Positions 1 through 64,000 of a DNA stretch of 64,000 nucleotides are shown here, in pieces. The translations under genes were made by a program, and so were the position numbers. The notes below the pieces were generated by a model. The model was not told where the DNA came from and made no database searches. It saw nothing but the letters and a program-made list of their open reading frames with translations. The first letter of the stretch is position 1. Every line of letters begins with the position of its first letter. Source of the stretch: Pseudomonadota bacterium (GTDB taxonomy: Bacteria > Pseudomonadota > Alphaproteobacteria > Rickettsiales > UBA3002); NCBI GenBank assembly GCA_040384265.1, contig JAZKJM010000002.1, positions 1-64,000 of the forward strand, in the 5' to 3' direction.

Positions 1-350
1 TGCACACCAATTCCTACCAAAAATGACAGAACGATGCAGAGGGAAGATACAAGTTAGTAAACCTATCAACAGAAAGGTTGCGTTGGTCTTTAGGCTTGCG
101 CCTTGGACATACACCAGCGCCTCCCCGACCATACGTCGAGGAGTGCTTTGCGGTCGCACTTAAACCGCTGTTGATAGAGGTTACTACACCCCAAGCGCGC
201 TACCGCACCTATAATTTTCATAGGTTGTTTTGCTCTTACATGCAAATTTTAATGCGTGTTGGCGAAAAAGCGCACCTGCAAGTATAAAGTTTTGCCCACT
301 GGTACATTAGCTAATGGAGTGGGAGCCATTCAATTTGAAAAAGCGACGCT
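1..350. other. Left-edge AT-richer stretch without a convincing gene
   Basis: I see no gene here. Short open frames exist, but none has a clear ribosome-binding site or a recognisable protein. The base composition is more AT-rich than the housekeeping DNA further right and matches the adjoining integrase gene, so this is probably the interior of the same integrated element, which continues beyond the left edge. Confidence 0.5.
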
Positions 351-1538
351 CTAGCGTAGGCCAGCTTGACTTAAGGTATCTCCCCACCACTGCATCATGT
401 TGCGGCGCGCGGGGAAATGTTCCGCATGGTCGTAAGCAGCACGAACGCGGTTGCGCTCCTGGTGTGCAAGCTGGCGCTCAATTACGTCGCGTTCGAATAG
501 ACCGCTTTCATTGAGAATCGTTGATGCTGTAGCGCGGAAGCCATGCGACGTCGCTCTATCTTTGAAACCCATCGCATAGAGGGCAAATAGTAGCGTGTTG
601 CTGGTCATGCCTTTTGTAACAGCCCGCTCGTTAGGAAAAACATAGGCAGACTTACGTTGCAGCCCTAGGCGCTTTAAGAGGCGCAATATCTCGCATGCTT
701 GCGCTGAGAGCGGAACAAGATGTGCTGTACGCATTTTCATGCGATCAGCAGGAATGAGCCACTGTGCGCCATCTAAGTCGATTTCAGACCATTGTGCCTG
801 ACAGAGTTCATTCGGGCGCACCATCGTCAACATAAGAAGCTTGATCGCTAATTTGGTTTTATCGCTGCCATCGTAAGCTTCTAGTGCTTCTACAAACGAC
901 GGCAGTTCTTGTTTGGTAACATAGGCACGGTGCTTTCTCTCGCCTGTCTTTAAAAAACCACGAAGATTGATAGAGGGGTTGCTCTCTGCGCGTTCTGTAA
1001 TGATAGCATATTGGAATACTTGCCCACAAATTTGTACTGCTCTGCGCGACAATTCGAGTGCCCCACGGTCTTCAATCGCCCGCGCGACCTTTAGAAGCTC
1101 AGCGGCTGTAATGGCGCTGATTGGACGGTTACCAATTTTGGGAAAAACGTCATTCTGCAGGCGCTGCATGATTTGCTTTGCGTAATAGGGCGATTTCTTT
1201 GCCCATTTCCATTCGTGCCACTCGCGAGCAACATGCTCGAAAGTATTGCGATCCTTGGTGATAGCCAGCTGGCGCTGCTGCTTTTTATACTCGGCTGGGT
1301 CGATATTCTTGGCTTTCAGCTTTCGAGCATCGTCTCGCTTCTCACGAGCCTCAGCAAGGGACAAATCGGGGTACAAACCGAAGGACAAAACCTTCTCTTT
1401 GTTTAACCAGCGGTACTTAAAACGCCAGCATCTACCTCCTGTGGGCGTAACATAGAGATATAAACCGCCACTGTCGCCTAACTTATAAGGCTTTTCCTTC
1501 GGTTTTGCATTTTGGATTTTGAGCTGATTAAGCGGCAT
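351..1538 (-). CDS. P4-type tyrosine integrase
   Basis: A 395-residue site-specific recombinase of the P4/CP4 integrase type. The N-terminus (about residues 1-85) looks like the DUF4102 arm-DNA-binding domain, with the typical LGDSGGLYLYV stretch. A core-binding domain follows (about 95-185), then the catalytic domain (about 205-380). Visible catalytic residues are Arg in MVRPNEL, the His-x-x-Arg box in SHGFR, His in LAHQE and the nucleophile Tyr in AAYDHAEH. The full-length frame suggests an active enzyme. Its 5' end lies 178 bp from the 3' end of tRNA-Tyr, the standard position for an integrase that inserts into a tRNA gene. The element it belongs to would extend to the left, out of the window. 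Base composition is more AT-rich than neighbours to the right, consistent with transfer. Confidence 0.93.
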   Translation of the reverse strand: MPLNQLKIQNAKPKEKPYKLGDSGGLYLYVTPTGGRCWRFKYRWLNKEKVLSFGLYPDLSLAEAREKRDDARKLKAKNIDPAEYKKQQRQLAITKDRNTFEHVAREWHEWKWAKKSPYYAKQIMQRLQNDVFPKIGNRPISAITAAELLKVARAIEDRGALELSRRAVQICGQVFQYAIITERAESNPSINLRGFLKTGERKHRAYVTKQELPSFVEALEAYDGSDKTKLAIKLLMLTMVRPNELCQAQWSEIDLDGAQWLIPADRMKMRTAHLVPLSAQACEILRLLKRLGLQRKSAYVFPNERAVTKGMTSNTLLFALYAMGFKDRATSHGFRATASTILNESGLFERDVIERQLAHQERNRVRAAYDHAEHFPARRNMMQWWGDTLSQAGLR

Positions 1539-1540
1539 AA

Positions 1541-1601
1541 TGGGGGTATCCTATTTTAGGGTAACCCAGTTTGGGGGTATTTAGGGATTGGAATACCCCC
1601 A
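1541..1601. repeat. GGGGGTAT repeats upstream of the integrase
   Basis: The motif TGGGGGTA occurs directly at 1541-1548 and 1572-1579, and inverted as ATACCCCCA at 1593-1601. All lie between the integrase start codon and the tRNA-Tyr 3' end. Such iterated motifs next to an integrase are usually arm-type integrase sites or excisionase/repressor operators. That role is inferred from position only. Confidence 0.55.
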
Positions 1602-1715
1602 TTTGGGTCTGGCTGTCCTGAAATTTGACTGGATCATACCAGACATGGAATTCCATGTAAATGGCTCATTGCCTGGGCTTTCAAGGACTCCCCAGGACAT
1701 CCTTGGAAGCTAAAC

Positions 1716-1800
1716 TGGTGGAGGGAGCAGGATTCGAACCTGCGAACTCATAGAGGGCAGATTTACAGTCTGCTGCCATTAACCGCTCGGCCATCCCTCC
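1716..1800 (-). tRNA. tRNA-Tyr (anticodon GTA)
   Basis: The minus strand folds as a class II tRNA with a long variable arm. The acceptor stem GGAGGGA (5' end at 1800) pairs with TCCCTCC, the anticodon loop reads CTGTAAA (GTA, tyrosine), and the T-loop has GTTCGAATC. The terminal CCA is encoded (1716-1718). Its 3' end faces the integrase gene, so it is the likely attachment site of the element on the left. Confidence 0.95.
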
Positions 1801-2080
1801 ACGGGAGCCTTTTAGGAAGGGTATCCTGCTAAGCCATGTTGCTTCCTGTGTCAATGGGAAGCTCAACAATGTTTGAACGGCCCAAATAAGTGATATTGTT
1901 CATTATTCACCATATTGGGCGGTATAAAATGGATAAGCCATGGGTTGCATAATCATTCCCCCCTGCCTACCATATTGGTAGAAAAGCAAGCCCGGCGCAC
2001 CGCCTGCCTGCTGATTCAGTCCCGGCGATGTCGAGAACCCAGGCAGGCATGACAAGATACTGTGCCGAGCGGGCCAACGA

Positions 2081-2353
2081 TCACTCGGAAGGCTGCAGCC
2101 GCCATTTGTCAGCTTTGCTGAGGCGCTTGATTTCTATCTCGCGTTTCAGGGCCTCACTTTTTGTCAGGTGATGCTCCGTAAAAATTACTGCATACGGCCC
2201 GCGCCCTCGGGTATACTTAGCGCCCGTGCCATTCGCATGCTTTTCCAACCGCACCGCAAGGTCAGTGGTGATGCCCGTATACAGGCTTCCATCCGCGCAT
2301 TGCAGGATATAAACGATCCACGGTGAGGCCAGATTGGAAATGGTTTTCATCAT
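2081..2353 (-). CDS. GIY-YIG nuclease superfamily protein (UPF0213-like)
   Basis: A 90-residue single-domain GIY-YIG protein. The family signature is visible as WIVYILQCADGSLYTG near residue 12, followed by the conserved Arg (VRLEKHANG) and a KREIEIKRLSKADK stretch near the end, typical of the stand-alone YhbQ/UPF0213 group. The frame is open upstream to 2461, but that part overlaps the divergent oxidoreductase start and has no family match, so the start is set at the Met-Met pair (2353 or 2350). The cellular role of this group is not well defined; a DNA-processing role is only inferred from the fold. Confidence 0.85.
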   Translation of the reverse strand: MMKTISNLASPWIVYILQCADGSLYTGITTDLAVRLEKHANGTGAKYTRGRGPYAVIFTEHHLTKSEALKREIEIKRLSKADKWRLQPSE

Positions 2354-2459
2354 TGCTGTGATCCCATAGAATCCTCTAAACTGCCGGCAGGATACCAACA
2401 CTCGCACACTGGCGGAAATGTTTTGTGCGATAACCGCCACCCGGCATAAGAGGAACGCC

Positions 2460-3443
2460 ATGAAAGCCTTTACCTACCACACAGCCCACGCGCTTGACCA
2501 ATTCAGCCTGGCGCTGCAAACCGTTGCGCAACCTGCCCTCCAGCCCACCGACCTGCGGGTTCAGGTGAAAGCCTTCTCGTTTAACCCGGTTGATTACAAA
2601 ATCCGCCAGAGCCGCAGCGCGGCGGACGGCGTACCCGTGATTTTAGGGTGGGATGCAGCAGGCATCGTCGAAGCCGTTGGGGCCAATGTCACCGGCTTCG
2701 CACCCGGCGATGCGGTCTATTATGCCGGAGAGTTCAATCGCAGTGGCAGCTATGCGCAACAACAGCTGGTCGATTACCGCTTAGCCGCCCATAAACCTGC
2801 ATCGCTCGATTTTGCGGACGCAGCCGCGTTGCCCCTCACCGCCGTCACCGCCTATGAGGCATTGTTTGAGCGCAATATCACCTATACGGCCGATAGCCAC
2901 GTGCTTGTCATTGGGGGCGCCGGCGGCGTCGGATCCATGGCCGTGCAATGGCTGAAGGCGCTCACACCGGCCACCGTTATCGCCACCGCCACCCGGCCCG
3001 ATACCATTGCCTGGGTGAAGCAGATGGGCGCCGACCATGTGATTGGCCGCGACCTGCCATCCGAACTAGCGCGCCTGGGCATTCCCGCGCTCGATGTCAT
3101 CTTCAGCACCACCCACACCAAGGATTACCTATCGGTGATCCCCCAGCTGCTGCGGCCATTCGGGCATCTTGCCGTCATCGATGATCCCGAGACCCTGGAT
3201 ATCCGCCCCTTCAAAACCAAGGCGCTCTCGGTGCATTGGGAGTATATGTTCAGCAAAGCCATGTACGGCTACATGCCCGAAACCCAAGGCGCAACCCTCG
3301 CCCAACTGGCAACACTGGTGGATGCAGCACGCATCAAAACCACCCGCACAAAAACCTTATCCGCCACCGTCGAAAACCTGCGTCTCGCCCATGAAACATT
3401 GGAGCACGGCACCGCATTCGGCAAATGGGTGATGGCCTGGTAG
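2460..3443 (+). CDS. Zinc-type alcohol dehydrogenase family / quinone oxidoreductase-like protein
   Basis: A 327-residue medium-chain dehydrogenase/reductase. The N-terminal GroES-like half (about 1-120) contains GWDAAGIVEAVG. The nucleotide-binding Rossmann half has VIGGAGGVGSMAVQ at about 150-165, the pattern used for NAD(P)H. The catalytic zinc Cys/His set of classical alcohol dehydrogenases is absent. This fits the zinc-independent zinc-binding-ADH-like family (adh_fam_1 group), probably an NADPH-dependent reductase of quinones or enones; the substrate is unknown. The start is the ATG preceded by AGAGGAACGCC. It is divergently placed from the GIY-YIG gene and converges with the cyd operon. 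Confidence 0.85.
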   Translation: MKAFTYHTAHALDQFSLALQTVAQPALQPTDLRVQVKAFSFNPVDYKIRQSRSAADGVPVILGWDAAGIVEAVGANVTGFAPGDAVYYAGEFNRSGSYAQQQLVDYRLAAHKPASLDFADAAALPLTAVTAYEALFERNITYTADSHVLVIGGAGGVGSMAVQWLKALTPATVIATATRPDTIAWVKQMGADHVIGRDLPSELARLGIPALDVIFSTTHTKDYLSVIPQLLRPFGHLAVIDDPETLDIRPFKTKALSVHWEYMFSKAMYGYMPETQGATLAQLATLVDAARIKTTRTKTLSATVENLRLAHETLEHGTAFGKWVMAW

Positions 3444-3450
3444 CCGCGCC

Positions 3451-3603
3451 CTACCCCATCGACCGTATCAACCATTTGATGGGATAAGCCGCAGCCATCA
3501 CCGTGCCTAAACCACCGCACCACAGGGCGACGAACCATGCCCATTGCCGCGCTTTGGGGTGCGCTTCAAACCAGCGCCCTGCCCGCTCAATACATATGTT
3601 CAT
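3451..3603 (-). CDS. DUF2474-like small bd-oxidase-associated membrane protein
   Basis: A 50-residue protein whose first 17 bases overlap the 3' end of cydB in another frame. It has a polar start (about 1-22), one transmembrane helix (WAWFVALWCGGLGTVMAAAY) and a short basic tail. Size, topology and position after cydAB match the DUF2474/CydX-like small subunits that stabilise cytochrome bd oxidase. The start (ATG at 3603) gives the short form; a longer upstream frame lies wholly inside cydB and is not credible. The assignment rests on context plus topology rather than a strong motif. Confidence 0.75.
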   Translation of the reverse strand: MNICIERAGRWFEAHPKARQWAWFVALWCGGLGTVMAAAYPIKWLIRSMG

Positions 3604-4609
3604 GGCTACTTTTTCCCCGGAAAATGTAATAACAATAGCCGGTGTACCCCAGAATGACCGGCAATAACGGCGCCACGCCACACAGCATCAGCGACAGGCC
3701 CGGCCCGGAAGCCGCCGCATCCCAGATCGTGTATTGGAACGGAATGATCCACGGAAAAATGCTGATGCCCAACCCCAGATACCCCATCAGGAAAATGCCA
3801 ATACTGCAAAGGAACGGCCGGTATTCACGCTTCTGGCGATGCAGGTCGCGCCACACCAAAGCAAACAGTGCCATCGTTATCAGCGGGATCGGCAGCAGGT
3901 AATAAATATTGGGGCTGCTGAACCAGAAGCTCTTGATCTGGGCATTGAGAAACGGCATGGCAATGCTCACCAGCGCCATGAAAATACCCACAAAGCCGAG
4001 CACATACGACGCCACTTTGCGCGCCCATTCCATGGTCACATCTTCGGTTTTCATCACCAGCCAGGTGGAGCCAAGCAGCGCATAACCAAACACCACGGCG
4101 ATGCCGGTCATCAGGCTGAAACCCGTCGCCCAATCGAATGGGCCGCCCGAGAAATCACGGCCATCGACCGACACCCCTTGCACGAACGCGCCCAGAATCA
4201 TCCCCTGGCAGAACGCCGCACTCAGCGACCCATAATGGAACGCATAATCCCAGATACGCCTCGATTTTCCATGCGCTTTGAAGCGGAACTCGAACGCCAC
4301 ACCACGCAGGATGAGGCCAAGCAGCATCATAATGATCGGCATATAAAACGCCGGCAGCAACACCGAATAGGCCAGCGGAAATGCCGCGAACAAGCCCCCC
4401 CCGCCCAGCACCAGCCATGTTTCATTCCCATCCCAGAACGGGGCGATGGAGTTCATCATCCGGTCGCGGCATTTATCCGACGGCGCGAAAGGAAAAATAA
4501 TGCCGATGCCCAGATCGAACCCATCGAGCAGCACATACAGGAAAATCGCCGTCGCAATCAGCACACCCCAGATAAGCGGCAAATCCATCGCGGAAGAAAA
4601 ATCAAACAT
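3587..4609 (-). CDS. cydB: Cytochrome bd ubiquinol oxidase subunit II
   Basis: A 340-residue integral membrane protein with about eight or nine helices. The family N-terminus LIWGVLIATAIFLYVLLDGF and the conserved DGNETWLVLGGGGLFAAFP segment (near residue 60) are both present. With CydA it forms the quinol oxidase that reduces O2 to water without pumping protons and is used at low oxygen or under inhibitor stress. It overlaps cydA by 8 bases and the DUF2474 gene by 17, so all three are likely translationally coupled in one operon behind the GbsR-like regulator. Confidence 0.96.
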   Translation of the reverse strand: MFDFSSAMDLPLIWGVLIATAIFLYVLLDGFDLGIGIIFPFAPSDKCRDRMMNSIAPFWDGNETWLVLGGGGLFAAFPLAYSVLLPAFYMPIIMMLLGLILRGVAFEFRFKAHGKSRRIWDYAFHYGSLSAAFCQGMILGAFVQGVSVDGRDFSGGPFDWATGFSLMTGIAVVFGYALLGSTWLVMKTEDVTMEWARKVASYVLGFVGIFMALVSIAMPFLNAQIKSFWFSSPNIYYLLPIPLITMALFALVWRDLHRQKREYRPFLCSIGIFLMGYLGLGISIFPWIIPFQYTIWDAAASGPGLSLMLCGVAPLLPVILGYTGYCYYIFRGKSSHEHMY

Positions 4610-5999
4610 CGTGCTCTCCCTTGGTCGTCGCCGCTTTCGTCACCGTCGCTTCAACACTGTGACGGTAGAACTGCTCTTTCTCTTCCGCCGCCGGGATGCC
4701 CTTGCCGATTAGCTTCAGGATATAGTAACTGCCCGCACCGAACACGAACACATACATCACCACAAACGCCAGCAACGACCACGCTACCTGAGGCCCAAGA
4801 ATCGCCGGCGATACCGAGTGGGAGGTGAGAATGATGCCATATGCCGTATAGGGTTGCCGGCCAATCTCGGTCACAAACCACCCCGCCAGCAGCGCGATGA
4901 AACCCGATGGCATCATCAGCATCCACCACCCCTGCAGCCAACGGGTGGTGAACAGCCTGCCACGGAAATACTGCACCGCGCTCACCACACCAATCAGCAC
5001 CATCAGCATGCCCAGCCCCACCATCACGCGGAAGGCAAAGAACACCGGCTTCACCGGTGGGTGTTTGCCTTCAAATGCGTTCAGCCCCTTGATTTCACCA
5101 TCGGGATCATGGGTCAGAATCAGGCTTGCGGCTTTGGGAATGCCCACTTCAAAATCATTGCGGCGCTCCTTCTCGTTGGGCACGGCAAACAGCAGCAGCG
5201 GCACGCCTTTGCCCGTCTCCCAGATCCCCTCCATCGCCGCCACTTTTGCCGGCTGGTATTTCAGCGTGTTCAACCCATGCATATCGCCGATCAGCACCTG
5301 CGCGGGCGCCACCAGCGCCGCCATGATGGTTGCCATGCCAAGCATCAACCGCGCCTGCGGCAGATGCCGTTTCTTCCAAAGGTAAAACGCGCCCACCCCG
5401 CCCACCACAAACGCCGTGCTGAGATAGGCCGCCGTCACCATATGCGCCAGGCGATACGGGAACGATGGATTGAAAATAATCTCCAGCCAGTTGGTCGGCA
5501 TCAACCGCCCATCCGCTGCGATGCTGAAGCCCTGCGGCGTCTGCATCCAACTGTTCGCCGAAAGAATCCAGAAGGCAGAAATCAACGTGCCAATGGCCAC
5601 AATGCAGGTGGAAACAAAATGCATCCGCTGGCTGACGCGCCCCCAGCCAAAAAGCATAATGCCAAGGAACGAGGCTTCGAGGAAAAACGCCGTCAACACC
5701 TCAAACCCAAGCAATGGCCCCAGCACATTAGCCACCCGATCCGAAAACACCGACCAGTTCGTGCCAAATTGATACGACATCACCACGCCCGAGACGACGC
5801 CCATGCCAAACGCGACCGCAAAAATCTTGATCCAGAATTTATAAAGATCCCGGTAGCGCTCGTCGCCCGTGGCCAGCCAACGCCACTCCACCACGGCAAG
5901 AAAACTCGCCAACCCAATGCTGAGTGCCGGGAACACGATATGAAAGCTGATCGTGAATGCGAACTGAATCCGCGCGAGTAAAATCGGATCGAAGTCCAT
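4602..5999 (-). CDS. cydA: Cytochrome bd ubiquinol oxidase subunit I (short Q-loop type)
   Basis: The 465-residue haem-bearing subunit. His20 in FTISFHIVFPALSIG is the expected axial ligand of one haem; a second ligand His sits in YRLAHMVTAAYL. The quinol-side motif GRQPYTAYG is present. The length (about 50-60 residues shorter than the E. coli long Q-loop protein) points to the short Q-loop, cyanide-insensitive-oxidase class. Its start overlaps the regulator stop as TAATG, so translation of the oxidase is coupled to that of the upstream regulator. Confidence 0.96.
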   Translation of the reverse strand: MDFDPILLARIQFAFTISFHIVFPALSIGLASFLAVVEWRWLATGDERYRDLYKFWIKIFAVAFGMGVVSGVVMSYQFGTNWSVFSDRVANVLGPLLGFEVLTAFFLEASFLGIMLFGWGRVSQRMHFVSTCIVAIGTLISAFWILSANSWMQTPQGFSIAADGRLMPTNWLEIIFNPSFPYRLAHMVTAAYLSTAFVVGGVGAFYLWKKRHLPQARLMLGMATIMAALVAPAQVLIGDMHGLNTLKYQPAKVAAMEGIWETGKGVPLLLFAVPNEKERRNDFEVGIPKAASLILTHDPDGEIKGLNAFEGKHPPVKPVFFAFRVMVGLGMLMVLIGVVSAVQYFRGRLFTTRWLQGWWMLMMPSGFIALLAGWFVTEIGRQPYTAYGIILTSHSVSPAILGPQVAWSLLAFVVMYVFVFGAGSYYILKLIGKGIPAAEEKEQFYRHSVEATVTKAATTKGEHDV

Positions 6000-6571
6000 T
6001 AGCGTTTCCCCTTCTTCTTTTTGCCCGCGGGAATAAAGGGAATTTTATCCTTCATTTCATAAAGCTTGTAGACTTTGGAACCCAGCTTCAGCAGGTTCAC
6101 CAGCCGCTCCGTCTCCATTTTCTGCATGTCCTGATACCAGCCGGTGAGCATCTCGATCAGGTCATGCATCTCCCGCATTTTTTCCTGCGCGTGCCGTTCC
6201 GCCGCACCGGATGGGTTTTCCAGCATCACATCGCGCAGCATGGAAAGCGTCGGCTCGATTTCGCGCTTGCGACGCTCCTCCACCAAAGTGCGCACAATCT
6301 CCCACACATCGTCGGGCGTCGTGAAATAATCGCGGCGATCCCCCGGCAAATGCTTCATGCGCGTCAGGCGCCAGCTATCCAGCTCCTTCAGCCCCATGCT
6401 GACATTCGAACGCGAGAAGCCCAGCGCCTCGGCAATGTCCTCCGCATTCAGCGGCGTCGGCGAAACGTAAAGCAGCGCATAGATCTGCCCCACCGTGCGG
6501 TTAATGCCCCAGCGGCTGCCCATTTCACCAAAATGGAGCACAAACGACTGAATGATCGGGGTCAGCTTCAT
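5999..6571 (-). CDS. GbsR/MarR-family transcriptional regulator of the cyd operon
   Basis: A 190-residue winged-helix regulator of the GbsR group. The helix-turn-helix lies in TPLNAEDIAEALGFSRSNVS (about residues 36-56), followed by the wing (LTRMKHLPGDRRDYFTTPDD). The C-terminus is a long helical part ending in a Lys-rich tail. GbsR-like proteins are usually repressors that dimerise through the C-terminal helices. The start is set at the second ATG (6571), because a GAGGA box lies six bases upstream; the ATG at 6577 has no room for one. The gene is first in the cyd operon, overlaps cydA by one base and begins within the large palindrome at 6572-6617, suggesting autoregulation of the operon. 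The signal it senses is unknown. Confidence 0.85.
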   Translation of the reverse strand: MKLTPIIQSFVLHFGEMGSRWGINRTVGQIYALLYVSPTPLNAEDIAEALGFSRSNVSMGLKELDSWRLTRMKHLPGDRRDYFTTPDDVWEIVRTLVEERRKREIEPTLSMLRDVMLENPSGAAERHAQEKMREMHDLIEMLTGWYQDMQKMETERLVNLLKLGSKVYKLYEMKDKIPFIPAGKKKKGKR

Positions 6572-6617
6572 AGACATTCCTCTAATTTCAGTAATTACTG
6601 AAATTAGAGGAATGTCT
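6572..6617. promoter_or_regulatory. Perfect 46-bp palindrome at the regulator-cydAB operon start
   Basis: Two 23-base arms, beginning AGACATTCCTCTAATTTCAG and joined without a spacer, are exact reverse complements. The element touches the regulator's ATG and contains its GAGGA ribosome-binding box. As DNA it could be the operator of the GbsR-like dimer; as RNA it would form a hairpin that hides the ribosome-binding site. Both readings imply feedback control. The exact symmetry is seen; the role is inferred. Confidence 0.8.
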
Positions 6618-6673
6618 GCATACGGTCAACCCCCATTGCGGCCAATGGCGGCTAAAATGCACGAAATAAATGC

Positions 6674-6729
6674 TTGACCAATTAAATGGCTTTGTGCCAT
6701 TATATATTTATTGGCACAAAGCCATTTAA
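6674..6729 (+). promoter_or_regulatory. Promoter and putative NrtR operator of the NAD salvage operon
   Basis: An 18-bp inverted repeat (arms 6682-6699 and 6712-6729, core TGGCTTTGTGCCA / TGGCACAAAGCCA) has a 12-base AT-rich centre. A -35-like TTGACC (6674-6679) and a -10-like CATTAT (6698-6703, spacer 18) place the repeat over the promoter. The third gene of the operon encodes an NrtR-type regulator, which classically represses NAD genes through such palindromes. The promoter boxes are a by-eye match. Confidence 0.7.
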
Positions 6730-6740
6730 CAGAGGGCCCC

Positions 6741-7571
6741 ATGAGCATTGTTGTAAACGGCAAAGAAATACAGCATTTTAACTTCCCTGGCGGGGAATGC
6801 CACGTAAGGCTGGGCGATATTAGCATTGGCGATACGGTTGCCATCATCGCCCATCTCTACAATGCGGACGATATCCTGCGGCTATTGCTGAGCGTCAATG
6901 CCATTCGGACCGTCAATCCCCACGCGGTGATCGATCTCACCCTCCCCTACTTCCCGTATGCGCGGCAGGACCGGGTATGCAACCCCGGCGAAGCATTCAG
7001 CGCGAAGGTGATGGCAGATTTAATCAACAGCATGGCATTACGCCAGGTGCGCATCTGCGACCCCCATTCGCAAATCACCGTGGATTTGATCGAACGCTGC
7101 CACGTAATCGGGCAAGCGGACATCCTTGCCGGGAGCGCCGTCGAGCAGCTCATTCGCGAAAAAAGCCTCACCCTGATTTCGCCCGACAAAGGGGCCGCCG
7201 TGCGCATTCAGCCGGTGCTGCACTATTTGCAGGCGCAAGGCATCGCTGCGGATAGCTGTTTCTGCACCAAGGTCCGCGACCCGTTGACCGGTGAAATCAC
7301 CAAAACGGATATTCCTGAAAACGTGGCCGGCAAAGACTTCATCATGATCGACGATATCTGCGACGGCGGCCGCACCTTCATCGAACTTGCCAAAGTGCTG
7401 AAAGAGCACGGCGCGGGCGCGCTTTATCTCTACGTGACCCACGGCATCTTCTCCAAGGGTCTCGATGTCCTGCGGCCCTATTTCAACCATGTTTACTGCC
7501 TGCACAGCTTTCTTGCTCCCACAGAGCGCGACGATCAATTTCTTACCATGATGGAGTACCTGTATGCGTAA
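6741..7571 (+). CDS. Ribose-phosphate pyrophosphokinase-like protein (NAD salvage operon)
   Basis: A 276-residue PRPP synthetase homologue, shorter than the usual 310-320. The catalytic-loop region DLTLPYFPYARQDR (about 70-85) is clear, and the PRPP-binding loop reads MIDDICDGGRT (about 203-213), a variant of the usual DDxxDTGGT. It should make PRPP from ribose 5-phosphate and ATP. PRPP is the co-substrate of NadV encoded next to it, so this is probably a dedicated second copy supplying nicotinamide salvage rather than the housekeeping Prs. The ATG at 6741 follows AGAGG. Its end overlaps nadV by 8 bases. Confidence 0.9.
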   Translation: MSIVVNGKEIQHFNFPGGECHVRLGDISIGDTVAIIAHLYNADDILRLLLSVNAIRTVNPHAVIDLTLPYFPYARQDRVCNPGEAFSAKVMADLINSMALRQVRICDPHSQITVDLIERCHVIGQADILAGSAVEQLIREKSLTLISPDKGAAVRIQPVLHYLQAQGIAADSCFCTKVRDPLTGEITKTDIPENVAGKDFIMIDDICDGGRTFIELAKVLKEHGAGALYLYVTHGIFSKGLDVLRPYFNHVYCLHSFLAPTERDDQFLTMMEYLYA

Positions 7572-9069
7572 CAACCCACTGACCGCGATTGATTTCTACA
7601 AGGCCGACCACCGCCGCCAATATCCGGAAGGAACGACCGAGGTCTATTCCAACTTCACCCCGCGCAACAGCCGCCTTGCAAAGGTGTTGCAGGAGACATT
7701 CGATCATCGCGTCGTCTTTTTCGGCCTTCAATATTTCATCAAGGATTTTCTCCAGGAAACATGGGAAGAGCAATTTTTCAAAAAGGATAAAGCAACCGTC
7801 ATCGCTGCCTACAAGCGGCGCATGGACGCCGCGCTCGGCAAAGACACCATCGCGATGGACCACATCGCCGCCCTGCACGATCTGGGCTACCTGCCCATCC
7901 GCATCAAAGCGCTGGAAGAAGGCGTCCGTGTTCCAATGGGCGTGCCCGTGCTCACCATTGTCAACACCCACCCGGATTTCTTCTGGTTAACGAATTATAT
8001 CGAGTCGGTGATTTCCTGCTATTTATGGAAGCCGCTTGTGTCAGCGACCACCGCCTTCGAATATAAACGGCTGCTAACGCACTATGCGATCAAGACCGGC
8101 ATCCCGCTTGATTTTGTGCAATTCCAGGCGCACGACTTTTCCTTCCGTGGCATGTCTGGCCCACAGGACGCCGCGATCAGCGGGGCCGCCCATCTCACCT
8201 GCTTCTGGGGAACCGACACCGTTCCCGCGATTGACTTGCTGGAAGATTATTATGGCGCGGATGCGACAGCCGCCCCCTTAGGCCTTTCCGTACCCGCCAC
8301 CGAGCACTCGGTCATGTGCATGGGCACTATGGAAAACGAGCTTGGCACATTCAAGCGCCTGATTACGGAGCTTTACCCAAGCGGCATCGTCTCCATCGTT
8401 TCCGATACATGGGATTTCTGGAAAGTGGTCAGCGAGTTCACGGTCATCCTGAAGGAAGAAATTCTGGCCCGCGATGGCAAGCTCGTCATCCGTCCCGACA
8501 GTGGCGACCCAGTCCATATTATTTGCGGGAATCCCGAGGCCCCGGTCGGCAGCCCCGAGCATAAAGGCGCCGTAGCATGCTTATGGGATGTGTTTGGCGG
8601 CACCGTTACCGCAACCGGCTATAAGCTGCTGGATTCCCATATCGGCCTTATCTACGGCGATTCCATCACCCTCGAGCGCGCAGAGCGCATTCTGGTAGAG
8701 CTGGAACGCCAGGGATTCGCATCCGGCAACGTCGTCTTTGGCGTCGGCTCGTTCACCTACCAATATGTCACGCGCGATAATTTTGGTTTTGCCATGAAAG
8801 CCACCAGCGGCGTGGTGAACGGCGAGCGGCGCGACATCTTCAAAGACCCCAAAACGGATTCAGGGTTAAAAAAATCCGCCAAAGGATTGCTCCGCGTGGA
8901 GGCCGAAGGCGGCAGCTTCAAACTCTACGACCAGCAATCGACCGAGCAGGAAGCACAAGGGGCCCTGCAACGTGTCTTCGAGAACGGCAAGCTGGTTCGA
9001 GAACACACATTGGATGCGGTCCGCGCCCGCTTGCAGCACGAAGTCCTGACACTCTACCACGGGGCATAG
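7564..9069 (+). CDS. nadV: Nicotinamide phosphoribosyltransferase
   Basis: A 501-residue NAMPT/NadV enzyme converting nicotinamide and PRPP to NMN, the first step of the two-step salvage route to NAD. The family start NNPLTAIDFYKADHRRQYPEGT, the active-site region FQAHDFSFRGMSGPQDA (about 180-195) and the phosphate-binding RPDSGDP (about 310) are all visible. The length is normal for bacterial NadV. It overlaps the prs-like gene by 8 bases and is followed after one base by nrtR, so PRPP supply, NMN synthesis and regulation are in one transcript. Confidence 0.95.
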   Translation: MRNNPLTAIDFYKADHRRQYPEGTTEVYSNFTPRNSRLAKVLQETFDHRVVFFGLQYFIKDFLQETWEEQFFKKDKATVIAAYKRRMDAALGKDTIAMDHIAALHDLGYLPIRIKALEEGVRVPMGVPVLTIVNTHPDFFWLTNYIESVISCYLWKPLVSATTAFEYKRLLTHYAIKTGIPLDFVQFQAHDFSFRGMSGPQDAAISGAAHLTCFWGTDTVPAIDLLEDYYGADATAAPLGLSVPATEHSVMCMGTMENELGTFKRLITELYPSGIVSIVSDTWDFWKVVSEFTVILKEEILARDGKLVIRPDSGDPVHIICGNPEAPVGSPEHKGAVACLWDVFGGTVTATGYKLLDSHIGLIYGDSITLERAERILVELERQGFASGNVVFGVGSFTYQYVTRDNFGFAMKATSGVVNGERRDIFKDPKTDSGLKKSAKGLLRVEAEGGSFKLYDQQSTEQEAQGALQRVFENGKLVREHTLDAVRARLQHEVLTLYHGA

Positions 9070-9070
9070 C

Positions 9071-9817
9071 ATGGCACCGCATCATTCCAGCGAAGAAGCC
9101 TTCCTGAAAGCCTACGATCCATCAGCCTACGAGCGGCCGAGCACGTCGATCGATTGCGTGATCTATACGGTGATGGATAACGCGCTGCAGGTGTTATTGG
9201 TCAAGCGCGCCGAGCACCCCGCCAAAGGGCAATGGTCGCTGGTCGGCGGCTATGTCGACCTTGCCAACGATGCCGATCTGGAAGGAGCCGCCAAACGCAA
9301 ACTGCACGAGAAAACCAGCGTCAAAACCCCCTACCTCGAACAGGTCTGCACCATCGGCAACAACGCACGCGACCCGCGCGGCTGGTCGGTCACCACCGTC
9401 TATTTTGCCTTACTCCCCGCCGACGCCGTGACACTGAAAACCGGGCCCGGCACCGAAGATATCCAATGGGCCAAAGTATCGAACGGGCACGTCGCCATGC
9501 CGCTGGCGTTTGATCATGCGCTGCTGCTGAAGCGCGCCACCCAGCGCTTGCACAACAAGGTTCTTTACACCTCATTGCCCATCTATTTGATGCCAAAGCA
9601 ATTCACCTTGGGTGAATTGCAACAGGTCTATGAAATCATTCTCCAGCATCCCATCGATGGCAAGTCGTTTCGCCGCCGGGTCCTTTGCGCAGATTTCCTG
9701 GAAGCAACCGACCAATTCAAACGCGAAACCAAACGCCCCGCCCGCATTTACCGCAAAACACGAAACGCCCCCCCCCATGCCTTCCAACGCAACATCGAAG
9801 GCATCCGGCAGGAATAA
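9071..9817 (+). CDS. nrtR: NrtR-type Nudix-related transcriptional regulator
   Basis: A 248-residue two-domain protein. It has an N-terminal Nudix fold (about 25-150, with KGQWSLVGGYVDLANDADLE) and a C-terminal winged helix (about 160-245, with FTLGELQQVYEIILQHPIDG and KSFRRRVL). This is the NrtR architecture: the Nudix domain senses ADP-ribose and the winged helix binds operators of NAD genes. The catalytic Nudix box is degenerate here: RKLHEK stands where REXXEE is expected and the first Glu is missing. It is therefore probably a sensor without hydrolase activity. Being last in the prs-like/nadV operon, it should control its own transcript through the palindrome at 6682-6729. Confidence 0.92.
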   Translation: MAPHHSSEEAFLKAYDPSAYERPSTSIDCVIYTVMDNALQVLLVKRAEHPAKGQWSLVGGYVDLANDADLEGAAKRKLHEKTSVKTPYLEQVCTIGNNARDPRGWSVTTVYFALLPADAVTLKTGPGTEDIQWAKVSNGHVAMPLAFDHALLLKRATQRLHNKVLYTSLPIYLMPKQFTLGELQQVYEIILQHPIDGKSFRRRVLCADFLEATDQFKRETKRPARIYRKTRNAPPHAFQRNIEGIRQE

Positions 9818-9828
9818 ACAAAATAGGA

Positions 9829-9839
9829 AAATGGTGGAG
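9829..9839. repeat. Short copy of the tRNA-Ala 3' end (possible att remnant)
   Basis: The 11-mer AAATGGTGGAG here is identical to 11075-11085, which covers the encoded CCA and last acceptor bases of tRNA-Ala. About ten bases further on, TTCGAAC recalls the tRNA T-loop. The two copies flank an AT-rich segment with two genes. This looks like a decayed attachment-site repeat, but 11 bp is short and could be chance. Confidence 0.4.
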
Positions 9840-9948
9840 GGTGGCGGACAAACTTCGAACTATTTAGGCAATTTTCGGGAGGCATTTGACGAGCTGGAAC
9901 GCTGGTGGAACCAGACTTACAGCGATAGTGTGATGTTCCGACGGAGGA

Positions 9949-9970
9949 GTTCTAACAAGTCCAGTAGGGT
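9949..9970. repeat. Inverted repeat, left copy, flanking the Panacea gene pair
   Basis: The 22 bases starting GTTCTAACAAGTCC match the reverse complement of 10906-10927 at 19 of 22 positions. The two copies bracket the two genes between them. A further GTTCTAA core occurs inverted near 11012-11018. This could be a mobile-unit end or a shared regulatory or terminator element. Confidence 0.55.
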
Positions 9971-10061
9971 TGCAGCTTAAATCCAGAATTCTATTGGCTT
10001 TAGAGCAAAAATAATTATAATTGAACTTGACATGATTAATTCTCATGTTCTCAGGGAAACT

Positions 10062-10559
10062 ATGAATTACACGCCTGCACAAATAGCTAACACATTCTTA
10101 TCAAGATACGGAGCAGCTGATGGCATTAGCCACATGAAGCTGCAAAAGCTCGTCTATTGTGTTCATGGTTGGTGGTTAGCTTATCACAATGAAGCACTTG
10201 TAAGTGAGAAGCCCCAAGTTTGGCAATATGGTCCCGTCTTTCCTTCTCTCTATAATGAGCTGAAGGTTTATGGCACAACACCAATCAAAGAGCCTCTAAA
10301 ACCATTCCCGTTTAGTGATGCGGTTCCTATCGTTCCAACTACGGATTCTAACGGCATTCAGCTCATAGATTGGGTATGGGGGCGTTATGGGCATTTGTCA
10401 GCCATGGCACTTTCGGACATGACACATAAGCCCGGAACAGCATGGCGAAAAGTTGCTGAGTCCAGAGATTACCGCGTGCCTCGTGGTTTGCCTTTAGAGG
10501 ATGTTGATGTGCGTGAAGAATTTAACCTCCTCAAAAAAGAATTTGAGGTTCAGGCTTAA
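10062..10559 (+). CDS. Panacea-domain (DUF4065) protein, putative antitoxin
   Basis: A 165-residue protein of the Panacea/SocA/GepA group. Typical features are YTPAQIANTFLSRYG at the start, KLQKLVYCVHGWWLAYHNEALVSE (about 27-50), VWQYGPVFPSLYNELK, and a C-terminal LSDMTHKPGTAW. Panacea domains are known as versatile antitoxins paired with varied toxins, and SocA works as a proteolytic adaptor. The start is set at the ATG after AGGGA; a longer form from 10032 lacks a ribosome-binding site. The stop codon is followed immediately by the ATG of a small membrane protein (TAAATG), giving a two-gene operon. Lower GC than neighbours and the position beside tRNA-Ala suggest transfer. Confidence 0.85.
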   Translation: MNYTPAQIANTFLSRYGAADGISHMKLQKLVYCVHGWWLAYHNEALVSEKPQVWQYGPVFPSLYNELKVYGTTPIKEPLKPFPFSDAVPIVPTTDSNGIQLIDWVWGRYGHLSAMALSDMTHKPGTAWRKVAESRDYRVPRGLPLEDVDVREEFNLLKKEFEVQA

Positions 10560-10901
10560 ATGGGTGTCTACAAGCAACAAGCCATTGACGAACTGAACCT
10601 TGATCGCGACCCAACGCCGGAAGAGGAACAGCAGTTATTTCTCAGCCCAGATGAGAAACGCGAGCACTTACAAAATAGAAAATTAGAAAAAGAAATAGAA
10701 CTTCGAGGGCAATATGCTTGTCGTGCATGGTGGCTTGCATTGGGTTGGGCAGCATTCTCTGGGTTTATAACTCTGCTTCAATTCTGCAAGCCGTATGGCA
10801 AACAATTAGAGCAAGCAGAATTCATAGCAATCGTGGCCACAGCACTAGCAACTATCGTCGCTTTATATGTGCAGGTGGGCAAGGGAATGTTCTCTAAATA
10901 A
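10560..10901 (+). CDS. Small two-helix membrane protein, candidate toxin partner
   Basis: A 113-residue protein I do not recognise by family. The first 65 residues are charged and probably helical (PTPEEEQQLFLSPDEKREHL; KLEKEIELRG). Two hydrophobic helices follow, AWWLALGWAAFSGFITLL and FIAIVATALATIVALYVQV, separated by a short polar loop. It starts directly after the Panacea gene stop with no gap. Some Panacea antitoxins are paired with small membrane-active toxins, so a toxin role is a reasonable inference. It could also be an accessory membrane anchor. Confidence 0.7.
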   Translation: MGVYKQQAIDELNLDRDPTPEEEQQLFLSPDEKREHLQNRKLEKEIELRGQYACRAWWLALGWAAFSGFITLLQFCKPYGKQLEQAEFIAIVATALATIVALYVQVGKGMFSK

Positions 10902-10905
10902 TATT

Positions 10906-10927
10906 ACCCAACCGGACTTCTTAGAAC
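10906..10927. repeat. Inverted repeat, right copy, flanking the Panacea gene pair
   Basis: This is the reverse-complement partner of 9949-9970 (19 of 22 positions). It begins five bases after the stop codon of the membrane protein gene. Confidence 0.55.
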
Positions 10928-11077
10928 TTTCGTTCGAACTGCCTCAAAGCAACGGCAGCTCTAGCGTTGCGCCATTTTAGTGCTGGCACGCTAGTCACGC
11001 TGACGGAACAATTTAGAACTATCGGAAGGTGGCGCTGAGGCGCGGATTTTCTGGGTTTTTTAGGGGTCTAAAAGAAA

Positions 11078-11153
11078 TGGTGGAGCTTAACGGAGTCGAA
11101 CCGTTGACCTCTTCCATGCCATGGAAGCGCTCTACCAGCTGAGCTAAAGCCCC
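11078..11153 (-). tRNA. tRNA-Ala (anticodon GGC)
   Basis: The minus strand gives acceptor GGGGCTT paired with AAGCTCC, a D-arm TAGCTCAGCTGGTAGAGC, an anticodon loop ATGGCAT (GGC, alanine), a T-loop GTTCGACTC and an encoded CCA (11078-11080). The 3' end faces the AT-rich Panacea segment. Confidence 0.95.
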
Positions 11154-11212
11154 ACATTTCCATGCGGATGAGGGTATCTAGTGGGTTTCGTGGCGTTTGG
11201 CAAGCGCGGTTT

Positions 11213-12262
11213 TTAGGCTGCCAACGACTTGTTATCAATCACGAAACGGTAGCGCACATCGCTCTTCAGCATGCGCTCGTAGGCCTCGTTGATTTTCTGG
11301 ATACTGATCAGCTCAATCTCCGAAACAATGCCGTGTTTACCGCAGAAATCCAGCATCTCCTGCGTTTCCTTGATGCCGCCGATCAGCGAGCCCGACAGGC
11401 TCTTGCGGCCCATGATGAGCGAGAACATCGCCAGCTCCGTCGGTTTTTCCGGCGCGCCGACGACCGTCATCTGCCCATCGCGCTTGAGCAGCGCGAGATA
11501 GGCATTCACATCATACGGCGCGGAAATGGTCGAGAGCAGGAAGTCGAAGCTGCCCGCATGCTTGGCCATATCCGCCGCATCTTTGGAGACGATGATATCC
11601 GTCGCGCCGAGTTTTTGCGCATCCGCGCGCTTGCTCGGGCTGGTGGTGATGACATAGGTCTCCGCACCAAATGCGGCGGCGAATTTCACCCCCATATGGC
11701 CCAACCCGCCAAGGCCGACCACGCCCACTTTATGCCCCTTGCCCACCTTCCAGTGGCGCAGCGGCGAATAGGTGGTGATGCCCGCGCACAGCAGCGGTGC
11801 CACCGCCGCCAGCTCAAGGTTTTTGGGCACGTTCAGCACAAACTCTTCGTTGACCACGATCTTGTCGGCATACCCACCATAGGTTTTCGTCACCGTGTCG
11901 CGCAGCACGCCGTTATAGGTGCCGCTGAAGCCGTTTTCGCAATATTGCTCGACCCCCTCATCGCACGACGCGCAAGCCTTGCAGGACGCCACCATGCAAC
12001 CCACCCCGACCACATCACCAACTTTAAATTTCTTTACCTTCTCGCCCACTTGCGTAACACGGCCAACGATTTCATGGCCCGGCACCATCGGGAACATGCT
12101 GCCGCCCCACTCGTCGCGCGCCTGATGAATATCCGAATGGCAAACGCCGCAATAATCGATAGCGATCAGCACATCCTGCGCACCAACCGCGCGATGCTCG
12201 AAATGGAATGGCTTAAGCGGGGTTTGCGCGTCATAGGCGGCAAATGCGTTGGTCGGGATCAT
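11213..12262 (-). CDS. NAD(P)-dependent zinc alcohol dehydrogenase (YahK/cinnamyl-type)
   Basis: A 349-residue medium-chain zinc alcohol dehydrogenase. The catalytic zinc region CGVCHSD (about 40) and GHEIVG (about 62) and the structural zinc Cys cluster CMVASCKACASCDEG (about 90-105) are intact. The nucleotide-binding GVVGLGGLGHMGVKFA is at about 175-190. This pattern fits the NADPH-preferring aldehyde reductases such as YahK. The start follows a CAGGAG box; the upstream part of the frame is not conserved-looking. It stands alone, between tRNA-Ala and an unrelated gene on the same strand. Confidence 0.92.
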   Translation of the reverse strand: MIPTNAFAAYDAQTPLKPFHFEHRAVGAQDVLIAIDYCGVCHSDIHQARDEWGGSMFPMVPGHEIVGRVTQVGEKVKKFKVGDVVGVGCMVASCKACASCDEGVEQYCENGFSGTYNGVLRDTVTKTYGGYADKIVVNEEFVLNVPKNLELAAVAPLLCAGITTYSPLRHWKVGKGHKVGVVGLGGLGHMGVKFAAAFGAETYVITTSPSKRADAQKLGATDIIVSKDAADMAKHAGSFDFLLSTISAPYDVNAYLALLKRDGQMTVVGAPEKPTELAMFSLIMGRKSLSGSLIGGIKETQEMLDFCGKHGIVSEIELISIQKINEAYERMLKSDVRYRFVIDNKSLAA

Positions 12263-12347
12263 GGCGAGCTCCTGAGTGAACGGGGATACACCACGCCTAC
12301 AGCCCCCTGCCCGCCCATGCAAATGAACTCTTCGTTACCCTGCCCGG

Positions 12348-13199
12348 CTAGACGTTTTTTTGCGTTGGCTTGGCGGATGCGAAGCGGCCATTCGCCGTCA
12401 CCGCCGCGCGAATATCGGATGGGTCGATCGCCTGATTCGTGTGCACCCGAATATCAATCTGAAGCAGTGTGCGGGCGAAGTCCGGGCCGATCACCCCTTT
12501 ATCGACAGCAAGGCCAAAGGCTTTCTGAAACGCCTGCAGTCCGGCATTGGTGATATTGCCCGGATCAATCTGGGCGGGTTTTTCATCGCTGCCAATCAGC
12601 AGTGCTTTCAACACCGCCTGCTCCTGCGGGGTATAATTGCCCGTGACCGGTTGCGTTTGCACCGTATCTTTCAACGCATACAGGATGCGCCGCACCCGAT
12701 CAAATGCTGCACCGGCGCGCATTTTTTCCGCATTGCGCGGATCGAACGGGTTCGCTTCATAGCGCTGCAACTCGCAGGGGTTGAATTTGCCACCCAGATA
12801 GCCGACGTCGTTTTCGCCCAGCACCGTTTGCATCACGTCGCTGCCATAGCCGTAGCCGACGCGATTATGGGCCTGCAATATGTTCAGCGTATGCGCGCCA
12901 ACCTTGCCATCCGCACCAAGGCTGAACTGCGTCTGATAGAGCCGCAACGCCTTGCCCAACAGCGGGCGGTCGGTAATCGTGTCATCGTTGGCATCGGTCA
13001 AGCGCAGCGTTTCGCCTGCTTTCAGGCCCAAAGCTTTGTTCGCAGTTTTTTTGGCATCGCCGGTGAGCGTGTTGAAATAGCATGCCAGCGCGCTGGCAAT
13101 TTCCCGGCGCGCCGGTTCATGGGCTTTCGAGCTGCTATCGATGGCGATGACAATGCCTTGGGCGACAAGATCGCTGGCGGTTTGGAGGGTGTTCAGCAC
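12348..13199 (-). CDS. Hypothetical protein with two peptidoglycan-binding-like modules
   Basis: A 283-residue protein starting at GTG, with no signal peptide or membrane helix. Two segments resemble PG_binding_1 modules, each a helix followed by a DGxxGxxT-type turn: LRLYQTQFSLGADGKVGAHT (about 103) and LQAFQKAFGLAVDKGVIGPD (about 225). A region with CELQRYEANPFDPRNAEKMR lies between them. No enzyme domain is visible. It may be a phage-derived or cell-wall-associated protein, but the function is unknown. It lies between the alcohol dehydrogenase and lepA, all on the minus strand. Confidence 0.7.
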   Translation of the reverse strand: MLNTLQTASDLVAQGIVIAIDSSSKAHEPARREIASALACYFNTLTGDAKKTANKALGLKAGETLRLTDANDDTITDRPLLGKALRLYQTQFSLGADGKVGAHTLNILQAHNRVGYGYGSDVMQTVLGENDVGYLGGKFNPCELQRYEANPFDPRNAEKMRAGAAFDRVRRILYALKDTVQTQPVTGNYTPQEQAVLKALLIGSDEKPAQIDPGNITNAGLQAFQKAFGLAVDKGVIGPDFARTLLQIDIRVHTNQAIDPSDIRAAVTANGRFASAKPTQKNV

Positions 13200-13338
13200 G
13201 GTATCTTTTCCATAGTGAAAGAGTGATCGTTAGCGTTCAATCTACACGATAGCGCAGCTGAGAAGCGTGAAAGTTTTATGACAGTGCCGCATCGGAAGCA
13301 TCAATAATGATTGTTTTTCAATCACAAGCCGCAATCGG

Positions 13339-15141
13339 CTATTCGTCACCCATCTTCAGCGCCGCGATGAACGCGCCTTGCGGGATCTCCACATTGCCCA
13401 CCTGGCGCATGCGTTTCTTACCCTTTTTCTGCTTATCAAGCAGCTTGCGTTTGCGGCTGATATCGCCGCCATAGCATTTCGCGGTGACGTCTTTGCGCAT
13501 CGCTGAAATGGTCTCGCGGGCGATCACTTTGCCGCCGATCGCCGCCTGAATCGCAATCTGGAACAGATGTTTGGGAATCAAATCCTTCAACCGCCCACAC
13601 AGCGCGCGCCCGCGCGGATCCGCTTGGCTGCGGTGCACGATCATCGACAGCGCATCCACCGGCTCGGCATTCACCAGGATGGAAACCTTGACGAGATCCG
13701 CCTCCTTGTAATGGTCGATATGGTATTCAAAGCTCGCATACCCCTTGGAGCCGGATTTCAGGCGGTCATAGAAATCGAACACCACTTCGTTGAGCGGCAA
13801 TTTATATTCAACCAGCGCCCGCGTGCCGACATAGGTCAGGTTCACCTGAATGCCGCGCTTCTCGGTGCACAGTGCCAACACGTTGCCCAGATATTCATCC
13901 GGCACAAAAATCGTCGCGTGGATCCACGGCTCTTCCATCATCTTGATGAGGGTGGGATCCGGATAATCCGCCGGGTTGTGCAGCTCCACCACCTTGTCGT
14001 TTTGCATCGTCATTTTATAGACCACGCTCGGCGCGGTGGTGATGAGGTCGAGGTTGAACTCGCGCTCCAGCCGCTCCTGAATAATCTCCAGATGCAGCAA
14101 GCCAAGGAAGCCACACCGGAAGCCGAAGCCAAGCGCCGTCGAGCTTTCGGTTTCAAAGCTGAAGCTGGCATCGTTCAGCCGCAATTTGGCGAGCGAATCC
14201 TTGAGCATTTCAAAGTCCGAGGATTCCGCCGGATAGAGCCCGCAGAACACCACCGGCTGCACCGGCTTGAACCCGGCAAGCGGCTCGGCCGCCTGATTTT
14301 TCTCGTCCGTGATCGTGTCACCGACATTGCATTCCTCGACCAGCTTGATTCCGGTCTGGATGAACCCCACCTCGCCCGGCCCGATGCTCAGCGTCGGCAC
14401 CTTCTTGGGCGTGAAGAACCCGGCCGATTCCACCGTCTGGGTGATGCCCGCATTCATAAACCGAATCTTCTGGCCCTTGCGGATCGTGCCTTCCATGACG
14501 CGGATCAGAATCACCACGCCCAGATACGTATCGTACCAGCTATCCACCAGCAGCGCCTTCAGCGGTGCCTCGGCATCGCCTTTGGGGTGCGGGATGCGGG
14601 TCACGATCGCTTCCAGCAAATCCGGAATGCCGATGCCGCTTTTAGCCGACACATGCAGCGCGTCGCTGGTGTCGATGCCGATCATATCCTCCACCTGCTG
14701 CGCCACGCGCTCAGGCTCCGCCGCCGGCAGGTCGATCTTGTTCAACACCGGAACGATCTCGTTATTATTATCAATCGCCTGATAGACGTTGGCGAGCGTC
14801 TGCGCTTCCACACCCTGGGATGCATCCACCACCAGCAGCGAGCCCTCACAGGCGGCGAGGCACCGGCTCACCTCATAGGCAAAATCCACATGGCCGGGCG
14901 TATCCATCAGGTTGAGGATATAGGTCTTACCGTCTTTCGCCGTGTAATTCAGCCGCACCGTCTGCGACTTAATGGTGATGCCGCGTTCCTTCTCGATATC
15001 CATGTTATCGAGCATCTGCGCATGCATATCGCGCAGTTCCACCGCAAAACAGGCCTGGATCAGCCGGTCGGCCAAGGTGGATTTTCCATGGTCGATATGG
15101 GCAATGATCGAGAAGTTGCGGATGAGCGTAATGTCAGTCAT
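13339..15141 (-). CDS. lepA: Elongation factor 4 (LepA)
   Basis: A 600-residue ribosome-associated GTPase. The G-domain motifs are [13 protein letters not shown] (G1, about 13), DTPGHVDF (G3, about 80) and NKIDLP (G4, about 134). The LepA-specific C-terminal domain ends in [21 protein letters not shown], which contacts the ribosome. The length is as expected. LepA acts on initiation or back-translocation under stress. It appears as a single gene here, with a long repeat-bearing intergenic region upstream. Confidence 0.98.
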
Positions 15142-15615
15142 GCGCGGCTTTTAGGCAGTTTCACGCCCGCTGGCAAGTGTTGTTCGAAGCATGTGCCAGA
15201 TTACTGGGTGCTGAGTGCTAGGTGCTGGGGGGGGGGTGCCGTCATGCAGATATCACACCATCTAGTCCCCTCTCCCGCCTGCGGGAGAGGGCTAGGGTGA
15301 GGGGCGCGCGAAGCGCAAGCAAAAACCCGGTGAGGGAAACGCGAGCGGCAGCGAGTCCATACTCCCATACGCAACAGATCGCTAACGCGCCGTCGCCTCG
15401 CGGCGACACCCCCTCACCCAGCTACGGCTAAGCGGCTCACGCCGCCAAGCCTGCGCAACCCTCTCCCTGCAGGGAGAGGGAAAGAGGGCGAGAGCCATGC
15501 CCAATATACGGGTGACTGGCTCCCCCAACATGAATGAATTGTAATCCCAAAGTAATGGCAAAATTTTCTGGCTGCGCTACAACGGCTCCATTCAACCTAC
15601 TCACGGAGTTTCCCC
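15142..15615. repeat. 474-bp intergenic region with CCCTCTCCC palindromes
   Basis: No gene is seen here. Two strong hairpin sequences are present: 15268-15291 (CCCTCTCCCGC and its complement, 2-base loop) and 15459-15480, an exact palindrome CCCTCTCCCTGC... of the same family. Both carry a nearby GTGAGGG or CCCTCAC flank in opposite orientation, so the pair forms a larger inverted structure of about 220 bp. Such CCCTCTCCC elements are common dispersed intergenic repeats in Proteobacteria. The YceI promoter should lie in the last 100 bases. Confidence 0.7.
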
Positions 15616-16236
15616 ATGCGTCGTCACCTCATCGCCACCGCCCTTGCCACCGCCCTCATCGCCAGCACCACCGGTGCGCTGGCGGCGTACACCGCCCCTG
15701 CCACCACGCTGACCGGCGTCACCTCGGGCAACTACACGGTGGATGGATCGCATACCAACGTGCTGTTCAACCTCACCCATATGGGCTTCTCGCGCTATTA
15801 TGGCCGCTTCAACAAAGTGGATGGCACCCTGAAATTCGATGCCGCCAATCCCGAGAAAAGCACGCTCGCCATCACCATCGATGCTGCCAGCGTCGACACC
15901 AATAACGCCAAGCTCGAAGAGGAGCTGAAAGGCGCCCAGTGGTTTGATGCCGCGAAATTCCCGACCATCACCTTCACCAGCACCAGCGTGAAAAAACTGA
16001 CCGACACCACCGGCCAGGTGAGCGGCAACCTCACCCTGCACGGCGTCACCAAGCCGGTTACGCTCAGCGTCACCTTCAATGGCGCGGGTAAAAACCCGAT
16101 CATGGGCGCAGAGCAACTCGGCTTCAGCGCCACCGCCGCCATCAAACGCTCGGATTTCGGCGTCAGCCAATATGTGCCCATGGTGGGTGACGATGTGACC
16201 CTCACCATCGAATCCGAACTGCATCTCGCCAAATAA
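15616..16236 (+). CDS. YceI-family periplasmic protein (first copy)
   Basis: A 206-residue exported lipocalin-like protein. A signal peptide (about 1-23, ending TGALA) precedes the YceI domain with GNYTVDGSHTNVLFNLTHMG, FDAANPEKSTLAITIDAASV and the conserved W-F-D-A-A-K-F-P-T segment. YceI proteins bind isoprenoid chains such as polyprenol or ubiquinone. The ATG follows CACGGAG. The cytochrome b561 gene starts three bases after its stop, making a YceI-cytochrome-YceI operon. Confidence 0.93.
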   Translation: MRRHLIATALATALIASTTGALAAYTAPATTLTGVTSGNYTVDGSHTNVLFNLTHMGFSRYYGRFNKVDGTLKFDAANPEKSTLAITIDAASVDTNNAKLEEELKGAQWFDAAKFPTITFTSTSVKKLTDTTGQVSGNLTLHGVTKPVTLSVTFNGAGKNPIMGAEQLGFSATAAIKRSDFGVSQYVPMVGDDVTLTIESELHLAK

Positions 16237-16238
16237 CC

Positions 16239-16811
16239 GTGCAGCCACGCCGCACACGCTACGATCCGGTCGCGGTCACCCTTCACTGGGTGATCGCGAT
16301 TTCGATCATCACCATGATCCCGCTCGGCTTCTTCATGGGTGACCTGCCGATTTCCGTCCGCTTCGATGCCTATGCGTTCCACAAATCCCTCGGCCTCACC
16401 GTGCTTGCCCTCAGCATCTTCCGCTTCATCTGGCGGCTGATGAACCCGCCGCCGGCCCTGCCGGATGGCATGCGCGGTTTCGAGCGCCTCGCCGCCAAAG
16501 CCACTCACTGGCTGTTTTACGCCCTCATCCTCGCCATGCCGCTCACCGGCTGGCTGATGGTCTCGGCCAGCATGAAATACCCCACCGTCTTCTTCTGGCT
16601 GGCCGAAGTGCCCTTCCTGCCGATGCCGGGGGGCATCGACACGAAAGCCACCGCCCACGCTTTCAACCAATACCATGAATGGCTGGCCTATGGCGCCATC
16701 GCCCTCATCATCCTGCATATCGGTGCGGCGCTGAAGCATCATTTCATCAACCGCGACAGCGTGCTCACCCGCATGCTGCCGCTTTTCCTGCAAGGTAAGC
16801 CCCGTGCGTAA
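16239..16811 (+). CDS. Cytochrome b561 family protein
   Basis: A 190-residue four-helix membrane cytochrome. Candidate haem-ligand histidines are in VTLHWVIAISI (helix 1), AFHKSLGLTV (helix 2), FNQYHEWLAYGAIALIILH (helices 3-4) and GAALKHHF. The GTG start at 16239 is the only usable one for the first helix. These proteins move electrons between quinol and periplasmic acceptors and often sit beside yceI, as here. Its last 8 bases overlap the second yceI-like gene. Confidence 0.92.
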   Translation: MQPRRTRYDPVAVTLHWVIAISIITMIPLGFFMGDLPISVRFDAYAFHKSLGLTVLALSIFRFIWRLMNPPPALPDGMRGFERLAAKATHWLFYALILAMPLTGWLMVSASMKYPTVFFWLAEVPFLPMPGGIDTKATAHAFNQYHEWLAYGAIALIILHIGAALKHHFINRDSVLTRMLPLFLQGKPRA

Positions 16812-17364
16812 ACTGCTCACCGTAACTGCCCTTGCCCTGCTCACCGCCTCCCCCGCCCTCGCCGCGCGCTGGAATGTGGATGCTGCGAACTCCAGCCTCA
16901 CCTTCACCGGCAGCCAGTCGGGGGAAGCCTTCAGCGGCGGCTTTAAAACCTTCACCCCGGTGATTGATTTCGACCCCGCCCATCCCGAAACCGGAAAAAT
17001 CGACGTCACCGTCGCCATGGCCAGCGCCACCATCGATGGCAAAGACCGCATGGATGCCCTGCCGTCGAGTGACTGGTTCGCTACCAGCGCATTCCCCACC
17101 GCGCAATTCACCTCCAGCCACATCACCGCCGTCAAAACCAAACCCGGCGCGTTCGAGGCCGCAGGCACCCTCACCATCCGCGGCATCAGCAAGCCTGCCA
17201 CTCTCACCTTCATCCTCACCCCGCAGGGCAAAGCCACCCGCGCCGAGGGCGACCTCACCCTCAACCGCCGCGATTTTTCCGTTGGTGAAGGCCGCTGGGC
17301 AGATGACAAATGGATCGCCTTCCCCGTCGCCGTTCACACCGTCATCACCGCCACCCCACAGTAA
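16804..17364 (+). CDS. YceI-family periplasmic protein (second copy)
   Basis: A 186-residue paralogue of the first YceI protein. It has a signal peptide (about 1-20, LLTASPALAAR) and the YceI segments WNVDAANSSLTFTGSQSGE, DWFATSAFPTAQFTS and GRWADDKWIAFPVAVHTVI. It starts at GTG after AAGGTAAGCCCC, within the end of the cytochrome gene. The two copies differ strongly in sequence, so they are an old duplication or separate acquisitions, possibly binding different lipids or partners of the same cytochrome. Confidence 0.92.
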   Translation: MRKLLTVTALALLTASPALAARWNVDAANSSLTFTGSQSGEAFSGGFKTFTPVIDFDPAHPETGKIDVTVAMASATIDGKDRMDALPSSDWFATSAFPTAQFTSSHITAVKTKPGAFEAAGTLTIRGISKPATLTFILTPQGKATRAEGDLTLNRRDFSVGEGRWADDKWIAFPVAVHTVITATPQ

Positions 17365-17373
17365 GGATCTCCC

Positions 17374-17913
17374 ATGAACATGCTCTTTTTCGCCGGCTCG
17401 CTGCGCGCCGATTCCGCCAATAAAAAATTCGCCCGCGCCGCCTTGCGCGTTGCTACCGATGCCGGTGCCACCGGCGAATTCCTCGACCTGCGCGACTACG
17501 CCATGCCGCCCTATGACGGCGACATCGAAGCCGCTGGCCTGCCGGATACCGTCAAACAACTCAGTGCCAAAATCGCTGCGGCCGATGCGCTCGTCATCGC
17601 CACGCCGGAATATAACGGCTCCATCCCCGGCATCCTCAAAAACGTCATCGACTGGCTCTCGCGTGATAAGCCGATGGCCCTCGCCGGCAAGCATCTGTTG
17701 CTGCTCGCCGCCTCCCCCGGCGCCCTTGGCGGCGTGCGCGGCCTCTGGCACAGCCGCGTCCCGTTCGAAGCCGTCGGCGTCCATGTCTTCCCCGGCATGA
17801 TGGGCCTTGGCGGCGCCTATGCCGCCTTCGATGACAGCGGCAAGCTGAAGGACGAAAAACAGCACCAACAGCTCACCTCCCTCATCGAGCAATACATCAA
17901 ACATATCGGCTAG
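17374..17913 (+). CDS. NADPH-dependent FMN reductase family protein
   Basis: A 179-residue flavodoxin-like reductase. The phosphate-binding loop FFAGSLRADSANKKFARAA is at the N-terminus, and the flavin region ATPEYNGSIPGILKNVIDW (about 84-103) is typical of the FMN_red/ArsH-YieF group. These enzymes reduce quinones, azo compounds or chromate with NAD(P)H. It follows the second yceI gene by 9 bases with an AAGGA ribosome-binding box, so it is probably co-transcribed, suggesting a role in quinone redox balance. Confidence 0.9.
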   Translation: MNMLFFAGSLRADSANKKFARAALRVATDAGATGEFLDLRDYAMPPYDGDIEAAGLPDTVKQLSAKIAAADALVIATPEYNGSIPGILKNVIDWLSRDKPMALAGKHLLLLAASPGALGGVRGLWHSRVPFEAVGVHVFPGMMGLGGAYAAFDDSGKLKDEKQHQQLTSLIEQYIKHIG

Positions 17914-17961
17914 TACGCTGGCATATCAGCCTATTGCTTAACCAGCCCGATCTTCCATCCC

Positions 17962-18000
17962 CGTCACCCCGGGCCCGTCCCCGGGTCCAGCCGTGTAGGG
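17962..18000. repeat. Partial GTCACCCCGGG palindromic intergenic element
   Basis: CGTCACCCCGGGCCCGTCCCCGGG has the left half of the dispersed repeat seen complete at 36964-37035. The right half is missing. The rest of the 17914-18173 gap shows nothing else. Confidence 0.55.
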
Positions 18001-18173
18001 AGTGAACGGCAGAAGACACGCCCCATACGAGACGCAGCCCAGTGAACAGCACGTCGATAAACGAACAACCGCCGCCACACCACCCGCCCCACCGGGCAAT
18101 ATAAACAGCCCCAAGCAAAACACTTGTATCCCCCCAAGAATCTAGCTAGAAACCTGCCGACCCCGTGTCCCGT

Positions 18174-18249
18174 GCCGATGTAGCTCAGCTGGTAGAGCAA
18201 CTGATTCGTAATTAGTAGGTCGCAGGTTCGATTCCTGTCATCGGCACCA
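18174..18249 (+). tRNA. tRNA-Thr (anticodon CGT)
   Basis: Acceptor GCCGATG pairs with CATCGGC. The D-arm is TAGCTCAGCTGGTAGAGC, the anticodon loop TTCGTAA (CGT, threonine, ACG codons) and the T-loop GTTCGATTC, and the CCA is encoded at 18247-18249. It is followed by an AT-rich segment ending in a copy of its own 3' part. Confidence 0.95.
18225..18242. repeat. Attachment-like direct repeat, left copy within tRNA-Thr
   Basis: GGTTCGATTCCTGTCATC, in the T-arm and acceptor 3' strand of tRNA-Thr, recurs exactly at 19433-19450. It marks the left edge of a 1.2-kb AT-rich island. Confidence 0.8.
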
Positions 18250-18489
18250 TTTTTCTAATATAAAAACTGCTTATAAGCTTCTTTTGCTGGTGTGACATGC
18301 TAGTGAGACATAGTATGCCTAGCTGCTTAGGCATTGATATAACATCCGAACAATGAAAAAGTAACGGTGGGCGCTACGGCTAAGTAAACGGTAGCCCTAA
18401 TAGGTATATTTTTTCTGTAGACAACACATATAAGAAGTCTAAGAAAATATGAAGGCCTGCATGTATCATATTATGCTTTGAAAGGCGTT

Positions 18490-18924
18490 GTGTTGAGCTT
18501 CATCCCGCAATGGCTTAATGATGCAAATACCCTTGTGTCGCTACTTGGCTTTGGCCTTACTGTGTATGTGACCATTACGCTAAGCTCTATCAAGAGTTCC
18601 TTTTTAAGCCGTGCTCGGCTTCCGGATGTTATCAAAGATTTGGACAGCGCGTCGTCAGCGTTGAATGGATGTCTCAATCAATGGCCAGACCAACGTAACG
18701 ATGCTATGATTGGGATAAAGACTATAATCTCGCTGCTTCGTGCAACAAAAAGCATGGTACCAAAATCCAATAGAAGTGAAATTAAAAGACTCGTGGTGAC
18801 GCTGGAACAAATATCTAAGCCAGCAGCGAATCTCAGCGTCGATGAAATTTGGGCGGTGTACGGTGACATTAAGTCCGTGATAGTCAGCATCACGCAAGCA
18901 TCTCTAAATAGTAAGTGGGAGTGA
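18490..18924 (+). CDS. Unrecognised membrane-anchored protein of the tRNA-Thr island
   Basis: A 144-residue protein I cannot assign. One N-terminal transmembrane helix (LVSLLGFGLTVYVTITL, about 12-28) is followed by a soluble helical domain with few motifs (LPDVIKDLDSASSALNGCLN; RSEIKRLVVTLEQISKPAAN). The GTG at 18490 is preferred because GAAAGG lies four bases before it; the frame is open to a TTG at 18478. The base composition is clearly more AT-rich than the flanking genes. The next gene starts three bases after its stop, so the two form an operon. Confidence 0.65.
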   Translation: MLSFIPQWLNDANTLVSLLGFGLTVYVTITLSSIKSSFLSRARLPDVIKDLDSASSALNGCLNQWPDQRNDAMIGIKTIISLLRATKSMVPKSNRSEIKRLVVTLEQISKPAANLSVDEIWAVYGDIKSVIVSITQASLNSKWE

Positions 18925-18927
18925 CCT

Positions 18928-19362
18928 GTGGTTCCTGAAAATCAATTAACTGCATTTGTCGTCAACTTAAACAAGCTGACTTCACTGGACACGGTTCGAT
19001 GGAGAGCTGAACGTCCACCTGCCTCACTTACAGGCACGGATGACATTATAACACTATTCCTTAGCGCTAGTTATGGTGGTTATCACTTGGCACTGTATCA
19101 ACGTCAGAAAAAAACCTTCGTTAATCCCGATGGCGGGAGTTTTATACGCACGATGACAATCACAGGCTTCAGTGAGAAGTTAGAGCCTAGATGGCATAAA
19201 GAGACGATATTAGGAGTTTTAGAATCGGGAAGTGTAGTGTGGGAGACCACATCTCCGCATTCGGCAATATCCGACCTTATGGAAACAGCCAGAGCTAAAG
19301 CTGCTAAGGTAGATTCTTTATTTAAAATGCTGATTCCAAGCTCTACTGAGAGCGGGTCTTGA
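18928..19362 (+). CDS. Unrecognised soluble protein of the tRNA-Thr island
   Basis: A 144-residue soluble protein without a family I know. It has mixed alpha/beta composition (TDDIITLFLSASYGGYHLAL; GGSFIRTMTITGFSEKLEPR) and a Lys-rich amphipathic C-terminus. The GTG start follows GGGAG. It is paired with the membrane-anchored protein upstream, and both lie between the two copies of the tRNA-Thr repeat. The pairing of an anchored and a soluble small protein in an island suggests a defence or toxin-antitoxin function, but nothing in the sequence proves it. Confidence 0.65.
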   Translation: MVPENQLTAFVVNLNKLTSLDTVRWRAERPPASLTGTDDIITLFLSASYGGYHLALYQRQKKTFVNPDGGSFIRTMTITGFSEKLEPRWHKETILGVLESGSVVWETTSPHSAISDLMETARAKAAKVDSLFKMLIPSSTESGS

Positions 19363-19432
19363 ATTCGGCGTAATTTTCTGGTGGGCCCATCAATCTGTGT
19401 GTCTGATTGTCCCCATGGGGCTATGCTAAATG

Positions 19433-19450
19433 GGTTCGATTCCTGTCATC
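19433..19450. repeat. Attachment-like direct repeat, right copy
   Basis: This is an exact 18-base copy of the tRNA-Thr 3' segment (18225-18242), followed by ACCAT as in the tRNA but lacking three bases (GGC). It ends ten bases before the antiporter gene stop, so the island inserted between tRNA-Thr and the antiporter gene. Confidence 0.8.
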
Positions 19451-19460
19451 ACCATTTCCC

Positions 19461-21311
19461 CTACTGCACCACCACCCGCTCTTCGGCCAGTGGCAGGGGT
19501 TTGTGTTTGGGGTCGAGGCGCACGTCTTCCTGCAGGATGCGCTCCAGCTCCTGCGAGGCCTGGCGGGCGAAGTCGATCAGCTCGGGCTCTTTCTCGAAGA
19601 ACTCGAAGGATTTATGCAAGGTGCTGATGTCGTGCTTCAGGAAGCGCCTGGCGCGGATGCGCACTTCGCGCGGGTCGGCGCCGAGCATTTTCATCGCCTC
19701 CTGCGCCATGGTGAGCGAGGAATCCAGCAGCTCACGACGGAAATAATCAACCCCCGCCTTGTGCAGCTCATAGGCATGGCGGCGGTTACGGGCGCGGGCC
19801 AGCACCCGCAGGTTGGGGAATTCGCGCTTGGCCATGCGCACAATCTCAAGGCATTTATCCGCATCATCCACCGCCACCACCAGCAGTTTAGCGCGCGCCG
19901 CCCCGGCGCTCACCAGCAGATCCAGCCGCGAGGCATCGCCGAAATAACCGCGGCTGCCGAATTTGCGCAGCAGCTCGATCTGGTCGGGGTCCTTCTCCAG
20001 AACGGTGATATGCACCCCCTGCCCGGTCAAAAACCGGCCCACCACCTGCCCAAACCGTCCATAGCCCGCGATGATGACGCTGCTGCCGGTATCGGGAATC
20101 GTGTCGTATACCCGCATCGGCAGCATGCTCATGAAGCAGGGCTGGATGAAGCGGTCGTTGAACAGCATCAAAAACGGTGTCGCCGCCATCGACAGCGCCA
20201 CCACCAGCGTCATGAACGCCGCCTGCTCGCCGCCGATCACATGCATGCTGCTGGCGAACTGGAACAGCACAAACGCGAATTCGCCACCCTGCGCGAGGGC
20301 GAAGGTGAACAGCAATTTCTGCGCGCCATGCAGGTCGAACAGGCGGCCCAGCCCATAGAGCACCACCATTTTCACCGCAATCAGCACCGCCACTGCACCC
20401 AGCAGCGTCAGCGGCTGCGCCGCCAGCAGCGCGAAGTTCATGCCCATCCCCACCGAGATAAAAAACAGCCCCAGCAGCAAGCCCTTGAACGGCTCGATAT
20501 CGCTCTCGATCGTGTGTTTATATTCCGAGTTGGCCAGCACCACGCCCGCGATAAATGCGCCCAGCGCCGGTGAAACCCCAATCGCCTGCATCAGCAGCGT
20601 GATGCCGACAATCAGCGCCAGCGAGGTCGCGGTGAACACTTCGCGCAGGTTGGTTTTAGCCATGATGTAAAATAAATGCCGCGAGAAATAACGCCCCGCC
20701 GCAATAATCACCGCAATCACCCCGGCAATCGCCAAGGCGTGCAGCCAGCCCGGCAACGCGCCCAGCAGATGCCCGGTTTCTGGCGCCGGTGCGCCCGCCG
20801 CCGCCAGCAGCGGCATGATGATGAGAATGCCGATCACCGCAATATCCTGCATCAGCAGCACCGCGAACGATGCCTCGCCCGCATTGGTTTGCATCAAGCC
20901 TTTTTCCTGCAGCATCTGCAGCACCAGCGCGGTCGAGGAAAGCGACAGCGCCATGCCGACCGCAAGGCTCACCCGCCAGTCGAAACCGAGCCCCACACCA
21001 ATGGCGGTGAACGCCGCACTGGTGACCACCACCTGCAGCCCACCAAGGCCCACAATCGCCCGGCGCAGCTTCCACAGCATGGCCGGTTCCAGCTCAAGGC
21101 CGATCATGAAAAGCATCATCACCACGCCGAATTCGGCGAAATGCATCACCTGCTGCGCGTTATCGATCAGCGCAATGCCAAACGGCCCAATCAGCACCCC
21201 GGCGGCCAGATAGCCCAGCACCGAGCCCAGCCGGAAGCGGCTCGCCAGCGGCACCACCATGCAGGCAGCGATCAGGAAAATGAAGGTGGTGAAGAGATAA
21301 TTGCTGTCCAT
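19461..21311 (-). CDS. CPA2-family K+/H+ antiporter with TrkA-N domain (KefB/KefC-like)
   Basis: A 616-residue transporter. The first 380 residues form about 12 membrane helices of the Na+/H+ exchanger fold (MLFMIGLELEPAMLWKLRRA; LGAFIAGVVLANSEYKHTIE). A cytoplasmic Rossmann TrkA-N domain (about 405-525) has VIIAGYGRFGQVVGRFL. The C-terminus is a helical charged tail. This is the Kef layout, where NAD(H) or glutathione adducts gate potassium efflux. It probably protects against electrophiles or pH stress. No KefF/KefG-type ancillary gene is adjacent. Confidence 0.93.
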   Translation of the reverse strand: MDSNYLFTTFIFLIAACMVVPLASRFRLGSVLGYLAAGVLIGPFGIALIDNAQQVMHFAEFGVVMMLFMIGLELEPAMLWKLRRAIVGLGGLQVVVTSAAFTAIGVGLGFDWRVSLAVGMALSLSSTALVLQMLQEKGLMQTNAGEASFAVLLMQDIAVIGILIIMPLLAAAGAPAPETGHLLGALPGWLHALAIAGVIAVIIAAGRYFSRHLFYIMAKTNLREVFTATSLALIVGITLLMQAIGVSPALGAFIAGVVLANSEYKHTIESDIEPFKGLLLGLFFISVGMGMNFALLAAQPLTLLGAVAVLIAVKMVVLYGLGRLFDLHGAQKLLFTFALAQGGEFAFVLFQFASSMHVIGGEQAAFMTLVVALSMAATPFLMLFNDRFIQPCFMSMLPMRVYDTIPDTGSSVIIAGYGRFGQVVGRFLTGQGVHITVLEKDPDQIELLRKFGSRGYFGDASRLDLLVSAGAARAKLLVVAVDDADKCLEIVRMAKREFPNLRVLARARNRRHAYELHKAGVDYFRRELLDSSLTMAQEAMKMLGADPREVRIRARRFLKHDISTLHKSFEFFEKEPELIDFARQASQELERILQEDVRLDPKHKPLPLAEERVVVQ

Positions 21312-21376
21312 ATCGGCCCCTTGGCGCGCGGGTTGGCCTTTGTTTTAGAGCCTCCCCCACCGCTGACAAGCAAAAC

Positions 21377-22084
21377 CTAGAAGGGGATGGCATATTCCAC
21401 GATCACGAACGCTGCCCCATCCGCCGCCGCGCGGTTGAGGCCGACGAAATACGCCGCTTCATAGGAAAGCCGGTCGTTCAGCTTGCCGTAAACCGCCGGG
21501 CCTGCATAATGTTTCTGCGTCGCGGAACCATCAAACTGGGCGAAGTCGCTATCCACCTCGAACCCCAGCGCCAGTTCCGGCAGCACCGCATAACGGCTGC
21601 TCCACTGCACGCCAACTTCTACCCCACCGGCCTGTGCGCCCTGGCCAATTTCCTGCGCCGCGCTGATGGTGCTGCGATGGGTGAACCCGCCCACTTTCTT
21701 TTCCAGCAGCAGCTTGGCCTTCAGCGCTTCAGGGTCGTGCGGCTTGTGCGCATAGCCAACCTTGATCGCGGAATCGGCCCAGTTTTCACCGCGCGCAAAC
21801 AGCTGGTATTGGGCGCTCAGCTCCACCGCTTTCACTGTCGCGCTTTTGCCGCTGGCATCGTCCAGCTCCAGCTTCAGCTCGGGCCGCACGCGGTCGGTCG
21901 CGCCGTATTTCAGCTCCAGCTCGTGTGCCGTATCGCGTGCCGTGTCAAACGTACGGGTCACGCCATACTCTACCGCCAGCTTGCCCTTGGTAACATTGGG
22001 CGACGACACTTCGCCAATGGCAAAGGCCGGGTCGGCCATCGCCATCGCTGCCAGCAGGCTGGATTGAAAAAGCCGTGTGCGCAT
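21377..22084 (-). CDS. Putative outer membrane beta-barrel protein
   Basis: A 235-residue protein with a signal peptide (about 1-22, AMADPAFA). It is followed by alternating amphipathic strands such as VTKGKLAVEYGVTRTF, SATVKAVELSAQYQLFARG and VGVQWSSRYAVLPELALGFE, and it ends in Phe (VIVEYAIPF), the outer-membrane barrel signature. I do not recognise the family. It ends 66 bases before the antiporter start and begins six bases after the permease stop on the same strand, so it may be co-transcribed with the permease. Confidence 0.7.
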   Translation of the reverse strand: MRTRLFQSSLLAAMAMADPAFAIGEVSSPNVTKGKLAVEYGVTRTFDTARDTAHELELKYGATDRVRPELKLELDDASGKSATVKAVELSAQYQLFARGENWADSAIKVGYAHKPHDPEALKAKLLLEKKVGGFTHRSTISAAQEIGQGAQAGGVEVGVQWSSRYAVLPELALGFEVDSDFAQFDGSATQKHYAGPAVYGKLNDRLSYEAAYFVGLNRAAADGAAFVIVEYAIPF

Positions 22085-22090
22085 GGTGAA

Positions 22091-23698
22091 TTAATCGACC
22101 TGCTTCTCGTGCGGCTTGCTGACGAACTCCGCACTGCCCGGCAGCGGCGCCTGCTCAAGGCGCAGCTTGCTGTGGCGCATGCCGTAGAACACGTAAATCA
22201 ACAGCCCAACCAGCAGGTATGGCCCGGTATACATCAACACATCCCAGCCGCTGGTGGTGACCACAATCGCCCCCGAACCATCGCGCCCGAAGAAGATCGA
22301 GTAGACGAGATAACCGCAGGTCGCCATGCCCAGCAGCGGCGTAAACGGCATGCCCGGCGTGCGGAATGGACGCGGCAGGTTCGGCTGTTTGCGGCGCAGA
22401 TAAAGCACGCTGAAGCATACAATCATAAACGCCAGCAACGTGCCCAGGCTGACCAGATCGCCCAGCAGCTGAATCGGTGTCACCCCGGCTGCCACCGCAA
22501 CCACGGCACCCACCACCAGCGTGTTCACATACGGCGTCTGGAATTTCGCATGCACCTTGCAGAAGAAGGATGGCAGCAACCCATCGCGGCCCATCACATA
22601 AAAAATCCGCGTCTGGCCGTAGATCAGCACCATCATCACCGAGCTCAAGCCCAGGATCGCACCGATTTTGATCAGGAACGCAAACCAGCCAAGGCCGATT
22701 TTATCGACCGCAACCGACATTGGATCCGCCACCGCCAGCTGTTGGTAGGGCACAATCCCGGTCAGCACCGCCGACACGCCGATATAGAGAATCGTGCAGA
22801 CCAGCAGCGACCCGAGAATGCCAAACGGCATATCTTTCTGGGGGTTTTTGGCTTCCTGCGCCGCGGTCGAAACCGCTTCGAACCCGACATAGGCGAAGAA
22901 GATAATGCTCGCCGCACGGAACACGCCATCCCAGCCATACACGCCCGGCGCCGTGTTCTCGGGGATGAACGGATGCCAATTATTCACATCGATATAAAAC
23001 GCGCCGATGACCACAAACAAAATCACCACCGCCAGCTTGATGAAGACGATGACATTATTCACCTTCGCCGATTCGCTGACGCCGACAATGAGCAACGCCA
23101 CCACCGCGATAATCCCTGCGAACGCCGGCAGGTTGAAGAAGCCGCGCACCAGCTCGCCCGCATGGCTCAGCAGCTCACCGCTGGCGCTAAACGTGTAGCC
23201 CAGCGCCTCAAACATTGGGTGATACACATCCGTAATGCGAATGCTTTGGCCGGTCGCCGCCGTTAATTCCGGCGGAATCATAATGCCAAACCCGAGCAGG
23301 AAACTGTTCATATAGCCCGACCAGCCGACCGCAACCGTTGCCGCCGCCACGCCATATTCCAGCACCAGCAACCAGCCCATCACCCAGGCCAAACCCTCGC
23401 CCAGCGTCGCATAAGCATAGGTGTAGGCACTACCCGAAATCGGCAGCACCGAGGCAAGCTCGGCATAGCACAGGCCCACGAACGCGCAGGCGATACCGGT
23501 AAACACAAAGCTCAGCATGAGCGCCGGGCCCGCATGGTTGGCGGCCGCGGTGCCCGTCATCACGAAAATCCCGGCGCCGATGATGCAGCCGATCCCAAGG
23601 CTGATGAGGTTCCATTTGCCAAGCGTGCGCTTCAGCCCGTTGCTGTTGGCTTCGCTCTGGATCTGCTCAACGGTCTTGCGCAGGAATAGGTTTTTCAT
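22091..23698 (-). CDS. APC-superfamily amino acid permease
   Basis: A 535-residue permease of the cationic amino acid transporter/YfnA type. It has about 12-14 helices and begins LGIGCIIGAGIFVMTGTAA, the family's unwound first helix. Other conserved parts are FFAYVGFEAVSTAAQEAKNPQKDMP (helix 6) and YGQTRIFYVMGRDGLLP. It imports amino acids, perhaps by proton symport; the specificity cannot be told. The ATG at 23698 follows GGCGAGGTCCC, giving a start eight residues shorter than the longest frame. Confidence 0.92.
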   Translation of the reverse strand: MKNLFLRKTVEQIQSEANSNGLKRTLGKWNLISLGIGCIIGAGIFVMTGTAAANHAGPALMLSFVFTGIACAFVGLCYAELASVLPISGSAYTYAYATLGEGLAWVMGWLLVLEYGVAAATVAVGWSGYMNSFLLGFGIMIPPELTAATGQSIRITDVYHPMFEALGYTFSASGELLSHAGELVRGFFNLPAFAGIIAVVALLIVGVSESAKVNNVIVFIKLAVVILFVVIGAFYIDVNNWHPFIPENTAPGVYGWDGVFRAASIIFFAYVGFEAVSTAAQEAKNPQKDMPFGILGSLLVCTILYIGVSAVLTGIVPYQQLAVADPMSVAVDKIGLGWFAFLIKIGAILGLSSVMMVLIYGQTRIFYVMGRDGLLPSFFCKVHAKFQTPYVNTLVVGAVVAVAAGVTPIQLLGDLVSLGTLLAFMIVCFSVLYLRRKQPNLPRPFRTPGMPFTPLLGMATCGYLVYSIFFGRDGSGAIVVTTSGWDVLMYTGPYLLVGLLIYVFYGMRHSKLRLEQAPLPGSAEFVSKPHEKQVD

Positions 23699-23811
23699 GG
23701 GACCTCGCCTTTGTGATTTCACTCGTAGCTCAGAGCCTTAGCAGCTTGAAAACCGCCGTGCAAGCACTCCCTGCCGCCCCTGACAGGCACATGCGTCTAT
23801 TACACTCAGTC

Positions 23812-23886
23812 TGTCACCCCGTCGCATGACGGGGTCCATCTTCGCTACCGGAAACAGGTGGACCCCGTCGTTCGACGGGGTGACAA
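23812..23886. repeat. GTCACCCCGTCG...ACGGGGTGACA palindromic element
   Basis: This 75-bp element has outer arms TGTCACCCCGTCG and CGACGGGGTGACA, and inner ACGGGGTCCA and TGGACCCCGT, giving two nested stems. A near-identical copy lies at 49229-49303 and related elements at 36964-37035 and 60340-60421. All are intergenic. Confidence 0.85.
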
Positions 23887-23912
23887 ACGGGTTGTGCCGA
23901 ATCACACTAAAA

Positions 23913-24089
23913 CTAGGAGGGCAGCCGCTTCAGCAGGAACTCCAGCTTCTGCACCGCGCTGCGCGCCAGCATCGCCTGGCCCTGCGCGGCATCGCCCACG
24001 ATCACGGCTTCCGTGCCCGTCACCGGGTCCACCGCCGTCACCTTCACGAAGCGGCCCTGACGGTGGAACTCAACGAAATACTCGCTCAT
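23913..24089 (-). CDS. Small conserved alphaproteobacterial protein (DUF6898-like)
   Basis: A 58-residue protein: MSEYFVEFHRQGRFVKVTAV, then DPVTGTEAVIVGDAAQGQAM and a C-terminal helix ending KLEFLLKRLPS. The composition and layout (two strands, a DPxTGTE turn, a helix) resemble the short DUF6898 proteins of Alphaproteobacteria, whose function is unknown; this match is from memory. Its ATG overlaps the stop of the CNNM/CorC-type gene as ATGA, which strongly supports a real, translationally coupled gene. It is probably the last gene of the aroK-aroB-CorC transcript. Confidence 0.75.
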   Translation of the reverse strand: MSEYFVEFHRQGRFVKVTAVDPVTGTEAVIVGDAAQGQAMLARSAVQKLEFLLKRLPS

Positions 24090-25381
24090 TCCTGCGCATC
24101 GTCGTAGGAATCTGCCAGCCGCTCGACCAGCAGCTGGGTGATCTGGTTGATCCGCTTCTCGGCGATGGTGAAGCGGTAGCCAAAGAACTCGAACACCGCC
24201 CCCACATCGGGAATCACCCGCGCCTCGTGCAGCACCAACCCGGCGACAGTCGCTGCATGGTCATCGGGCAAATCCCAATCCAGCTGGCGGTTAATATCGC
24301 GGATGGTGACGGTGCCCGCCACGCGGAACGCATGGTCGCCATACGGCATGATTTCGGCAATCGCGCGCGGGTCGTGCTCGTCGTCAATCTCACCGACGAT
24401 TTCCTCGATAATATCCTCCAGCGTCACCACGCCCAGCCACGCGCCATATTCATCGACCACGCAGGCGAAATGCTTACGCTGGCTACGAAACGCCGTGAGC
24501 TGGTCGACCAGCGTCGTCGTCTCGGGCACGAACCACGGCTTGTGCGCAATGCGGCGAATCATCTCGCGCGTGATGCCGATTTTCTGCTGCCGCACCAGTC
24601 GCAGCAAATCCTTGAAATGCACCACCCCGACAATATTCTCCGGGTTATCCTTCCACAGCGGAATACGGCTATGGTTACTCGCAATCGCGTGGGTGATGAT
24701 CGCTTCGGGATCAAGCCCAAGGTCGATGCTCTCCACCTGCGAACGGTGGATCATGATTTCCGACACCGTGCGCGTGTTGAGATCGAGGATGCTGCCCAGC
24801 ATGTCGCGATCCGCTTTCATCACCTCGCCTTCATGGTGGTGCAGCGCAATCGCGCCACGAATCGCCTCGGTCGCCGAAACCAACGATTTGCCCTTGCCCT
24901 CGCGCACCCCCAGCATCCACAGGAACGGATAATCAATCCACTGGATGACCCGCGTAAACGGCTTCAATATCCGGCAGATGAACCACAGCACATAGCTCAC
25001 CCGCAGCGTCACCGCCTCGCTGTTCAAAATCGCATAGGTCTTGGGCAGCACCTCGCCGAAGGTGACGACAATCACCGTCATGATCGCCGAGGCATAAAAC
25101 ACCCCGTCCTCGCCCACCAGCTTAATGGCCAGCCCCGCCGCCAGGCCCGAGCCCAGAATATGCACCGCGCTGTTGCCCAGCAGCAGCGAGCCGATGAGCG
25201 CTTCCTTATCCTTATGCAGCTCGCCGATTTTGCGCGCGCGCGGGTTGCCTTCCTGAATCAGCGAAAACAGCCGGGCTTTGGAAACCCCGGTCACCGCCGT
25301 TTCCGCACCTGCAAAAAATGCCGACGCCCCCACGCATAAAAGGATCATGACAACAGTAACGATAATATCGGTGAGTTCCAT
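24086..25381 (-). CDS. CNNM/CorC-family (HlyC/CorC) transporter-associated protein
   Basis: A 431-residue protein of the CNNM/DUF21 family. Three or four membrane helices with FFAGAETAVTGVSKARLFSL lie in the first 190 residues. Two CBS domains follow (about 205-330, MIHRSQVESIDLGLDP; HSRIPLWKDNPENIVGVVHFKDL), then a CorC_HlyC C-terminal domain (DEYGAWLGVVTLEDIIEEIVGEI...). The family is linked to magnesium or cobalt homeostasis. It follows aroB by 12 bases on the same strand, a conserved alphaproteobacterial order. Confidence 0.93.
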   Translation of the reverse strand: MELTDIIVTVVMILLCVGASAFFAGAETAVTGVSKARLFSLIQEGNPRARKIGELHKDKEALIGSLLLGNSAVHILGSGLAAGLAIKLVGEDGVFYASAIMTVIVVTFGEVLPKTYAILNSEAVTLRVSYVLWFICRILKPFTRVIQWIDYPFLWMLGVREGKGKSLVSATEAIRGAIALHHHEGEVMKADRDMLGSILDLNTRTVSEIMIHRSQVESIDLGLDPEAIITHAIASNHSRIPLWKDNPENIVGVVHFKDLLRLVRQQKIGITREMIRRIAHKPWFVPETTTLVDQLTAFRSQRKHFACVVDEYGAWLGVVTLEDIIEEIVGEIDDEHDPRAIAEIMPYGDHAFRVAGTVTIRDINRQLDWDLPDDHAATVAGLVLHEARVIPDVGAVFEFFGYRFTIAEKRINQITQLLVERLADSYDDAQE

Positions 25382-25393
25382 AAAATGCCTGCT

Positions 25394-26503
25394 TTACGCG
25401 TTGATGAATGAAGCGACGACCGACTGCGCAAGCGCCGGATCCACCGCTTTGGCGACACGCGCCTGCCCCAGCGCATCCAGCACCACAAACGTGAGCGCCC
25501 CGCCTTCGGCTTTTTTGTCTTCCTCGAAATGCGAAGCAATCGCCTCCGCCACCCAGGGATGGGCAATATCGCGCGGATGCGCCGGCAACCCAAGCGCCCG
25601 CAGATGTGTGGCAAGCTCCTGCTCCAGCGTCGCATCCATCAGCCCCATCCGCGCAGACAAGCGGCAGGCCATCACCATGCCAATCGCCACCGCCTCGCCG
25701 TGGATCAGCGCTTCGCCGTAGCCGGTTTCCGCCTCCAGCGCATGCGCGAACGTGTGACCGAAATTGAGCAGCGCGCGCCGATCGGCTTCGCGCTCATCCG
25801 CTTTCACAATCGCCGCTTTCATTCCACACGAGGCCAGCACCGCCTGTTGCTGCAGCGCGCTATCGCCGCCAAGCAACCCCGCCGCATGGGCAAGGCACCA
25901 TTGGTAAAACGGCGCATCCATAATCAGGCCGTATTTGATGATCTCCGCATAGCCCGCGCGCATCTGCCGCGCGGGCAGTGTCGTAAGCGTCGCCACATCC
26001 GCCAGCACCAGCCGTGGCTGATAAAAACTGCCAATCAGGTTCTTGCCCGAAGTTGCATTAATCGCCGTTTTGCCACCGACCGAACTATCCACCTGCGCCA
26101 GCAATGTCGTCGGAATTTGAATAAACGGCACCCCGCGCATCAAAATGCTCGCCGCAAATCCGGTCAGGTCGCCCACCACCCCACCGCCGAGCGCCACCAG
26201 CGTTGTCTTGCGATCGGGCTTCAGCGCCAGCAGCGCATCCATCAACCATGCCAGCGTGGTGAAGCTTTTGCTTTTCTCACCCGCGGGCACACTCACCAGA
26301 TCCGCCCGCACCGCGTTTACCCGCAGGCTGTTCACCAGCCCGTGCGCATAATGCGGCGCCACCGTGTCATCGCTCACCACAATCACCCGTGGCGCAGCAA
26401 GCACCGGCGCGATATGCACGTACGCCTGCGCCAGCAACCCGCTGCCGACCACGATGTCGTAGCCGCGTTCGTCCAATTCCACCCTCAACCGTTGCTCGTT
26501 CAT
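25394..26503 (-). CDS. aroB: 3-dehydroquinate synthase
   Basis: A 369-residue enzyme converting DAHP to 3-dehydroquinate, step two of the shikimate pathway. NAD-binding and active-site segments are visible: VALGGGVVGDLTGFAASILMRG (about 103), PTTLLAQVDSSVGGKTAIN (about 130), and zinc ligands in RALLNFGHTFAHALE (His) and GEALIHGEAVAIGM (His). It overlaps aroK by 4 bases (ATGA), the classical aroK-aroB pair. Confidence 0.97.
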   Translation of the reverse strand: MNEQRLRVELDERGYDIVVGSGLLAQAYVHIAPVLAAPRVIVVSDDTVAPHYAHGLVNSLRVNAVRADLVSVPAGEKSKSFTTLAWLMDALLALKPDRKTTLVALGGGVVGDLTGFAASILMRGVPFIQIPTTLLAQVDSSVGGKTAINATSGKNLIGSFYQPRLVLADVATLTTLPARQMRAGYAEIIKYGLIMDAPFYQWCLAHAAGLLGGDSALQQQAVLASCGMKAAIVKADEREADRRALLNFGHTFAHALEAETGYGEALIHGEAVAIGMVMACRLSARMGLMDATLEQELATHLRALGLPAHPRDIAHPWVAEAIASHFEEDKKAEGGALTFVVLDALGQARVAKAVDPALAQSVVASFINA

Positions 26504-27078
26504 GCTACGTTTCCTTCCAGCGCCTGCACCACCCGTTCCACCACCCGCTCATGCGGCCCGTGGCTGGAATCAATAATAAGATCCGCCAGCGCATACACCG
26601 GGTAACGCTCCTGCATCAGCCGGTCGAGGATGGCGCGCTTATCCCCATTTTCCAGCAGCGGCCGGTGGTCGCGTTTGCTCACCCGCTCGGTCAGCACTTC
26701 CAGGTCGGCGCGCAACCACAGCGAGGTCGCCTGCGCCTGAATCGTCGCCCGCACTTCCGGCTGCATCCACGCGCCGCCGCCGGTGGCCAGCACCAGCGGC
26801 CCTTCGCTCACCAGCCGTGCAATCACGCGCTTTTCCAGATCCCGGAAAATCGGCTCGCCGTGGATCGCAAAAATATCCGCGATCCGGCAACCTGCCGCCG
26901 CTTCGATTTCCTCATCCGAATCCACAAAGCGCCAGCCGATATGTTTTGCCAACCGCCGCCCGATGGTGGATTTGCCCGCCCCCATCAGCCCGATCAGCAC
27001 CAGCGGCCGCGCGCGCCACGCCGTCGCGGCGTCATGCGCTGGCGCATTTGTTTCGTGCGGTGTTTCCGTCTTTTGCAT
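26500..27078 (-). CDS. aroK: Shikimate kinase
   Basis: A shikimate kinase of about 192 residues. The P-loop GLMGAGKST is at about residue 31, the shikimate-binding DSDEEIE at about 53, FRDLEKRVI and LATGGGAW further on, and the lid Arg region SKRDHRPLL at about 140. It phosphorylates shikimate for aromatic amino acid synthesis. The frame is open to 27141, but the ATG at 27078 leaves space for the promoter shared with the divergent Ala/Pro-rich gene. The choice between the two starts is uncertain. Confidence 0.95.
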   Translation of the reverse strand: MQKTETPHETNAPAHDAATAWRARPLVLIGLMGAGKSTIGRRLAKHIGWRFVDSDEEIEAAAGCRIADIFAIHGEPIFRDLEKRVIARLVSEGPLVLATGGGAWMQPEVRATIQAQATSLWLRADLEVLTERVSKRDHRPLLENGDKRAILDRLMQERYPVYALADLIIDSSHGPHERVVERVVQALEGNVA

Positions 27079-27170
27079 GCTAACTGTTGACTCTCGTGGG
27101 ATTACAAAGCACAAGGGTAGCGGCTTTGCCATAGAATTCAACCATCAACCACAACCCTGCATGAGGCGTT

Positions 27171-27581
27171 ATGACCACCCCATCCAAAAATAAGAATCTC
27201 ATCATCATCCTCGCTGCGGTGGCCGTTGTTGCGGCTGTTGCAGTCGCGGTGACCACCGGCACCTCCGCCCCCACCACCGAAGTTGTCACCACCGAAGTTC
27301 CCGTGACCCCAGCTGCTGAAGTAGCTGCTCCGGTCGATGCAATGGCCCCTGCCGCTGCTCCGGCCCCTGCGGATGCTGTAGCACCAGAAACTGCTGCTCC
27401 CGGCGCTGCAGTTGTCACCTCGCCAGATGGTAGCGTCAGCGTTACTGCTCCCGGCGCACAAGTGACCACCAGCCCGGATGGTAGCGTTTCCGTAACGACC
27501 ACCGCTCCGGCTGCCGCACCTGCTGCTGCCCCTGCACCTGCTGCCGCACCAGCGCCAGCTGCACCGGCCGCCACGCACTAG
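27171..27581 (+). CDS. Ala/Pro-rich membrane-anchored or secreted protein
   Basis: A 136-residue protein. A basic start and one hydrophobic helix (NLIIILAAVAVVAAVAVAV, about 9-27) form a signal anchor. The rest is low-complexity Ala/Pro/Thr with a repeated SPDGSVSVT module (about 84-92 and 101-109) and a PAPAAAPAP tail. No enzymatic domain is visible. It is probably a periplasm-facing disordered protein. It lies directly upstream of xerD (10 bases), and that conserved-looking spacing suggests co-transcription. Confidence 0.65.
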   Translation: MTTPSKNKNLIIILAAVAVVAAVAVAVTTGTSAPTTEVVTTEVPVTPAAEVAAPVDAMAPAAAPAPADAVAPETAAPGAAVVTSPDGSVSVTAPGAQVTTSPDGSVSVTTTAPAAAPAAAPAPAAAPAPAAPAATH

Positions 27582-27591
27582 TTTTTAGTGC

Positions 27592-28545
27592 ATGACCACG
27601 ACGCAACACGCCACCCCGGCTAACTGGCTGGGGTGGCGTGATTCGTTTCTGGAGATGCTCATCGCCACCCGCGGTGCCTCCCTCGCCACCCGCGACGCCT
27701 ACGCCCGCGACCTGGCCGACTTCTTCGCCTTCGCCGCCGCCAGCGGTTTCGCGATGGACGCCATCACCCACCGCAACATCACCGATTACCTGAGCGACCA
27801 GACCGCACGCGCGATGGCCAGCACCACCCTCGCCCGCCGCCGCTCCACCCTCACCCAATGGTTCAAATTCCTCATCAGCGAAGGCATCGCCCACGAGAAC
27901 CCGATGCTGCTGCTCAGCGCCGCCAAGCGCAGCCGCCGCCTACCCAAGCTGCTCTCGAAAGACGAAGTGCAGCAGCTCATCGCCACCGCCCATGCCGATC
28001 ATTCCAACGAAGGTGCACGCCTCAATGCGCTGATGGAAATCATCTACGCCTCTGGCATGCGGGTGAGCGAGCTGGTCACCCTCACCCTGCGCCATATCGG
28101 CCGCGACCCCAAACACCCGAAAAAAATCCAGCCCTATTTCATCATCACCGGCAAAGGCGGCAAGGATCGGCTGGTGCCGCTGCATAGCGGCGCGCTGCAA
28201 GCGCTGGAGCGCTACCTGTCCGTGCGCGACCACTTCATCCCCGCCAAGCGCGACTCGGTGTATATCTTCCCCTCGCACGGCAAATCCGGCCACCTCACCC
28301 GCCAGCGTTTCGGGCAAATGCTCAAAACCCTGTGCCTGAACGCCGCCATCGACCCGGCCCGCTGTTCACCGCACACGTTGCGTCATTCCTTCGCCACCCA
28401 CCTGCTCGAAGGCGGCGCCGACCTGCGCGTCATCCAGGAACTGCTCGGCCACGCCGATATCGCCACCACGCAGATCTACACCCACGTCGCCGATAGCCGT
28501 TTAATTTCCGTCGTCAATGAGAAGCACCCGCTCGCGCAGGAGTGA
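27592..28545 (+). CDS. xerD: Tyrosine recombinase XerD
   Basis: A 317-residue chromosome-dimer-resolution recombinase. It has an N-terminal SAM-like core-binding domain (about 15-100) and a catalytic domain with Arg in ASGMRVSEL, Lys in [11 protein letters not shown], the [19 protein letters not shown] box, HAD, and the nucleophile Tyr in TTQIYTHV. It acts with XerC at the dif site near FtsK. It is assigned as XerD rather than XerC by the [20 protein letters not shown] stretch and by the alphaproteobacterial position next to aroK; the paralogues are similar. Confidence 0.9.
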
Positions 28546-28546
28546 A

Positions 28547-29368
28547 CTAAGCCCGCTCGGCCTGGCGCGTTTTCGCAGGGGCCTTCACCACCGCTGCCGC
28601 CACTTGCGATTGCTGGATGGAAGGCGGCAACTTGGAAACTTCCGTATCCTGCGTACGTTCCGAAGCCGGGGCCGTTTCATTCAGGAAAAACTTGATGAGC
28701 GACATGAAGAAATCACCCAGCAGACCGCCGATACCCAGCGCACTCATCGCCGTATCGCTGAACCCAAACGATTCCAAATTCTGGCGGCGGACGGCGAGTT
28801 CTTCGGCGTCTTCCTGCGTGGTCGTTTTACCGCTCTTACGGCGTGCCGCATAAGCTTCACGCGCATCCATATCGACGCCCATGCGCGAGCTCGCCCATTC
28901 CTGCAAATCGCCCGACGTGAAGTCCGCAAACTGCTTGCCCTTGAACTTGATGCTCGCATTCGCGGTGATCACCCCATCGCCGAGTAGCGAGCGAATGGAT
29001 GTTGAAGGCGATGCCCCAAGCACCGCGCGGGCGCCACCGGGCCCTGCAAAATGGGCGAGGTAATATTCCCCCGCCGTCGGCGCACGGCCAAGCACACCGC
29101 GCAAAACCTTGTCGTTATCCATCGTAAAGCGCACCACCGCATCGCACTGCGCGACGGGATCGTGAATATCGCCACCATTGCCATATTGCGCCCATGTCGA
29201 GCGGATAAACTGGAAAATACCCGTAGCGGTGCTGTTGGGATTCTTGGCATAATTATCGCCGCCACTTTCGGCGCGCATAATATGGGTGAGGAATTGATAC
29301 ATCTCCGGCGGCTGACCGTGACGCTCCACCGCCTGACGCAAGATCTGCAAATTTTCTGCTCTACTCAT
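28547..29368 (-). CDS. Lytic-transglycosylase-like protein
   Basis: A 273-residue protein. The N-terminal 110 residues resemble an SLT/lysozyme-like fold: a catalytic-type Glu in IMRAESGGDNYAKNP, then GIFQFIRSTWAQYG and a later EYYLAHFAGPGGARAVLG. The remainder is helical and charged, with one possible hydrophobic segment (ALGIGGLLGDFFMSLIKFFL, about 220). No signal peptide is visible, so it may be phage-like or exported by another route. The start at 29368 (MSRAEN) avoids an implausible basic extension. Confidence 0.75.
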   Translation of the reverse strand: MSRAENLQILRQAVERHGQPPEMYQFLTHIMRAESGGDNYAKNPNSTATGIFQFIRSTWAQYGNGGDIHDPVAQCDAVVRFTMDNDKVLRGVLGRAPTAGEYYLAHFAGPGGARAVLGASPSTSIRSLLGDGVITANASIKFKGKQFADFTSGDLQEWASSRMGVDMDAREAYAARRKSGKTTTQEDAEELAVRRQNLESFGFSDTAMSALGIGGLLGDFFMSLIKFFLNETAPASERTQDTEVSKLPPSIQQSQVAAAVVKAPAKTRQAERA

Positions 29369-29426
29369 AGCATCAGTTATACCACGGCACCGCCAACGCA
29401 ATTATGACAGTTTCGTGAAGATGCGC

Positions 29427-30326
29427 CTACTTCTTGGCCTTTTTCACCGCCGGTTTATCGGCCTTTTCCTCGGCTTTGGGGGCAACCGCCGCCTGCTTGC
29501 ACTCCACCATCGTCACGTCATAGACTGGGTGTTCAAGCGCCGCGATCGATGGGCTCGATGCATACATCCAGCCACGAAACAGCGGCTTCAGTCCATTCTT
29601 ATCCGGCAAATGTTCGGAAATATCGAGCAGCCCGGCATAATCCGTCTGGCTCGTCGGCGACGAGGCGCGGCAGGTGACTGCCGTGATTTCCAACCGCCCG
29701 AATTTAATCACATCGCCGGGTTTAATCTCCATCAGCTCCGATTGCGCCGTCACCTTGTTAAGCGCGCGGATCACCACTTTGCGCGGCGCGCTGTCGGGCG
29801 TCGCGGCATCGAAAATCGGGCTTGTCAGTTCGGTCGGTTCGGCCGGGTCTTCCTTCGCCGGGTCGGCAGCAGGTGGCACGGGTGTTGGCGGTTGCGCTTC
29901 GGAAGCTTCCACCGCATCCACCCCCACCACCGGCACGGCCTGCGCGTTATGCGGCCCGCTTGGTATCGCCGGGCCGGAAGACTCCCCGCGGCCAAACGGC
30001 ACTTTCGGCTGGTAGTTGCCAAACGGCGTTGCCGTCGTCGCGGCAGCAGGCGCCGCTTGCACCGGTGCGATATCAATCGTAGGCGCAACCGGCTTCTGCC
30101 ATGGCAGCTTTGCGCCGCCCTCGCCTTCCGGCGCGGCAGGCACATCATGCGTGGTCAGGATAGCGGCATCCGCCGCGTTTTTTTGTTCAGGCGTGATGCG
30201 GCGCGGTGTGCTATCGGGCGCGCTGAACGGCAGCGCCGTGATGGGCGCGCCCTCCTGCCCGTGGGCGGTGCTGCTGAGGGCAACCGCCACGAGCGCCGCA
30301 CCGACAAGCCTGTGAAGCCGCATCAT
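29427..30326 (-). CDS. DUF2155 domain periplasmic protein
   Basis: A 299-residue exported protein. A signal peptide (about 1-23) leads to a long Pro/Ala-rich linker and then the DUF2155 domain (about 185-275), with VVIRALNKVTAQSELMEIKP, TCRASSPTSQTDYAG and LFRGWMYASSPSIAALEHPVYDV. The tail is Lys/Ala-rich. DUF2155 proteins are alphaproteobacterial and commonly lie beside the NDUFA12-like gene and mlaD, as here. Their role is unknown, but the domain looks like a secreted binding module. Confidence 0.9.
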   Translation of the reverse strand: MMRLHRLVGAALVAVALSSTAHGQEGAPITALPFSAPDSTPRRITPEQKNAADAAILTTHDVPAAPEGEGGAKLPWQKPVAPTIDIAPVQAAPAAATTATPFGNYQPKVPFGRGESSGPAIPSGPHNAQAVPVVGVDAVEASEAQPPTPVPPAADPAKEDPAEPTELTSPIFDAATPDSAPRKVVIRALNKVTAQSELMEIKPGDVIKFGRLEITAVTCRASSPTSQTDYAGLLDISEHLPDKNGLKPLFRGWMYASSPSIAALEHPVYDVTMVECKQAAVAPKAEEKADKPAVKKAKK

Positions 30327-30335
30327 GAAAAACGT

Positions 30336-30848
30336 CTATTCGAGCGTTGGCGGTTGGGCATCGTCGGCTGGTTTTTCAGCAGCATCAGCTTTGCCGCCCT
30401 TATCCGCCCCGCCGCCGGAGAAGACGAATTTACCGATCATCTCCTCTAAGCTGATGGAGGGTTGGGTGAAGGCGATTTTCTCACCATCGGCGAGGTTCTT
30501 GTCATCGCCACCGGGCTCGATGGCGAGGAATTTCTCGCCCAGCAAGCCCGAGCTTTGCACCGCAGCGGACGAATCGCTCGGCAGTTTAATCGCGTTGCCA
30601 ATGCGCATGGTGGCAACCGCCTGATAGGATTTCGGATCCAGCACCAACGTCTCGACCACGCCGATTTTGATGCCGCCGACGCGCACCGTGCTGCCGGGCG
30701 TAATGCCGTTGATGTTGGAGAATGCCGCGGTGACCGTATAGCCTTCCACCGGCTTCACATTGCTGTTGCTGTAGGCGAAATAAAGAAAGCCGCCAGCCAC
30801 CGCCAGCACCACTGCGCCCATCACCGTTTCGATTGCATTATTGGCCAT
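30336..30848 (-). CDS. mlaD: MlaD/MCE-domain lipid transport protein
   Basis: A 170-residue protein. It has an N-terminal transmembrane helix (VMGAVVLAVAGGFLYFAYS), then an MCE domain (about 38-115) with VTAAFSNINGITPGSTVRVG and SSGLLGEKFLAIEPGG, and a charged C-terminus. MlaD forms the hexameric periplasmic ring of the MlaFEDB importer that returns phospholipids from the outer membrane. The other mla genes are not adjacent. The order mlaD-DUF2155 is conserved in Alphaproteobacteria. Confidence 0.93.
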   Translation of the reverse strand: MANNAIETVMGAVVLAVAGGFLYFAYSNSNVKPVEGYTVTAAFSNINGITPGSTVRVGGIKIGVVETLVLDPKSYQAVATMRIGNAIKLPSDSSAAVQSSGLLGEKFLAIEPGGDDKNLADGEKIAFTQPSISLEEMIGKFVFSGGGADKGGKADAAEKPADDAQPPTLE

Positions 30849-30913
30849 ACATCACCCCATCATGAAAGATGGTATGCACGTAACATGCGTGACCCGCGCT
30901 GGCAAGGGGACGA

Positions 30914-31216
30914 TTATTCGCTGCCCGTTGCGCTGGCATTCCCGCCGCCGCCGCTGTTGGTACTGCTTGGCCCAACACCGCCACCCCACATGCCACCACC
31001 ACCGCCGCCGCCGCCTTCATCGTCGGAGCAGTCGGATGCCCATGCACCATAACAATGGTTTTTCCCATAGAAGGATTTAAACCATTTATCGTTTTCCTTC
31101 TCCTCTTTCGTGGAGCTGGTAAACGCATCGAGACCGAGCCCTGCTTCGGAGCCTTTTTCAAATCCTGCACACGCCGTCAGCGCGAGCAACAACGCCATGG
31201 CAGCTGCGCGTATCAT
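30914..31216 (-). CDS. Small lipoprotein with Gly-rich tail
   Basis: A 100-residue protein with a lipobox signal (MALLLALTACAG, Cys near residue 16). The mature part has a charged region (TKEEKENDKWFKSFYGKNHC) and a Gly/Ser-rich tail (DDEGGGGGGGGMWGGG). The start at 31216 overlaps the NDUFA12-like gene stop by four bases. No function is known; it is probably an outer-membrane lipoprotein. Confidence 0.7.
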   Translation of the reverse strand: MIRAAAMALLLALTACAGFEKGSEAGLGLDAFTSSTKEEKENDKWFKSFYGKNHCYGAWASDCSDDEGGGGGGGGMWGGGVGPSSTNSGGGGNASATGSE

Positions 31217-31599
31217 TGCGGGCTCCAAGGCTCGTAATCCGCGGCAGCGGCCGCACGCGTGCCCGCTTTGCTGATATGGCCCGGCGGCAGGTAGCGCCCG
31301 GTCGTACCCGTCAAATTCGGCACATGGTTTTTTTGCCAGTTATACTGCTTCGTTTCGCTCAGCGGTGCATCCAGCGTGTAGTGCAACCAGCCATGCCATT
31401 GCGCGGGCACTTTCGATGCTTCCGGCACGCCCTGATAAATCACCCAGCGTTTGCAACGCGCGCCTTTGGCGACGCGGCGCGTTTCGAAATAGCGGTTGCC
31501 AAACGCATCACGGCCAACAAATCGGCCATGAAGCCAGCTGCTCAGTTTGGTGCCAATCGTCGCCGACATACCGTCTCCCTCGTAATCCTCGCTCCCCAC
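31213..31599 (-). CDS. NDUFA12-like NADH:ubiquinone oxidoreductase subunit
   Basis: A 128-residue homologue of the complex I accessory subunit NDUFA12/B17.2, found in Alphaproteobacteria and mitochondria. Conserved parts are FVGRDAFGNRYFETRR (about 21), VPEASKVPAQWHGWLHYTLD (about 56) and NLTGTTGRYLPPGH near the end. It supports assembly or stability of complex I at the membrane arm. It heads a minus-strand run with the lipoprotein, mlaD and DUF2155 genes. Confidence 0.95.
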   Translation of the reverse strand: MGSEDYEGDGMSATIGTKLSSWLHGRFVGRDAFGNRYFETRRVAKGARCKRWVIYQGVPEASKVPAQWHGWLHYTLDAPLSETKQYNWQKNHVPNLTGTTGRYLPPGHISKAGTRAAAAADYEPWSPQ

Positions 31600-31623
31600 C
31601 TGCGTGGGGATGGCGGATGGACG

Positions 31624-34002
<2,379 letters not shown>

Positions 34003-34122
34003 GATGCGTCATCCCCATGCAGGTTGCCTAAATAACTGGCCGACTATGCACATAAACCACGTAAACTCAAGCACTCACGCGGTTTTGGCCCCAATAATCG
34101 CCGTTTAGGGGTATATAGGGCG

Positions 34123-36003
34123 CTAAAGTGCGCCTGTCAGGGGGTCTTCGCGGTAAAAGCGGCTGCGTTCGCGGTCAATGGCTTCCAGCTGGGCCTTGAG
34201 CGCCATCAGGCGGCTGAAATTCTCGTCGTTCATCTCCTGGCCAAGGGCTGCTTCCGCCGCCATGCATTCGGCCTTCAGCCGGGCGCGGTCCACATCGTTG
34301 ATCACCTCGCCCCATAGCCGCTGGGCCCGCGCCTCGCGCACCATATCGTCCTTCGTGAACTCGATGCCGAGCTTTTCCATTGCCCCCAGCACCGCGTTGC
34401 AGGATTCGGCCGCCGCCTCTTCTTTCAGGGTCTGCCACAGCCCGGCGCAGGTCAGGCTGGGAGATTCGATATGCAGCTCGGTAATCAGCTCGTGCATTTT
34501 CTGCTGCCAGGGCGCCGGCATCGGCGCATGCAGCCAGAACTCCTCGGCAGAAGAATCGAGCAACAGCGATGGGCAGGCGATCACCAGCGCCATCAGGTTG
34601 CTGGCCGGGGCGAGCAAGCTGCCATCCGCCGTGCGGGCGATGGGCGGCAACGGTTGCGAGCCGACCTTGGCATCCTTCGTATCCTTGCCCTTATAGTTCG
34701 ATTTCTCGAAGCGGCCCTTCTCATACCGCGGCTGGCTCGCCTCGCGCAGCCGGTCGCGCACATATTGCTTATAATAATGCTGCACCGTCGGGTGTTTGAT
34801 CTGGCCGACTTTGACCATCACATCCTGTTCCTGCGCGGCGCGGGCTTCGGGGGTGGTGGCCCCCGTGCTCATCGCCTGATGCCACAGCACGGATGCCAGC
34901 GGCTCAGCCCGCGCTACAATCTCATCGAACGCGGCGCGCCCGGCATTGCGCAGCAGCGAATCCGGGTCATCGCCCTTGGGCATCAGCGCGAAGCGCAGCG
35001 TTTTGCCCGGCACCAGCAGCGGCAGCGCCAGATCCATCGCCCGCGTCATGGCGCGTTGCCCGGCATTGTCACCATCCAAACACAGCGTCGGCTCATCCAC
35101 CAGCTGCCAGCTGAGCTGCAATTGCTCCGGCGTAATCGCGGTGCCCAGCGGCGCCACCGCATACGCGACACCGCCCTGGGCGAGCGCGATCACATCCATA
35201 TAGCCTTCGCAGATGATGAGCTTACGCGCATCGAACGCGGCGCGGCGCGCGATGTCGAGGTTGAACAGCTGACGGCCTTTGCTGAACAGTGAGGTCTCGG
35301 GCGAGTTCAAATATTTCGGCGCATCCGCATTCGGTTCGCCCGGCAGCACGCGGCCACCAAAGGCGATGACGCGGCTCTTGCGATCGCGGATCGGAAACAT
35401 CAGGCGGCGGCGAAACCGCGTATACGGCGCTTTATCCTCGACGCTGATGAGCATGCCGGTTTCCACCAGCTGCGCGGGCGTGATGTTTTTTGCCTTCATC
35501 GCCTGCGCCAACGCGTTGCGATCCGCCGGTGCGTAGCCGATGCGGAAGCGCGAAATGGTTTCCGCACTCAGCCCGCGCTCCTGCAGGTAACGGCGCGCTA
35601 GCTCGCCCTCGCTGGTCGATTCCAGCTGGTATTCAAACCAGGACGTCACCGCCTCCATCACTTGCTGGAGGGATTGGGCTTTTTGCTCGCGCTCAACTTC
35701 TGCGATTGTTTCACGTGGAACACTCAACCCAGCAAGCCCGGCCAGCCGCTCGACCGCCTCGCGGTAGCCCAGATGCTCGTAATCCATTGTAAAGCCGATC
35801 ACATCCCCATGCGCACCGCAGCCGAAACAGTGGAAAAACCCCTTCTCGTCATTGACCGTGAAGGAGGGCGATTTCTCCTTATGAAACGGGCACAAAGCAT
35901 GGAACTCGCGCCCCGCCCGCCGCAGGCTGACCGCCTTACCCACCACTTCAGAGACCCGAAGACGGTTGCGGATTTCTTCAATAAACGACTGAGGATACTT
36001 CAT
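34123..36003 (-). CDS. dnaG: DNA primase
   Basis: A 626-residue primase. The zinc-binding domain has CPFHKEKSPSFTVNDEKGFF (about 38-57) followed by CFGCG. The catalytic TOPRIM region has LIICEGYMDVIAL (about 258) and CLDGDNAGQRAMTRAMDLAL (about 305). The C-terminal helicase-binding domain is less conserved. It makes the RNA primers for replication. It lies 120 bases upstream of rpoD on the same strand, the classical dnaG-rpoD arrangement (without rpsU). Confidence 0.97.
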   Translation of the reverse strand: MKYPQSFIEEIRNRLRVSEVVGKAVSLRRAGREFHALCPFHKEKSPSFTVNDEKGFFHCFGCGAHGDVIGFTMDYEHLGYREAVERLAGLAGLSVPRETIAEVEREQKAQSLQQVMEAVTSWFEYQLESTSEGELARRYLQERGLSAETISRFRIGYAPADRNALAQAMKAKNITPAQLVETGMLISVEDKAPYTRFRRRLMFPIRDRKSRVIAFGGRVLPGEPNADAPKYLNSPETSLFSKGRQLFNLDIARRAAFDARKLIICEGYMDVIALAQGGVAYAVAPLGTAITPEQLQLSWQLVDEPTLCLDGDNAGQRAMTRAMDLALPLLVPGKTLRFALMPKGDDPDSLLRNAGRAAFDEIVARAEPLASVLWHQAMSTGATTPEARAAQEQDVMVKVGQIKHPTVQHYYKQYVRDRLREASQPRYEKGRFEKSNYKGKDTKDAKVGSQPLPPIARTADGSLLAPASNLMALVIACPSLLLDSSAEEFWLHAPMPAPWQQKMHELITELHIESPSLTCAGLWQTLKEEAAAESCNAVLGAMEKLGIEFTKDDMVREARAQRLWGEVINDVDRARLKAECMAAEAALGQEMNDENFSRLMALKAQLEAIDRERSRFYREDPLTGAL

Positions 36004-36181
36004 AATACCGCTGAATTGCTTGCTAATACGCCTGTGGATAAGAATATTTTTTCGGGGTTTGCCCCCTCGCCTATTGACCGAGCGGCTTCCCTCTACCTAT
36101 GCTGACCCTACTGCGCCCGCGGGCAAACACGCAACAAGAACGCAGCAATCGCCAACAACAAAATCAAAACAGGTGACCTCG

Positions 36182-36913
36182 ATGAGCAACGGAATGAACA
36201 ATGCGTGGAGCAACAATGAGTTGCCCGACTTCCTGCAAGTAGGAGAAGAGATGCTGCCGCTGGTGATTCGTCGCCACCGCAGCGCGAAACGCATTTGCCT
36301 TCGTTACAACCCGACCGATCATGCCATCTCGCTCACCCTGCCGCGCCACACGCGAGTGACCGATGGGCTAATTTTCCTGATGCAAAAATCCGAGTGGCTG
36401 GTGGAAACGCTGCGCGACATGCCAAGCCAAAAACAAATCAAACCCGGCGTGGTGATTCCGCTGCTGGGCAAGCGCGTGCGCATCAAGCACGACCCCGACC
36501 TCAAACGCAAATGGATCGTGCGCGACGACGTGCTCTACATCGCCGGTAGCCGCGACGAATTCCCAGAGCGCATGACCGAGGCGCTGAAGAAAATCGCCAG
36601 CGTTACCCTCACCAATCTCGCCACGCGTGATGCCGCGCGTATTGGCCGCAAGCTCAACAAAGTCAGCGTGCGCGACACGCGTAGCCGCTGGGGCAGCTGC
36701 TCCTCCACCGCGCGCTTGTCGTTCTCCTACCGCCTGATTTTTGCGCCGCGTGAAGTGATGGAATATGTCGTCGCCCACGAGGTTGCCCACTTGCGCCACA
36801 TGAACCACTCCACCGCCTTCTGGAACGCCGTCGCCGATCTCTGCCCGGAATACGAAGCGGCCAAGGATTGGTTGAAACTACACGGCAAGGATCTCTACCG
36901 CTTTAATGCGTAG
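36182..36913 (+). CDS. YgjP-like (DUF45) zinc metallopeptidase
   Basis: A 243-residue protein with a YgjP/WLM-type metallopeptidase domain. The zinc site VVAHEVAHLRHMNHS (about 197-211) gives HExxH and a third His. Preceding it are the usual KVSVRDTRSRWGSCSS (about 160) and SYRLIFAPREVMEYV. The N-terminus has the typical VIRRHRSAKRICLRYNP. The function is unknown; the family is linked to proteolysis or DNA repair. The start at 36182 follows AGGTGACCTCG; the frame is open upstream to 36020 but without a credible start. It is divergent from dnaG. Confidence 0.88.
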   Translation: MSNGMNNAWSNNELPDFLQVGEEMLPLVIRRHRSAKRICLRYNPTDHAISLTLPRHTRVTDGLIFLMQKSEWLVETLRDMPSQKQIKPGVVIPLLGKRVRIKHDPDLKRKWIVRDDVLYIAGSRDEFPERMTEALKKIASVTLTNLATRDAARIGRKLNKVSVRDTRSRWGSCSSTARLSFSYRLIFAPREVMEYVVAHEVAHLRHMNHSTAFWNAVADLCPEYEAAKDWLKLHGKDLYRFNA

Positions 36914-36963
36914 CCTTGTCGCTATGACGTACGCGTAGTGGGGAAACCTCTATACTAAAAACT

Positions 36964-37035
36964 TGTCATGCCGGGCCTGTCCCGGCATCCAGCCCAGCCA
37001 CACGACCAGACCCCGGGACAAGCCCGGGGTGACAA
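36964..37035. repeat. GTCATGCCGGG...CCCGGGGTGACA palindromic element
   Basis: This 72-bp two-stem element has TGTCATGCCGGGCCTGTCCC with a nested CCGGGCCTGTCCCGG hairpin and an outer CCCCGGGGTGACA arm. It lies between the convergent YgjP-like and PBP1A genes and could double as a terminator. Confidence 0.8.
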
Positions 37036-37061
37036 ACGGTGGGCATTTATAAGGCAGTTTA

Positions 37062-39371
37062 CTAATGCCTGCGCTTGCCGTCCGGATACGTATATTCCAC
37101 CGGCACTTTGCCCTTCTCGGGCACTTTATCCATGAGCTTGTCCCAGAATTGCGGGGTCAGCACTTCGTCATCCGCTTTCGCGGCGTGGGTTTCTGCGGGC
37201 GCGGCATGGGCTTGTGGAGCGGCGGTCGGATCGCTCGGCACACCCATCGGGGCAGGCGCTTGCTCGGCTGCTGGCTGATCGGAACCGGCACGGCCGAACG
37301 GTGCGTCTTCGGGAATCGTGCCATTCGTCGTTGCGGCGGCAGGCGGTGCCGCACTATCGCCGCTGGTGCCAAACAGCCATGGCAGCAAGCCCTCGCTCGA
37401 CCCGGCGGAACTTGGGATGGGCTTCGCCGGCAGGCCTTCCATCGCCTTGATCATATAGTCATGCCAGATCGTCGCCGGGATCGACCCGCCGGTGATTTTC
37501 TTCATGGATTTATTATCATCATTACCGACCCACACGCCCGTCACCAGCTGCGAGGTGAAACCGACGAACCACGCATCCTTATAGTCCTGGCTGGTGCCGG
37601 TTTTACCCGCCGCCTGACGGCCCGGCAGCCCGGCCTTCACCGCCGTGCCACGCGTCACCACATCCATCAGCATGTAGTTCATCATCTCGACCGTGCCTTT
37701 GGCCAGCACCGAATCACTCTCGACCGCGTCAGGACGTTTGTAAATTTCCTTGTTGCGCGTGCGGATACTGAGGATGCCATAAGGCTCCACGCGCTTGCCG
37801 CCGCTCGGCAAATGGGCGTAGGCACTGGTCATCTCCAGCAGCGTCGCCTCCACCGCACCGAGCGCAATGGAAGGACGTTCGGGGATATTGGGCACGCCCA
37901 GCCGCATCGCCATCTGCGCGACTTTGCTGACGCCCGTGAACTGGCTGAGCCGCACCGAAACGGTGTTGAGCGAATAGCGGATCGCCTCCACCATCGGGAT
38001 CTGACCGCGATAGCCGCCCACTTCAAAATTCTCCGGCGACCAGACACGGTTGCCGACCTGAATCGAAATCGGCGCATCCTCGACCATCGATTGCGGCGTC
38101 ATACCCGCTTCAAGCGCAGCGAGGTAAACGAATAATTTGAACGACGAGCCCGGCTGACGCTTCGCCTGAGTCGCCCGGTTATACTGGCTTTGCGCATAGC
38201 TCATGCCACCGATGAGAGCCTGCACGGCGCCGTCGGGCTTCATGGAAACAATCGCGCCTTGCGTTACGTTTTTCTTTTCACCCTGCATGGCGATGACGTT
38301 TTGCAACGCGTCCTGCGCCTGTGCCTGCATCTGGGTGTCCAGCGTCGTCGTCACGATCATATCCTCATCGACCTGGCCGACCACATCGGGGATGCTATCG
38401 ACAATCCAGTCGGTGAAGTAGCGCACATCGCCGCCTTGCGTTTCACGGGCGGGGGATTTGGACAAGCTCGCCATCGCCGGCGCAATCTCGCGCTCTTTGA
38501 GGTAGCCCGCATCGACCATGTTCAGCAGCACCTGATGCACCCGTGTGCGGGCGCGCTCGGCATTGGCGGTTGGCGAATAGCGCGATGGCGCTTTGAGCAG
38601 GCCCGCCATCAACGCCGATTCAAACAGGTTCAGGTCACGCGCACTCTTGTTGAAATAGCGCCGCGATGCCGCATCCACCCCGAACGTGCCGGAGCCGAGA
38701 TAGACCCGGTTCAGGTAAATCGCCATGATCTCTTTTTTGCTGAAGCGCGCTTCGAGCCAGAAGGCGAGCAGCATCTCCTGCATCTTGCGGCTGAAGGTGC
38801 GGTCTGGCGTCAGGAACACGTTTTTGGCGACCTGCTGCGTCACCGTCGAGCCGCCCTGCACCATCTGGCCGCGCGTGATGTTGGTCACGATAGCCCGCGC
38901 GATGCCGAAGAAATCCACCCCGTGATGCTCGAAGAAGCGGCGGTCTTCCGTCGCGATCACCGCTTGCACCAGCGGCTTGGGCAGTTGGTCGTAGGGGATA
39001 TAGCTGCCATACACATCGCCGTAGTTGGCAATGACGCGGCCATCGATGGTTTCCACCGTGATGCCCTGCTGCTTCTTGATCGTATCGAGCGCGCGGATGT
39101 CGGGCAGCGTCGCGGCAAAATACATAATGATGAGGCCGCTGACGATAAAGCCCGCCATCATCAGCCGGACAATAACCTTCCATACGCTGCGGCGCTTGAG
39201 GAATGGCGTTGAACCGCTGCCGCCGCCCTTGCGTTTGCTGGTGCTGCGCCGACGCCCGCCCTTGGGCGCACGGTAGGCGGGATTGCCCGCATAGCTCGTG
39301 CCGCGCGGCGCACTCGCGCGCGGTCCAGCCTTGCTACTACGCTTACGCGGTGCACTGTTTTTTTCTGCCAT
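37062..39371 (-). CDS. Penicillin-binding protein 1A (bifunctional class A)
   Basis: A 769-residue peptidoglycan synthase. An Arg/Lys-rich cytoplasmic start (1-60) is followed by one transmembrane helix (VIVRLMMAGFIVSGLIIMYF, about 65-85). The GT51 glycosyltransferase has ATEDRRFFEHHGVDFFGIAR (about 140-160) and QGGSTVTQQVAKN. The transpeptidase has the Ser nucleophile in QPGSSFKLF, YSLNTV (the SxN motif) and AGKTGTSQDYKD (KTG). A disordered Pro/Ala-rich C-terminus follows. It polymerises and cross-links glycan strands. The transcript is divergent from cyaY. Confidence 0.95.
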   Translation of the reverse strand: MAEKNSAPRKRSSKAGPRASAPRGTSYAGNPAYRAPKGGRRRSTSKRKGGGSGSTPFLKRRSVWKVIVRLMMAGFIVSGLIIMYFAATLPDIRALDTIKKQQGITVETIDGRVIANYGDVYGSYIPYDQLPKPLVQAVIATEDRRFFEHHGVDFFGIARAIVTNITRGQMVQGGSTVTQQVAKNVFLTPDRTFSRKMQEMLLAFWLEARFSKKEIMAIYLNRVYLGSGTFGVDAASRRYFNKSARDLNLFESALMAGLLKAPSRYSPTANAERARTRVHQVLLNMVDAGYLKEREIAPAMASLSKSPARETQGGDVRYFTDWIVDSIPDVVGQVDEDMIVTTTLDTQMQAQAQDALQNVIAMQGEKKNVTQGAIVSMKPDGAVQALIGGMSYAQSQYNRATQAKRQPGSSFKLFVYLAALEAGMTPQSMVEDAPISIQVGNRVWSPENFEVGGYRGQIPMVEAIRYSLNTVSVRLSQFTGVSKVAQMAMRLGVPNIPERPSIALGAVEATLLEMTSAYAHLPSGGKRVEPYGILSIRTRNKEIYKRPDAVESDSVLAKGTVEMMNYMLMDVVTRGTAVKAGLPGRQAAGKTGTSQDYKDAWFVGFTSQLVTGVWVGNDDNKSMKKITGGSIPATIWHDYMIKAMEGLPAKPIPSSAGSSEGLLPWLFGTSGDSAAPPAAATTNGTIPEDAPFGRAGSDQPAAEQAPAPMGVPSDPTAAPQAHAAPAETHAAKADDEVLTPQFWDKLMDKVPEKGKVPVEYTYPDGKRRH

Positions 39372-39482
39372 GCGCGCTTCCTAGCGGAAAATTTTGCAGG
39401 CTCCTATCAAAATGTTATGGGTGGGTACCCCGCCCCATCACACCACTTGCCAGCGCGCGGGTTCGTGCTATGCACTTGGCGT

Positions 39483-39806
39483 ATGGATGAGAAACGATAC
39501 CACGCGATTGCCGATGCGACATTGATGCATTGCTACGACCAGCTCGAAGACGCCTTCGAGGCCGGGGCCATCGACGAGTTGGAGCTGCAAGGCGGCATCC
39601 TCACCATTAAAACCATGAGCGGCCGCACCTACCTTGCCACCAAGCACGCGCCCTCGATGGAGCTGTGGTTCGCCTCACCGGTTTCCGGCGGGCTGCATTT
39701 CACCTTCAACGAAAGCGACCAGCGCTGGCAACTGCCCAACGGCACATTGTTCTATGAACTGCTGCGCGGCGAATTGCTCGCGGAAAATATCGAGGTGGTG
39801 CTGTGA
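39483..39806 (+). CDS. cyaY: Frataxin-like iron donor protein
   Basis: A 107-residue CyaY/frataxin. The acidic first helix has DQLEDAFEAGAIDELELQGG (about 19-38), followed by strands GILTIKTMSGRTYLATKHAP and MELWFASPVSGGLHFTF with the typical WL/WF positions. It binds iron and regulates the IscS cysteine desulfurase in Fe-S cluster assembly. The start at 39483 is inferred from the family N-terminus. The last codons overlap the ABC exporter start as GTGA. Confidence 0.93.
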   Translation: MDEKRYHAIADATLMHCYDQLEDAFEAGAIDELELQGGILTIKTMSGRTYLATKHAPSMELWFASPVSGGLHFTFNESDQRWQLPNGTLFYELLRGELLAENIEVVL

Positions 39807-41569
39807 CCGCAAAAACCGAACAGCCGGCCAAAGGCCGCCTCAGCTCGCTGCGTTATTTGCTGGGCTACCTGAAACCCTATCAACGCCACACCATCGGCGC
39901 GTGCGTCGCGCTTGTCTTCACCTCTTCGGGCGTGCTCGGCATGGGCACGGCGCTGCGTTACCTGATCGACCAGGGCATCGCCAAGGGCAACCAACAGCTG
40001 CTCGGCCAGGGCTATCTGATTCTGCTCGGCGTCGTCGTCGCGCTCGCGATCGGCACCTATACCCGTTACCTGCTCGTCTCGTGGATCGGTGAGCGCGTGG
40101 TGGCCGATATTCGCCGCGATGTGTTTGGCAAAGTGCTCTCCATGCACACCGCCTATTTTGAATCGACCCGCACCGGCGACCTGCTCTCGCGCATCACCAC
40201 CGACACCACCTTGCTGCAAACGGTCGTCGGTTCCTCGGTGTCGCTGTTCCTGCGTAACACGCTGCTGTTCATCGGCGGCTTCACCATGCTGATGATCACG
40301 AGCGTCAAGCTCTCGGAATATGTGCTGCTGATGCTGCCGCTGGTGCTGCTGCCCATCATCACGCTGGGCAAACGCGTGCGGGTGCTGTCGCGCAGCACAC
40401 AAAACAAAGTCGGCGATATTTCGGCCCATGCGGAAGAAACCATCGGCGCGATCCGCACCATCCACGCGATGGCGCTGGAGGATGCGGAAAACATCCGCTT
40501 CGGCGGGCTGATCGATGATACGGTCAAAACCGCGCTCTCGCGCATCCGCATGCGGGCGCTGCTGACGGCCATTGTTATCTGCCTCATTTTCGGCGCCATC
40601 GTCACCGTGCTCTATATCGGCGGGCAGGATGTGATTGCCGGGCGCATTTCCGCAGGTGATCTTTCGGCATTCATCTTTTATGCCGTGGTCGTCGCCGGGG
40701 CGCTGGGCGCAGTCAGCGAAGTGTTTGGCGAGCTGCAACGCGCGGCGGGTGCCACCGAGCGGCTGATGGAACTGATGCAGCTGGAGCCGGAAATCAAGGC
40801 CCCTTCCACGCCCTACCATTTCGCCAAGCCGCCTGAAGGTCGCCTGTCGTTCGAGCATGTGACCTTCCATTACGCCTCACGGCCGGATGCGGCGGCGCTG
40901 GCCAATGTTTCCTTCCGCATCGAGCCGGGCGAGACGGTCGCCATCGTCGGCCCTTCGGGCGCAGGCAAAACCACCATCTTCCAGATGCTGCTGCGGTTCT
41001 ATGATCCGCAATTTGGCATCATCCGCATCGACGGGCATGATGTGCGCACGCTGGTGCCGCGCGAGTGGCGCAGCTATATCGGCATCGTGCCGCAGGACCC
41101 GGTGATTTTCTCGACCACCGCCTGGGAAAATATCCGCGCCGGGAAACCCAGCGCCACCGATGAGGAAGTGCGCGCTGCGGCGCGCGCCGCCTCCGCGCTC
41201 GATTTCCTCGAAGCATTGCCGGATGGGCTCAACACCTATCTGGGCGAAAAAGGCGTGCGGCTTTCGGGCGGCCAGCGCCAGCGCGTCGCCATTGCGCGCG
41301 CCATTGTGCGCAACCCATCGCTGCTGCTGCTGGATGAAGCAACCAGCGCGCTGGATGCCGAGAACGAAACCGCCATTCAGACCGCGCTTGAAACCATCAT
41401 GAAAGAGCGCACGACGCTGGTCATCGCCCACCGGCTTTCCACCGTCATCAGCGCCGACCGCATCATTGTGCTCAATAACGGCAAGATCGAGGAAACCGGC
41501 ACGCACACGCAGCTGCTGGCCAGCAGCGCGCTCTATCGCCGCCTTGCTGAACTGCAATTCCACGACTAG
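39803..41569 (+). CDS. ABC-type exporter, fused membrane and ATPase domains (MsbA-like)
   Basis: A 588-residue half-transporter. It has six transmembrane helices (about 30-315), then a nucleotide-binding domain with Walker A GPSGAGKTT (about 385), Q-loop IVPQDP, signature LSGGQRQRVAIARA, Walker B LLLLDEATSALD and the switch His in VIAHRLST. Such ABCB-type homodimers export lipids or drugs. The substrate cannot be read from the sequence. It starts at GTG overlapping the cyaY stop and is followed after two bases by the acetyltransferase gene. Confidence 0.94.
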   Translation: MTAKTEQPAKGRLSSLRYLLGYLKPYQRHTIGACVALVFTSSGVLGMGTALRYLIDQGIAKGNQQLLGQGYLILLGVVVALAIGTYTRYLLVSWIGERVVADIRRDVFGKVLSMHTAYFESTRTGDLLSRITTDTTLLQTVVGSSVSLFLRNTLLFIGGFTMLMITSVKLSEYVLLMLPLVLLPIITLGKRVRVLSRSTQNKVGDISAHAEETIGAIRTIHAMALEDAENIRFGGLIDDTVKTALSRIRMRALLTAIVICLIFGAIVTVLYIGGQDVIAGRISAGDLSAFIFYAVVVAGALGAVSEVFGELQRAAGATERLMELMQLEPEIKAPSTPYHFAKPPEGRLSFEHVTFHYASRPDAAALANVSFRIEPGETVAIVGPSGAGKTTIFQMLLRFYDPQFGIIRIDGHDVRTLVPREWRSYIGIVPQDPVIFSTTAWENIRAGKPSATDEEVRAAARAASALDFLEALPDGLNTYLGEKGVRLSGGQRQRVAIARAIVRNPSLLLLDEATSALDAENETAIQTALETIMKERTTLVIAHRLSTVISADRIIVLNNGKIEETGTHTQLLASSALYRRLAELQFHD

Positions 41570-41571
41570 CC

Positions 41572-42039
41572 ATGACGATCACGATTCTCCCCTTCGCGCC
41601 GGAGCTGGCGCCGCTGTTCGACCGGCTCAACCGTGATTGGATCGAGCAGTATTTCACCATCGAACTGTTCGATGACCTCGTGCTCACCCAACCCGAAAAA
41701 ATGATCCTCGCCACCGGCGGCGAGATCTGGTTCGCGGCACTGGATGGCACGGTGATCGCCACTTGCGCGCTGTTGCCGTTTGCGCCGGGGGTGCTGGAAT
41801 TCACCAAGCTCGGGGTGGATGAACGGGCGCGCGGCCACGGTGTCGCCCGCGCGCTGCTGCGCCATTGCCGTGAGCGGGCCCGCGCTAAAGGTGCGCATAC
41901 GTTGAAGATTTTTACCAACACCGCCCTCGCCCCGGCCTGCGCACTCTATCGCAGCGAGCAGTTTGTTGAGGTGCCGATGAGCGACGAGCAACGCGCCCGC
42001 TATGTGCGTGGCAACATCATGTTCGATAACGCGCTGTAA
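41572..42039 (+). CDS. GNAT-family N-acetyltransferase
   Basis: A 155-residue acetyltransferase. The acetyl-CoA motif is LGVDERARGHGVARALLRHC (about 83-102), preceded by ATCALLPFAPGVLEFTK and followed by LKIFTNTALAPACALYRSEQ. The substrate is unknown; the profile resembles small-molecule (amino acid) acetyltransferases rather than RimI. It is likely the third gene of the cyaY-ABC operon. Confidence 0.88.
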   Translation: MTITILPFAPELAPLFDRLNRDWIEQYFTIELFDDLVLTQPEKMILATGGEIWFAALDGTVIATCALLPFAPGVLEFTKLGVDERARGHGVARALLRHCRERARAKGAHTLKIFTNTALAPACALYRSEQFVEVPMSDEQRARYVRGNIMFDNAL

Positions 42040-42057
42040 GGCGACAATCCGTTATCG

Positions 42058-44838
42058 TTATTTCGTGAACACATCCGCCCGGTCGGCGCTGCCGCTTGGC
42101 ACCTGGTTGCCGAGCGCCTGCACGTCGATGCTCAGCTGGTTCACGCCCTTCTCGATCAGGAAGGCGCGGATGCGTAAGCCCCGCGACAGCGAGGTGCGCT
42201 TCGCCACCGGCCCCTGCTCCGCCGTGCCCGATGCGTAAGCAACCACACGCACGCGGCCCTGCGACTTCTTCACCTTCTCGGCAATGTCGGTCAGGCTTGC
42301 TTTCGCATCATCGCTGAGGTCGGATTTATCGGTCGGGAAGGCAACCGTTTTTGCCAGTTTCGATGGGTTATCGCCGCTCCCATCCGCTGCCGGGAGCGCA
42401 GGCGTTGGCATTGGGGCGGGAGCAGCAGCGGGCTCGGCTTTCACCTCCACTTTCGCGGGGGCTTCTTTCACCGCTGCAACAGGCGCCGGAATGGCCGGTA
42501 ACGCAGGCACTGCTTTGGCCGCCGGTAATGGCAGGGCTGGCGCAGGCTGTGCGGTCTTGCCGGGCAATGGCAACATCGGCGGCAATGCCGGAATACCGGC
42601 AGGCATTTTCACTGCCGCAACTGGGGCTGCTGCCGCAGGTGTTGGTGCCTTTACGGCTGCGGCAACGGCTGGAGCTGGCGCAACGGCTGCAGGCGCAGGT
42701 GGCGTCACCGCTTTTGCCGGGGCAGGCTTTTCGACCTTGGGCAATGGCAGTGCTGGCGGCGTCGCTTTGGCGCTTGGCGCGCTGTCACCCGTTGGGAATT
42801 TCGGCAAGGCTGGCAGCGCCGAAGCGGTGGCGACCACTACCGCCGCCTGCGGCTTCGCATCCAGCGGCGTGGCGGTAATGCCATCCTTCGGCTGCACCAC
42901 ATCGAGCGAGCTCACCGGCGGTTTGTCGCCGGTGATTGCTGCCAGCGATGGCAATTTCGATTTCGGCGGCAGGACCAGGGTGCCCGGTGTTGGCAAAGCG
43001 GGGTCGGTCGCTTCCGCTTCCGGCTTTTTCACCGCGGCAGCGACTGGGGGCTTGGGCAACTCCGGCACGGCAGGTAATGCCGCTGTCTTCGCATCCATTT
43101 TTGGCACCGCCGCAATTTCCGCTTTTGGCAGCACGACCGGTTTGGCAGGTGCGGCTTCCACGCTCACCTCTTTCTTCGGTGCGGCGGCGGGCAAGGTAGC
43201 GGGTGGCAGTTTTTCAGCCTCCACGGATTTGACGGCGCTCACCGGTGTTGGCAAGGCAGGCGGCTTCACGACGGCTGTATCCGTTTTAGCGGGCAGCGGT
43301 AGTGGTGGTGTCGGCAATTTGTTCACCACCGGCAAGGCGGGAATGCCGCCTTCTTTCTTGCTGAGATCGGCGAATTTCGGCGCTTCCGCTGGTTTCGCGG
43401 CGGCTTCCACTTTCGCAGGCAATGGCGGGATCACCGGCAGCGCTGCCTCTTTCTTCACGGGCTCCGCAGGCGTTGCGGGCACAGCCGGTAACTTGGCGGC
43501 AGGTGCGACTGCTGGCACTGGCGGCAAGGCTGGCTCGGCCTTCGCAGGCTCCACAGCAGCAACCGGAAGCGCTGGCACATCCGGCGTTGCTTTAGCTGGC
43601 GCAACAGGAACGGCGGGCAAGGCAGGCGGCACAACAGGTGCGGCTTTTGCGGCTTTCTCTGCGGCGGCTTTTTTAGTCTCGACCATGGTATTTTTCAGGG
43701 TTTTGGTATCGCTGACGACACCCTCTTTTTCTGGCTCGGCATTGAAGGTTTTCTTCAACCGCTCATTGACCGATGGCGGCAATCCGTTGGACGGTTTGTC
43801 CACCGGCACCATCAGCGGTGCGGTTGAAATTGACGGCGGCGCGGGCAGTTTCGGCGCGTCTTTGGGCGCTTCCTTCGCGGCTTCTAGCGGTTTCGCATCC
43901 TTGGCTTTTGCAAGCTCCGGCAAGGCGCCGATGTTAGGTAACGGCGCAAGCGGCGCGACTACTTTTGCCGCAGCAAGCGGCGTAGCAGGAAGCGGCGCAA
44001 CGGGAGCCGCAGGCACAGGCGGCAATGGCAATGCAGCAGCGGCAGGCGTGCGCGCCGGGAACACGGCAGGCGGCAAGGCAGGCACCGCGTTGGAGGATTG
44101 CTGGACGGATTCCACCGGCGCAGCCTTATCCGCAGGGTTTTCGGCCTTCACCGCAGGTGGGGCTGGCAAGACCGGTGCCAACGGCGGGGTTTGCCAGACA
44201 GCGGTCGTGTCAGCCTTATCGGCTTTTGGTTTTTCTTTGCCAGCGGCCGCTTTCAGTGGGGCGGGCGCAGGCGCGGGGGCGGGTGCTGCAGGTGCGGCCT
44301 TCACCGGTTCTGGCAACGGCGCCATTTTCTCGACAGGTTTTGGCGGCAGCGCAGGCTTCACCGGCTCTGGTTTCACGGGCGCTGGCTTGACGACAGCGAC
44401 GGGCGCTTTCATCAACGGTGCCGGCGGCACATAGGTCGGTTGCTCGACGGGCACGATGCGTTTGACTTCCGGCACCGCCACCGGTGCCGCAGCAGGCGCG
44501 ACGGGTGCAGGAGCAGGCGGCACATAGGGCGCCACCACGGGCGCCGGGGCGATATAAACCGGGGCTGGCGCGGGAACGGGGGCCGCTGCCACAGGCGCAG
44601 GCGCTGGGTGCGCCACGTGTTTCAAAGGTTTCTGCGGTGCCGGGGCGGCAGGCGCGATGGGCATATAAGTTGCCGGTTTCAGCCCGCGCAAGGCCCCGAG
44701 ATTGACTTCCACGCTGGGGCTCTCGGGCACGAGGTCGCGCGCGGTGGCGGCCAGCGGCTGCATCCACACAAAGCTGCAAACGCTGCATAGCAGCACGGCA
44801 CGGGTTGCTTTCGTCGAGAATACGTCAAGTAATGGCAT
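42058..44838 (-). CDS. Very large Pro/Ala-rich protein with C-terminal OmpA-like domain
   Basis: A 926-residue secreted protein. A signal peptide (about 1-33, WMQPLAATA) precedes roughly 780 residues of Pro/Ala/Lys/Val low-complexity sequence with recurrent ALPxxP and APAP patterns. The C-terminal OmpA-like peptidoglycan-binding domain is at about 830-926, with FPTDKSDLSDDAKASLTDIA, VRVVAYASGTAEQGPVAKRT, LSRGLRIRAFLIEKGV and SADRADVF. It probably anchors to peptidoglycan, with the long proline-rich part spanning the periplasm. The opposite strand is also open over 2.1 kb, a side effect of the composition. Confidence 0.85.
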   Translation of the reverse strand: MPLLDVFSTKATRAVLLCSVCSFVWMQPLAATARDLVPESPSVEVNLGALRGLKPATYMPIAPAAPAPQKPLKHVAHPAPAPVAAAPVPAPAPVYIAPAPVVAPYVPPAPAPVAPAAAPVAVPEVKRIVPVEQPTYVPPAPLMKAPVAVVKPAPVKPEPVKPALPPKPVEKMAPLPEPVKAAPAAPAPAPAPAPLKAAAGKEKPKADKADTTAVWQTPPLAPVLPAPPAVKAENPADKAAPVESVQQSSNAVPALPPAVFPARTPAAAALPLPPVPAAPVAPLPATPLAAAKVVAPLAPLPNIGALPELAKAKDAKPLEAAKEAPKDAPKLPAPPSISTAPLMVPVDKPSNGLPPSVNERLKKTFNAEPEKEGVVSDTKTLKNTMVETKKAAAEKAAKAAPVVPPALPAVPVAPAKATPDVPALPVAAVEPAKAEPALPPVPAVAPAAKLPAVPATPAEPVKKEAALPVIPPLPAKVEAAAKPAEAPKFADLSKKEGGIPALPVVNKLPTPPLPLPAKTDTAVVKPPALPTPVSAVKSVEAEKLPPATLPAAAPKKEVSVEAAPAKPVVLPKAEIAAVPKMDAKTAALPAVPELPKPPVAAAVKKPEAEATDPALPTPGTLVLPPKSKLPSLAAITGDKPPVSSLDVVQPKDGITATPLDAKPQAAVVVATASALPALPKFPTGDSAPSAKATPPALPLPKVEKPAPAKAVTPPAPAAVAPAPAVAAAVKAPTPAAAAPVAAVKMPAGIPALPPMLPLPGKTAQPAPALPLPAAKAVPALPAIPAPVAAVKEAPAKVEVKAEPAAAPAPMPTPALPAADGSGDNPSKLAKTVAFPTDKSDLSDDAKASLTDIAEKVKKSQGRVRVVAYASGTAEQGPVAKRTSLSRGLRIRAFLIEKGVNQLSIDVQALGNQVPSGSADRADVFTK

Positions 44839-44991
44839 GGCGTTTGCTATCTTTTGTTGCTATCTTATTTTTGGAAATGGGCGTGAAGGTGCGAGGCACT
44901 GCCTTGTATCAAAGCGATGGCCCGGCTGGCAAGTTCGATTTACGTAAATAGGCGCTTGCGTGGGCGAAACCTTTATTCTAGGTTCCGCGCC

Positions 44992-45795
44992 ATGTTGACT
45001 TCCCCGCTGATTACCGTGATGACCGCCGCCGTGCGCAAAGCCGCGCGTGGTGTCGTGCGCGATTTTGGCGAAGTGGATAAATTGCAGGTCAGCAAAAAAG
45101 GTGCCGCCAACTTCGTCACCAACGCCGACCTGCGCACGGATAAGATCCTGATCGAGGAGCTGGGCAAGGCCCGCCCCAAATTCGGTTTCCTGACGGAAGA
45201 GCATGGCATCATCGAAGGGGCGGATAAAAACCACCGCTTCGTGATCGACCCGATCGATGGCACCACCAACTTCATCCACGCGATTGCTTATATTTCGATT
45301 TCGGTCGCCGCCCAGAAAAAAACCAATAACGGCGCGTGGGAAACCATCGCCGGTGTGGTCTATGACCCGATCCATGACGAAATGTTCTGGGCCGAGGAAA
45401 AAGCGGGCGCCTATCTCAACAACGCCCGCCTGCGCGGCTCCATGCGCAAGGAAGACTTGCTGCTCTCCACCTCCTCGCCGCGCAAGAGCCGCGAGGGATA
45501 TGAGCAAACCATGAACGGCTTCATCCGCGTGATCGAACATGGCGCCACGGTGCGTTGCTCCGGCTCCGCCGCGCTCGACCTTGCCTATGTCGCCGCCGGC
45601 CGGTTGGATGGCACCTGGTACCAGCGCCTCAATATCTGGGACATGGCGGCCGGGGCGCTCATCGTCAAGGAAGCCGGTGGCACCGTGCGCGCGATCGATG
45701 GCACCGAAATTGTTACCGATGGCAGCGGCAGTGTGCTTGCCACCGCGCCGCATCTCTACACGACCATCGCGGGCCTGCTTTCGCCTAAGGCGTAA
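44992..45795 (+). CDS. Inositol-1-monophosphatase family protein (SuhB-like)
   Basis: A 267-residue Mg-dependent phosphatase. Metal-binding motifs are EEHG (about 69), DPIDGTTNFIHAI (about 86) and WDMAAGALIVKEAGG (about 220). The GSAALDLAYVAAGRLDG stretch is typical. It removes phosphate from inositol phosphates or related sugars such as 3'-phosphoadenosine derivatives. The start at 44992 (MLTSPL) gives the family N-terminus. It is divergent from the OmpA-like gene and followed by an EamA transporter. Confidence 0.93.
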   Translation: MLTSPLITVMTAAVRKAARGVVRDFGEVDKLQVSKKGAANFVTNADLRTDKILIEELGKARPKFGFLTEEHGIIEGADKNHRFVIDPIDGTTNFIHAIAYISISVAAQKKTNNGAWETIAGVVYDPIHDEMFWAEEKAGAYLNNARLRGSMRKEDLLLSTSSPRKSREGYEQTMNGFIRVIEHGATVRCSGSAALDLAYVAAGRLDGTWYQRLNIWDMAAGALIVKEAGGTVRAIDGTEIVTDGSGSVLATAPHLYTTIAGLLSPKA

Positions 45796-45801
45796 CACCC
45801 C

Positions 45802-46701
45802 ATGCAAACGCACAGCCCTGAAGATCTCCGCCGCGGCTATCTCTGTGCTGCGGTTGTTGTCACCATCTGGACCGGGTTCATCCTCGTCTCACGCATGGGC
45901 GGCAAAAGCAGCCTCACCCCCTATGACCTGATCGCGCTGCGTTACGGCGTTGCCGCTATCGCCATTTTACCATTCTGGTGGCACCACCGTACCAACCTGC
46001 TGGAATGGCGCAAGCTGGCGCTGGCGCTTGTCGGCGCGCTGGGGTTCACACTGTTCGCCTTCAACGGCTTCCGCCATGCCCCGGCCAACCATGCGGCGAT
46101 TTTGCTGCAGGGGTTCCTGCCCTTCACCGTCTCGGTGATGGCCTATTTCATTCTCGATGAGCGGCCCACCCGGCGGCGGCTGGCGGGCCTTGGCCTTGTC
46201 GCGCTCGGCGTCAGCAGCATTGCACTGGAAAGCTTTGGCAGCAGCGGCCTGACCGTGCTGGGCGATGGCATGCTGGTCGGCGCGTCGCTGTGCTGGGCGC
46301 TTTACACCGTGCTGCTGCGCCGCTGGAACATGCCGCCGATGGATGCGACCATCGCCGTCACCTTGATTTCAACCGTGCTATACCTGCCGATTTACCTGCT
46401 GCTTCTGCCCAAAAACATCGCCGCCACGCCGCTGATGGATTGCGTCGGCTTTGCGCTGTATCAGGGCGTCATCGTCGCCGTGGTGCAGATGATTTTCTAT
46501 ACGAAAAGCGTCGCCCTGCTCGGCGCCTCGCGGCTGGCCATGGTCGCTAGCATCGTGCCGGTGCTGGCATCGCTGGGGGCTGTCCCACTGCTCGGCGAAC
46601 CGCTGACCCTGCCGATTGCTGTCGGTCTGGTGTTCACGGTGCTAGGTGCATGGGTCGGCAACAGCCGAGGCGCAACGCGCCCGATACCGTCCGCATCCTA
46701 A
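45802..46701 (+). CDS. EamA/DMT-superfamily transporter
   Basis: A 299-residue membrane protein with about ten helices in two EamA repeats (about 15-140 and 150-285). LQGFLPFTVSVMAYFILDER marks the end of repeat 1 and SIVPVLASLGAVPLLGEPLT the end of repeat 2. These permeases export amino acids or other metabolites; the substrate is unknown. It starts six bases after the phosphatase gene stop. Confidence 0.88.
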   Translation: MQTHSPEDLRRGYLCAAVVVTIWTGFILVSRMGGKSSLTPYDLIALRYGVAAIAILPFWWHHRTNLLEWRKLALALVGALGFTLFAFNGFRHAPANHAAILLQGFLPFTVSVMAYFILDERPTRRRLAGLGLVALGVSSIALESFGSSGLTVLGDGMLVGASLCWALYTVLLRRWNMPPMDATIAVTLISTVLYLPIYLLLLPKNIAATPLMDCVGFALYQGVIVAVVQMIFYTKSVALLGASRLAMVASIVPVLASLGAVPLLGEPLTLPIAVGLVFTVLGAWVGNSRGATRPIPSAS

Positions 46702-46766
46702 GATTCAAAGAAATCGCACACAAAACCGTGAGCCGGGCGAACCAGCCATGAGCCCGCGAGAGCGGC

Positions 46767-46798
46767 GCTTCAGGTTCGTCAGTAGACGAACCTGAAGC
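46767..46798. terminator. Bidirectional hairpin between EamA transporter and efp
   Basis: Arms GCTTCAGGTTCGTC (46767-46780) and GACGAACCTGAAGC (46785-46798) are perfect, with a 4-base loop. The hairpin lies between convergent genes. There is no T-run, so it may be a stabilising hairpin rather than an intrinsic terminator. Confidence 0.65.
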
Positions 46799-46808
46799 AA
46801 CCAACGCT

Positions 46809-47372
46809 CTACTTCGCGCGTTCGACGTAAGTCAGCTCGTTGGTGTTGACCACGATCCGGTCGCCCATGCCGATGAATGGCGGCACCATCACGCGCACGC
46901 CGTTTTCGAGCTTGGCGGGCTTGTAGGACGAGGATGCAGTCTGGCCTTTCACTACGGGATCGGCCTCGACGATTTCGAGGATCACCTGGTCGGGCAGTTT
47001 GACGCCGATCGGGTTGGCTTCATGCATTTCCACCTGCACCACCATGCCGTCCTGCAGGAAGGCAGCGCGGTCGCCGAGGAAATCGGCCTGCATGATGATC
47101 TGCTCGTAATTTTCCTGATCCATGAAGGTCAGCGTGTCGCCTTCGCGGTAGAGATACTGGAAGTCGCGCTGGTCGAGCGTCACGCGCTCCATCGCCTCAT
47201 CCGGGCGCAGGCGCAGGCCACGCTTGTTACCGCTCTTGATGTCTTTCATCTCGACCTGGTTGAACGAGCGCAGGTTGCCCGGCGTGCGGATTTCATGGCT
47301 CGTCACCATCCACAATTTGCCTTCGAACTCAAGCACCATACCGGCGCGGACGGTCGATCCATCAATACGCAT
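46809..47372 (-). CDS. efp: Translation elongation factor P
   Basis: A 187-residue EF-P that rescues ribosomes stalled at proline stretches. It has the three OB-like domains; RAGMVLEFEGKLWMVTS and the C-terminal GDRIVVNTNELTYVERAK are clear. The domain I loop reads TPGNLRSF, so Asn stands at the place of the usually modified Lys34 (PGKG in E. coli) and an Arg lies two residues later. The usual beta-lysyl-lysine modification is therefore not possible. The start is the second of two ATGs, six bases from a GGAG box. A genome carrying very Pro-rich proteins, as here, would depend on EF-P. Confidence 0.94.
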   Translation of the reverse strand: MRIDGSTVRAGMVLEFEGKLWMVTSHEIRTPGNLRSFNQVEMKDIKSGNKRGLRLRPDEAMERVTLDQRDFQYLYREGDTLTFMDQENYEQIIMQADFLGDRAAFLQDGMVVQVEMHEANPIGVKLPDQVILEIVEADPVVKGQTASSSYKPAKLENGVRVMVPPFIGMGDRIVVNTNELTYVERAK

Positions 47373-47581
47373 CATTCACTCCATCGTTACGCATGTGAGC
47401 CGCCCACCTAGCAAGGCACGCGGCAAGATGCAAGCAAATGCGTGACCGTACGCCGCGCTTTCGCGGTTGCGAAGGCCGCGTGCCGCAGTATAATACGGGG
47501 CATGACGGAGAGCAATTTTACGGCATCAATAGAACCTTAATCTTCTACGTGTTAGAATGGGTTCTCACTATTGGGGGCTAT

Positions 47582-47968
47582 ATGCAAAATAAAGGGCAGC
47601 AAACCACAGATGTTGGTAATGCAGAAGTAACGGTAACACGGCATGTTAATGAGAGTATTGTAGTCCGTGTTGACCCTCAAAAAGATACTAAAATCAACGG
47701 TTATGGGCAAGTGGTGCCGGGCACCGATAAGGACGATAAAACGCTCGCCATTTCGCACGATGGCACAGTTAAATCAAACGGTCGTGTGCTGAATGCTGAG
47801 GCGCTAAAAAAAGCCGGAATTAATGTGGATCAGGTAACGCAGCTTGGTCGAACACTAAGCGAGCAGACCAAACTTAGCCCCGCCGATATGAAAACGCTTG
47901 GGCAATTGGCCCAACAAGCAAGCAATCTGGCAGATAAAGACCCATTGGTAGTGGTACCAAACAGGTAA
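47582..47968 (+). CDS. Hypothetical protein
   Basis: A 128-residue hydrophilic protein, AT-richer than the flanking genes. It has VTVTRHVNESIVVRVDPQKD (about 17-36), a DGTVKSNGRVLNAEALKKAG stretch and a C-terminal helix with Gln/Asn-rich parts (LGQLAQQASNLADKDP). No signal peptide or domain is recognised. The ATG at 47582 follows TTGGGGGC. The frame is open upstream to 47438, but that part looks non-coding. Confidence 0.55.
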   Translation: MQNKGQQTTDVGNAEVTVTRHVNESIVVRVDPQKDTKINGYGQVVPGTDKDDKTLAISHDGTVKSNGRVLNAEALKKAGINVDQVTQLGRTLSEQTKLSPADMKTLGQLAQQASNLADKDPLVVVPNR

Positions 47969-48104
47969 TATATCGACCGCCATTTGTTTGGTCGAAGGCG
48001 CTTTCATGCCTTGATCTTAGCCCGCCCGATAGTATAGCCATTGATATAGAATACCAAGGGGCGCCGATGAAACATATCGCCAGAACAGTGATGAACGACC
48101 GGAC

Positions 48105-48656
48105 ATGACCGATACCGCCATTTCCTCCGCCCCCACCATCCGCGTTGCCGGCCGCAGCTGCGGGGATTGCGCTATGTGCTGCAAAATTCCCATCATCCCG
48201 GAGCTGGATAAGCCTTACAACACGTGGTGCACCCATTGCAGCAACCACACCAACTGCAGCATTTACGACACCCGCCCGCAGCGCTGCCGGGATTTTTTCT
48301 GCCATTTCATGACCAGCACGCTGAGCGAGGAATGGCGCCCGAGCAAATGCCGCCTGATTGTCACCGCCCACCCCGACCGGGTGCTGGTGATGGTCGATCC
48401 CGCCCGCCCGGATGCCTGGCGCAAGGAGCCGTATTTCTCCAACATCACCCACTGGTCTACCCAGACTTCGGTGTATGTCATGCTCGGCGCGGTGACCTAC
48501 GCCGTGTTCCCCGACCATGTCGATGCGCTGGGCGAGGTGACGGACGACCACCATATTATGGTGCTGGAAGAACCGGGTCCGCATGGCCCACGCAAACGCG
48601 CAGTGCGCATCCTCAAATCCGAGGCCCCGGCGCATTTACCCCGTCCCACCACCTAA
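48105..48656 (+). CDS. YkgJ-like Cys-cluster protein (first of a tandem pair)
   Basis: A 183-residue zinc/iron-chelating (CxxCxxCC) protein. The cluster RSCGDCAMCCKI (about 17-28) is followed by CTHCSNHTNCSIYDTRP and CRDFFC. The second half has a fold with VMLGAVTYAVFPDHVD. Proteins of this type bind a metal or Fe-S centre; the function is unknown. Its partner begins 15 bases after its stop. Confidence 0.85.
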   Translation: MTDTAISSAPTIRVAGRSCGDCAMCCKIPIIPELDKPYNTWCTHCSNHTNCSIYDTRPQRCRDFFCHFMTSTLSEEWRPSKCRLIVTAHPDRVLVMVDPARPDAWRKEPYFSNITHWSTQTSVYVMLGAVTYAVFPDHVDALGEVTDDHHIMVLEEPGPHGPRKRAVRILKSEAPAHLPRPTT

Positions 48657-48671
48657 CCCAAGGCACGGCGC

Positions 48672-49202
48672 ATGAGCGAACCCTCCCCCACCGTCCCCGG
48701 CCGCAGCTGCGGCGATTGCGCCCTGTGCTGCAAAATCCTTGAAATCAAGGCGCTCGATAAACCGCGCGATGTCTGGTGCAGCCACTGCTCCACCCGCCAG
48801 AAATGCGATATTTACCTCGACCGCCCGCAAACCTGCCGCAATTATAACTGCGGCTACATGACCCAACCCTGGATCGGCGAGGAATGGTATCCGCGCAATG
48901 CGCGCATGATGATCAGCTTCGGCGCGGATGGGCAGCATATGTTCGTGCAGGTAGACCCGACGCGCGCGGATGCGTGGCGGCGCGAGCCCTACCTCTCGCA
49001 ACTACGCCAATGGGCGCGGCTCAACAACCCACGCGGCCAGCAGGTGATTGTCTCGCTCAACGGCCGCTATATCGTGGTGTTCCCCGACCGCGAGGTCGAT
49101 CTGGGCCCCATTGGCGACGATGAAACGGTGACGTTCACCGTCACCCAAACACCCACCGGGCCGGTGACACAGGCACAGAAGGTAAAAATCGCGCAGAGCT
49201 AG
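48672..49202 (+). CDS. YkgJ-like Cys-cluster protein (second of a tandem pair)
   Basis: A 176-residue paralogue of the preceding protein with the same Cys arrangement: RSCGDCALCCKI, CSHCSTRQKCDIYLDRP and CRNYNCGYM. The C-terminal half (VIVSLNGRYIVVFPDREVDL) aligns with the first copy in layout but differs in detail. The two genes are probably co-transcribed and may work as a heterodimer or on different substrates. Confidence 0.85.
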   Translation: MSEPSPTVPGRSCGDCALCCKILEIKALDKPRDVWCSHCSTRQKCDIYLDRPQTCRNYNCGYMTQPWIGEEWYPRNARMMISFGADGQHMFVQVDPTRADAWRREPYLSQLRQWARLNNPRGQQVIVSLNGRYIVVFPDREVDLGPIGDDETVTFTVTQTPTGPVTQAQKVKIAQS

Positions 49203-49228
49203 CGTTTTATTGATTAAACCACCCCACC

Positions 49229-49303
49229 TGTCACCCCGTCGAACGACGGGGTCCATCTTCACCACCCAAGACAGGTAGACCCCGTCATGCGACGGGGTGA
49301 CAA
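49229..49303. repeat. GTCACCCCGTCG...ACGGGGTGACA palindromic element
   Basis: A near-identical copy of the element at 23812-23886. It lies between the convergent YkgJ-like and thiE genes, where the double hairpin could act as a transcription barrier. Confidence 0.85.
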
Positions 49304-49329
49304 CCTGAATCTGACTCAGTCAAGATGCC

Positions 49330-50316
<987 letters not shown>

Positions 50317-50319
50317 TAA

Positions 50320-50353
50320 AAAAGGCATGAAACAACCGTTTCATGCCTTTTTC
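50320..50353 (+). terminator. Intrinsic terminator of the small [12 protein letters not shown] gene
   Basis: The stem AAAAGGCATGAAAC / GTTTCATGCCTTTT has a 4-base loop and a T-run, immediately after the stop codon. It is symmetrical and may work in both directions. Confidence 0.9.
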
Positions 50354-50473
50354 TTGGCTGGAATGCACGCACGATGCATCCCACTACTTGTCATCCAATT
50401 GTCATACTTGAAAATGGCGCTGGTGTTATAATGTATCCATCATATTAATCAAAATAACACCGTGGGTAGCATA

Positions 50474-50926
50474 ATGGAACCGATGAAACCGAATCATGCG
50501 CAAGAGTATCAAGGCCCGGGCAAAATGTGGTCGGCCTTTGGCGGCTGGGGCGTTGGCGGCCTGATTGGCGGGCTGGCCACGCTGCCATTCCGGTGGAACT
50601 CGATTAAGTCCATCTTTAAGGGCGAAATCGTCAAATCTACTGGGCTTTGGGTTGGCTCCAGCCTGCTGGTTTTAGCCAGTTCTACGGTCGGTGCTATTGT
50701 CGGCTGGAACAAAGGGAAAAACGGGCAGCAGCAATTCGAAAACACCCAAGCACAACTGGCCAATGCCGAGAATGAAAACACCCAACTGAAGCAAGTGATC
50801 GGCACTCAGGCGCAAACCCAAAAACGCTTCAGCGACACTGTGACCTCGCGCAGCGAACAAGGCAGCCATGCCGCTGCTGCAGAAGCCGATAAACAACAAG
50901 CAAGCGTCACTACCCCGACGCTATAA
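50474..50926 (+). CDS. Hypothetical membrane protein with coiled-coil tail
   Basis: A 150-residue protein. Two hydrophobic segments, GGWGVGGLIGGLATLPF and GLWVGSSLLVLASSTVGAIVGW, precede a soluble Gln/Asn-rich helix (ENTQAQLANAENENTQLKQV) likely to form a coiled coil. I do not recognise a family. The ATG at 50474 is used; a GTG at 50462 adds four residues. A strong terminator follows, shared with the convergent aldolase gene. Confidence 0.65.
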   Translation: MEPMKPNHAQEYQGPGKMWSAFGGWGVGGLIGGLATLPFRWNSIKSIFKGEIVKSTGLWVGSSLLVLASSTVGAIVGWNKGKNGQQQFENTQAQLANAENENTQLKQVIGTQAQTQKRFSDTVTSRSEQGSHAAAAEADKQQASVTTPTL

Positions 50927-50942
50927 ACTTAATCCACATGCA

Positions 50943-50980
50943 TAAAAAGGGTATGAAGCAAACGCTTCATACCCTTTTTA
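50943..50980. terminator. Bidirectional intrinsic terminator
   Basis: The stem TAAAAAGGGTATGAAGC / GCTTCATACCCTTTTTA has loop AAAC. A- and T-tracts on both sides serve the hypothetical gene on the plus strand and the aldolase gene on the minus strand. Confidence 0.9.
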
Positions 50981-50999
50981 GTGACACGGTCGCCGCCGC

Positions 51000-51929
51000 T
51001 TATTTGGCGGCTTTGTAGATCCCGACAATGTCGTTCAGCAGGCTCAGCGCTTCGTCGCGCGGGCGTTGGAAGGCGTTGCGGCCCATGATCGAGCCATCCG
51101 CACCGCCGGCGGCAATCTCTTGCACCTCGGCCAGCACTTCGGCAGTGGATTTCGCGCCGCCGCCGGAGAAAATGACCAAGCGACGGCCACCGAAGGTGGT
51201 CTGTTTGATATGTGCGATGCGCTCGGCGAGCGTGCCAATTGCAATTTTTTCTTTCTCGTAAACCTTCTTCGCTTCGGCCTGCTCAATGAACGCGGTCGGC
51301 GGTTTCACCTTGATGATATGCGCGCCGAGCAACGCCGCCATATGCGCCGCATAGGCCGTGATGTCGATCGCGGTTTCGCCGTCTTTGCTGAGGCCTGCGC
51401 CGCGCGGGTAGCTCCAGATCACCACCGCCATGCCGAGCGCTTTGGCTTCCGCCGCCATTTCGCGGATTTCTTCCATTTGCTCATATGCCTGATGGCTGCC
51501 GGGATAAATCGTGAAGCCAATCGCCGCGCAACCAAGGCGCAGCGCGTCACCCACCGTTGCGGTGACGGCCTGATCGGGCGCAGCGTCCTTGGCGACCAGC
51601 GAGTTGTTGCTGTTCACTTTCAGGATCAGCGGGATCGCCCCGGCAAAGGTGTCGGCACCCGCTTCCAGCATGCCCAGCGGCGCGGCGTAGGCGTTCAGCC
51701 CCGCATCGATCGCCAGTTTAAAATGATAGTGCGGGTCATAGGCCGAAGGATTCACCGCGAAGCTGCGCGCCGGGCCGTGCTCGAAGCCCTGATCGACCGG
51801 CAGGATCACCATGCGGCCGCTGCCGCCCAATTTGCCATGCATCAGCATGCGGGCAATGTTGCCCTTGGTGCCGGGATTGTCGGATTCATACCAGGAGAGA
51901 ATTTCTTTAACCTTGCGGGTAAGTGCCAT
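51000..51929 (-). CDS. Class I fructose-bisphosphate aldolase (DhnA type)
   Basis: A 309-residue aldolase of the DhnA/FbaB class. Features are VILPVDQGFEHGPARSFAVN (about 40-60), VVIWSYPRGAG (about 165) and the Schiff-base Lys region AHIIKVKPP (about 200), then RLVIFSGGGAKS (about 250). It cleaves fructose 1,6-bisphosphate into two triose phosphates. It lies next to pgk, gap and tkt, all on the minus strand. The start at 51929 (MALTRK) is chosen over an upstream extension without a ribosome-binding site. Confidence 0.94.
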   Translation of the reverse strand: MALTRKVKEILSWYESDNPGTKGNIARMLMHGKLGGSGRMVILPVDQGFEHGPARSFAVNPSAYDPHYHFKLAIDAGLNAYAAPLGMLEAGADTFAGAIPLILKVNSNNSLVAKDAAPDQAVTATVGDALRLGCAAIGFTIYPGSHQAYEQMEEIREMAAEAKALGMAVVIWSYPRGAGLSKDGETAIDITAYAAHMAALLGAHIIKVKPPTAFIEQAEAKKVYEKEKIAIGTLAERIAHIKQTTFGGRRLVIFSGGGAKSTAEVLAEVQEIAAGGADGSIMGRNAFQRPRDEALSLLNDIVGIYKAAK

Positions 51930-51985
51930 ATGCGTGTGCCTCATGCGGGTGATGAAGGCCGGTTTAAGCATATTGCGCCGATGCG

Positions 51986-52303
51986 TCAAGCGTTTGGATA
52001 ACGCGCCAGCACCTGTGCATCCACCGTTGCCGCTGCCGCGCGCAGCTGGGCCAGCATGGACTCGCTGGTCTCGCAGATAATGCTGCTAAACCCCAGCCGC
52101 AGCGCATCATGGGCGATGGCCGGGTCATCACCACAACACAGAGTGAAGGTGAATGCTTGCGGGAATTCGGCGCGCAACGCCGCCACCAAGGCGCGGTAAT
52201 AATTCACGCCCGCATGGCAGGCGGCAAAGGGGGAGGAAACCAACGCGCTTGCGCCCGCAGCCAGCGCCGCGCGCGCATCCTCAAGCCCGTGCGCGCGCTG
52301 CAT
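51986..52303 (-). CDS. Hypothetical protein between aldolase and pgk
   Basis: A 105-residue protein overlapping the pgk 3' end by 23 bases. The sequence has alternating hydrophobic strands and helices (AAGASALVSSPFAACHAGVN; LRLGFSSIICETSESMLAQL) that resemble part of a TIM-like or PRA-barrel domain, but I cannot name a family. The overlap with pgk and the codon pattern suggest a real, translationally coupled gene. It could also be the remnant of a larger protein. Confidence 0.5.
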   Translation of the reverse strand: MQRAHGLEDARAALAAGASALVSSPFAACHAGVNYYRALVAALRAEFPQAFTFTLCCGDDPAIAHDALRLGFSSIICETSESMLAQLRAAAATVDAQVLARYPNA

Positions 52304-53507
52304 CGGTCGCCTGGGTGAGCAGCGCTTCGATGCCCGGCAGCGACTTGCCCTCCAGCCATTCGAGGAACGCGCCGCCCGCGGTCGAGAGGTAGCTCAGCTC
52401 GTTGGACAACCCGGCATGCGCCAGTGCTGCCACCGTGTCACCACCACCGGCAACCGAATGCAACTGCCCACGCCGCGAGGCCGCTGCCACCATCCGCGCG
52501 ATCTGCACCGTGGTCGCATCGAACGGTGCGGTCTCGAACGCGCCGACCGGGCCATTCCACACCAGCGTTTTGCTAGCGGAAATCACTTCCTGCAGCGCCA
52601 GCAGCGAGCGTGGGCCCACATCGAGGATCATCCCATCCGCCGGAATATCATGCACATCGCATACGACCGAGGCCGCATGCGCTTTGAATTTTTTGGCCAC
52701 CACCGCGTCGCTTGGCAGCAGGATGCGGCATTGCTGGCCTTCCGCCTGTTTCAAAATCGCGCGCGCGGTCGGTGCCATCTCGGCCTCGCACAGCGAGGTG
52801 CCGATCTGGATGCCTTGCGCGTACAGGAACGTATTCGCCATCGCCCCGCCGATCACCAGCGTATCGACCTTGGCCAGCAGGTTGCTCAGCAACTCCAGCT
52901 TGGTCGACACTTTCGAGCCGCCGACAATCGCCGTCAACGGGCGCGCCGGGTCGGCCAGCACGCTCGACAGGGCGTGCACCTCCTCCTCCATCAACCGGCC
53001 AGCGGCGGCGGGCAGATAGGGGTTGAGCCCGACAATCGACGCATGGGCGCGGTGCGAGCAGGAGAAGGCGTCGTTCACATACACATCGCCAAGCGTGGCC
53101 ATGGCCTGGCCGAAGGCGGCATCGTTGGCCTCCTCCTCGGCGTGGAAGCGCAGGTTTTCCATCAAAATCACATCCCCGGCCTCGGCCCCTTCGACCGCTA
53201 GCCGCGCCGTGCTGCCGACGCAATCGGGCGAGAATTTCACCGGCCGGTCCCACAGGGCGGCCGACAGCGCATCCACCAGCGGCGCCAGCGAGAGGCCGGG
53301 GTCAAACCCCTTCGGGCGGCCCAGATGCGAGAGAATCACCACCTTGGCGTGGCGCTCCATCAAATATTGCAAGGTCGGAACGATCCGCGTGATCCGCGTG
53401 GCATCCGTCACCCGACCGGCCTGCATCGGCACGTTCAAATCCACCCGTACCAGCACGGTTTTTCCAGTAACATCAATGGATTCAAGGGTCGGCAGGGCGA
53501 TGGTCAT
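52281..53507 (-). CDS. pgk: Phosphoglycerate kinase
   Basis: A 408-residue glycolytic kinase. Family motifs are VLVRVDLNVPM (about 17), LSHLGRPKG (about 60), GGSKVSTKLE (about 205) and the C-terminal nucleotide-binding VAGGGDTVAALAHAG. It interconverts 1,3-bisphosphoglycerate and 3-phosphoglycerate with ATP synthesis. The start is MTIALPT at 53507. A copy of its 5' end lies downstream of the adjacent hypothetical gene as a pseudogene (54485-54630). Confidence 0.97.
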   Translation of the reverse strand: MTIALPTLESIDVTGKTVLVRVDLNVPMQAGRVTDATRITRIVPTLQYLMERHAKVVILSHLGRPKGFDPGLSLAPLVDALSAALWDRPVKFSPDCVGSTARLAVEGAEAGDVILMENLRFHAEEEANDAAFGQAMATLGDVYVNDAFSCSHRAHASIVGLNPYLPAAAGRLMEEEVHALSSVLADPARPLTAIVGGSKVSTKLELLSNLLAKVDTLVIGGAMANTFLYAQGIQIGTSLCEAEMAPTARAILKQAEGQQCRILLPSDAVVAKKFKAHAASVVCDVHDIPADGMILDVGPRSLLALQEVISASKTLVWNGPVGAFETAPFDATTVQIARMVAAASRRGQLHSVAGGGDTVAALAHAGLSNELSYLSTAGGAFLEWLEGKSLPGIEALLTQATDAARARA

Positions 53508-53596
53508 CAATTTCACCAAATTGTCACACTTTGTTAACCCCGCCGCTTGTATTATAGGCCCGTAACGAATGCAAGCACAGGGGATTAGAGGGCACT

Positions 53597-54472
53597 ATGG
53601 ACGAGAAAACACAGGACACAGCACCAGCCGAAGTCAATCCGTATGCGCCGTACGATCGCGCTTCAGTAGAGATGTCACACTGGATGCATGGCGGCCGCAC
53701 CGAAAAACCAGCGAACAATACGGCACAAGAGGAGCAACCCGCAGCGTCACCCGCTCCGGTTATTCCACCTAAACCACGCATATTCGCTCGTTTCGACAAG
53801 AACCTGCGGCAACTGGAAAAGCATGTCACCACGCTGGGCGGCGCAATCGAAACCCCGCTGCAGCTTAGCGATAAAACCCGATCCGCGCTTGAAGGCTACC
53901 TGATTGCCGTTGCCTCCGGCGAAGCGTTTGCCCAAGTTGAAATAGAGCGCGCCCCTCTGGCTGCTATACAACGGGGAGAACAAATGGATGCCGCCAAGCT
54001 GGGAGTCGGCCTGGTAACAACCGATTATTCTCGGGCGGTACAAAATAGCTTTAAACATACGCTAACCAAACGCCTTGAGGCCCTTGCCCGCGACATCGTA
54101 AAAGAAAATAGTGTCAACGACATCAAAAAAGGGAATAGCGGCGAACAAATCATAGCAGAAAAATTGACAAAAACCTTGCTGGCGCTTGATGATAGAATCC
54201 CTCAACTGCGCGGGCTAAAATCGATACAAGCGGAGCTCAAAGTGCAGCTGGATGCGCTGCAGAACGAGGGGACAACTGACAGCCTGGATGCGGAGGATGT
54301 GGCCAACACACGGGCGTACATGGCCGCCCACCCCGACGAGCCGTTGATCGAGCACTACAGCGCGATGCTGGAGAAAAGCAGCGCGTGGTTGAAAGACGAT
54401 AAAGCGAGGCACAAATCCTGGGTGAAACGTGGCGAGGACGCCCCCCGCACGAGCACCCCGACGCCCGGCTAG
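53597..54472 (+). CDS. Hypothetical protein, first copy of a duplicated gene
   Basis: A 291-residue soluble protein without a recognised family. It starts MDEKTQDTAPAE, continues with a Pro-rich linker, then a domain with LSDKTRSALEGYLIAVASGE (about 95-115) and a helical C-terminal half (LDALQNEGTTDSLDAEDVAN). Its paralogue at 54710 has the same start and the same SDKTRS...GYLIAVASG motif. The ATG follows GGGATTAGAGGGCACT. It is divergent from pgk, and its upstream region is shared with the duplicate. Confidence 0.65.
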   Translation: MDEKTQDTAPAEVNPYAPYDRASVEMSHWMHGGRTEKPANNTAQEEQPAASPAPVIPPKPRIFARFDKNLRQLEKHVTTLGGAIETPLQLSDKTRSALEGYLIAVASGEAFAQVEIERAPLAAIQRGEQMDAAKLGVGLVTTDYSRAVQNSFKHTLTKRLEALARDIVKENSVNDIKKGNSGEQIIAEKLTKTLLALDDRIPQLRGLKSIQAELKVQLDALQNEGTTDSLDAEDVANTRAYMAAHPDEPLIEHYSAMLEKSSAWLKDDKARHKSWVKRGEDAPRTSTPTPG

Positions 54473-54484
54473 GGCTTACGCGCT

Positions 54485-54630
54485 CAGATGCGAGAGAACC
54501 ACCACCTTGGCGTGGCGCCCCATCAAATAGTGCAAGGCCGGCACGTTCAAATCCACTCACACAAGCAGGTTCTTTCTAGTAATATCAATTGATTCAAGAG
54601 GCGGCAGGACGAGGATTATCAATTTCCCCC
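54485..54630 (-). pseudogene. Truncated copy of the pgk 5' end
   Basis: These bases match the first 130-190 bases of pgk and its upstream region (53322-53515). For example CAGATGCGAGAGAA, CCACCTTGGCGTGGCG and GGCACGTTCAAATCCAC recur. There are many substitutions and an internal deletion of about 48 bases. It has no open frame and arises from tandem duplication of the pgk-hypothetical junction. Confidence 0.85.
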
Positions 54631-54709
54631 AATTGTCACACCCAGTTAACCATGCCGCTTGTATTATAGGCCCATAACAAATGTAAACACAGGAGATTTA
54701 GAGAACACT

Positions 54710-55516
54710 ATGGACAAGAAAACACAGAGCATGGCACCCGCCGATGCCAATTCGGCTATCTTCACCCGCTTTGACGAGGCGCTGGAACAGCTGGCGAACG
54801 AGGTCAGCACCCTGCCCGACGGGACGGCACCGCTGAAGCTTAGCGATAAAACCCGATCCGAGCTTAAGGGCTACCTCATTGCCGTTGCCTCCGGCCAGCT
54901 ATCCATCGGCATGGAGGATGAGCGTGCCCCCCGCCTCGCAGTGTTACCAAAAGAAGAACAGCAGCGCATGCGTGAAACACAGCAGCGCATGCAGCAGGAA
55001 CAGCAGCGCTTCCAACAGCAGTACTTCAGCGCGGCGGAGAAAGGCTTTACACTGCAACTCTCCGAGCATCTTGCCGGTCTGGCACAGCGCATCGCCAAAG
55101 AGCAGCAGCTGCCCGATAGCGCGACGGCGCAATTGCGCGACACGCTCCTGAAGCTGAATAACAGAACACCGGAACTGGAAGACCTCAGCTCCCCGACACA
55201 GATAGCGCTGGAAGACCTCCGCTTAGCGCAGGCAGCGCTGAAAGCGCATCTAACGCCACAAACCGAGACCACGCCCGCAAGGGGGCACCGCGCCTTGGCT
55301 GCGGCTATCGAGGAGCCCCCGATCAACCAGCATTACCGCACCATGCTAAGCGACAGGACAGCCCATTGGCTGCACCATGGTGAAGTACCCACAAGCTGGG
55401 CGAAGAGCATCATCAGCCGCAACATGCAGCGGCAGGAGCAACTGCCGCGGCAGGAGCAGCGGGAGCAGCCGGATTTCGGCACCAACCACGGCGCGGGCTT
55501 TTCGAGATACAGCTAG
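54710..55516 (+). CDS. Hypothetical protein, second copy of the duplicated gene
   Basis: A 268-residue paralogue of 53597-54472. It starts MDKKTQSMAPAD, lacks the Pro-rich linker of the first copy, and keeps LSDKTRSELKGYLIAVASGQ (about 45-64). It then has a Gln/Arg/Met-rich coiled-coil (EEQQRMRETQQRMQQEQQRF) not present in the first copy. The C-terminus is Gln/Arg-rich. The 80 bases before the ATG resemble those before the first copy. It ends 4 bases within the convergent gap gene. Confidence 0.65.
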   Translation: MDKKTQSMAPADANSAIFTRFDEALEQLANEVSTLPDGTAPLKLSDKTRSELKGYLIAVASGQLSIGMEDERAPRLAVLPKEEQQRMRETQQRMQQEQQRFQQQYFSAAEKGFTLQLSEHLAGLAQRIAKEQQLPDSATAQLRDTLLKLNNRTPELEDLSSPTQIALEDLRLAQAALKAHLTPQTETTPARGHRALAAAIEEPPINQHYRTMLSDRTAHWLHHGEVPTSWAKSIISRNMQRQEQLPRQEQREQPDFGTNHGAGFSRYS

Positions 55517-56508
55517 CGTTTACGCGCCAAATCCAGCATCCGGCAGCTGAAGCCCCATTCATTATCATACCATGCGGCGACGCGCAGCAGATTGCTGCCC
55601 ACGACGGCGGTGCCGGTGAGATCGACAATGGCGCTGGCGTTATCGTGGGTGAAATCGATCGATACCAGCGGCTCGGCGGAAACTTTCAGGATGCCTGCCA
55701 TTGCACCCGCAGCGGCGGCGGTGAAGGCCTGATTGACCAGCTCTTTGGTCACCGGTTTGCTGGTGACGACCGTGAGATCGACCAGCGAAACATTCGGCAC
55801 CGGCACGCGAATCGCGGTGCCGCTCAGCTTGCCTGCCAGCTCCGGCAGCACCAGGCCGATGGCCTGGGCCGCACCGGTTTTGCTCGGCACCATGCTGAGC
55901 GTGGCGGCGCGGGCGCGGCGGGGGTCTTTGTGGGACCCATCGACCAGGTTCTGATCGCCGGTGAAGGCATGCACCGTGGTCATGTATCCCGATTCAATAC
56001 CAAAACTATCATTCAAAATTTTGGCGACCGGGGCGAGGCAGTTAGTGGTGCATGAGCCAACCGAGAAAACCGTATGTTCTGGCGTGATTTTTGCGCAGTT
56101 CACACCGCGGACAAAGGTCGGACAATCGTCACCTGCCGGGGCAGATATCAACACCCGCTTCGCGCCTTGGGCGAGGTGGACGGACGCCGCTTCCTTGCTG
56201 TTAAACGCGCCGGTGCATTCGAGCACGATATCGACACCAAGCTCCGCCCAGTTAATGTTCTTCGGATCACGCTCGTGGGTGACGGTGAACTTCCCGCGGC
56301 CCATGTCGATGCCCGCATCATCAAACGTAATTTTGTTTTGGAAGCGCCCGTGCACCGAGTCATATTGCAGCAGATGCGCATGGCTGGCGTTGCTTGCCGA
56401 ACCGTTGGCGGCAACCAGCCGGATGTCGTCATAGCCCTCTTCCACTATCGCCCGTGCGACGCAGCGGCCGATGCGGCCCAACCCGTTAATGCCTACATTG
56501 ATGGTCAT
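55513..56508 (-). CDS. gap: Glyceraldehyde-3-phosphate dehydrogenase
   Basis: A 331-residue type I GAPDH. The NAD-binding GINGLGRIGR (about 5), the catalytic Cys in SCTTNCLAP (about 152) and the C-terminal YDNEWGFSCRMLDLARKR are all present. It makes 1,3-bisphosphoglycerate with NAD. It is followed downstream by the convergent duplicated gene and preceded by the DUF952 and tkt genes, so the run tkt-DUF952-gap is probably co-transcribed. Confidence 0.97.
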   Translation of the reverse strand: MTINVGINGLGRIGRCVARAIVEEGYDDIRLVAANGSASNASHAHLLQYDSVHGRFQNKITFDDAGIDMGRGKFTVTHERDPKNINWAELGVDIVLECTGAFNSKEAASVHLAQGAKRVLISAPAGDDCPTFVRGVNCAKITPEHTVFSVGSCTTNCLAPVAKILNDSFGIESGYMTTVHAFTGDQNLVDGSHKDPRRARAATLSMVPSKTGAAQAIGLVLPELAGKLSGTAIRVPVPNVSLVDLTVVTSKPVTKELVNQAFTAAAAGAMAGILKVSAEPLVSIDFTHDNASAIVDLTGTAVVGSNLLRVAAWYDNEWGFSCRMLDLARKR

Positions 56509-56540
56509 GGTGACGCTCCTTTTGCCCGCGTTATAGCGGG

Positions 56541-56858
56541 TTATTGCGGCACGTCAAATGACGTTGCAGAAAGAATCGCGCAAAGCGGCAGCGGCCCATA
56601 CAGATGGAGAAAATCCCCCGCCCGCGACCCGGATGACGATGGCTCCCAGCGCAAGGCCGCACCCAGCGCCGCGCTATCGACACTCAGCAGCACCAGATCG
56701 CGCTGCCCGGCGAAATATTTTTGTGCGGTTTCCGCCTGCTGCTGCTCGGTGGAAAAATGGATGTAGCCATCCGCCATATCCACCGGCATACCGGGAAACT
56801 CGCCGCTGCGCTGCGTTTCCTCCCACAGCGCGCGCGTGCAGATTTTATAGATCAGCAT
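56541..56858 (-). CDS. DUF952 family protein
   Basis: A 105-residue protein. Typical features are IYKICTRALWEE at the start, DGYIHFSTEQQQAETAQKYF (about 31-50) and LLSVDSAALG. The family has unknown function and is often encoded near central metabolic genes, as here between tkt and gap. Its ATG is next to the tkt stop, suggesting translational coupling. Confidence 0.9.
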   Translation of the reverse strand: MLIYKICTRALWEETQRSGEFPGMPVDMADGYIHFSTEQQQAETAQKYFAGQRDLVLLSVDSAALGAALRWEPSSSGSRAGDFLHLYGPLPLCAILSATSFDVPQ

Positions 56859-58859
56859 TTACTTGGAGGCCGCCGCCACAATCGCATCCACCGTGATGCC
56901 AAAACGCTTATACAGCTCCTCGGCGGGCGCACTCGCGCCGAAATGGGTCATGCCGATGAAGATGCCTTCGTCGCCCAGCAGTCTCTCCCAGCCCTGTTCG
57001 AGCGCGGCTTCCACCGCAATGCGGCGCACGCCCTCGCCCAGCACCTGCTTGCGATAGGCCGGGGTTTGCTGCGCGAACAGCTCCATGCATGGCACGGAGA
57101 CCACGCGGGTGGCAATGCCGCGCGCTTCCAGCTGCGCCTGCGCCTCCACCGCCAGATGCACCTCGGAACCGGTCGCCATCAGCACCACGTTCGGTGCGCC
57201 ATGTTTCGATTCACGCAAGATATATGCGCCTTTGGCAGATTGGTTCTCGGCCACGAAATCGCTGCGCAAATGCGGCAGCGCCTGACGGGTGAGCGCGAGG
57301 ATGCTCGGTGCTTTGGGCGATGCAATCGCCAACTGCCAGCATTCGGCAGTTTCGGTCGCATCGCACGGGCGCATGACGAGCAGGTTGGGAATCACCCGCA
57401 GGCTGGCCAAATGCTCGACCGGCTGGTGGGTTGGGCCATCCTCGCCGACGCCGATGGAGTCGTGCGTCATCACATAAATCACCCGCTGTTCCATCAGCGC
57501 GCTGAGGCGGATGGCCGGGCGGCAGTAATCGGCAAACACGAGGAACGTGCCGCCATACGGGATGAAGCCGCCATGCAGCGCGATGCCGTTCATGGCCGAA
57601 GCCATCGCATGCTCGCGCACGCCGTAATAGAGGTAGCGGCCGGTGAAATCGCTCGGCGTGACCGGGGCCATCACCTTGCCTTTGGTGTTGTTGGAGCCGG
57701 TTAAATCCGCCGAGCCGCCAAGCAGGCTGGGCATCAACGGCGCCAGCACATCCAGCACGTTTTGCGACGAGGCGCGGGTAGCTTCCTTCGGCTGGCTGCT
57801 TGCAAGCTGCTGCTTGAACTGCTGCAGTGCCTGCGTCCATGCCTCGCCCAGATCGCCCGAGAGGCGGGTGCTGAAAGCGTCCGCATTGGCGGCGGCGGCG
57901 AAACGTTTTTCCCATGCGCCAAAGGCCTGCGCGCGGGTTTGCGCGGCGGCGCGCCAGGCATCCACAATCGGCGCCGGAATTTCGAACGGCGCATGCGGCC
58001 AAGCAAGGTTGCTGCGCGCGCCCTCGATTTCGCTCGTGCCAAGTGGCGAACCATGGCTGGAATTCTTGCCTGCCTTGGTCGGCGCGCCTTTGCCGATGAC
58101 GGTGTTGCAGGCAATCAGCGTCGGCTTATCGCTCGCCTGTGCCCGCGCAATGGCGGCGCGGATGGCGGCGGCGTCATGCCCATCGATGGCATCGGTGTTC
58201 CAACCCAGCGCGGCGAAACGCGCGCATTGATCGTCCGACACGCTCAGGCTGGTCGGCCCGTCGATCGAAATCTGGTTATCGTCCCACAGCACGATCAGCT
58301 TGTTTAGCTTCAAATGGCCGGCAAGCGACGCCGCTTCGTGGCTAATGCCTTCCATCAAGCACCCGTCGCCGGCGATAACATAGGTATAGTGATCGACCAG
58401 CGCCGCACCGAATTCGGCGGCCTGCATCTTCTCGGCGAGCGCCATGCCGACAGCGTTGGCAATGCCCTGACCGAGCGGGCCGGTGGTGGTTTCGATGCCC
58501 GTCGCATGGCCGTATTCCGGGTGACCGGCGGTTTTGCTGCCCCATTGGCGGAAATTGCGGATCTCGTCGAGCGTCATATCCGGGTAGCCGGTGAGGTGGA
58601 GCAGCGCATATTGCAGCATCGACCCATGCCCGGCGGAGAGCACGAACCGGTCGCGATCCGGCCAGTGCGGATGGGTGGGATCGTAGCGCAAAAATTCGGT
58701 GAATAGCACCGTAGCAACATCCGCCATGCCCATCGGCATGCCGGGGTGGCCGGATTTGGCTTTTTCAACCGCATCCATCGCAAGGGCGCGGATGGCGTTG
58801 GCCATCTGATCGTGGGTGACGGTGTCGCTCATAGGTTTTTTCATCGCGTGCTGGTTCAT
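56859..58859 (-). CDS. tkt: Transketolase
   Basis: A 666-residue thiamine-diphosphate enzyme of the non-oxidative pentose phosphate pathway. Motifs are SGHPGMPMG (about 35), the ThDP-binding [15 protein letters not shown] (about 148), [17 protein letters not shown] (about 470) and [18 protein letters not shown] near the end. The start is set at MNQHAMKK with a GGACGAG box; alternatives at 58874 and 58832 change only the first residues. It heads the tkt-DUF952-gap transcript. Confidence 0.96.
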
Positions 58860-59039
58860 GGCTCGTCCATACACGCCGATCCGCAGCCATGCAACTGCGA
58901 TTCACATTCGCCCGCCTGCCGCAGTTATACACATGCCCACCCGCCCGGATTGCAATCGCCCGGACGATATGGTTACTTCGGTTCAGAAAACAAAAAACTA
59001 CCACACATCGCTCACCCGTTAGCGAAAGATGAGGGCAGC

Positions 59040-59396
59040 ATGACAAGCAACTCGAAAATCACTTTAAACGATGCGATCTCGTCGATGGAGCGCGCCTACC
59101 TGCGCCTTGAGGCCGCGGCCGATATTGCCGTGCACGAGCGCGCCCAATCCGCCGCCCAGCGCGAATCGGCACAGCATGAAATCAGCCAGTCCTGGCAGGC
59201 CCACAGCAGCCAGCTGGAAGCCTCGCTTGCCGATGTGACCTCGGAAAACCAGTTCCTCAAGGAAGATAACCTGCGCCTCGCCAACCAGCTGCAAACGCTG
59301 CAACGTGATTATCTCGGCCTGCAGGAAGCCGCCAACCACGCCGCCGGCCGGCTGGATGCCTCGGTCAAGCAGCTCGATCTGATTTTGGAGCATTGA
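59040..59396 (+). CDS. Coiled-coil protein upstream of zapA
   Basis: A 118-residue, almost entirely helical protein: ITLNDAISSMERAYLRLEAA, then SQLEASLADVTSENQFLKED and LRLANQLQTLQRDYLGLQEA. The heptad pattern predicts a long coiled coil. A gene of this kind before zapA is common in Alphaproteobacteria and may be part of the division apparatus, comparable to ZapB by shape only. The ATG follows GAGGGCAGC. Confidence 0.8.
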   Translation: MTSNSKITLNDAISSMERAYLRLEAAADIAVHERAQSAAQRESAQHEISQSWQAHSSQLEASLADVTSENQFLKEDNLRLANQLQTLQRDYLGLQEAANHAAGRLDASVKQLDLILEH

Positions 59397-59401
59397 TATG
59401 T

Positions 59402-59543
59402 GGGACCTCCTGGAAATGCATTTCTATGCGGGGATTTCTAGGAATGCCCGCCCGCAGAACCGCAGCATAACAGCGCTATGTGAGGATTCGAGGACGGACA
59501 TGACGACGAAATCACCCATAGAAATGTATTTATAGGGGGTCCC
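59402..59543. repeat. 142-bp element with 27-bp terminal inverted repeats before zapA
   Basis: Left arm 59402-59428 (GGGACCTCCTGGAAATGCAT...) and right arm 59517-59543 match as reverse complements at 23 of 27 positions. The right arm ends exactly at the zapA start codon and supplies its AGGGGG ribosome-binding box. It may be a miniature inverted-repeat element or an RNA structure controlling zapA. No target-site duplication is obvious. Confidence 0.7.
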
Positions 59544-59915
59544 ATGAGCCAGAAAACCGTCATCGCCCATGTTTATGGCAAGGAATATACCCTAGCCTGC
59601 GACACCGGTCAGGAACAGCATTTGATGGGCCTCGTCGCCCAGATTAACGAGCGCACCCAACGGCTTGAGAAGGCTGTCGGCAAACTGCCCGAGCCGCTGA
59701 TGCTGCTCTATACCGCCCTCATGATCGCCGACGAAATGCACGACACCAGCCGCGACCATGCCCGCGCCAAAGACGAGCTGGCCCGCGCCCTGCGCCAGCT
59801 GGACGAAACCAGCGGCGACGACACCCGCCTGGCCGCCCTCGAAGACGAGGTCGCCGAGAGCCTGCACGCCATCGCCACCCGCATCGAGGGCCTGGCCGAA
59901 AAACTGAGCGCGTAA
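59544..59915 (+). CDS. zapA: Cell division protein ZapA
   Basis: A 123-residue FtsZ-associated protein. The N-terminal domain has TVIAHVYGKEYTLACDTGQE and HLMGLVAQINERTQRLEKA, followed by MLLYTALMIADEMHD and a long C-terminal coiled coil. ZapA tetramers bundle FtsZ filaments at the Z-ring. It is followed by a 6S-like RNA and, further on, the 5-formyl-THF cyclo-ligase gene, a conserved bacterial order. Confidence 0.93.
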   Translation: MSQKTVIAHVYGKEYTLACDTGQEQHLMGLVAQINERTQRLEKAVGKLPEPLMLLYTALMIADEMHDTSRDHARAKDELARALRQLDETSGDDTRLAALEDEVAESLHAIATRIEGLAEKLSA

Positions 59916-59977
59916 GCCATTTTCCGCCAAAAACCACACCGCCCTTGTGAAACCCGCCGCTTTGCTCTACATTAACC

Positions 59978-60147
59978 AGTGAATGGTACTGCCCGGTTGG
60001 TGAAGGTATTGTATTACTCCGGACCGACTATCCATCTCAGGGAGCTGTCCCTGCCTTGCACCCTTGGTGTAGGGTATACGGTGCCCACCTGTTCAAACGG
60101 GTCTCGAGAGAATCAAACTACCCACGGCCATGGTGGTATCATTCACT
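59978..60147 (+). ncRNA. ssrS: 6S RNA (SsrS-like)
   Basis: About 170 bases between zapA and fau. Closing arms AGTGAATGGTAC (59978-59989) and GTATCATTCACT (60136-60147) pair with one G-U. Inside are further complementary segments and a central less-paired region, giving the long rod with bulge expected of 6S RNA. The same position between zapA and the cyclo-ligase gene holds 6S RNA in many Proteobacteria. 6S RNA sequesters sigma-70 RNA polymerase in stationary phase. The ends are approximate. Confidence 0.75.
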
Positions 60148-60526
60148 TCATGCTAGCGCGCAGCGCTGCATTCGTTTTTTGATTGGCGGCGTTGCCGCGT
60201 GGGGGGCGTCCCGCCCCCAGCTACCGCTCCCCCTCGTTCGCGCTTACGCGCTCCGGCTCCGCGCCGTCGCGCTGCGCGCGGCTAACTGCGGGCTATGCAT
60301 TTTCTTTCCTGTTCCCTCGTGTCCCTCCACCCCCTCCACGTCATCCTGAACTTGTTTCAGGATCCATCGCGCGCAAGCGCCAGCAATATTGCCTGCCGCG
60401 CAGTGGGACCCCGGGGTGACAATGGCTACGGCGGCAATACTGACGAATAATCATAAACCGTCATCAAACTGTCACCGAACCACGCTAGGGAGGCTTTCCA
60501 AAAACAACAAAACGGAGAAGACGGGC
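60148..60526. other. Intergenic region after the 6S RNA with dispersed repeat
   Basis: There is no gene in this 379-bp gap. A T-run at 60174-60180 may end the 6S transcript. A GTCATCCTGAACTTGTTTCAG... element (60340-60421) of the dispersed palindromic family lies in the middle, with the outer arm GGGGTGACA. The last 100 bases should hold the promoter of the following small gene. Confidence 0.6.
60340..60421. repeat. GTCATCCTGAAC...GGGGTGACA palindromic element
   Basis: The left half has a CCTGAACTTGTTTCAGG hairpin and the right half ends CCCCGGGGTGACA. It is a variant of the family at 36964-37035; the inner stems have diverged. It lies between the 6S RNA and a small gene. Confidence 0.7.
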
Positions 60527-60823
60527 ATGAGCGACAACACAGCAAGATGGCAAACAGTGGTAAAAAGCGGTGGCGAAGGACTTGCCGGTCTGAAGGCGAT
60601 ACCCAGAAGCCATCTAATCGCCGCGAATGATGCCAAAAATCCCGGTAATCCCGTCATGCGCACGAACCGCAATCGCCGCAGAGACAGCGTTGAGCAAGGT
60701 CTGGACCCAGCGTTTCTGGCCCACGAAACCCGTGCAGTCAAGAAAGCCCGTGACACGTGGTCTGCGCGCGAAGAAGAAGCAAGACGTGATGCCTACAATC
60801 CCAACTTCGAGCGACCGCGCTAG
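60527..60823 (+). CDS. Hypothetical basic protein
   Basis: A 98-residue soluble, Arg/Asn-rich protein: MSDNTARWQTVVKSGGEGLA, then RTNRNRRRDSVEQGLDPAFL and a charged C-terminal helix (RAVKKARDTWSAREEEARRD). No domain is recognised. The start follows an AGAAGACGGGC stretch; the upstream part of the frame overlaps the repeat and is rejected. It lies 35 bases before fau on the same strand. Confidence 0.5.
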   Translation: MSDNTARWQTVVKSGGEGLAGLKAIPRSHLIAANDAKNPGNPVMRTNRNRRRDSVEQGLDPAFLAHETRAVKKARDTWSAREEEARRDAYNPNFERPR

Positions 60824-60858
60824 TTGCACCGCCCGAAAAACCCGGCATACTGGTATTT

Positions 60859-61452
60859 ATGAAAACCCATGCTTCCGATCGGGCGCTGGTGACGCAGAAG
60901 CGTAAGCTGCGCGAAACCATGCAGGCCAAACGCATGCAGATGCCGCACGCAGCACTGCTGCGCGCGAGTGAATCGGTGGCGCGCCATTATGCCGACCACC
61001 CCATCCTTGCCTTTGCTGCCAGCTTTGCGGGCTACCGCGCCATGCGCGGCGAGCTGGATGTGATGGAGATTTTCCGGCTGATGGAGCGCTTCCGCAAAGC
61101 CAGCGCCCTGCCCTGCATCACCGGCGATAAATCGCTCGTGTTTCGCACCTGGACGCTGGGCCAGCCACTCACCCGCCACGCGCTCGGCATGGAAGAACCG
61201 CTGGAGGGTGCACCGCTGATCCTGCCCGAGATCATCCTCGTGCCGCTGCTCGCCTTCGATGGCGAGGGCTACCGGCTGGGCTATGGCGGCGGCTATTACG
61301 ACCGCACCATCGCCGCCTTGCGCGAGGCGGAGAAACCGCCGCTGTTCATCGGCGTCGGCTACAGCATGCAGGAAATCGAGCAAGTCCCCACCGGCGACTA
61401 TGACGCGCCGCTGGATGGTATCCTGACCGAGCTGGGTGTAAGTATGTTTTAA
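60859..61452 (+). CDS. fau: 5-formyltetrahydrofolate cyclo-ligase
   Basis: A 197-residue enzyme converting 5-formyl-THF to 5,10-methenyl-THF with ATP. The N-terminal KRKLRETMQAKRMQM (about 13) and the signature LAFDGEGYRLGYGGGYYDRT (about 132-151) are clear. It protects folate pools, and its gene commonly follows 6S RNA, here separated by one small gene. The ATG at 60859 starts the canonical protein. Confidence 0.94.
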   Translation: MKTHASDRALVTQKRKLRETMQAKRMQMPHAALLRASESVARHYADHPILAFAASFAGYRAMRGELDVMEIFRLMERFRKASALPCITGDKSLVFRTWTLGQPLTRHALGMEEPLEGAPLILPEIILVPLLAFDGEGYRLGYGGGYYDRTIAALREAEKPPLFIGVGYSMQEIEQVPTGDYDAPLDGILTELGVSMF

Positions 61453-61465
61453 GCACTCGAATCCC

Positions 61466-61574
61466 TCCCCCTATCGGGGGGAGGTTAGGTGGGGGGCCAT
61501 CCCAGCGCGCAGACTCAAATGGAGGGGGAACACTTCGTGGCAGCCCCCCTCCCAACCTCCCCCCGATAGGGGGA
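61466..61574. repeat. 109-bp inverted-repeat element (CCCCCTATCGGGGG family)
   Basis: Arms 61466-61496 and 61544-61574 (31 bases each) are reverse complements with about three mismatches. Each arm contains its own small hairpin (CCCCCTATCGGGGG). The structure lies between fau and the YmdB-type gene and ends in a GGGGTTTTAGTTTT tail, so it may also stop transcription. Confidence 0.8.
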
Positions 61575-61647
61575 GGGGTTTTAGTTTTCTATTGCCCACC
61601 CTCACCCCAGCACCTAGAAGCTAGCGAGGTGAACCAAGGGCGCTCGT

Positions 61648-62433
61648 ATGAAAATCCTCTTCTGTGGTGATGTGGTCGGGCGCAGCGGGCGCGATGCGGT
61701 GAAGCGGTTTGTGCCGCTGCTGCGCAAGGAGCACGCGCTCGATGCGGTCATCGTCAATGTCGATAATGCGGCCGGTGGCTTTGGCATTGGCGGCGAAGCC
61801 CTGCGCGATTTCAAGGGCCACGGCATCGATGTGATGACCGGCGGCGACCATGTGTTCGACCAGAAAGACGCCCCTTCCCTGCTCGGCAACGAGCCCAATC
61901 TGCTGCGCCCGCACAACTTCCCGCCCAGCGTGCCGGGCACGGGCTGCAAGCTGTTCACCCTGCCAAACGGCAAAAAAATGCTGGTGCTGCACCTGCTCGG
62001 CCAAGTGTTCCATAAGGAATATCTCGACAGCCCCTTCACCTGCGCCGATGCGGCACTCGCACCCTATAAGCTCGGCCACACGGTCGATGCGATTTTTGTC
62101 GATATGCATGCCGAGGCAACATCCGAGAAACAGGCGATGGGCCATTTCCTCGATGGCCGTGTATCGGCCGTGATCGGCTCACACACCCATGTGCCCACCG
62201 CCGATGCGCGCATCCTGCCCGCTGGCACCGCCTATCAGACGGATGGCGGCATGTGCGGCGATTACAATTCCATCATCGGGTTCGAGCCGACCGGGCCAAT
62301 GCAGAGCTTCCTTTCCAAACACCGCAAAGTGCGGATGGAACCGGCAAGCGGCAACGGCACGCTAAGCGGCGCGATCGTGGAACTGGGCAGTAACGGATTG
62401 GCAACGGCGATCACGCCGATTCAGCGCAGCTGA
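61648..62433 (+). CDS. YmdB-type metallophosphoesterase (TIGR00282)
   Basis: A 261-residue phosphodiesterase. Metal-binding motifs are LFCGDVVGRSGRDAV (about 4), VNVDNAAGGFGIG (about 36), TGGDHVFD (about 67) and GSHTHVPTADARILP (about 178), with a closing TDGGMCGDY. The family hydrolyses 2',3'-cAMP and other cyclic nucleotides. It probably acts in the cytoplasm. The neighbouring gene fau suggests a housekeeping cluster. Confidence 0.93.
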   Translation: MKILFCGDVVGRSGRDAVKRFVPLLRKEHALDAVIVNVDNAAGGFGIGGEALRDFKGHGIDVMTGGDHVFDQKDAPSLLGNEPNLLRPHNFPPSVPGTGCKLFTLPNGKKMLVLHLLGQVFHKEYLDSPFTCADAALAPYKLGHTVDAIFVDMHAEATSEKQAMGHFLDGRVSAVIGSHTHVPTADARILPAGTAYQTDGGMCGDYNSIIGFEPTGPMQSFLSKHRKVRMEPASGNGTLSGAIVELGSNGLATAITPIQRS

Positions 62434-62757
62434 TTAATCCTCGGCGTCGCTGGTCGCTTTAGCTTTGCGGGCGCGGGGTTTTTCGCTGGGGGTGCGGGCC
62501 TTGTCGAGACGGGCATTGGCGCCGTCCCAGACATAGGTGTTCACAATGGTTTTGGTGCCGGTGGTGACGATGTCGCCATTCGGCAATTGCAGCACATCGA
62601 ACCCTTCCTTCAACGCGTCGTTGATGACGGAAGAGGAATGGCGCAGATATTCCGGATTCGCCATCAACTCGGCGAGCATGTTCTCGTCATCATGCGCGGC
62701 AGTGCGCGCGTCTTTGGTGACGTTGAGGGAATGAAACATCTTCGACTTATACGTCAT
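62434..62757 (-). CDS. Hypothetical protein
   Basis: A 107-residue soluble protein, convergent with the YmdB-type gene and sharing the end point. It has an acidic helix (DDENMLAELMANPEYLRHSS), a beta region (FDVLQLPNGDIVTTGTKTIV) and a Lys-rich tail (KPRARKAKATSDAED). The ATG codes MTYKSKMFHS. No family is recognised; the ordered middle part and the basic tail suggest a small DNA- or RNA-associated protein, which is only a guess. Confidence 0.55.
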   Translation of the reverse strand: MTYKSKMFHSLNVTKDARTAAHDDENMLAELMANPEYLRHSSSVINDALKEGFDVLQLPNGDIVTTGTKTIVNTYVWDGANARLDKARTPSEKPRARKAKATSDAED

Positions 62758-63090
62758 CGGTAAAAACCTTTATCTATTGCTGATTATCCACGGTTGGATC
62801 GGCGAGTGTATCGGGATCGTCGTAAAGTTCGTATCGCAGGTAATTTAATGTCGCTTCTGTGCCCCTTCGGACACAACGGTGAATAAACAGTAAGGATTTA
62901 GTACCATAAAAATAGGTGAATACAACCCGGCCCCAGCGAATTTCACATAACTGTCATAAATCGCCCCAGCAAGGGCGGCGCACAAAAAAAGAGGCCCGAA
63001 CGCTTACGCACCCGGGCCCAAGAAGGAGCTAGACGACTTAACATTCGAAGGTGCGCGGGGCCGGTCTAGATGCCCCGCGCGCCTATCTCA
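62758..63090. other. Gap between a hypothetical gene and flgE
   Basis: No gene is seen in this 333-bp gap. The left part should hold the promoter of the minus-strand hypothetical gene ending at 62434. The right part carries a GC hairpin (63053-63080) and the flgE terminator (62984-63019). Confidence 0.6.
62984..63019 (-). terminator. Intrinsic terminator downstream of flgE
   Basis: On the minus strand, GGCCCGGGTGCG / CGTTCGGGCC with loop TAAG is followed by a seven-base T-run. A second hairpin (GCGCGGGG / CCCCGCGC, 63053-63080) lies closer to the stop codon. Together they end the flagellar transcript. Confidence 0.85.
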
Positions 63091-64000
63091 TTAGATCTGG
63101 TTCAACTCGTTGAGCAGATCATCGGCGGTTTTAATCACCTTGGTATTGGCCTGATACGAACGCTGCGCGACGATGATTTCCGTCAGCTCGTTCGCCAGAT
63201 CGACGTTGGACGCTTCAAGCGCTGCCGCCACCACGCTACCCGTACCGTTGTTGCCGGCTTCACGCAGGTTGACCTCGCCGGACTCTTGCGTCTGGGTGAA
63301 GGTGTTGCCCGACAATGCTTCCAGACCATCCGGGTTCGCAAAGCTGGCGAGCGGGATCTTGAATAGCGCCTGGATCTGGCCGTTCGAGTAGCTCGCGCTA
63401 ACGATGCCATTCTTGTCGATCGCGACACCGACCAGCTGGCCCACTGGCGCGCCGTTCTGGTTGGCAAAGTTCACCACATAGGACGTATCATCGAACTGGC
63501 TAAGCCCATCCGACAGGCCGACGGTGGTCGCACCCGCCGTGCCAAATGGCAGCCCTGCCGTGCCGAGATCCAGCGTGATCGCGGAAGGCACGGAACCGTT
63601 GGTCCAGTTGGCATTAATCGCACTGCTCAGGCTGGAGCTAATACTACGCAGCGTGCCATCGCCGTTGAACGTGATGTTACCAACCGCAACCTGCCCATCC
63701 GGAGAGGAGGAGTTGATATCCGTCGCCGGAATCACGTGCGCTTCGACAGTCCAGGTATTCTGGGCGGTCTTGAGGAAGCTGAAGCGGATATCATGGCCGG
63801 TGCCAAGGCTGTCATAGACATGGACGTTGCGGCTGAATTGCGCGGTGATGCCACCGGATGCCATGTTCTTGCCGCTCACGGACGGATCGTATTTCGGCCC
63901 AAGAACGCCCGTATCCTGTGGGATGTAGGGGTTGCTGTTCAGCGTGCTGACAAGCCCGATATGCGCCAGCAGACTGCCTTGGTTGGATTCCGATACCACC
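63091..64000 (-). CDS. flgE: Flagellar hook protein FlgE (3' part)
   Basis: The C-terminal 302 residues of a flagellar hook protein; the 5' part lies beyond the right edge. The D1/D2-type middle (VHVYDSLGTGHDIRFSFLKT; ITFNGDGTLRSISSSLSSAI) and the C-terminal helix (SNVDLANELTEIIVAQRSYQ...) ending TADDLLNELNQI are typical of FlgE/FlgF-like axial proteins. The SNVDLANELTEIIVAQRSYQ motif packs in the hook core. Other flagellar genes are expected just past the edge. Confidence 0.95.
   Translation of the reverse strand, partial: VVSESNQGSLLAHIGLVSTLNSNPYIPQDTGVLGPKYDPSVSGKNMASGGITAQFSRNVHVYDSLGTGHDIRFSFLKTAQNTWTVEAHVIPATDINSSSPDGQVAVGNITFNGDGTLRSISSSLSSAINANWTNGSVPSAITLDLGTAGLPFGTAGATTVGLSDGLSQFDDTSYVVNFANQNGAPVGQLVGVAIDKNGIVSASYSNGQIQALFKIPLASFANPDGLEALSGNTFTQTQESGEVNLREAGNNGTGSVVAAALEASNVDLANELTEIIVAQRSYQANTKVIKTADDLLNELNQI

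Follow-up and report, generated by a model that had tools for sequence, protein, structure and literature searches.

How did two small genes of 144 codons each come to lie in a 1.2-kb AT-rich scrap beside a tRNA-Thr gene, and what might they do there? The question arises from a window of 64,000 nucleotides at the start of contig JAZKJM010000002.1 of a Pseudomonadota bacterium (positions are those of the window unless another record is named) and from a sequence-only reading of it, which had proposed a site-specifically integrated unit devoid of an integrase. The explanation that we favour, with a probability of roughly 0.55, is that the unit is what a deletion left of a temperate element, a stub from its attL side that still has the att-adjacent gene pair, probably an anti-phage membrane effector and its soluble partner. 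The remnant origin of the unit is the best-supported part of this explanation, and we consider it highly probable.

The tRNA-Thr gene (anticodon CGT; 18174 to 18249, forward strand) is intact (ARAGORN; Rfam RF00005, 73.8 bits) and would be the attachment-site gene. Its 3′ half contains the 18-bp core GGTTCGATTCCTGTCATC (18225 to 18242), the putative attL, which covers the T arm and the start of the acceptor 3′ strand; an exact copy at 19433 to 19450 on the same strand is the putative decayed attR. After the core, the tRNA continues with GGCACCATTT and copy 2 with ACCATTT, the GGC of the tRNA being missing. The 18-mer occurs twice in the whole assembly of 2,004,024 bases, both times at this locus, and the control word, the 18-mer read backwards, does not occur in it. 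Local alignment of the last 60 nt of the tRNA with the 500 nt 3′ of the second gene gave a score of 19.0, compared to a maximum of 17.5 in 1000 shuffles, and a negative comparison of the tRNA tail with the 240-nt leader before the first gene gave 7.5, a score matched by 967 of 1000 shuffles. From copy to copy the unit measures 1208 bp, and the segment enclosed (18243 to 19432), foreign by composition, has 43.5% GC compared to 59.6% and 60.9% in the flanks; equally low values were found in 0.16% of the 1190-bp stretches of the window, taken in 50-bp steps. These results confirm the proposed exact tRNA repeat, followed by ACCAT, at the close of an AT-rich two-gene segment.

No integrase lies inside the unit, as had been proposed, and the nearest matches to PF00589 are at 423 to 920 and 27949 to 28497. 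The unit thus combines a far boundary marked by a repeated tRNA 3′ end in direct orientation and a GC content unlike that of its host, both expected of a tRNA-integrated island, with the lack of an integrase of its own among its ORFs scanned for PF00589, and for this reason we term it a relic and not a functional island. The stop codon of the neighbouring gene follows 10 nt after the end of copy 2; we read this gene from its ORF, and not from a family scan, as a KefB-like transporter. With the GGC missing from copy 2, a crossover between the cores would now yield a tRNA whose acceptor stem is incomplete; precise excision would thus damage tRNA-Thr(CGT), and we infer that the stub is stranded. 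Between 17900 and 19700, all non-tRNA matches to Rfam scored under their gathering thresholds and overlapped the tRNA. Promoter-like sites numbered fewer than in shuffled sequence (1 compared to 2.5), and terminator-like sites were near the shuffle mean (2 compared to 1.3).

The two genes, here called A and B, follow each other on the forward strand with three bases between them, starting 240 nt 3′ of the tRNA. Gene A (18490 to 18924 including the stop codon) appears in the ORF list as 148 residues from a TTG at 18478; the GTG at 18490, giving 144 codons, fits its relatives, and with this start the description of the pair as 144 codons each, one product membrane-anchored and one soluble, is borne out. 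The single hydrophobic segment of A (residues 16 to 34) has a modest KD19 of 1.74, and the five relatives for which it was measured have higher values (1.89 to 2.45). No lysine or arginine precedes it and four lie within the next 15 residues. Under the positive-inside rule basic residues mark the cytosolic side of a transmembrane helix, so the C-terminal part of A is predicted to lie in the cytosol. The AlphaFold model of A, a long N-terminal helix followed by a helical bundle, has a pLDDT of 74.5, with values of about 50 or lower over residues 1 to 40. Gene B (18928 to 19362) starts with a GTG, has GGGAG 5′ of it and encodes 144 residues, predicted to form a soluble alpha/beta protein of one helix, four strands and two helices; the pLDDT of its model is 80.0, falling below 50 at residues 74 to 83, within an insertion missing from the aligned relatives. 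Homology to the first and second genes of pairs found elsewhere adds to both gene calls.

Neither protein could be placed in a known family. Pfam, PHROGs, NCBIfam and PADLOC (version 2.0.0) gave no significant family for A or B; weak matches in Pfam, PHROGs and NCBIfam, including Tom22, DUF4130, BrxA, Ets and phrog_6179, were below curated cut-offs or not significant and were rejected. No PADLOC model matched A or B of the window, and the Klebsiella homologue of A has one weak match (Cas8a, E 0.0084). Fold searches at E 0.001 returned no match for A in the PDB and none for B in the PDB or BFVD, and the B profile gave a best E of 0.15 against PDB sequences. Compared with the cystatin-like fold, B showed no Foldseek E at or below 0.001, and the top VIA Z score was 4.1 (PARC6), with cystatins reaching 3.9. 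Literature searches of main texts by protein accession and locus tag, some old-style tags being guessed, did not find the pair, which may nevertheless be among the candidates tabulated by DefensePredictor (PMC13092281) or by Vassallo et al. 2022 (PMC9519451). The profile and structure searches called for by the sequence-only reading therefore ended without a significant family or fold, while distant homologous pairs did come to light.

Among 72,556 plasmid records, tblastn with A matched three, two Klebsiella plasmids (4e-6) and the circular E. coli record NZ_CP148393.1 (7e-3), and tblastn with B matched the last of these (E 9e-4) and missed the Klebsiella plasmids; in all three records the two genes are side by side. 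With the window proteins as the sole queries, no match to either was seen in 50,697 phage records. The pair was further found in 12 of 5426 E. coli genomes, in two viral contigs (L030 and L031, the latter also in a longer version, L034) and in 2 of 345 genome contigs, belonging to Erwinia sp. ErVv1 (L036) and Photobacterium chitinilyticum (L037). The genome-contig scan with B of the window was negative in all 56 stretches. Of seven scans of viral contigs, three yielded L030 and L031/L034, three yielded nothing and one yielded L025, which was set aside as a chance match because it spans 29 residues and its frame runs antisense to other ORFs. The order A-B is kept in E. coli, Klebsiella, both viral contigs, Erwinia and Photobacterium, with 1 to 5 nt between the genes and, in L030, an overlap of 4 nt. 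Profile comparison of the window with five pairs, Photobacterium excluded, gave 98.5% for A (E 1.5e-15) and 97.7% for B (E 2.4e-12). The Photobacterium B joins at 98.0%, and its A is weakly similar (34.8% over 66 columns), its identity resting on position, length and the motif of a transmembrane segment plus basic residues. With the B profile, the window's own copy was the one found in 385 genomes of the class and in 398 of the phylum (overlapping samples), and scans of two other classes, run without a positive control, gave 0 of 78 and 0 of 48 genomes. Our impression is that the pair is rare, the contig scans being based on short exact patterns that miss divergent members. No closely related copy of the window pair was found in these searches, and the known contexts of the pair are seven including the window, two of them sharing one block.

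Relatives of the window genome were searched for the pair and for its site. Of 55 relatives, including 13 from the same family and 37 that are at least 90% complete, none had A or B at E 0.001 (searches used one-protein queries, and some assemblies are incomplete); a constant presence of the two genes at this site, which would have spoken against the sequence-only reading, was not observed. In the one relative in which the matching site is the same tRNA (G001, of the same genus; locus L006), tRNA-Thr(CGT) carries a single copy of the core with one mismatch and no pair in the 3.1 kb read, so a repeat without the genes was not encountered there either. Its neighbours match 15749 to 16627 and 22286 to 23744 of the window, with the tRNA inverted against them, and the window's transporter was not matched in that genome at 1e-60. 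We therefore regard it as an unoccupied site in a rearranged locus and not as a clean empty site, and the evidence on empty sites comes from this one relative; the larger islands that the proposed check looked for were seen at tRNA-Thr(CGT) in no relative, and the deletion is accordingly proposed by analogy. In the other 12 family relatives the best matches were tRNA-Ala(TGC) in five, tRNA-Thr(GGT) in four, tRNA-Lys in two and a place with no tRNA call in one, and exact cores were at tRNA-Ala(TGC) (five) or at a locus with no tRNA call (one). In the window genome itself, only one of six matching places is tRNA-Thr(CGT), and another is tRNA-Thr(TGT). The exact 18-mer sits within tRNA-Ala(TGC) at five loci (L007, L009, L010, L011 and L012), and the tRNA-Ala(TGC) of the window genome does not contain it.

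The analogy is provided by a lambdoid-type prophage at ssrA of E. coli, which carries the pair as WP_000353836.1 and WP_000551278.1 and was followed in an integrated prophage (NZ_LR883965.1), a remnant (strain HS) and a circle (NZ_CP148393.1). In the isolate NZ_LR883965.1, the exact 25-bp end of ssrA is present at ssrA and again about 44 kb away, and the prophage between these two cores has genes for terminase, portal and tail. Gene A starts 182 nt from the core at ssrA, and the integrase (WP_000531803), about 40 kb from the pair, is found some 2.3 kb inward of the far core. Eight of the twelve E. coli records were inspected, namely one circle and seven chromosomes; the other four are H7, H10, H11 and H12, of which three carry the name HS. 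In each of the seven chromosomes the distance from ssrA to the start of A is 182 nt. The circular record of 44,611 bp has, in the 16.4 kb searched, one core between the WP_000531803 block and gene A, as expected of attP. In strain HS, ssrA and the pair persist along with tail-fibre remnants, IS elements and a broken dinI-like gene; there is one core copy and no integrase annotation in 32.8 kb, a stretch that reaches the resumed chromosomal genes. In our reading HS has come to the outcome seen in the window, short of one step. A tRNA-like string 3′ of the E. coli pair was also considered as a second ssrA end; its score was equalled by 509 of 1000 shuffles and it was dropped on that account, the far end of the prophage being marked by the exact second core. 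Past this far core (L068, 10171 to 15395) lie a second integrase-domain gene, an ATP-binding protein and a response-regulator-receiver protein, the latter two with no PADLOC match; this region is possibly a second element stacked at ssrA.

The E. coli prophage and the window are alike in the homology, order and spacing of the pair, in the short leader that follows the RNA gene and in having no integrase adjacent to it, and they differ in that the former is about 44 kb at a tmRNA gene and the latter a 1.2-kb stub at tRNA-Thr, with proteins 19% (A) and 27% (B) identical. Because the attL-side genes of the prophage are opposite its integrase end, a single deletion can strand the pair next to an RNA gene without any integrase, and att-adjacent cargo can thus outlast its element. 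In the viral contig L030 the pair lies at the contig end, 39 nt after an integrase-like gene whose lambda-integrase arm domain scores above the Pfam cut-off and whose catalytic domain scores below it (21.1 vs 27.1 bits). Taken together, the pair 182 bp inside attL, the integrase at the opposite end and the HS remnant make site-specific integration followed by deletion, the "tail of a deleted island" of the sequence-only reading, the best fit. A temperate element, prophage or satellite, would have entered tRNA-Thr(CGT) through the action of a tyrosine integrase on the 18-bp core. Later, an internal deletion would have taken out the whole stretch from the pair to the far att site, including the integrase, and left attL, the leader, A, B and a decayed attR.

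Elsewhere the pair appears as accessory cargo of several different elements, either beside an att site or in a cargo slot. The viral contig L034 and the Erwinia contig L036 have a common backbone, 88.5% over the 5.8 kb that contain a primase-helicase gene on one side of a slot and 89.6% over 423 bp across from it. In both contigs the slot holds the pair, accompanied in L034 by a TIR gene and in L036 by a gene for a 156-residue protein. The primase-helicase of L036 has the domains Zn_Ribbon_Prim, Toprim_3 and D5_N, and its L034 counterpart was seen as an ORF and by DNA similarity; from these domains we take the backbone to be P4-like. P4-like satellites are characterised by an alpha-type primase-helicase, psu/sid/delta and int. 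None of these genes is present in the window unit, whose ORFs are A and B alone, so that the earlier suggestion of a "satellite-like" unit holds for carriers of the pair and not for the unit itself. A variable slot in a P4-like backbone, as occupied by the pair with TIR or other genes, resembles the cargo hotspots described in part of Rousset et al. 2022 (PMC9122126), where the E. coli hotspot lies between psu and int; the slot of the pair borders the alpha-type primase-helicase gene. A 2.6-kb block of pair and TIR gene is shared at 91% between L034 (1547 to 4178) and a Klebsiella conjugative plasmid (L027, 7677 to 10309), so these two copies are not independent and reflect one history; within this block, TIR and the pair may work together.

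Several neighbours of the pair are themselves defence genes. In Photobacterium (L037, 6338 to 9370), Septu PtuA (E 1.6e-187) and PtuB (1.2e-78) and a PDC-S64-like gene are directly upstream, PtuB ending 128 nt before the pair. The TIR genes beside the pair in Klebsiella and in L031/L034 match PADLOC ThsB (3.6e-5 and 3.9e-5), and the one in the viral contig matches Pfam TIR_2 (1e-10). L034 also carries, at 10112 to 12327, a DRT type 8 reverse transcriptase (Drt8, 1.4e-145) with its PD-(D/E)XK partner (RTasPDDEXK, 7e-64), 7.4 kb from the pair, and Erwinia has an LmuB-like ATPase (1.1e-17) at 6.7 kb. Known or candidate defence genes are thus found within 10 kb in four of the six contexts outside the window (E. 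coli, Klebsiella, L030, L034, Erwinia and Photobacterium), a raw count in which two of the four share one block and the PADLOC scan covered the contexts other than L030. A ParA-type ATPase of E. coli matching PDC-M28B (2e-7), the sole PADLOC match in five E. coli neighbours, was left uncounted. Septu, DRT type 8 and the ThsB-like TIR are neighbours and not family members, since their PADLOC models do not match A or B. The expectation that such an island is a home of defence modules therefore holds at the level of neighbour context (Septu, DRT type 8, TIR and LmuB-like genes), and from this context we lean towards regarding the pair as a candidate defence module. Prophages and satellites are described as reservoirs of defence genes in parts of two published studies (PMC9122126, PMC9519451).

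How such a module might act can be proposed with less assurance. A would be anchored in the inner membrane, its helical domain facing the cytosol, B would be a soluble partner that senses phage or keeps A inactive, and infection would free A to impair the membrane, a defence of the abortive-infection type. This arrangement, in which the membrane-anchored A is held or triggered by B, seems to us the most likely mechanism, yet a tentative one; the preference for it comes from the transmembrane anchor of A and from the view, expressed in part of PMC9122126, that transmembrane proteins of such systems are effectors. Just as provisionally, we suggest that A and B could be an anti-phage system of two genes not described before, in which a soluble protein without a recognised fold controls a single-pass membrane effector. 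Prophages, plasmids and P4-like satellites of Enterobacterales and Vibrionaceae would carry it at att ends and in cargo slots, and it would have reached the distant lineage of the window and outlived its carrier there.

Other origins of the unit were weighed against deletion of a larger element. The downstream repeat could be a chance match or a duplicated tRNA fragment, the genes having arrived in another way; the occurrence of the same word in tRNA-Ala(TGC) of five relatives, which makes it not unique to tRNA-Thr(CGT), and the missing GGC of copy 2 are compatible with this, but the restriction of the word to two copies in this genome, the fit of the AT-rich segment between them and the comparable layout at E. 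coli ssrA render it very improbable. An origin as a self-contained 1.2-kb cassette, mobilised as a single piece, with an att core at either end, by an integrase supplied in trans and never part of a larger element, would account for cores that bound the unit and for contents consisting of the pair alone. The six PF00589 genes of the genome also speak for it, three of them having frames of 399 to 467 residues, which we read as above the usual Xer size. Every other copy examined, however, resides in a larger element, a plasmid or a gene-rich locus, the second core is decayed and no further copy of the whole unit was found in the genome, so we hold this origin to be improbable.

Alternatives to abortive infection concern the role of the pair. 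In superinfection exclusion, an inner-membrane complex of A and B would stop the genome entry or establishment of competing phages and the cell would survive. The predicted membrane anchor of A agrees with this, as does the carriage of the pair by prophages beside int or att, a usual location of lysogenic-conversion genes; the occurrence of the pair next to TIR on a plasmid, and next to Septu in Photobacterium, points away from it, no observation indicates a way of blocking entry, and we judge it unlikely. That the two genes serve only to stabilise their element, as a toxin-antitoxin or addiction module devoid of a defence function, appears a little less likely again. Two small genes that nearly touch, and overlap by 4 nt in L030, would suit such a pair, and PD-T4-10, a two-ORF system of unknown proteins, turned out to be a toxin-antitoxin that also defends, according to part of Vassallo et al. 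2022 (PMC9519451). Against it, neither A nor B has significant similarity to toxin or antitoxin models, and the genes are always together in the copies examined, though the searches could miss single ones. PD-T4-10 also resembles the pair in layout, as a defence unit of two small, tightly packed genes.

The deleted-element reading thus leaves a locus of two unequal parts: an att-bounded relic at a tRNA gene is ordinary, and the A-B family is one for which Pfam, PHROGs, NCBIfam and PADLOC have no model. An anonymous 1.2-kb scrap becomes a member of a defined, rare two-gene family, a small accessory module of mobile elements and a good candidate for defence, and the commensal E. coli HS offers a ready strain that carries it. 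If the defence role is true, the pair would be a small membrane-effector system absent from the model libraries used.

Two further features of the window were recorded. At the start of the contig, a tyrosine integrase (351 to 1538, reverse strand) lies beside tRNA-Tyr(GTA) (1716 to 1800, reverse strand); the integrase probably belongs to another island, which continues past the contig edge. Between 53337 and 54895, several exact 18-mers and longer runs are repeated about 1.0 to 1.2 kb apart, pointing to a locally duplicated segment.
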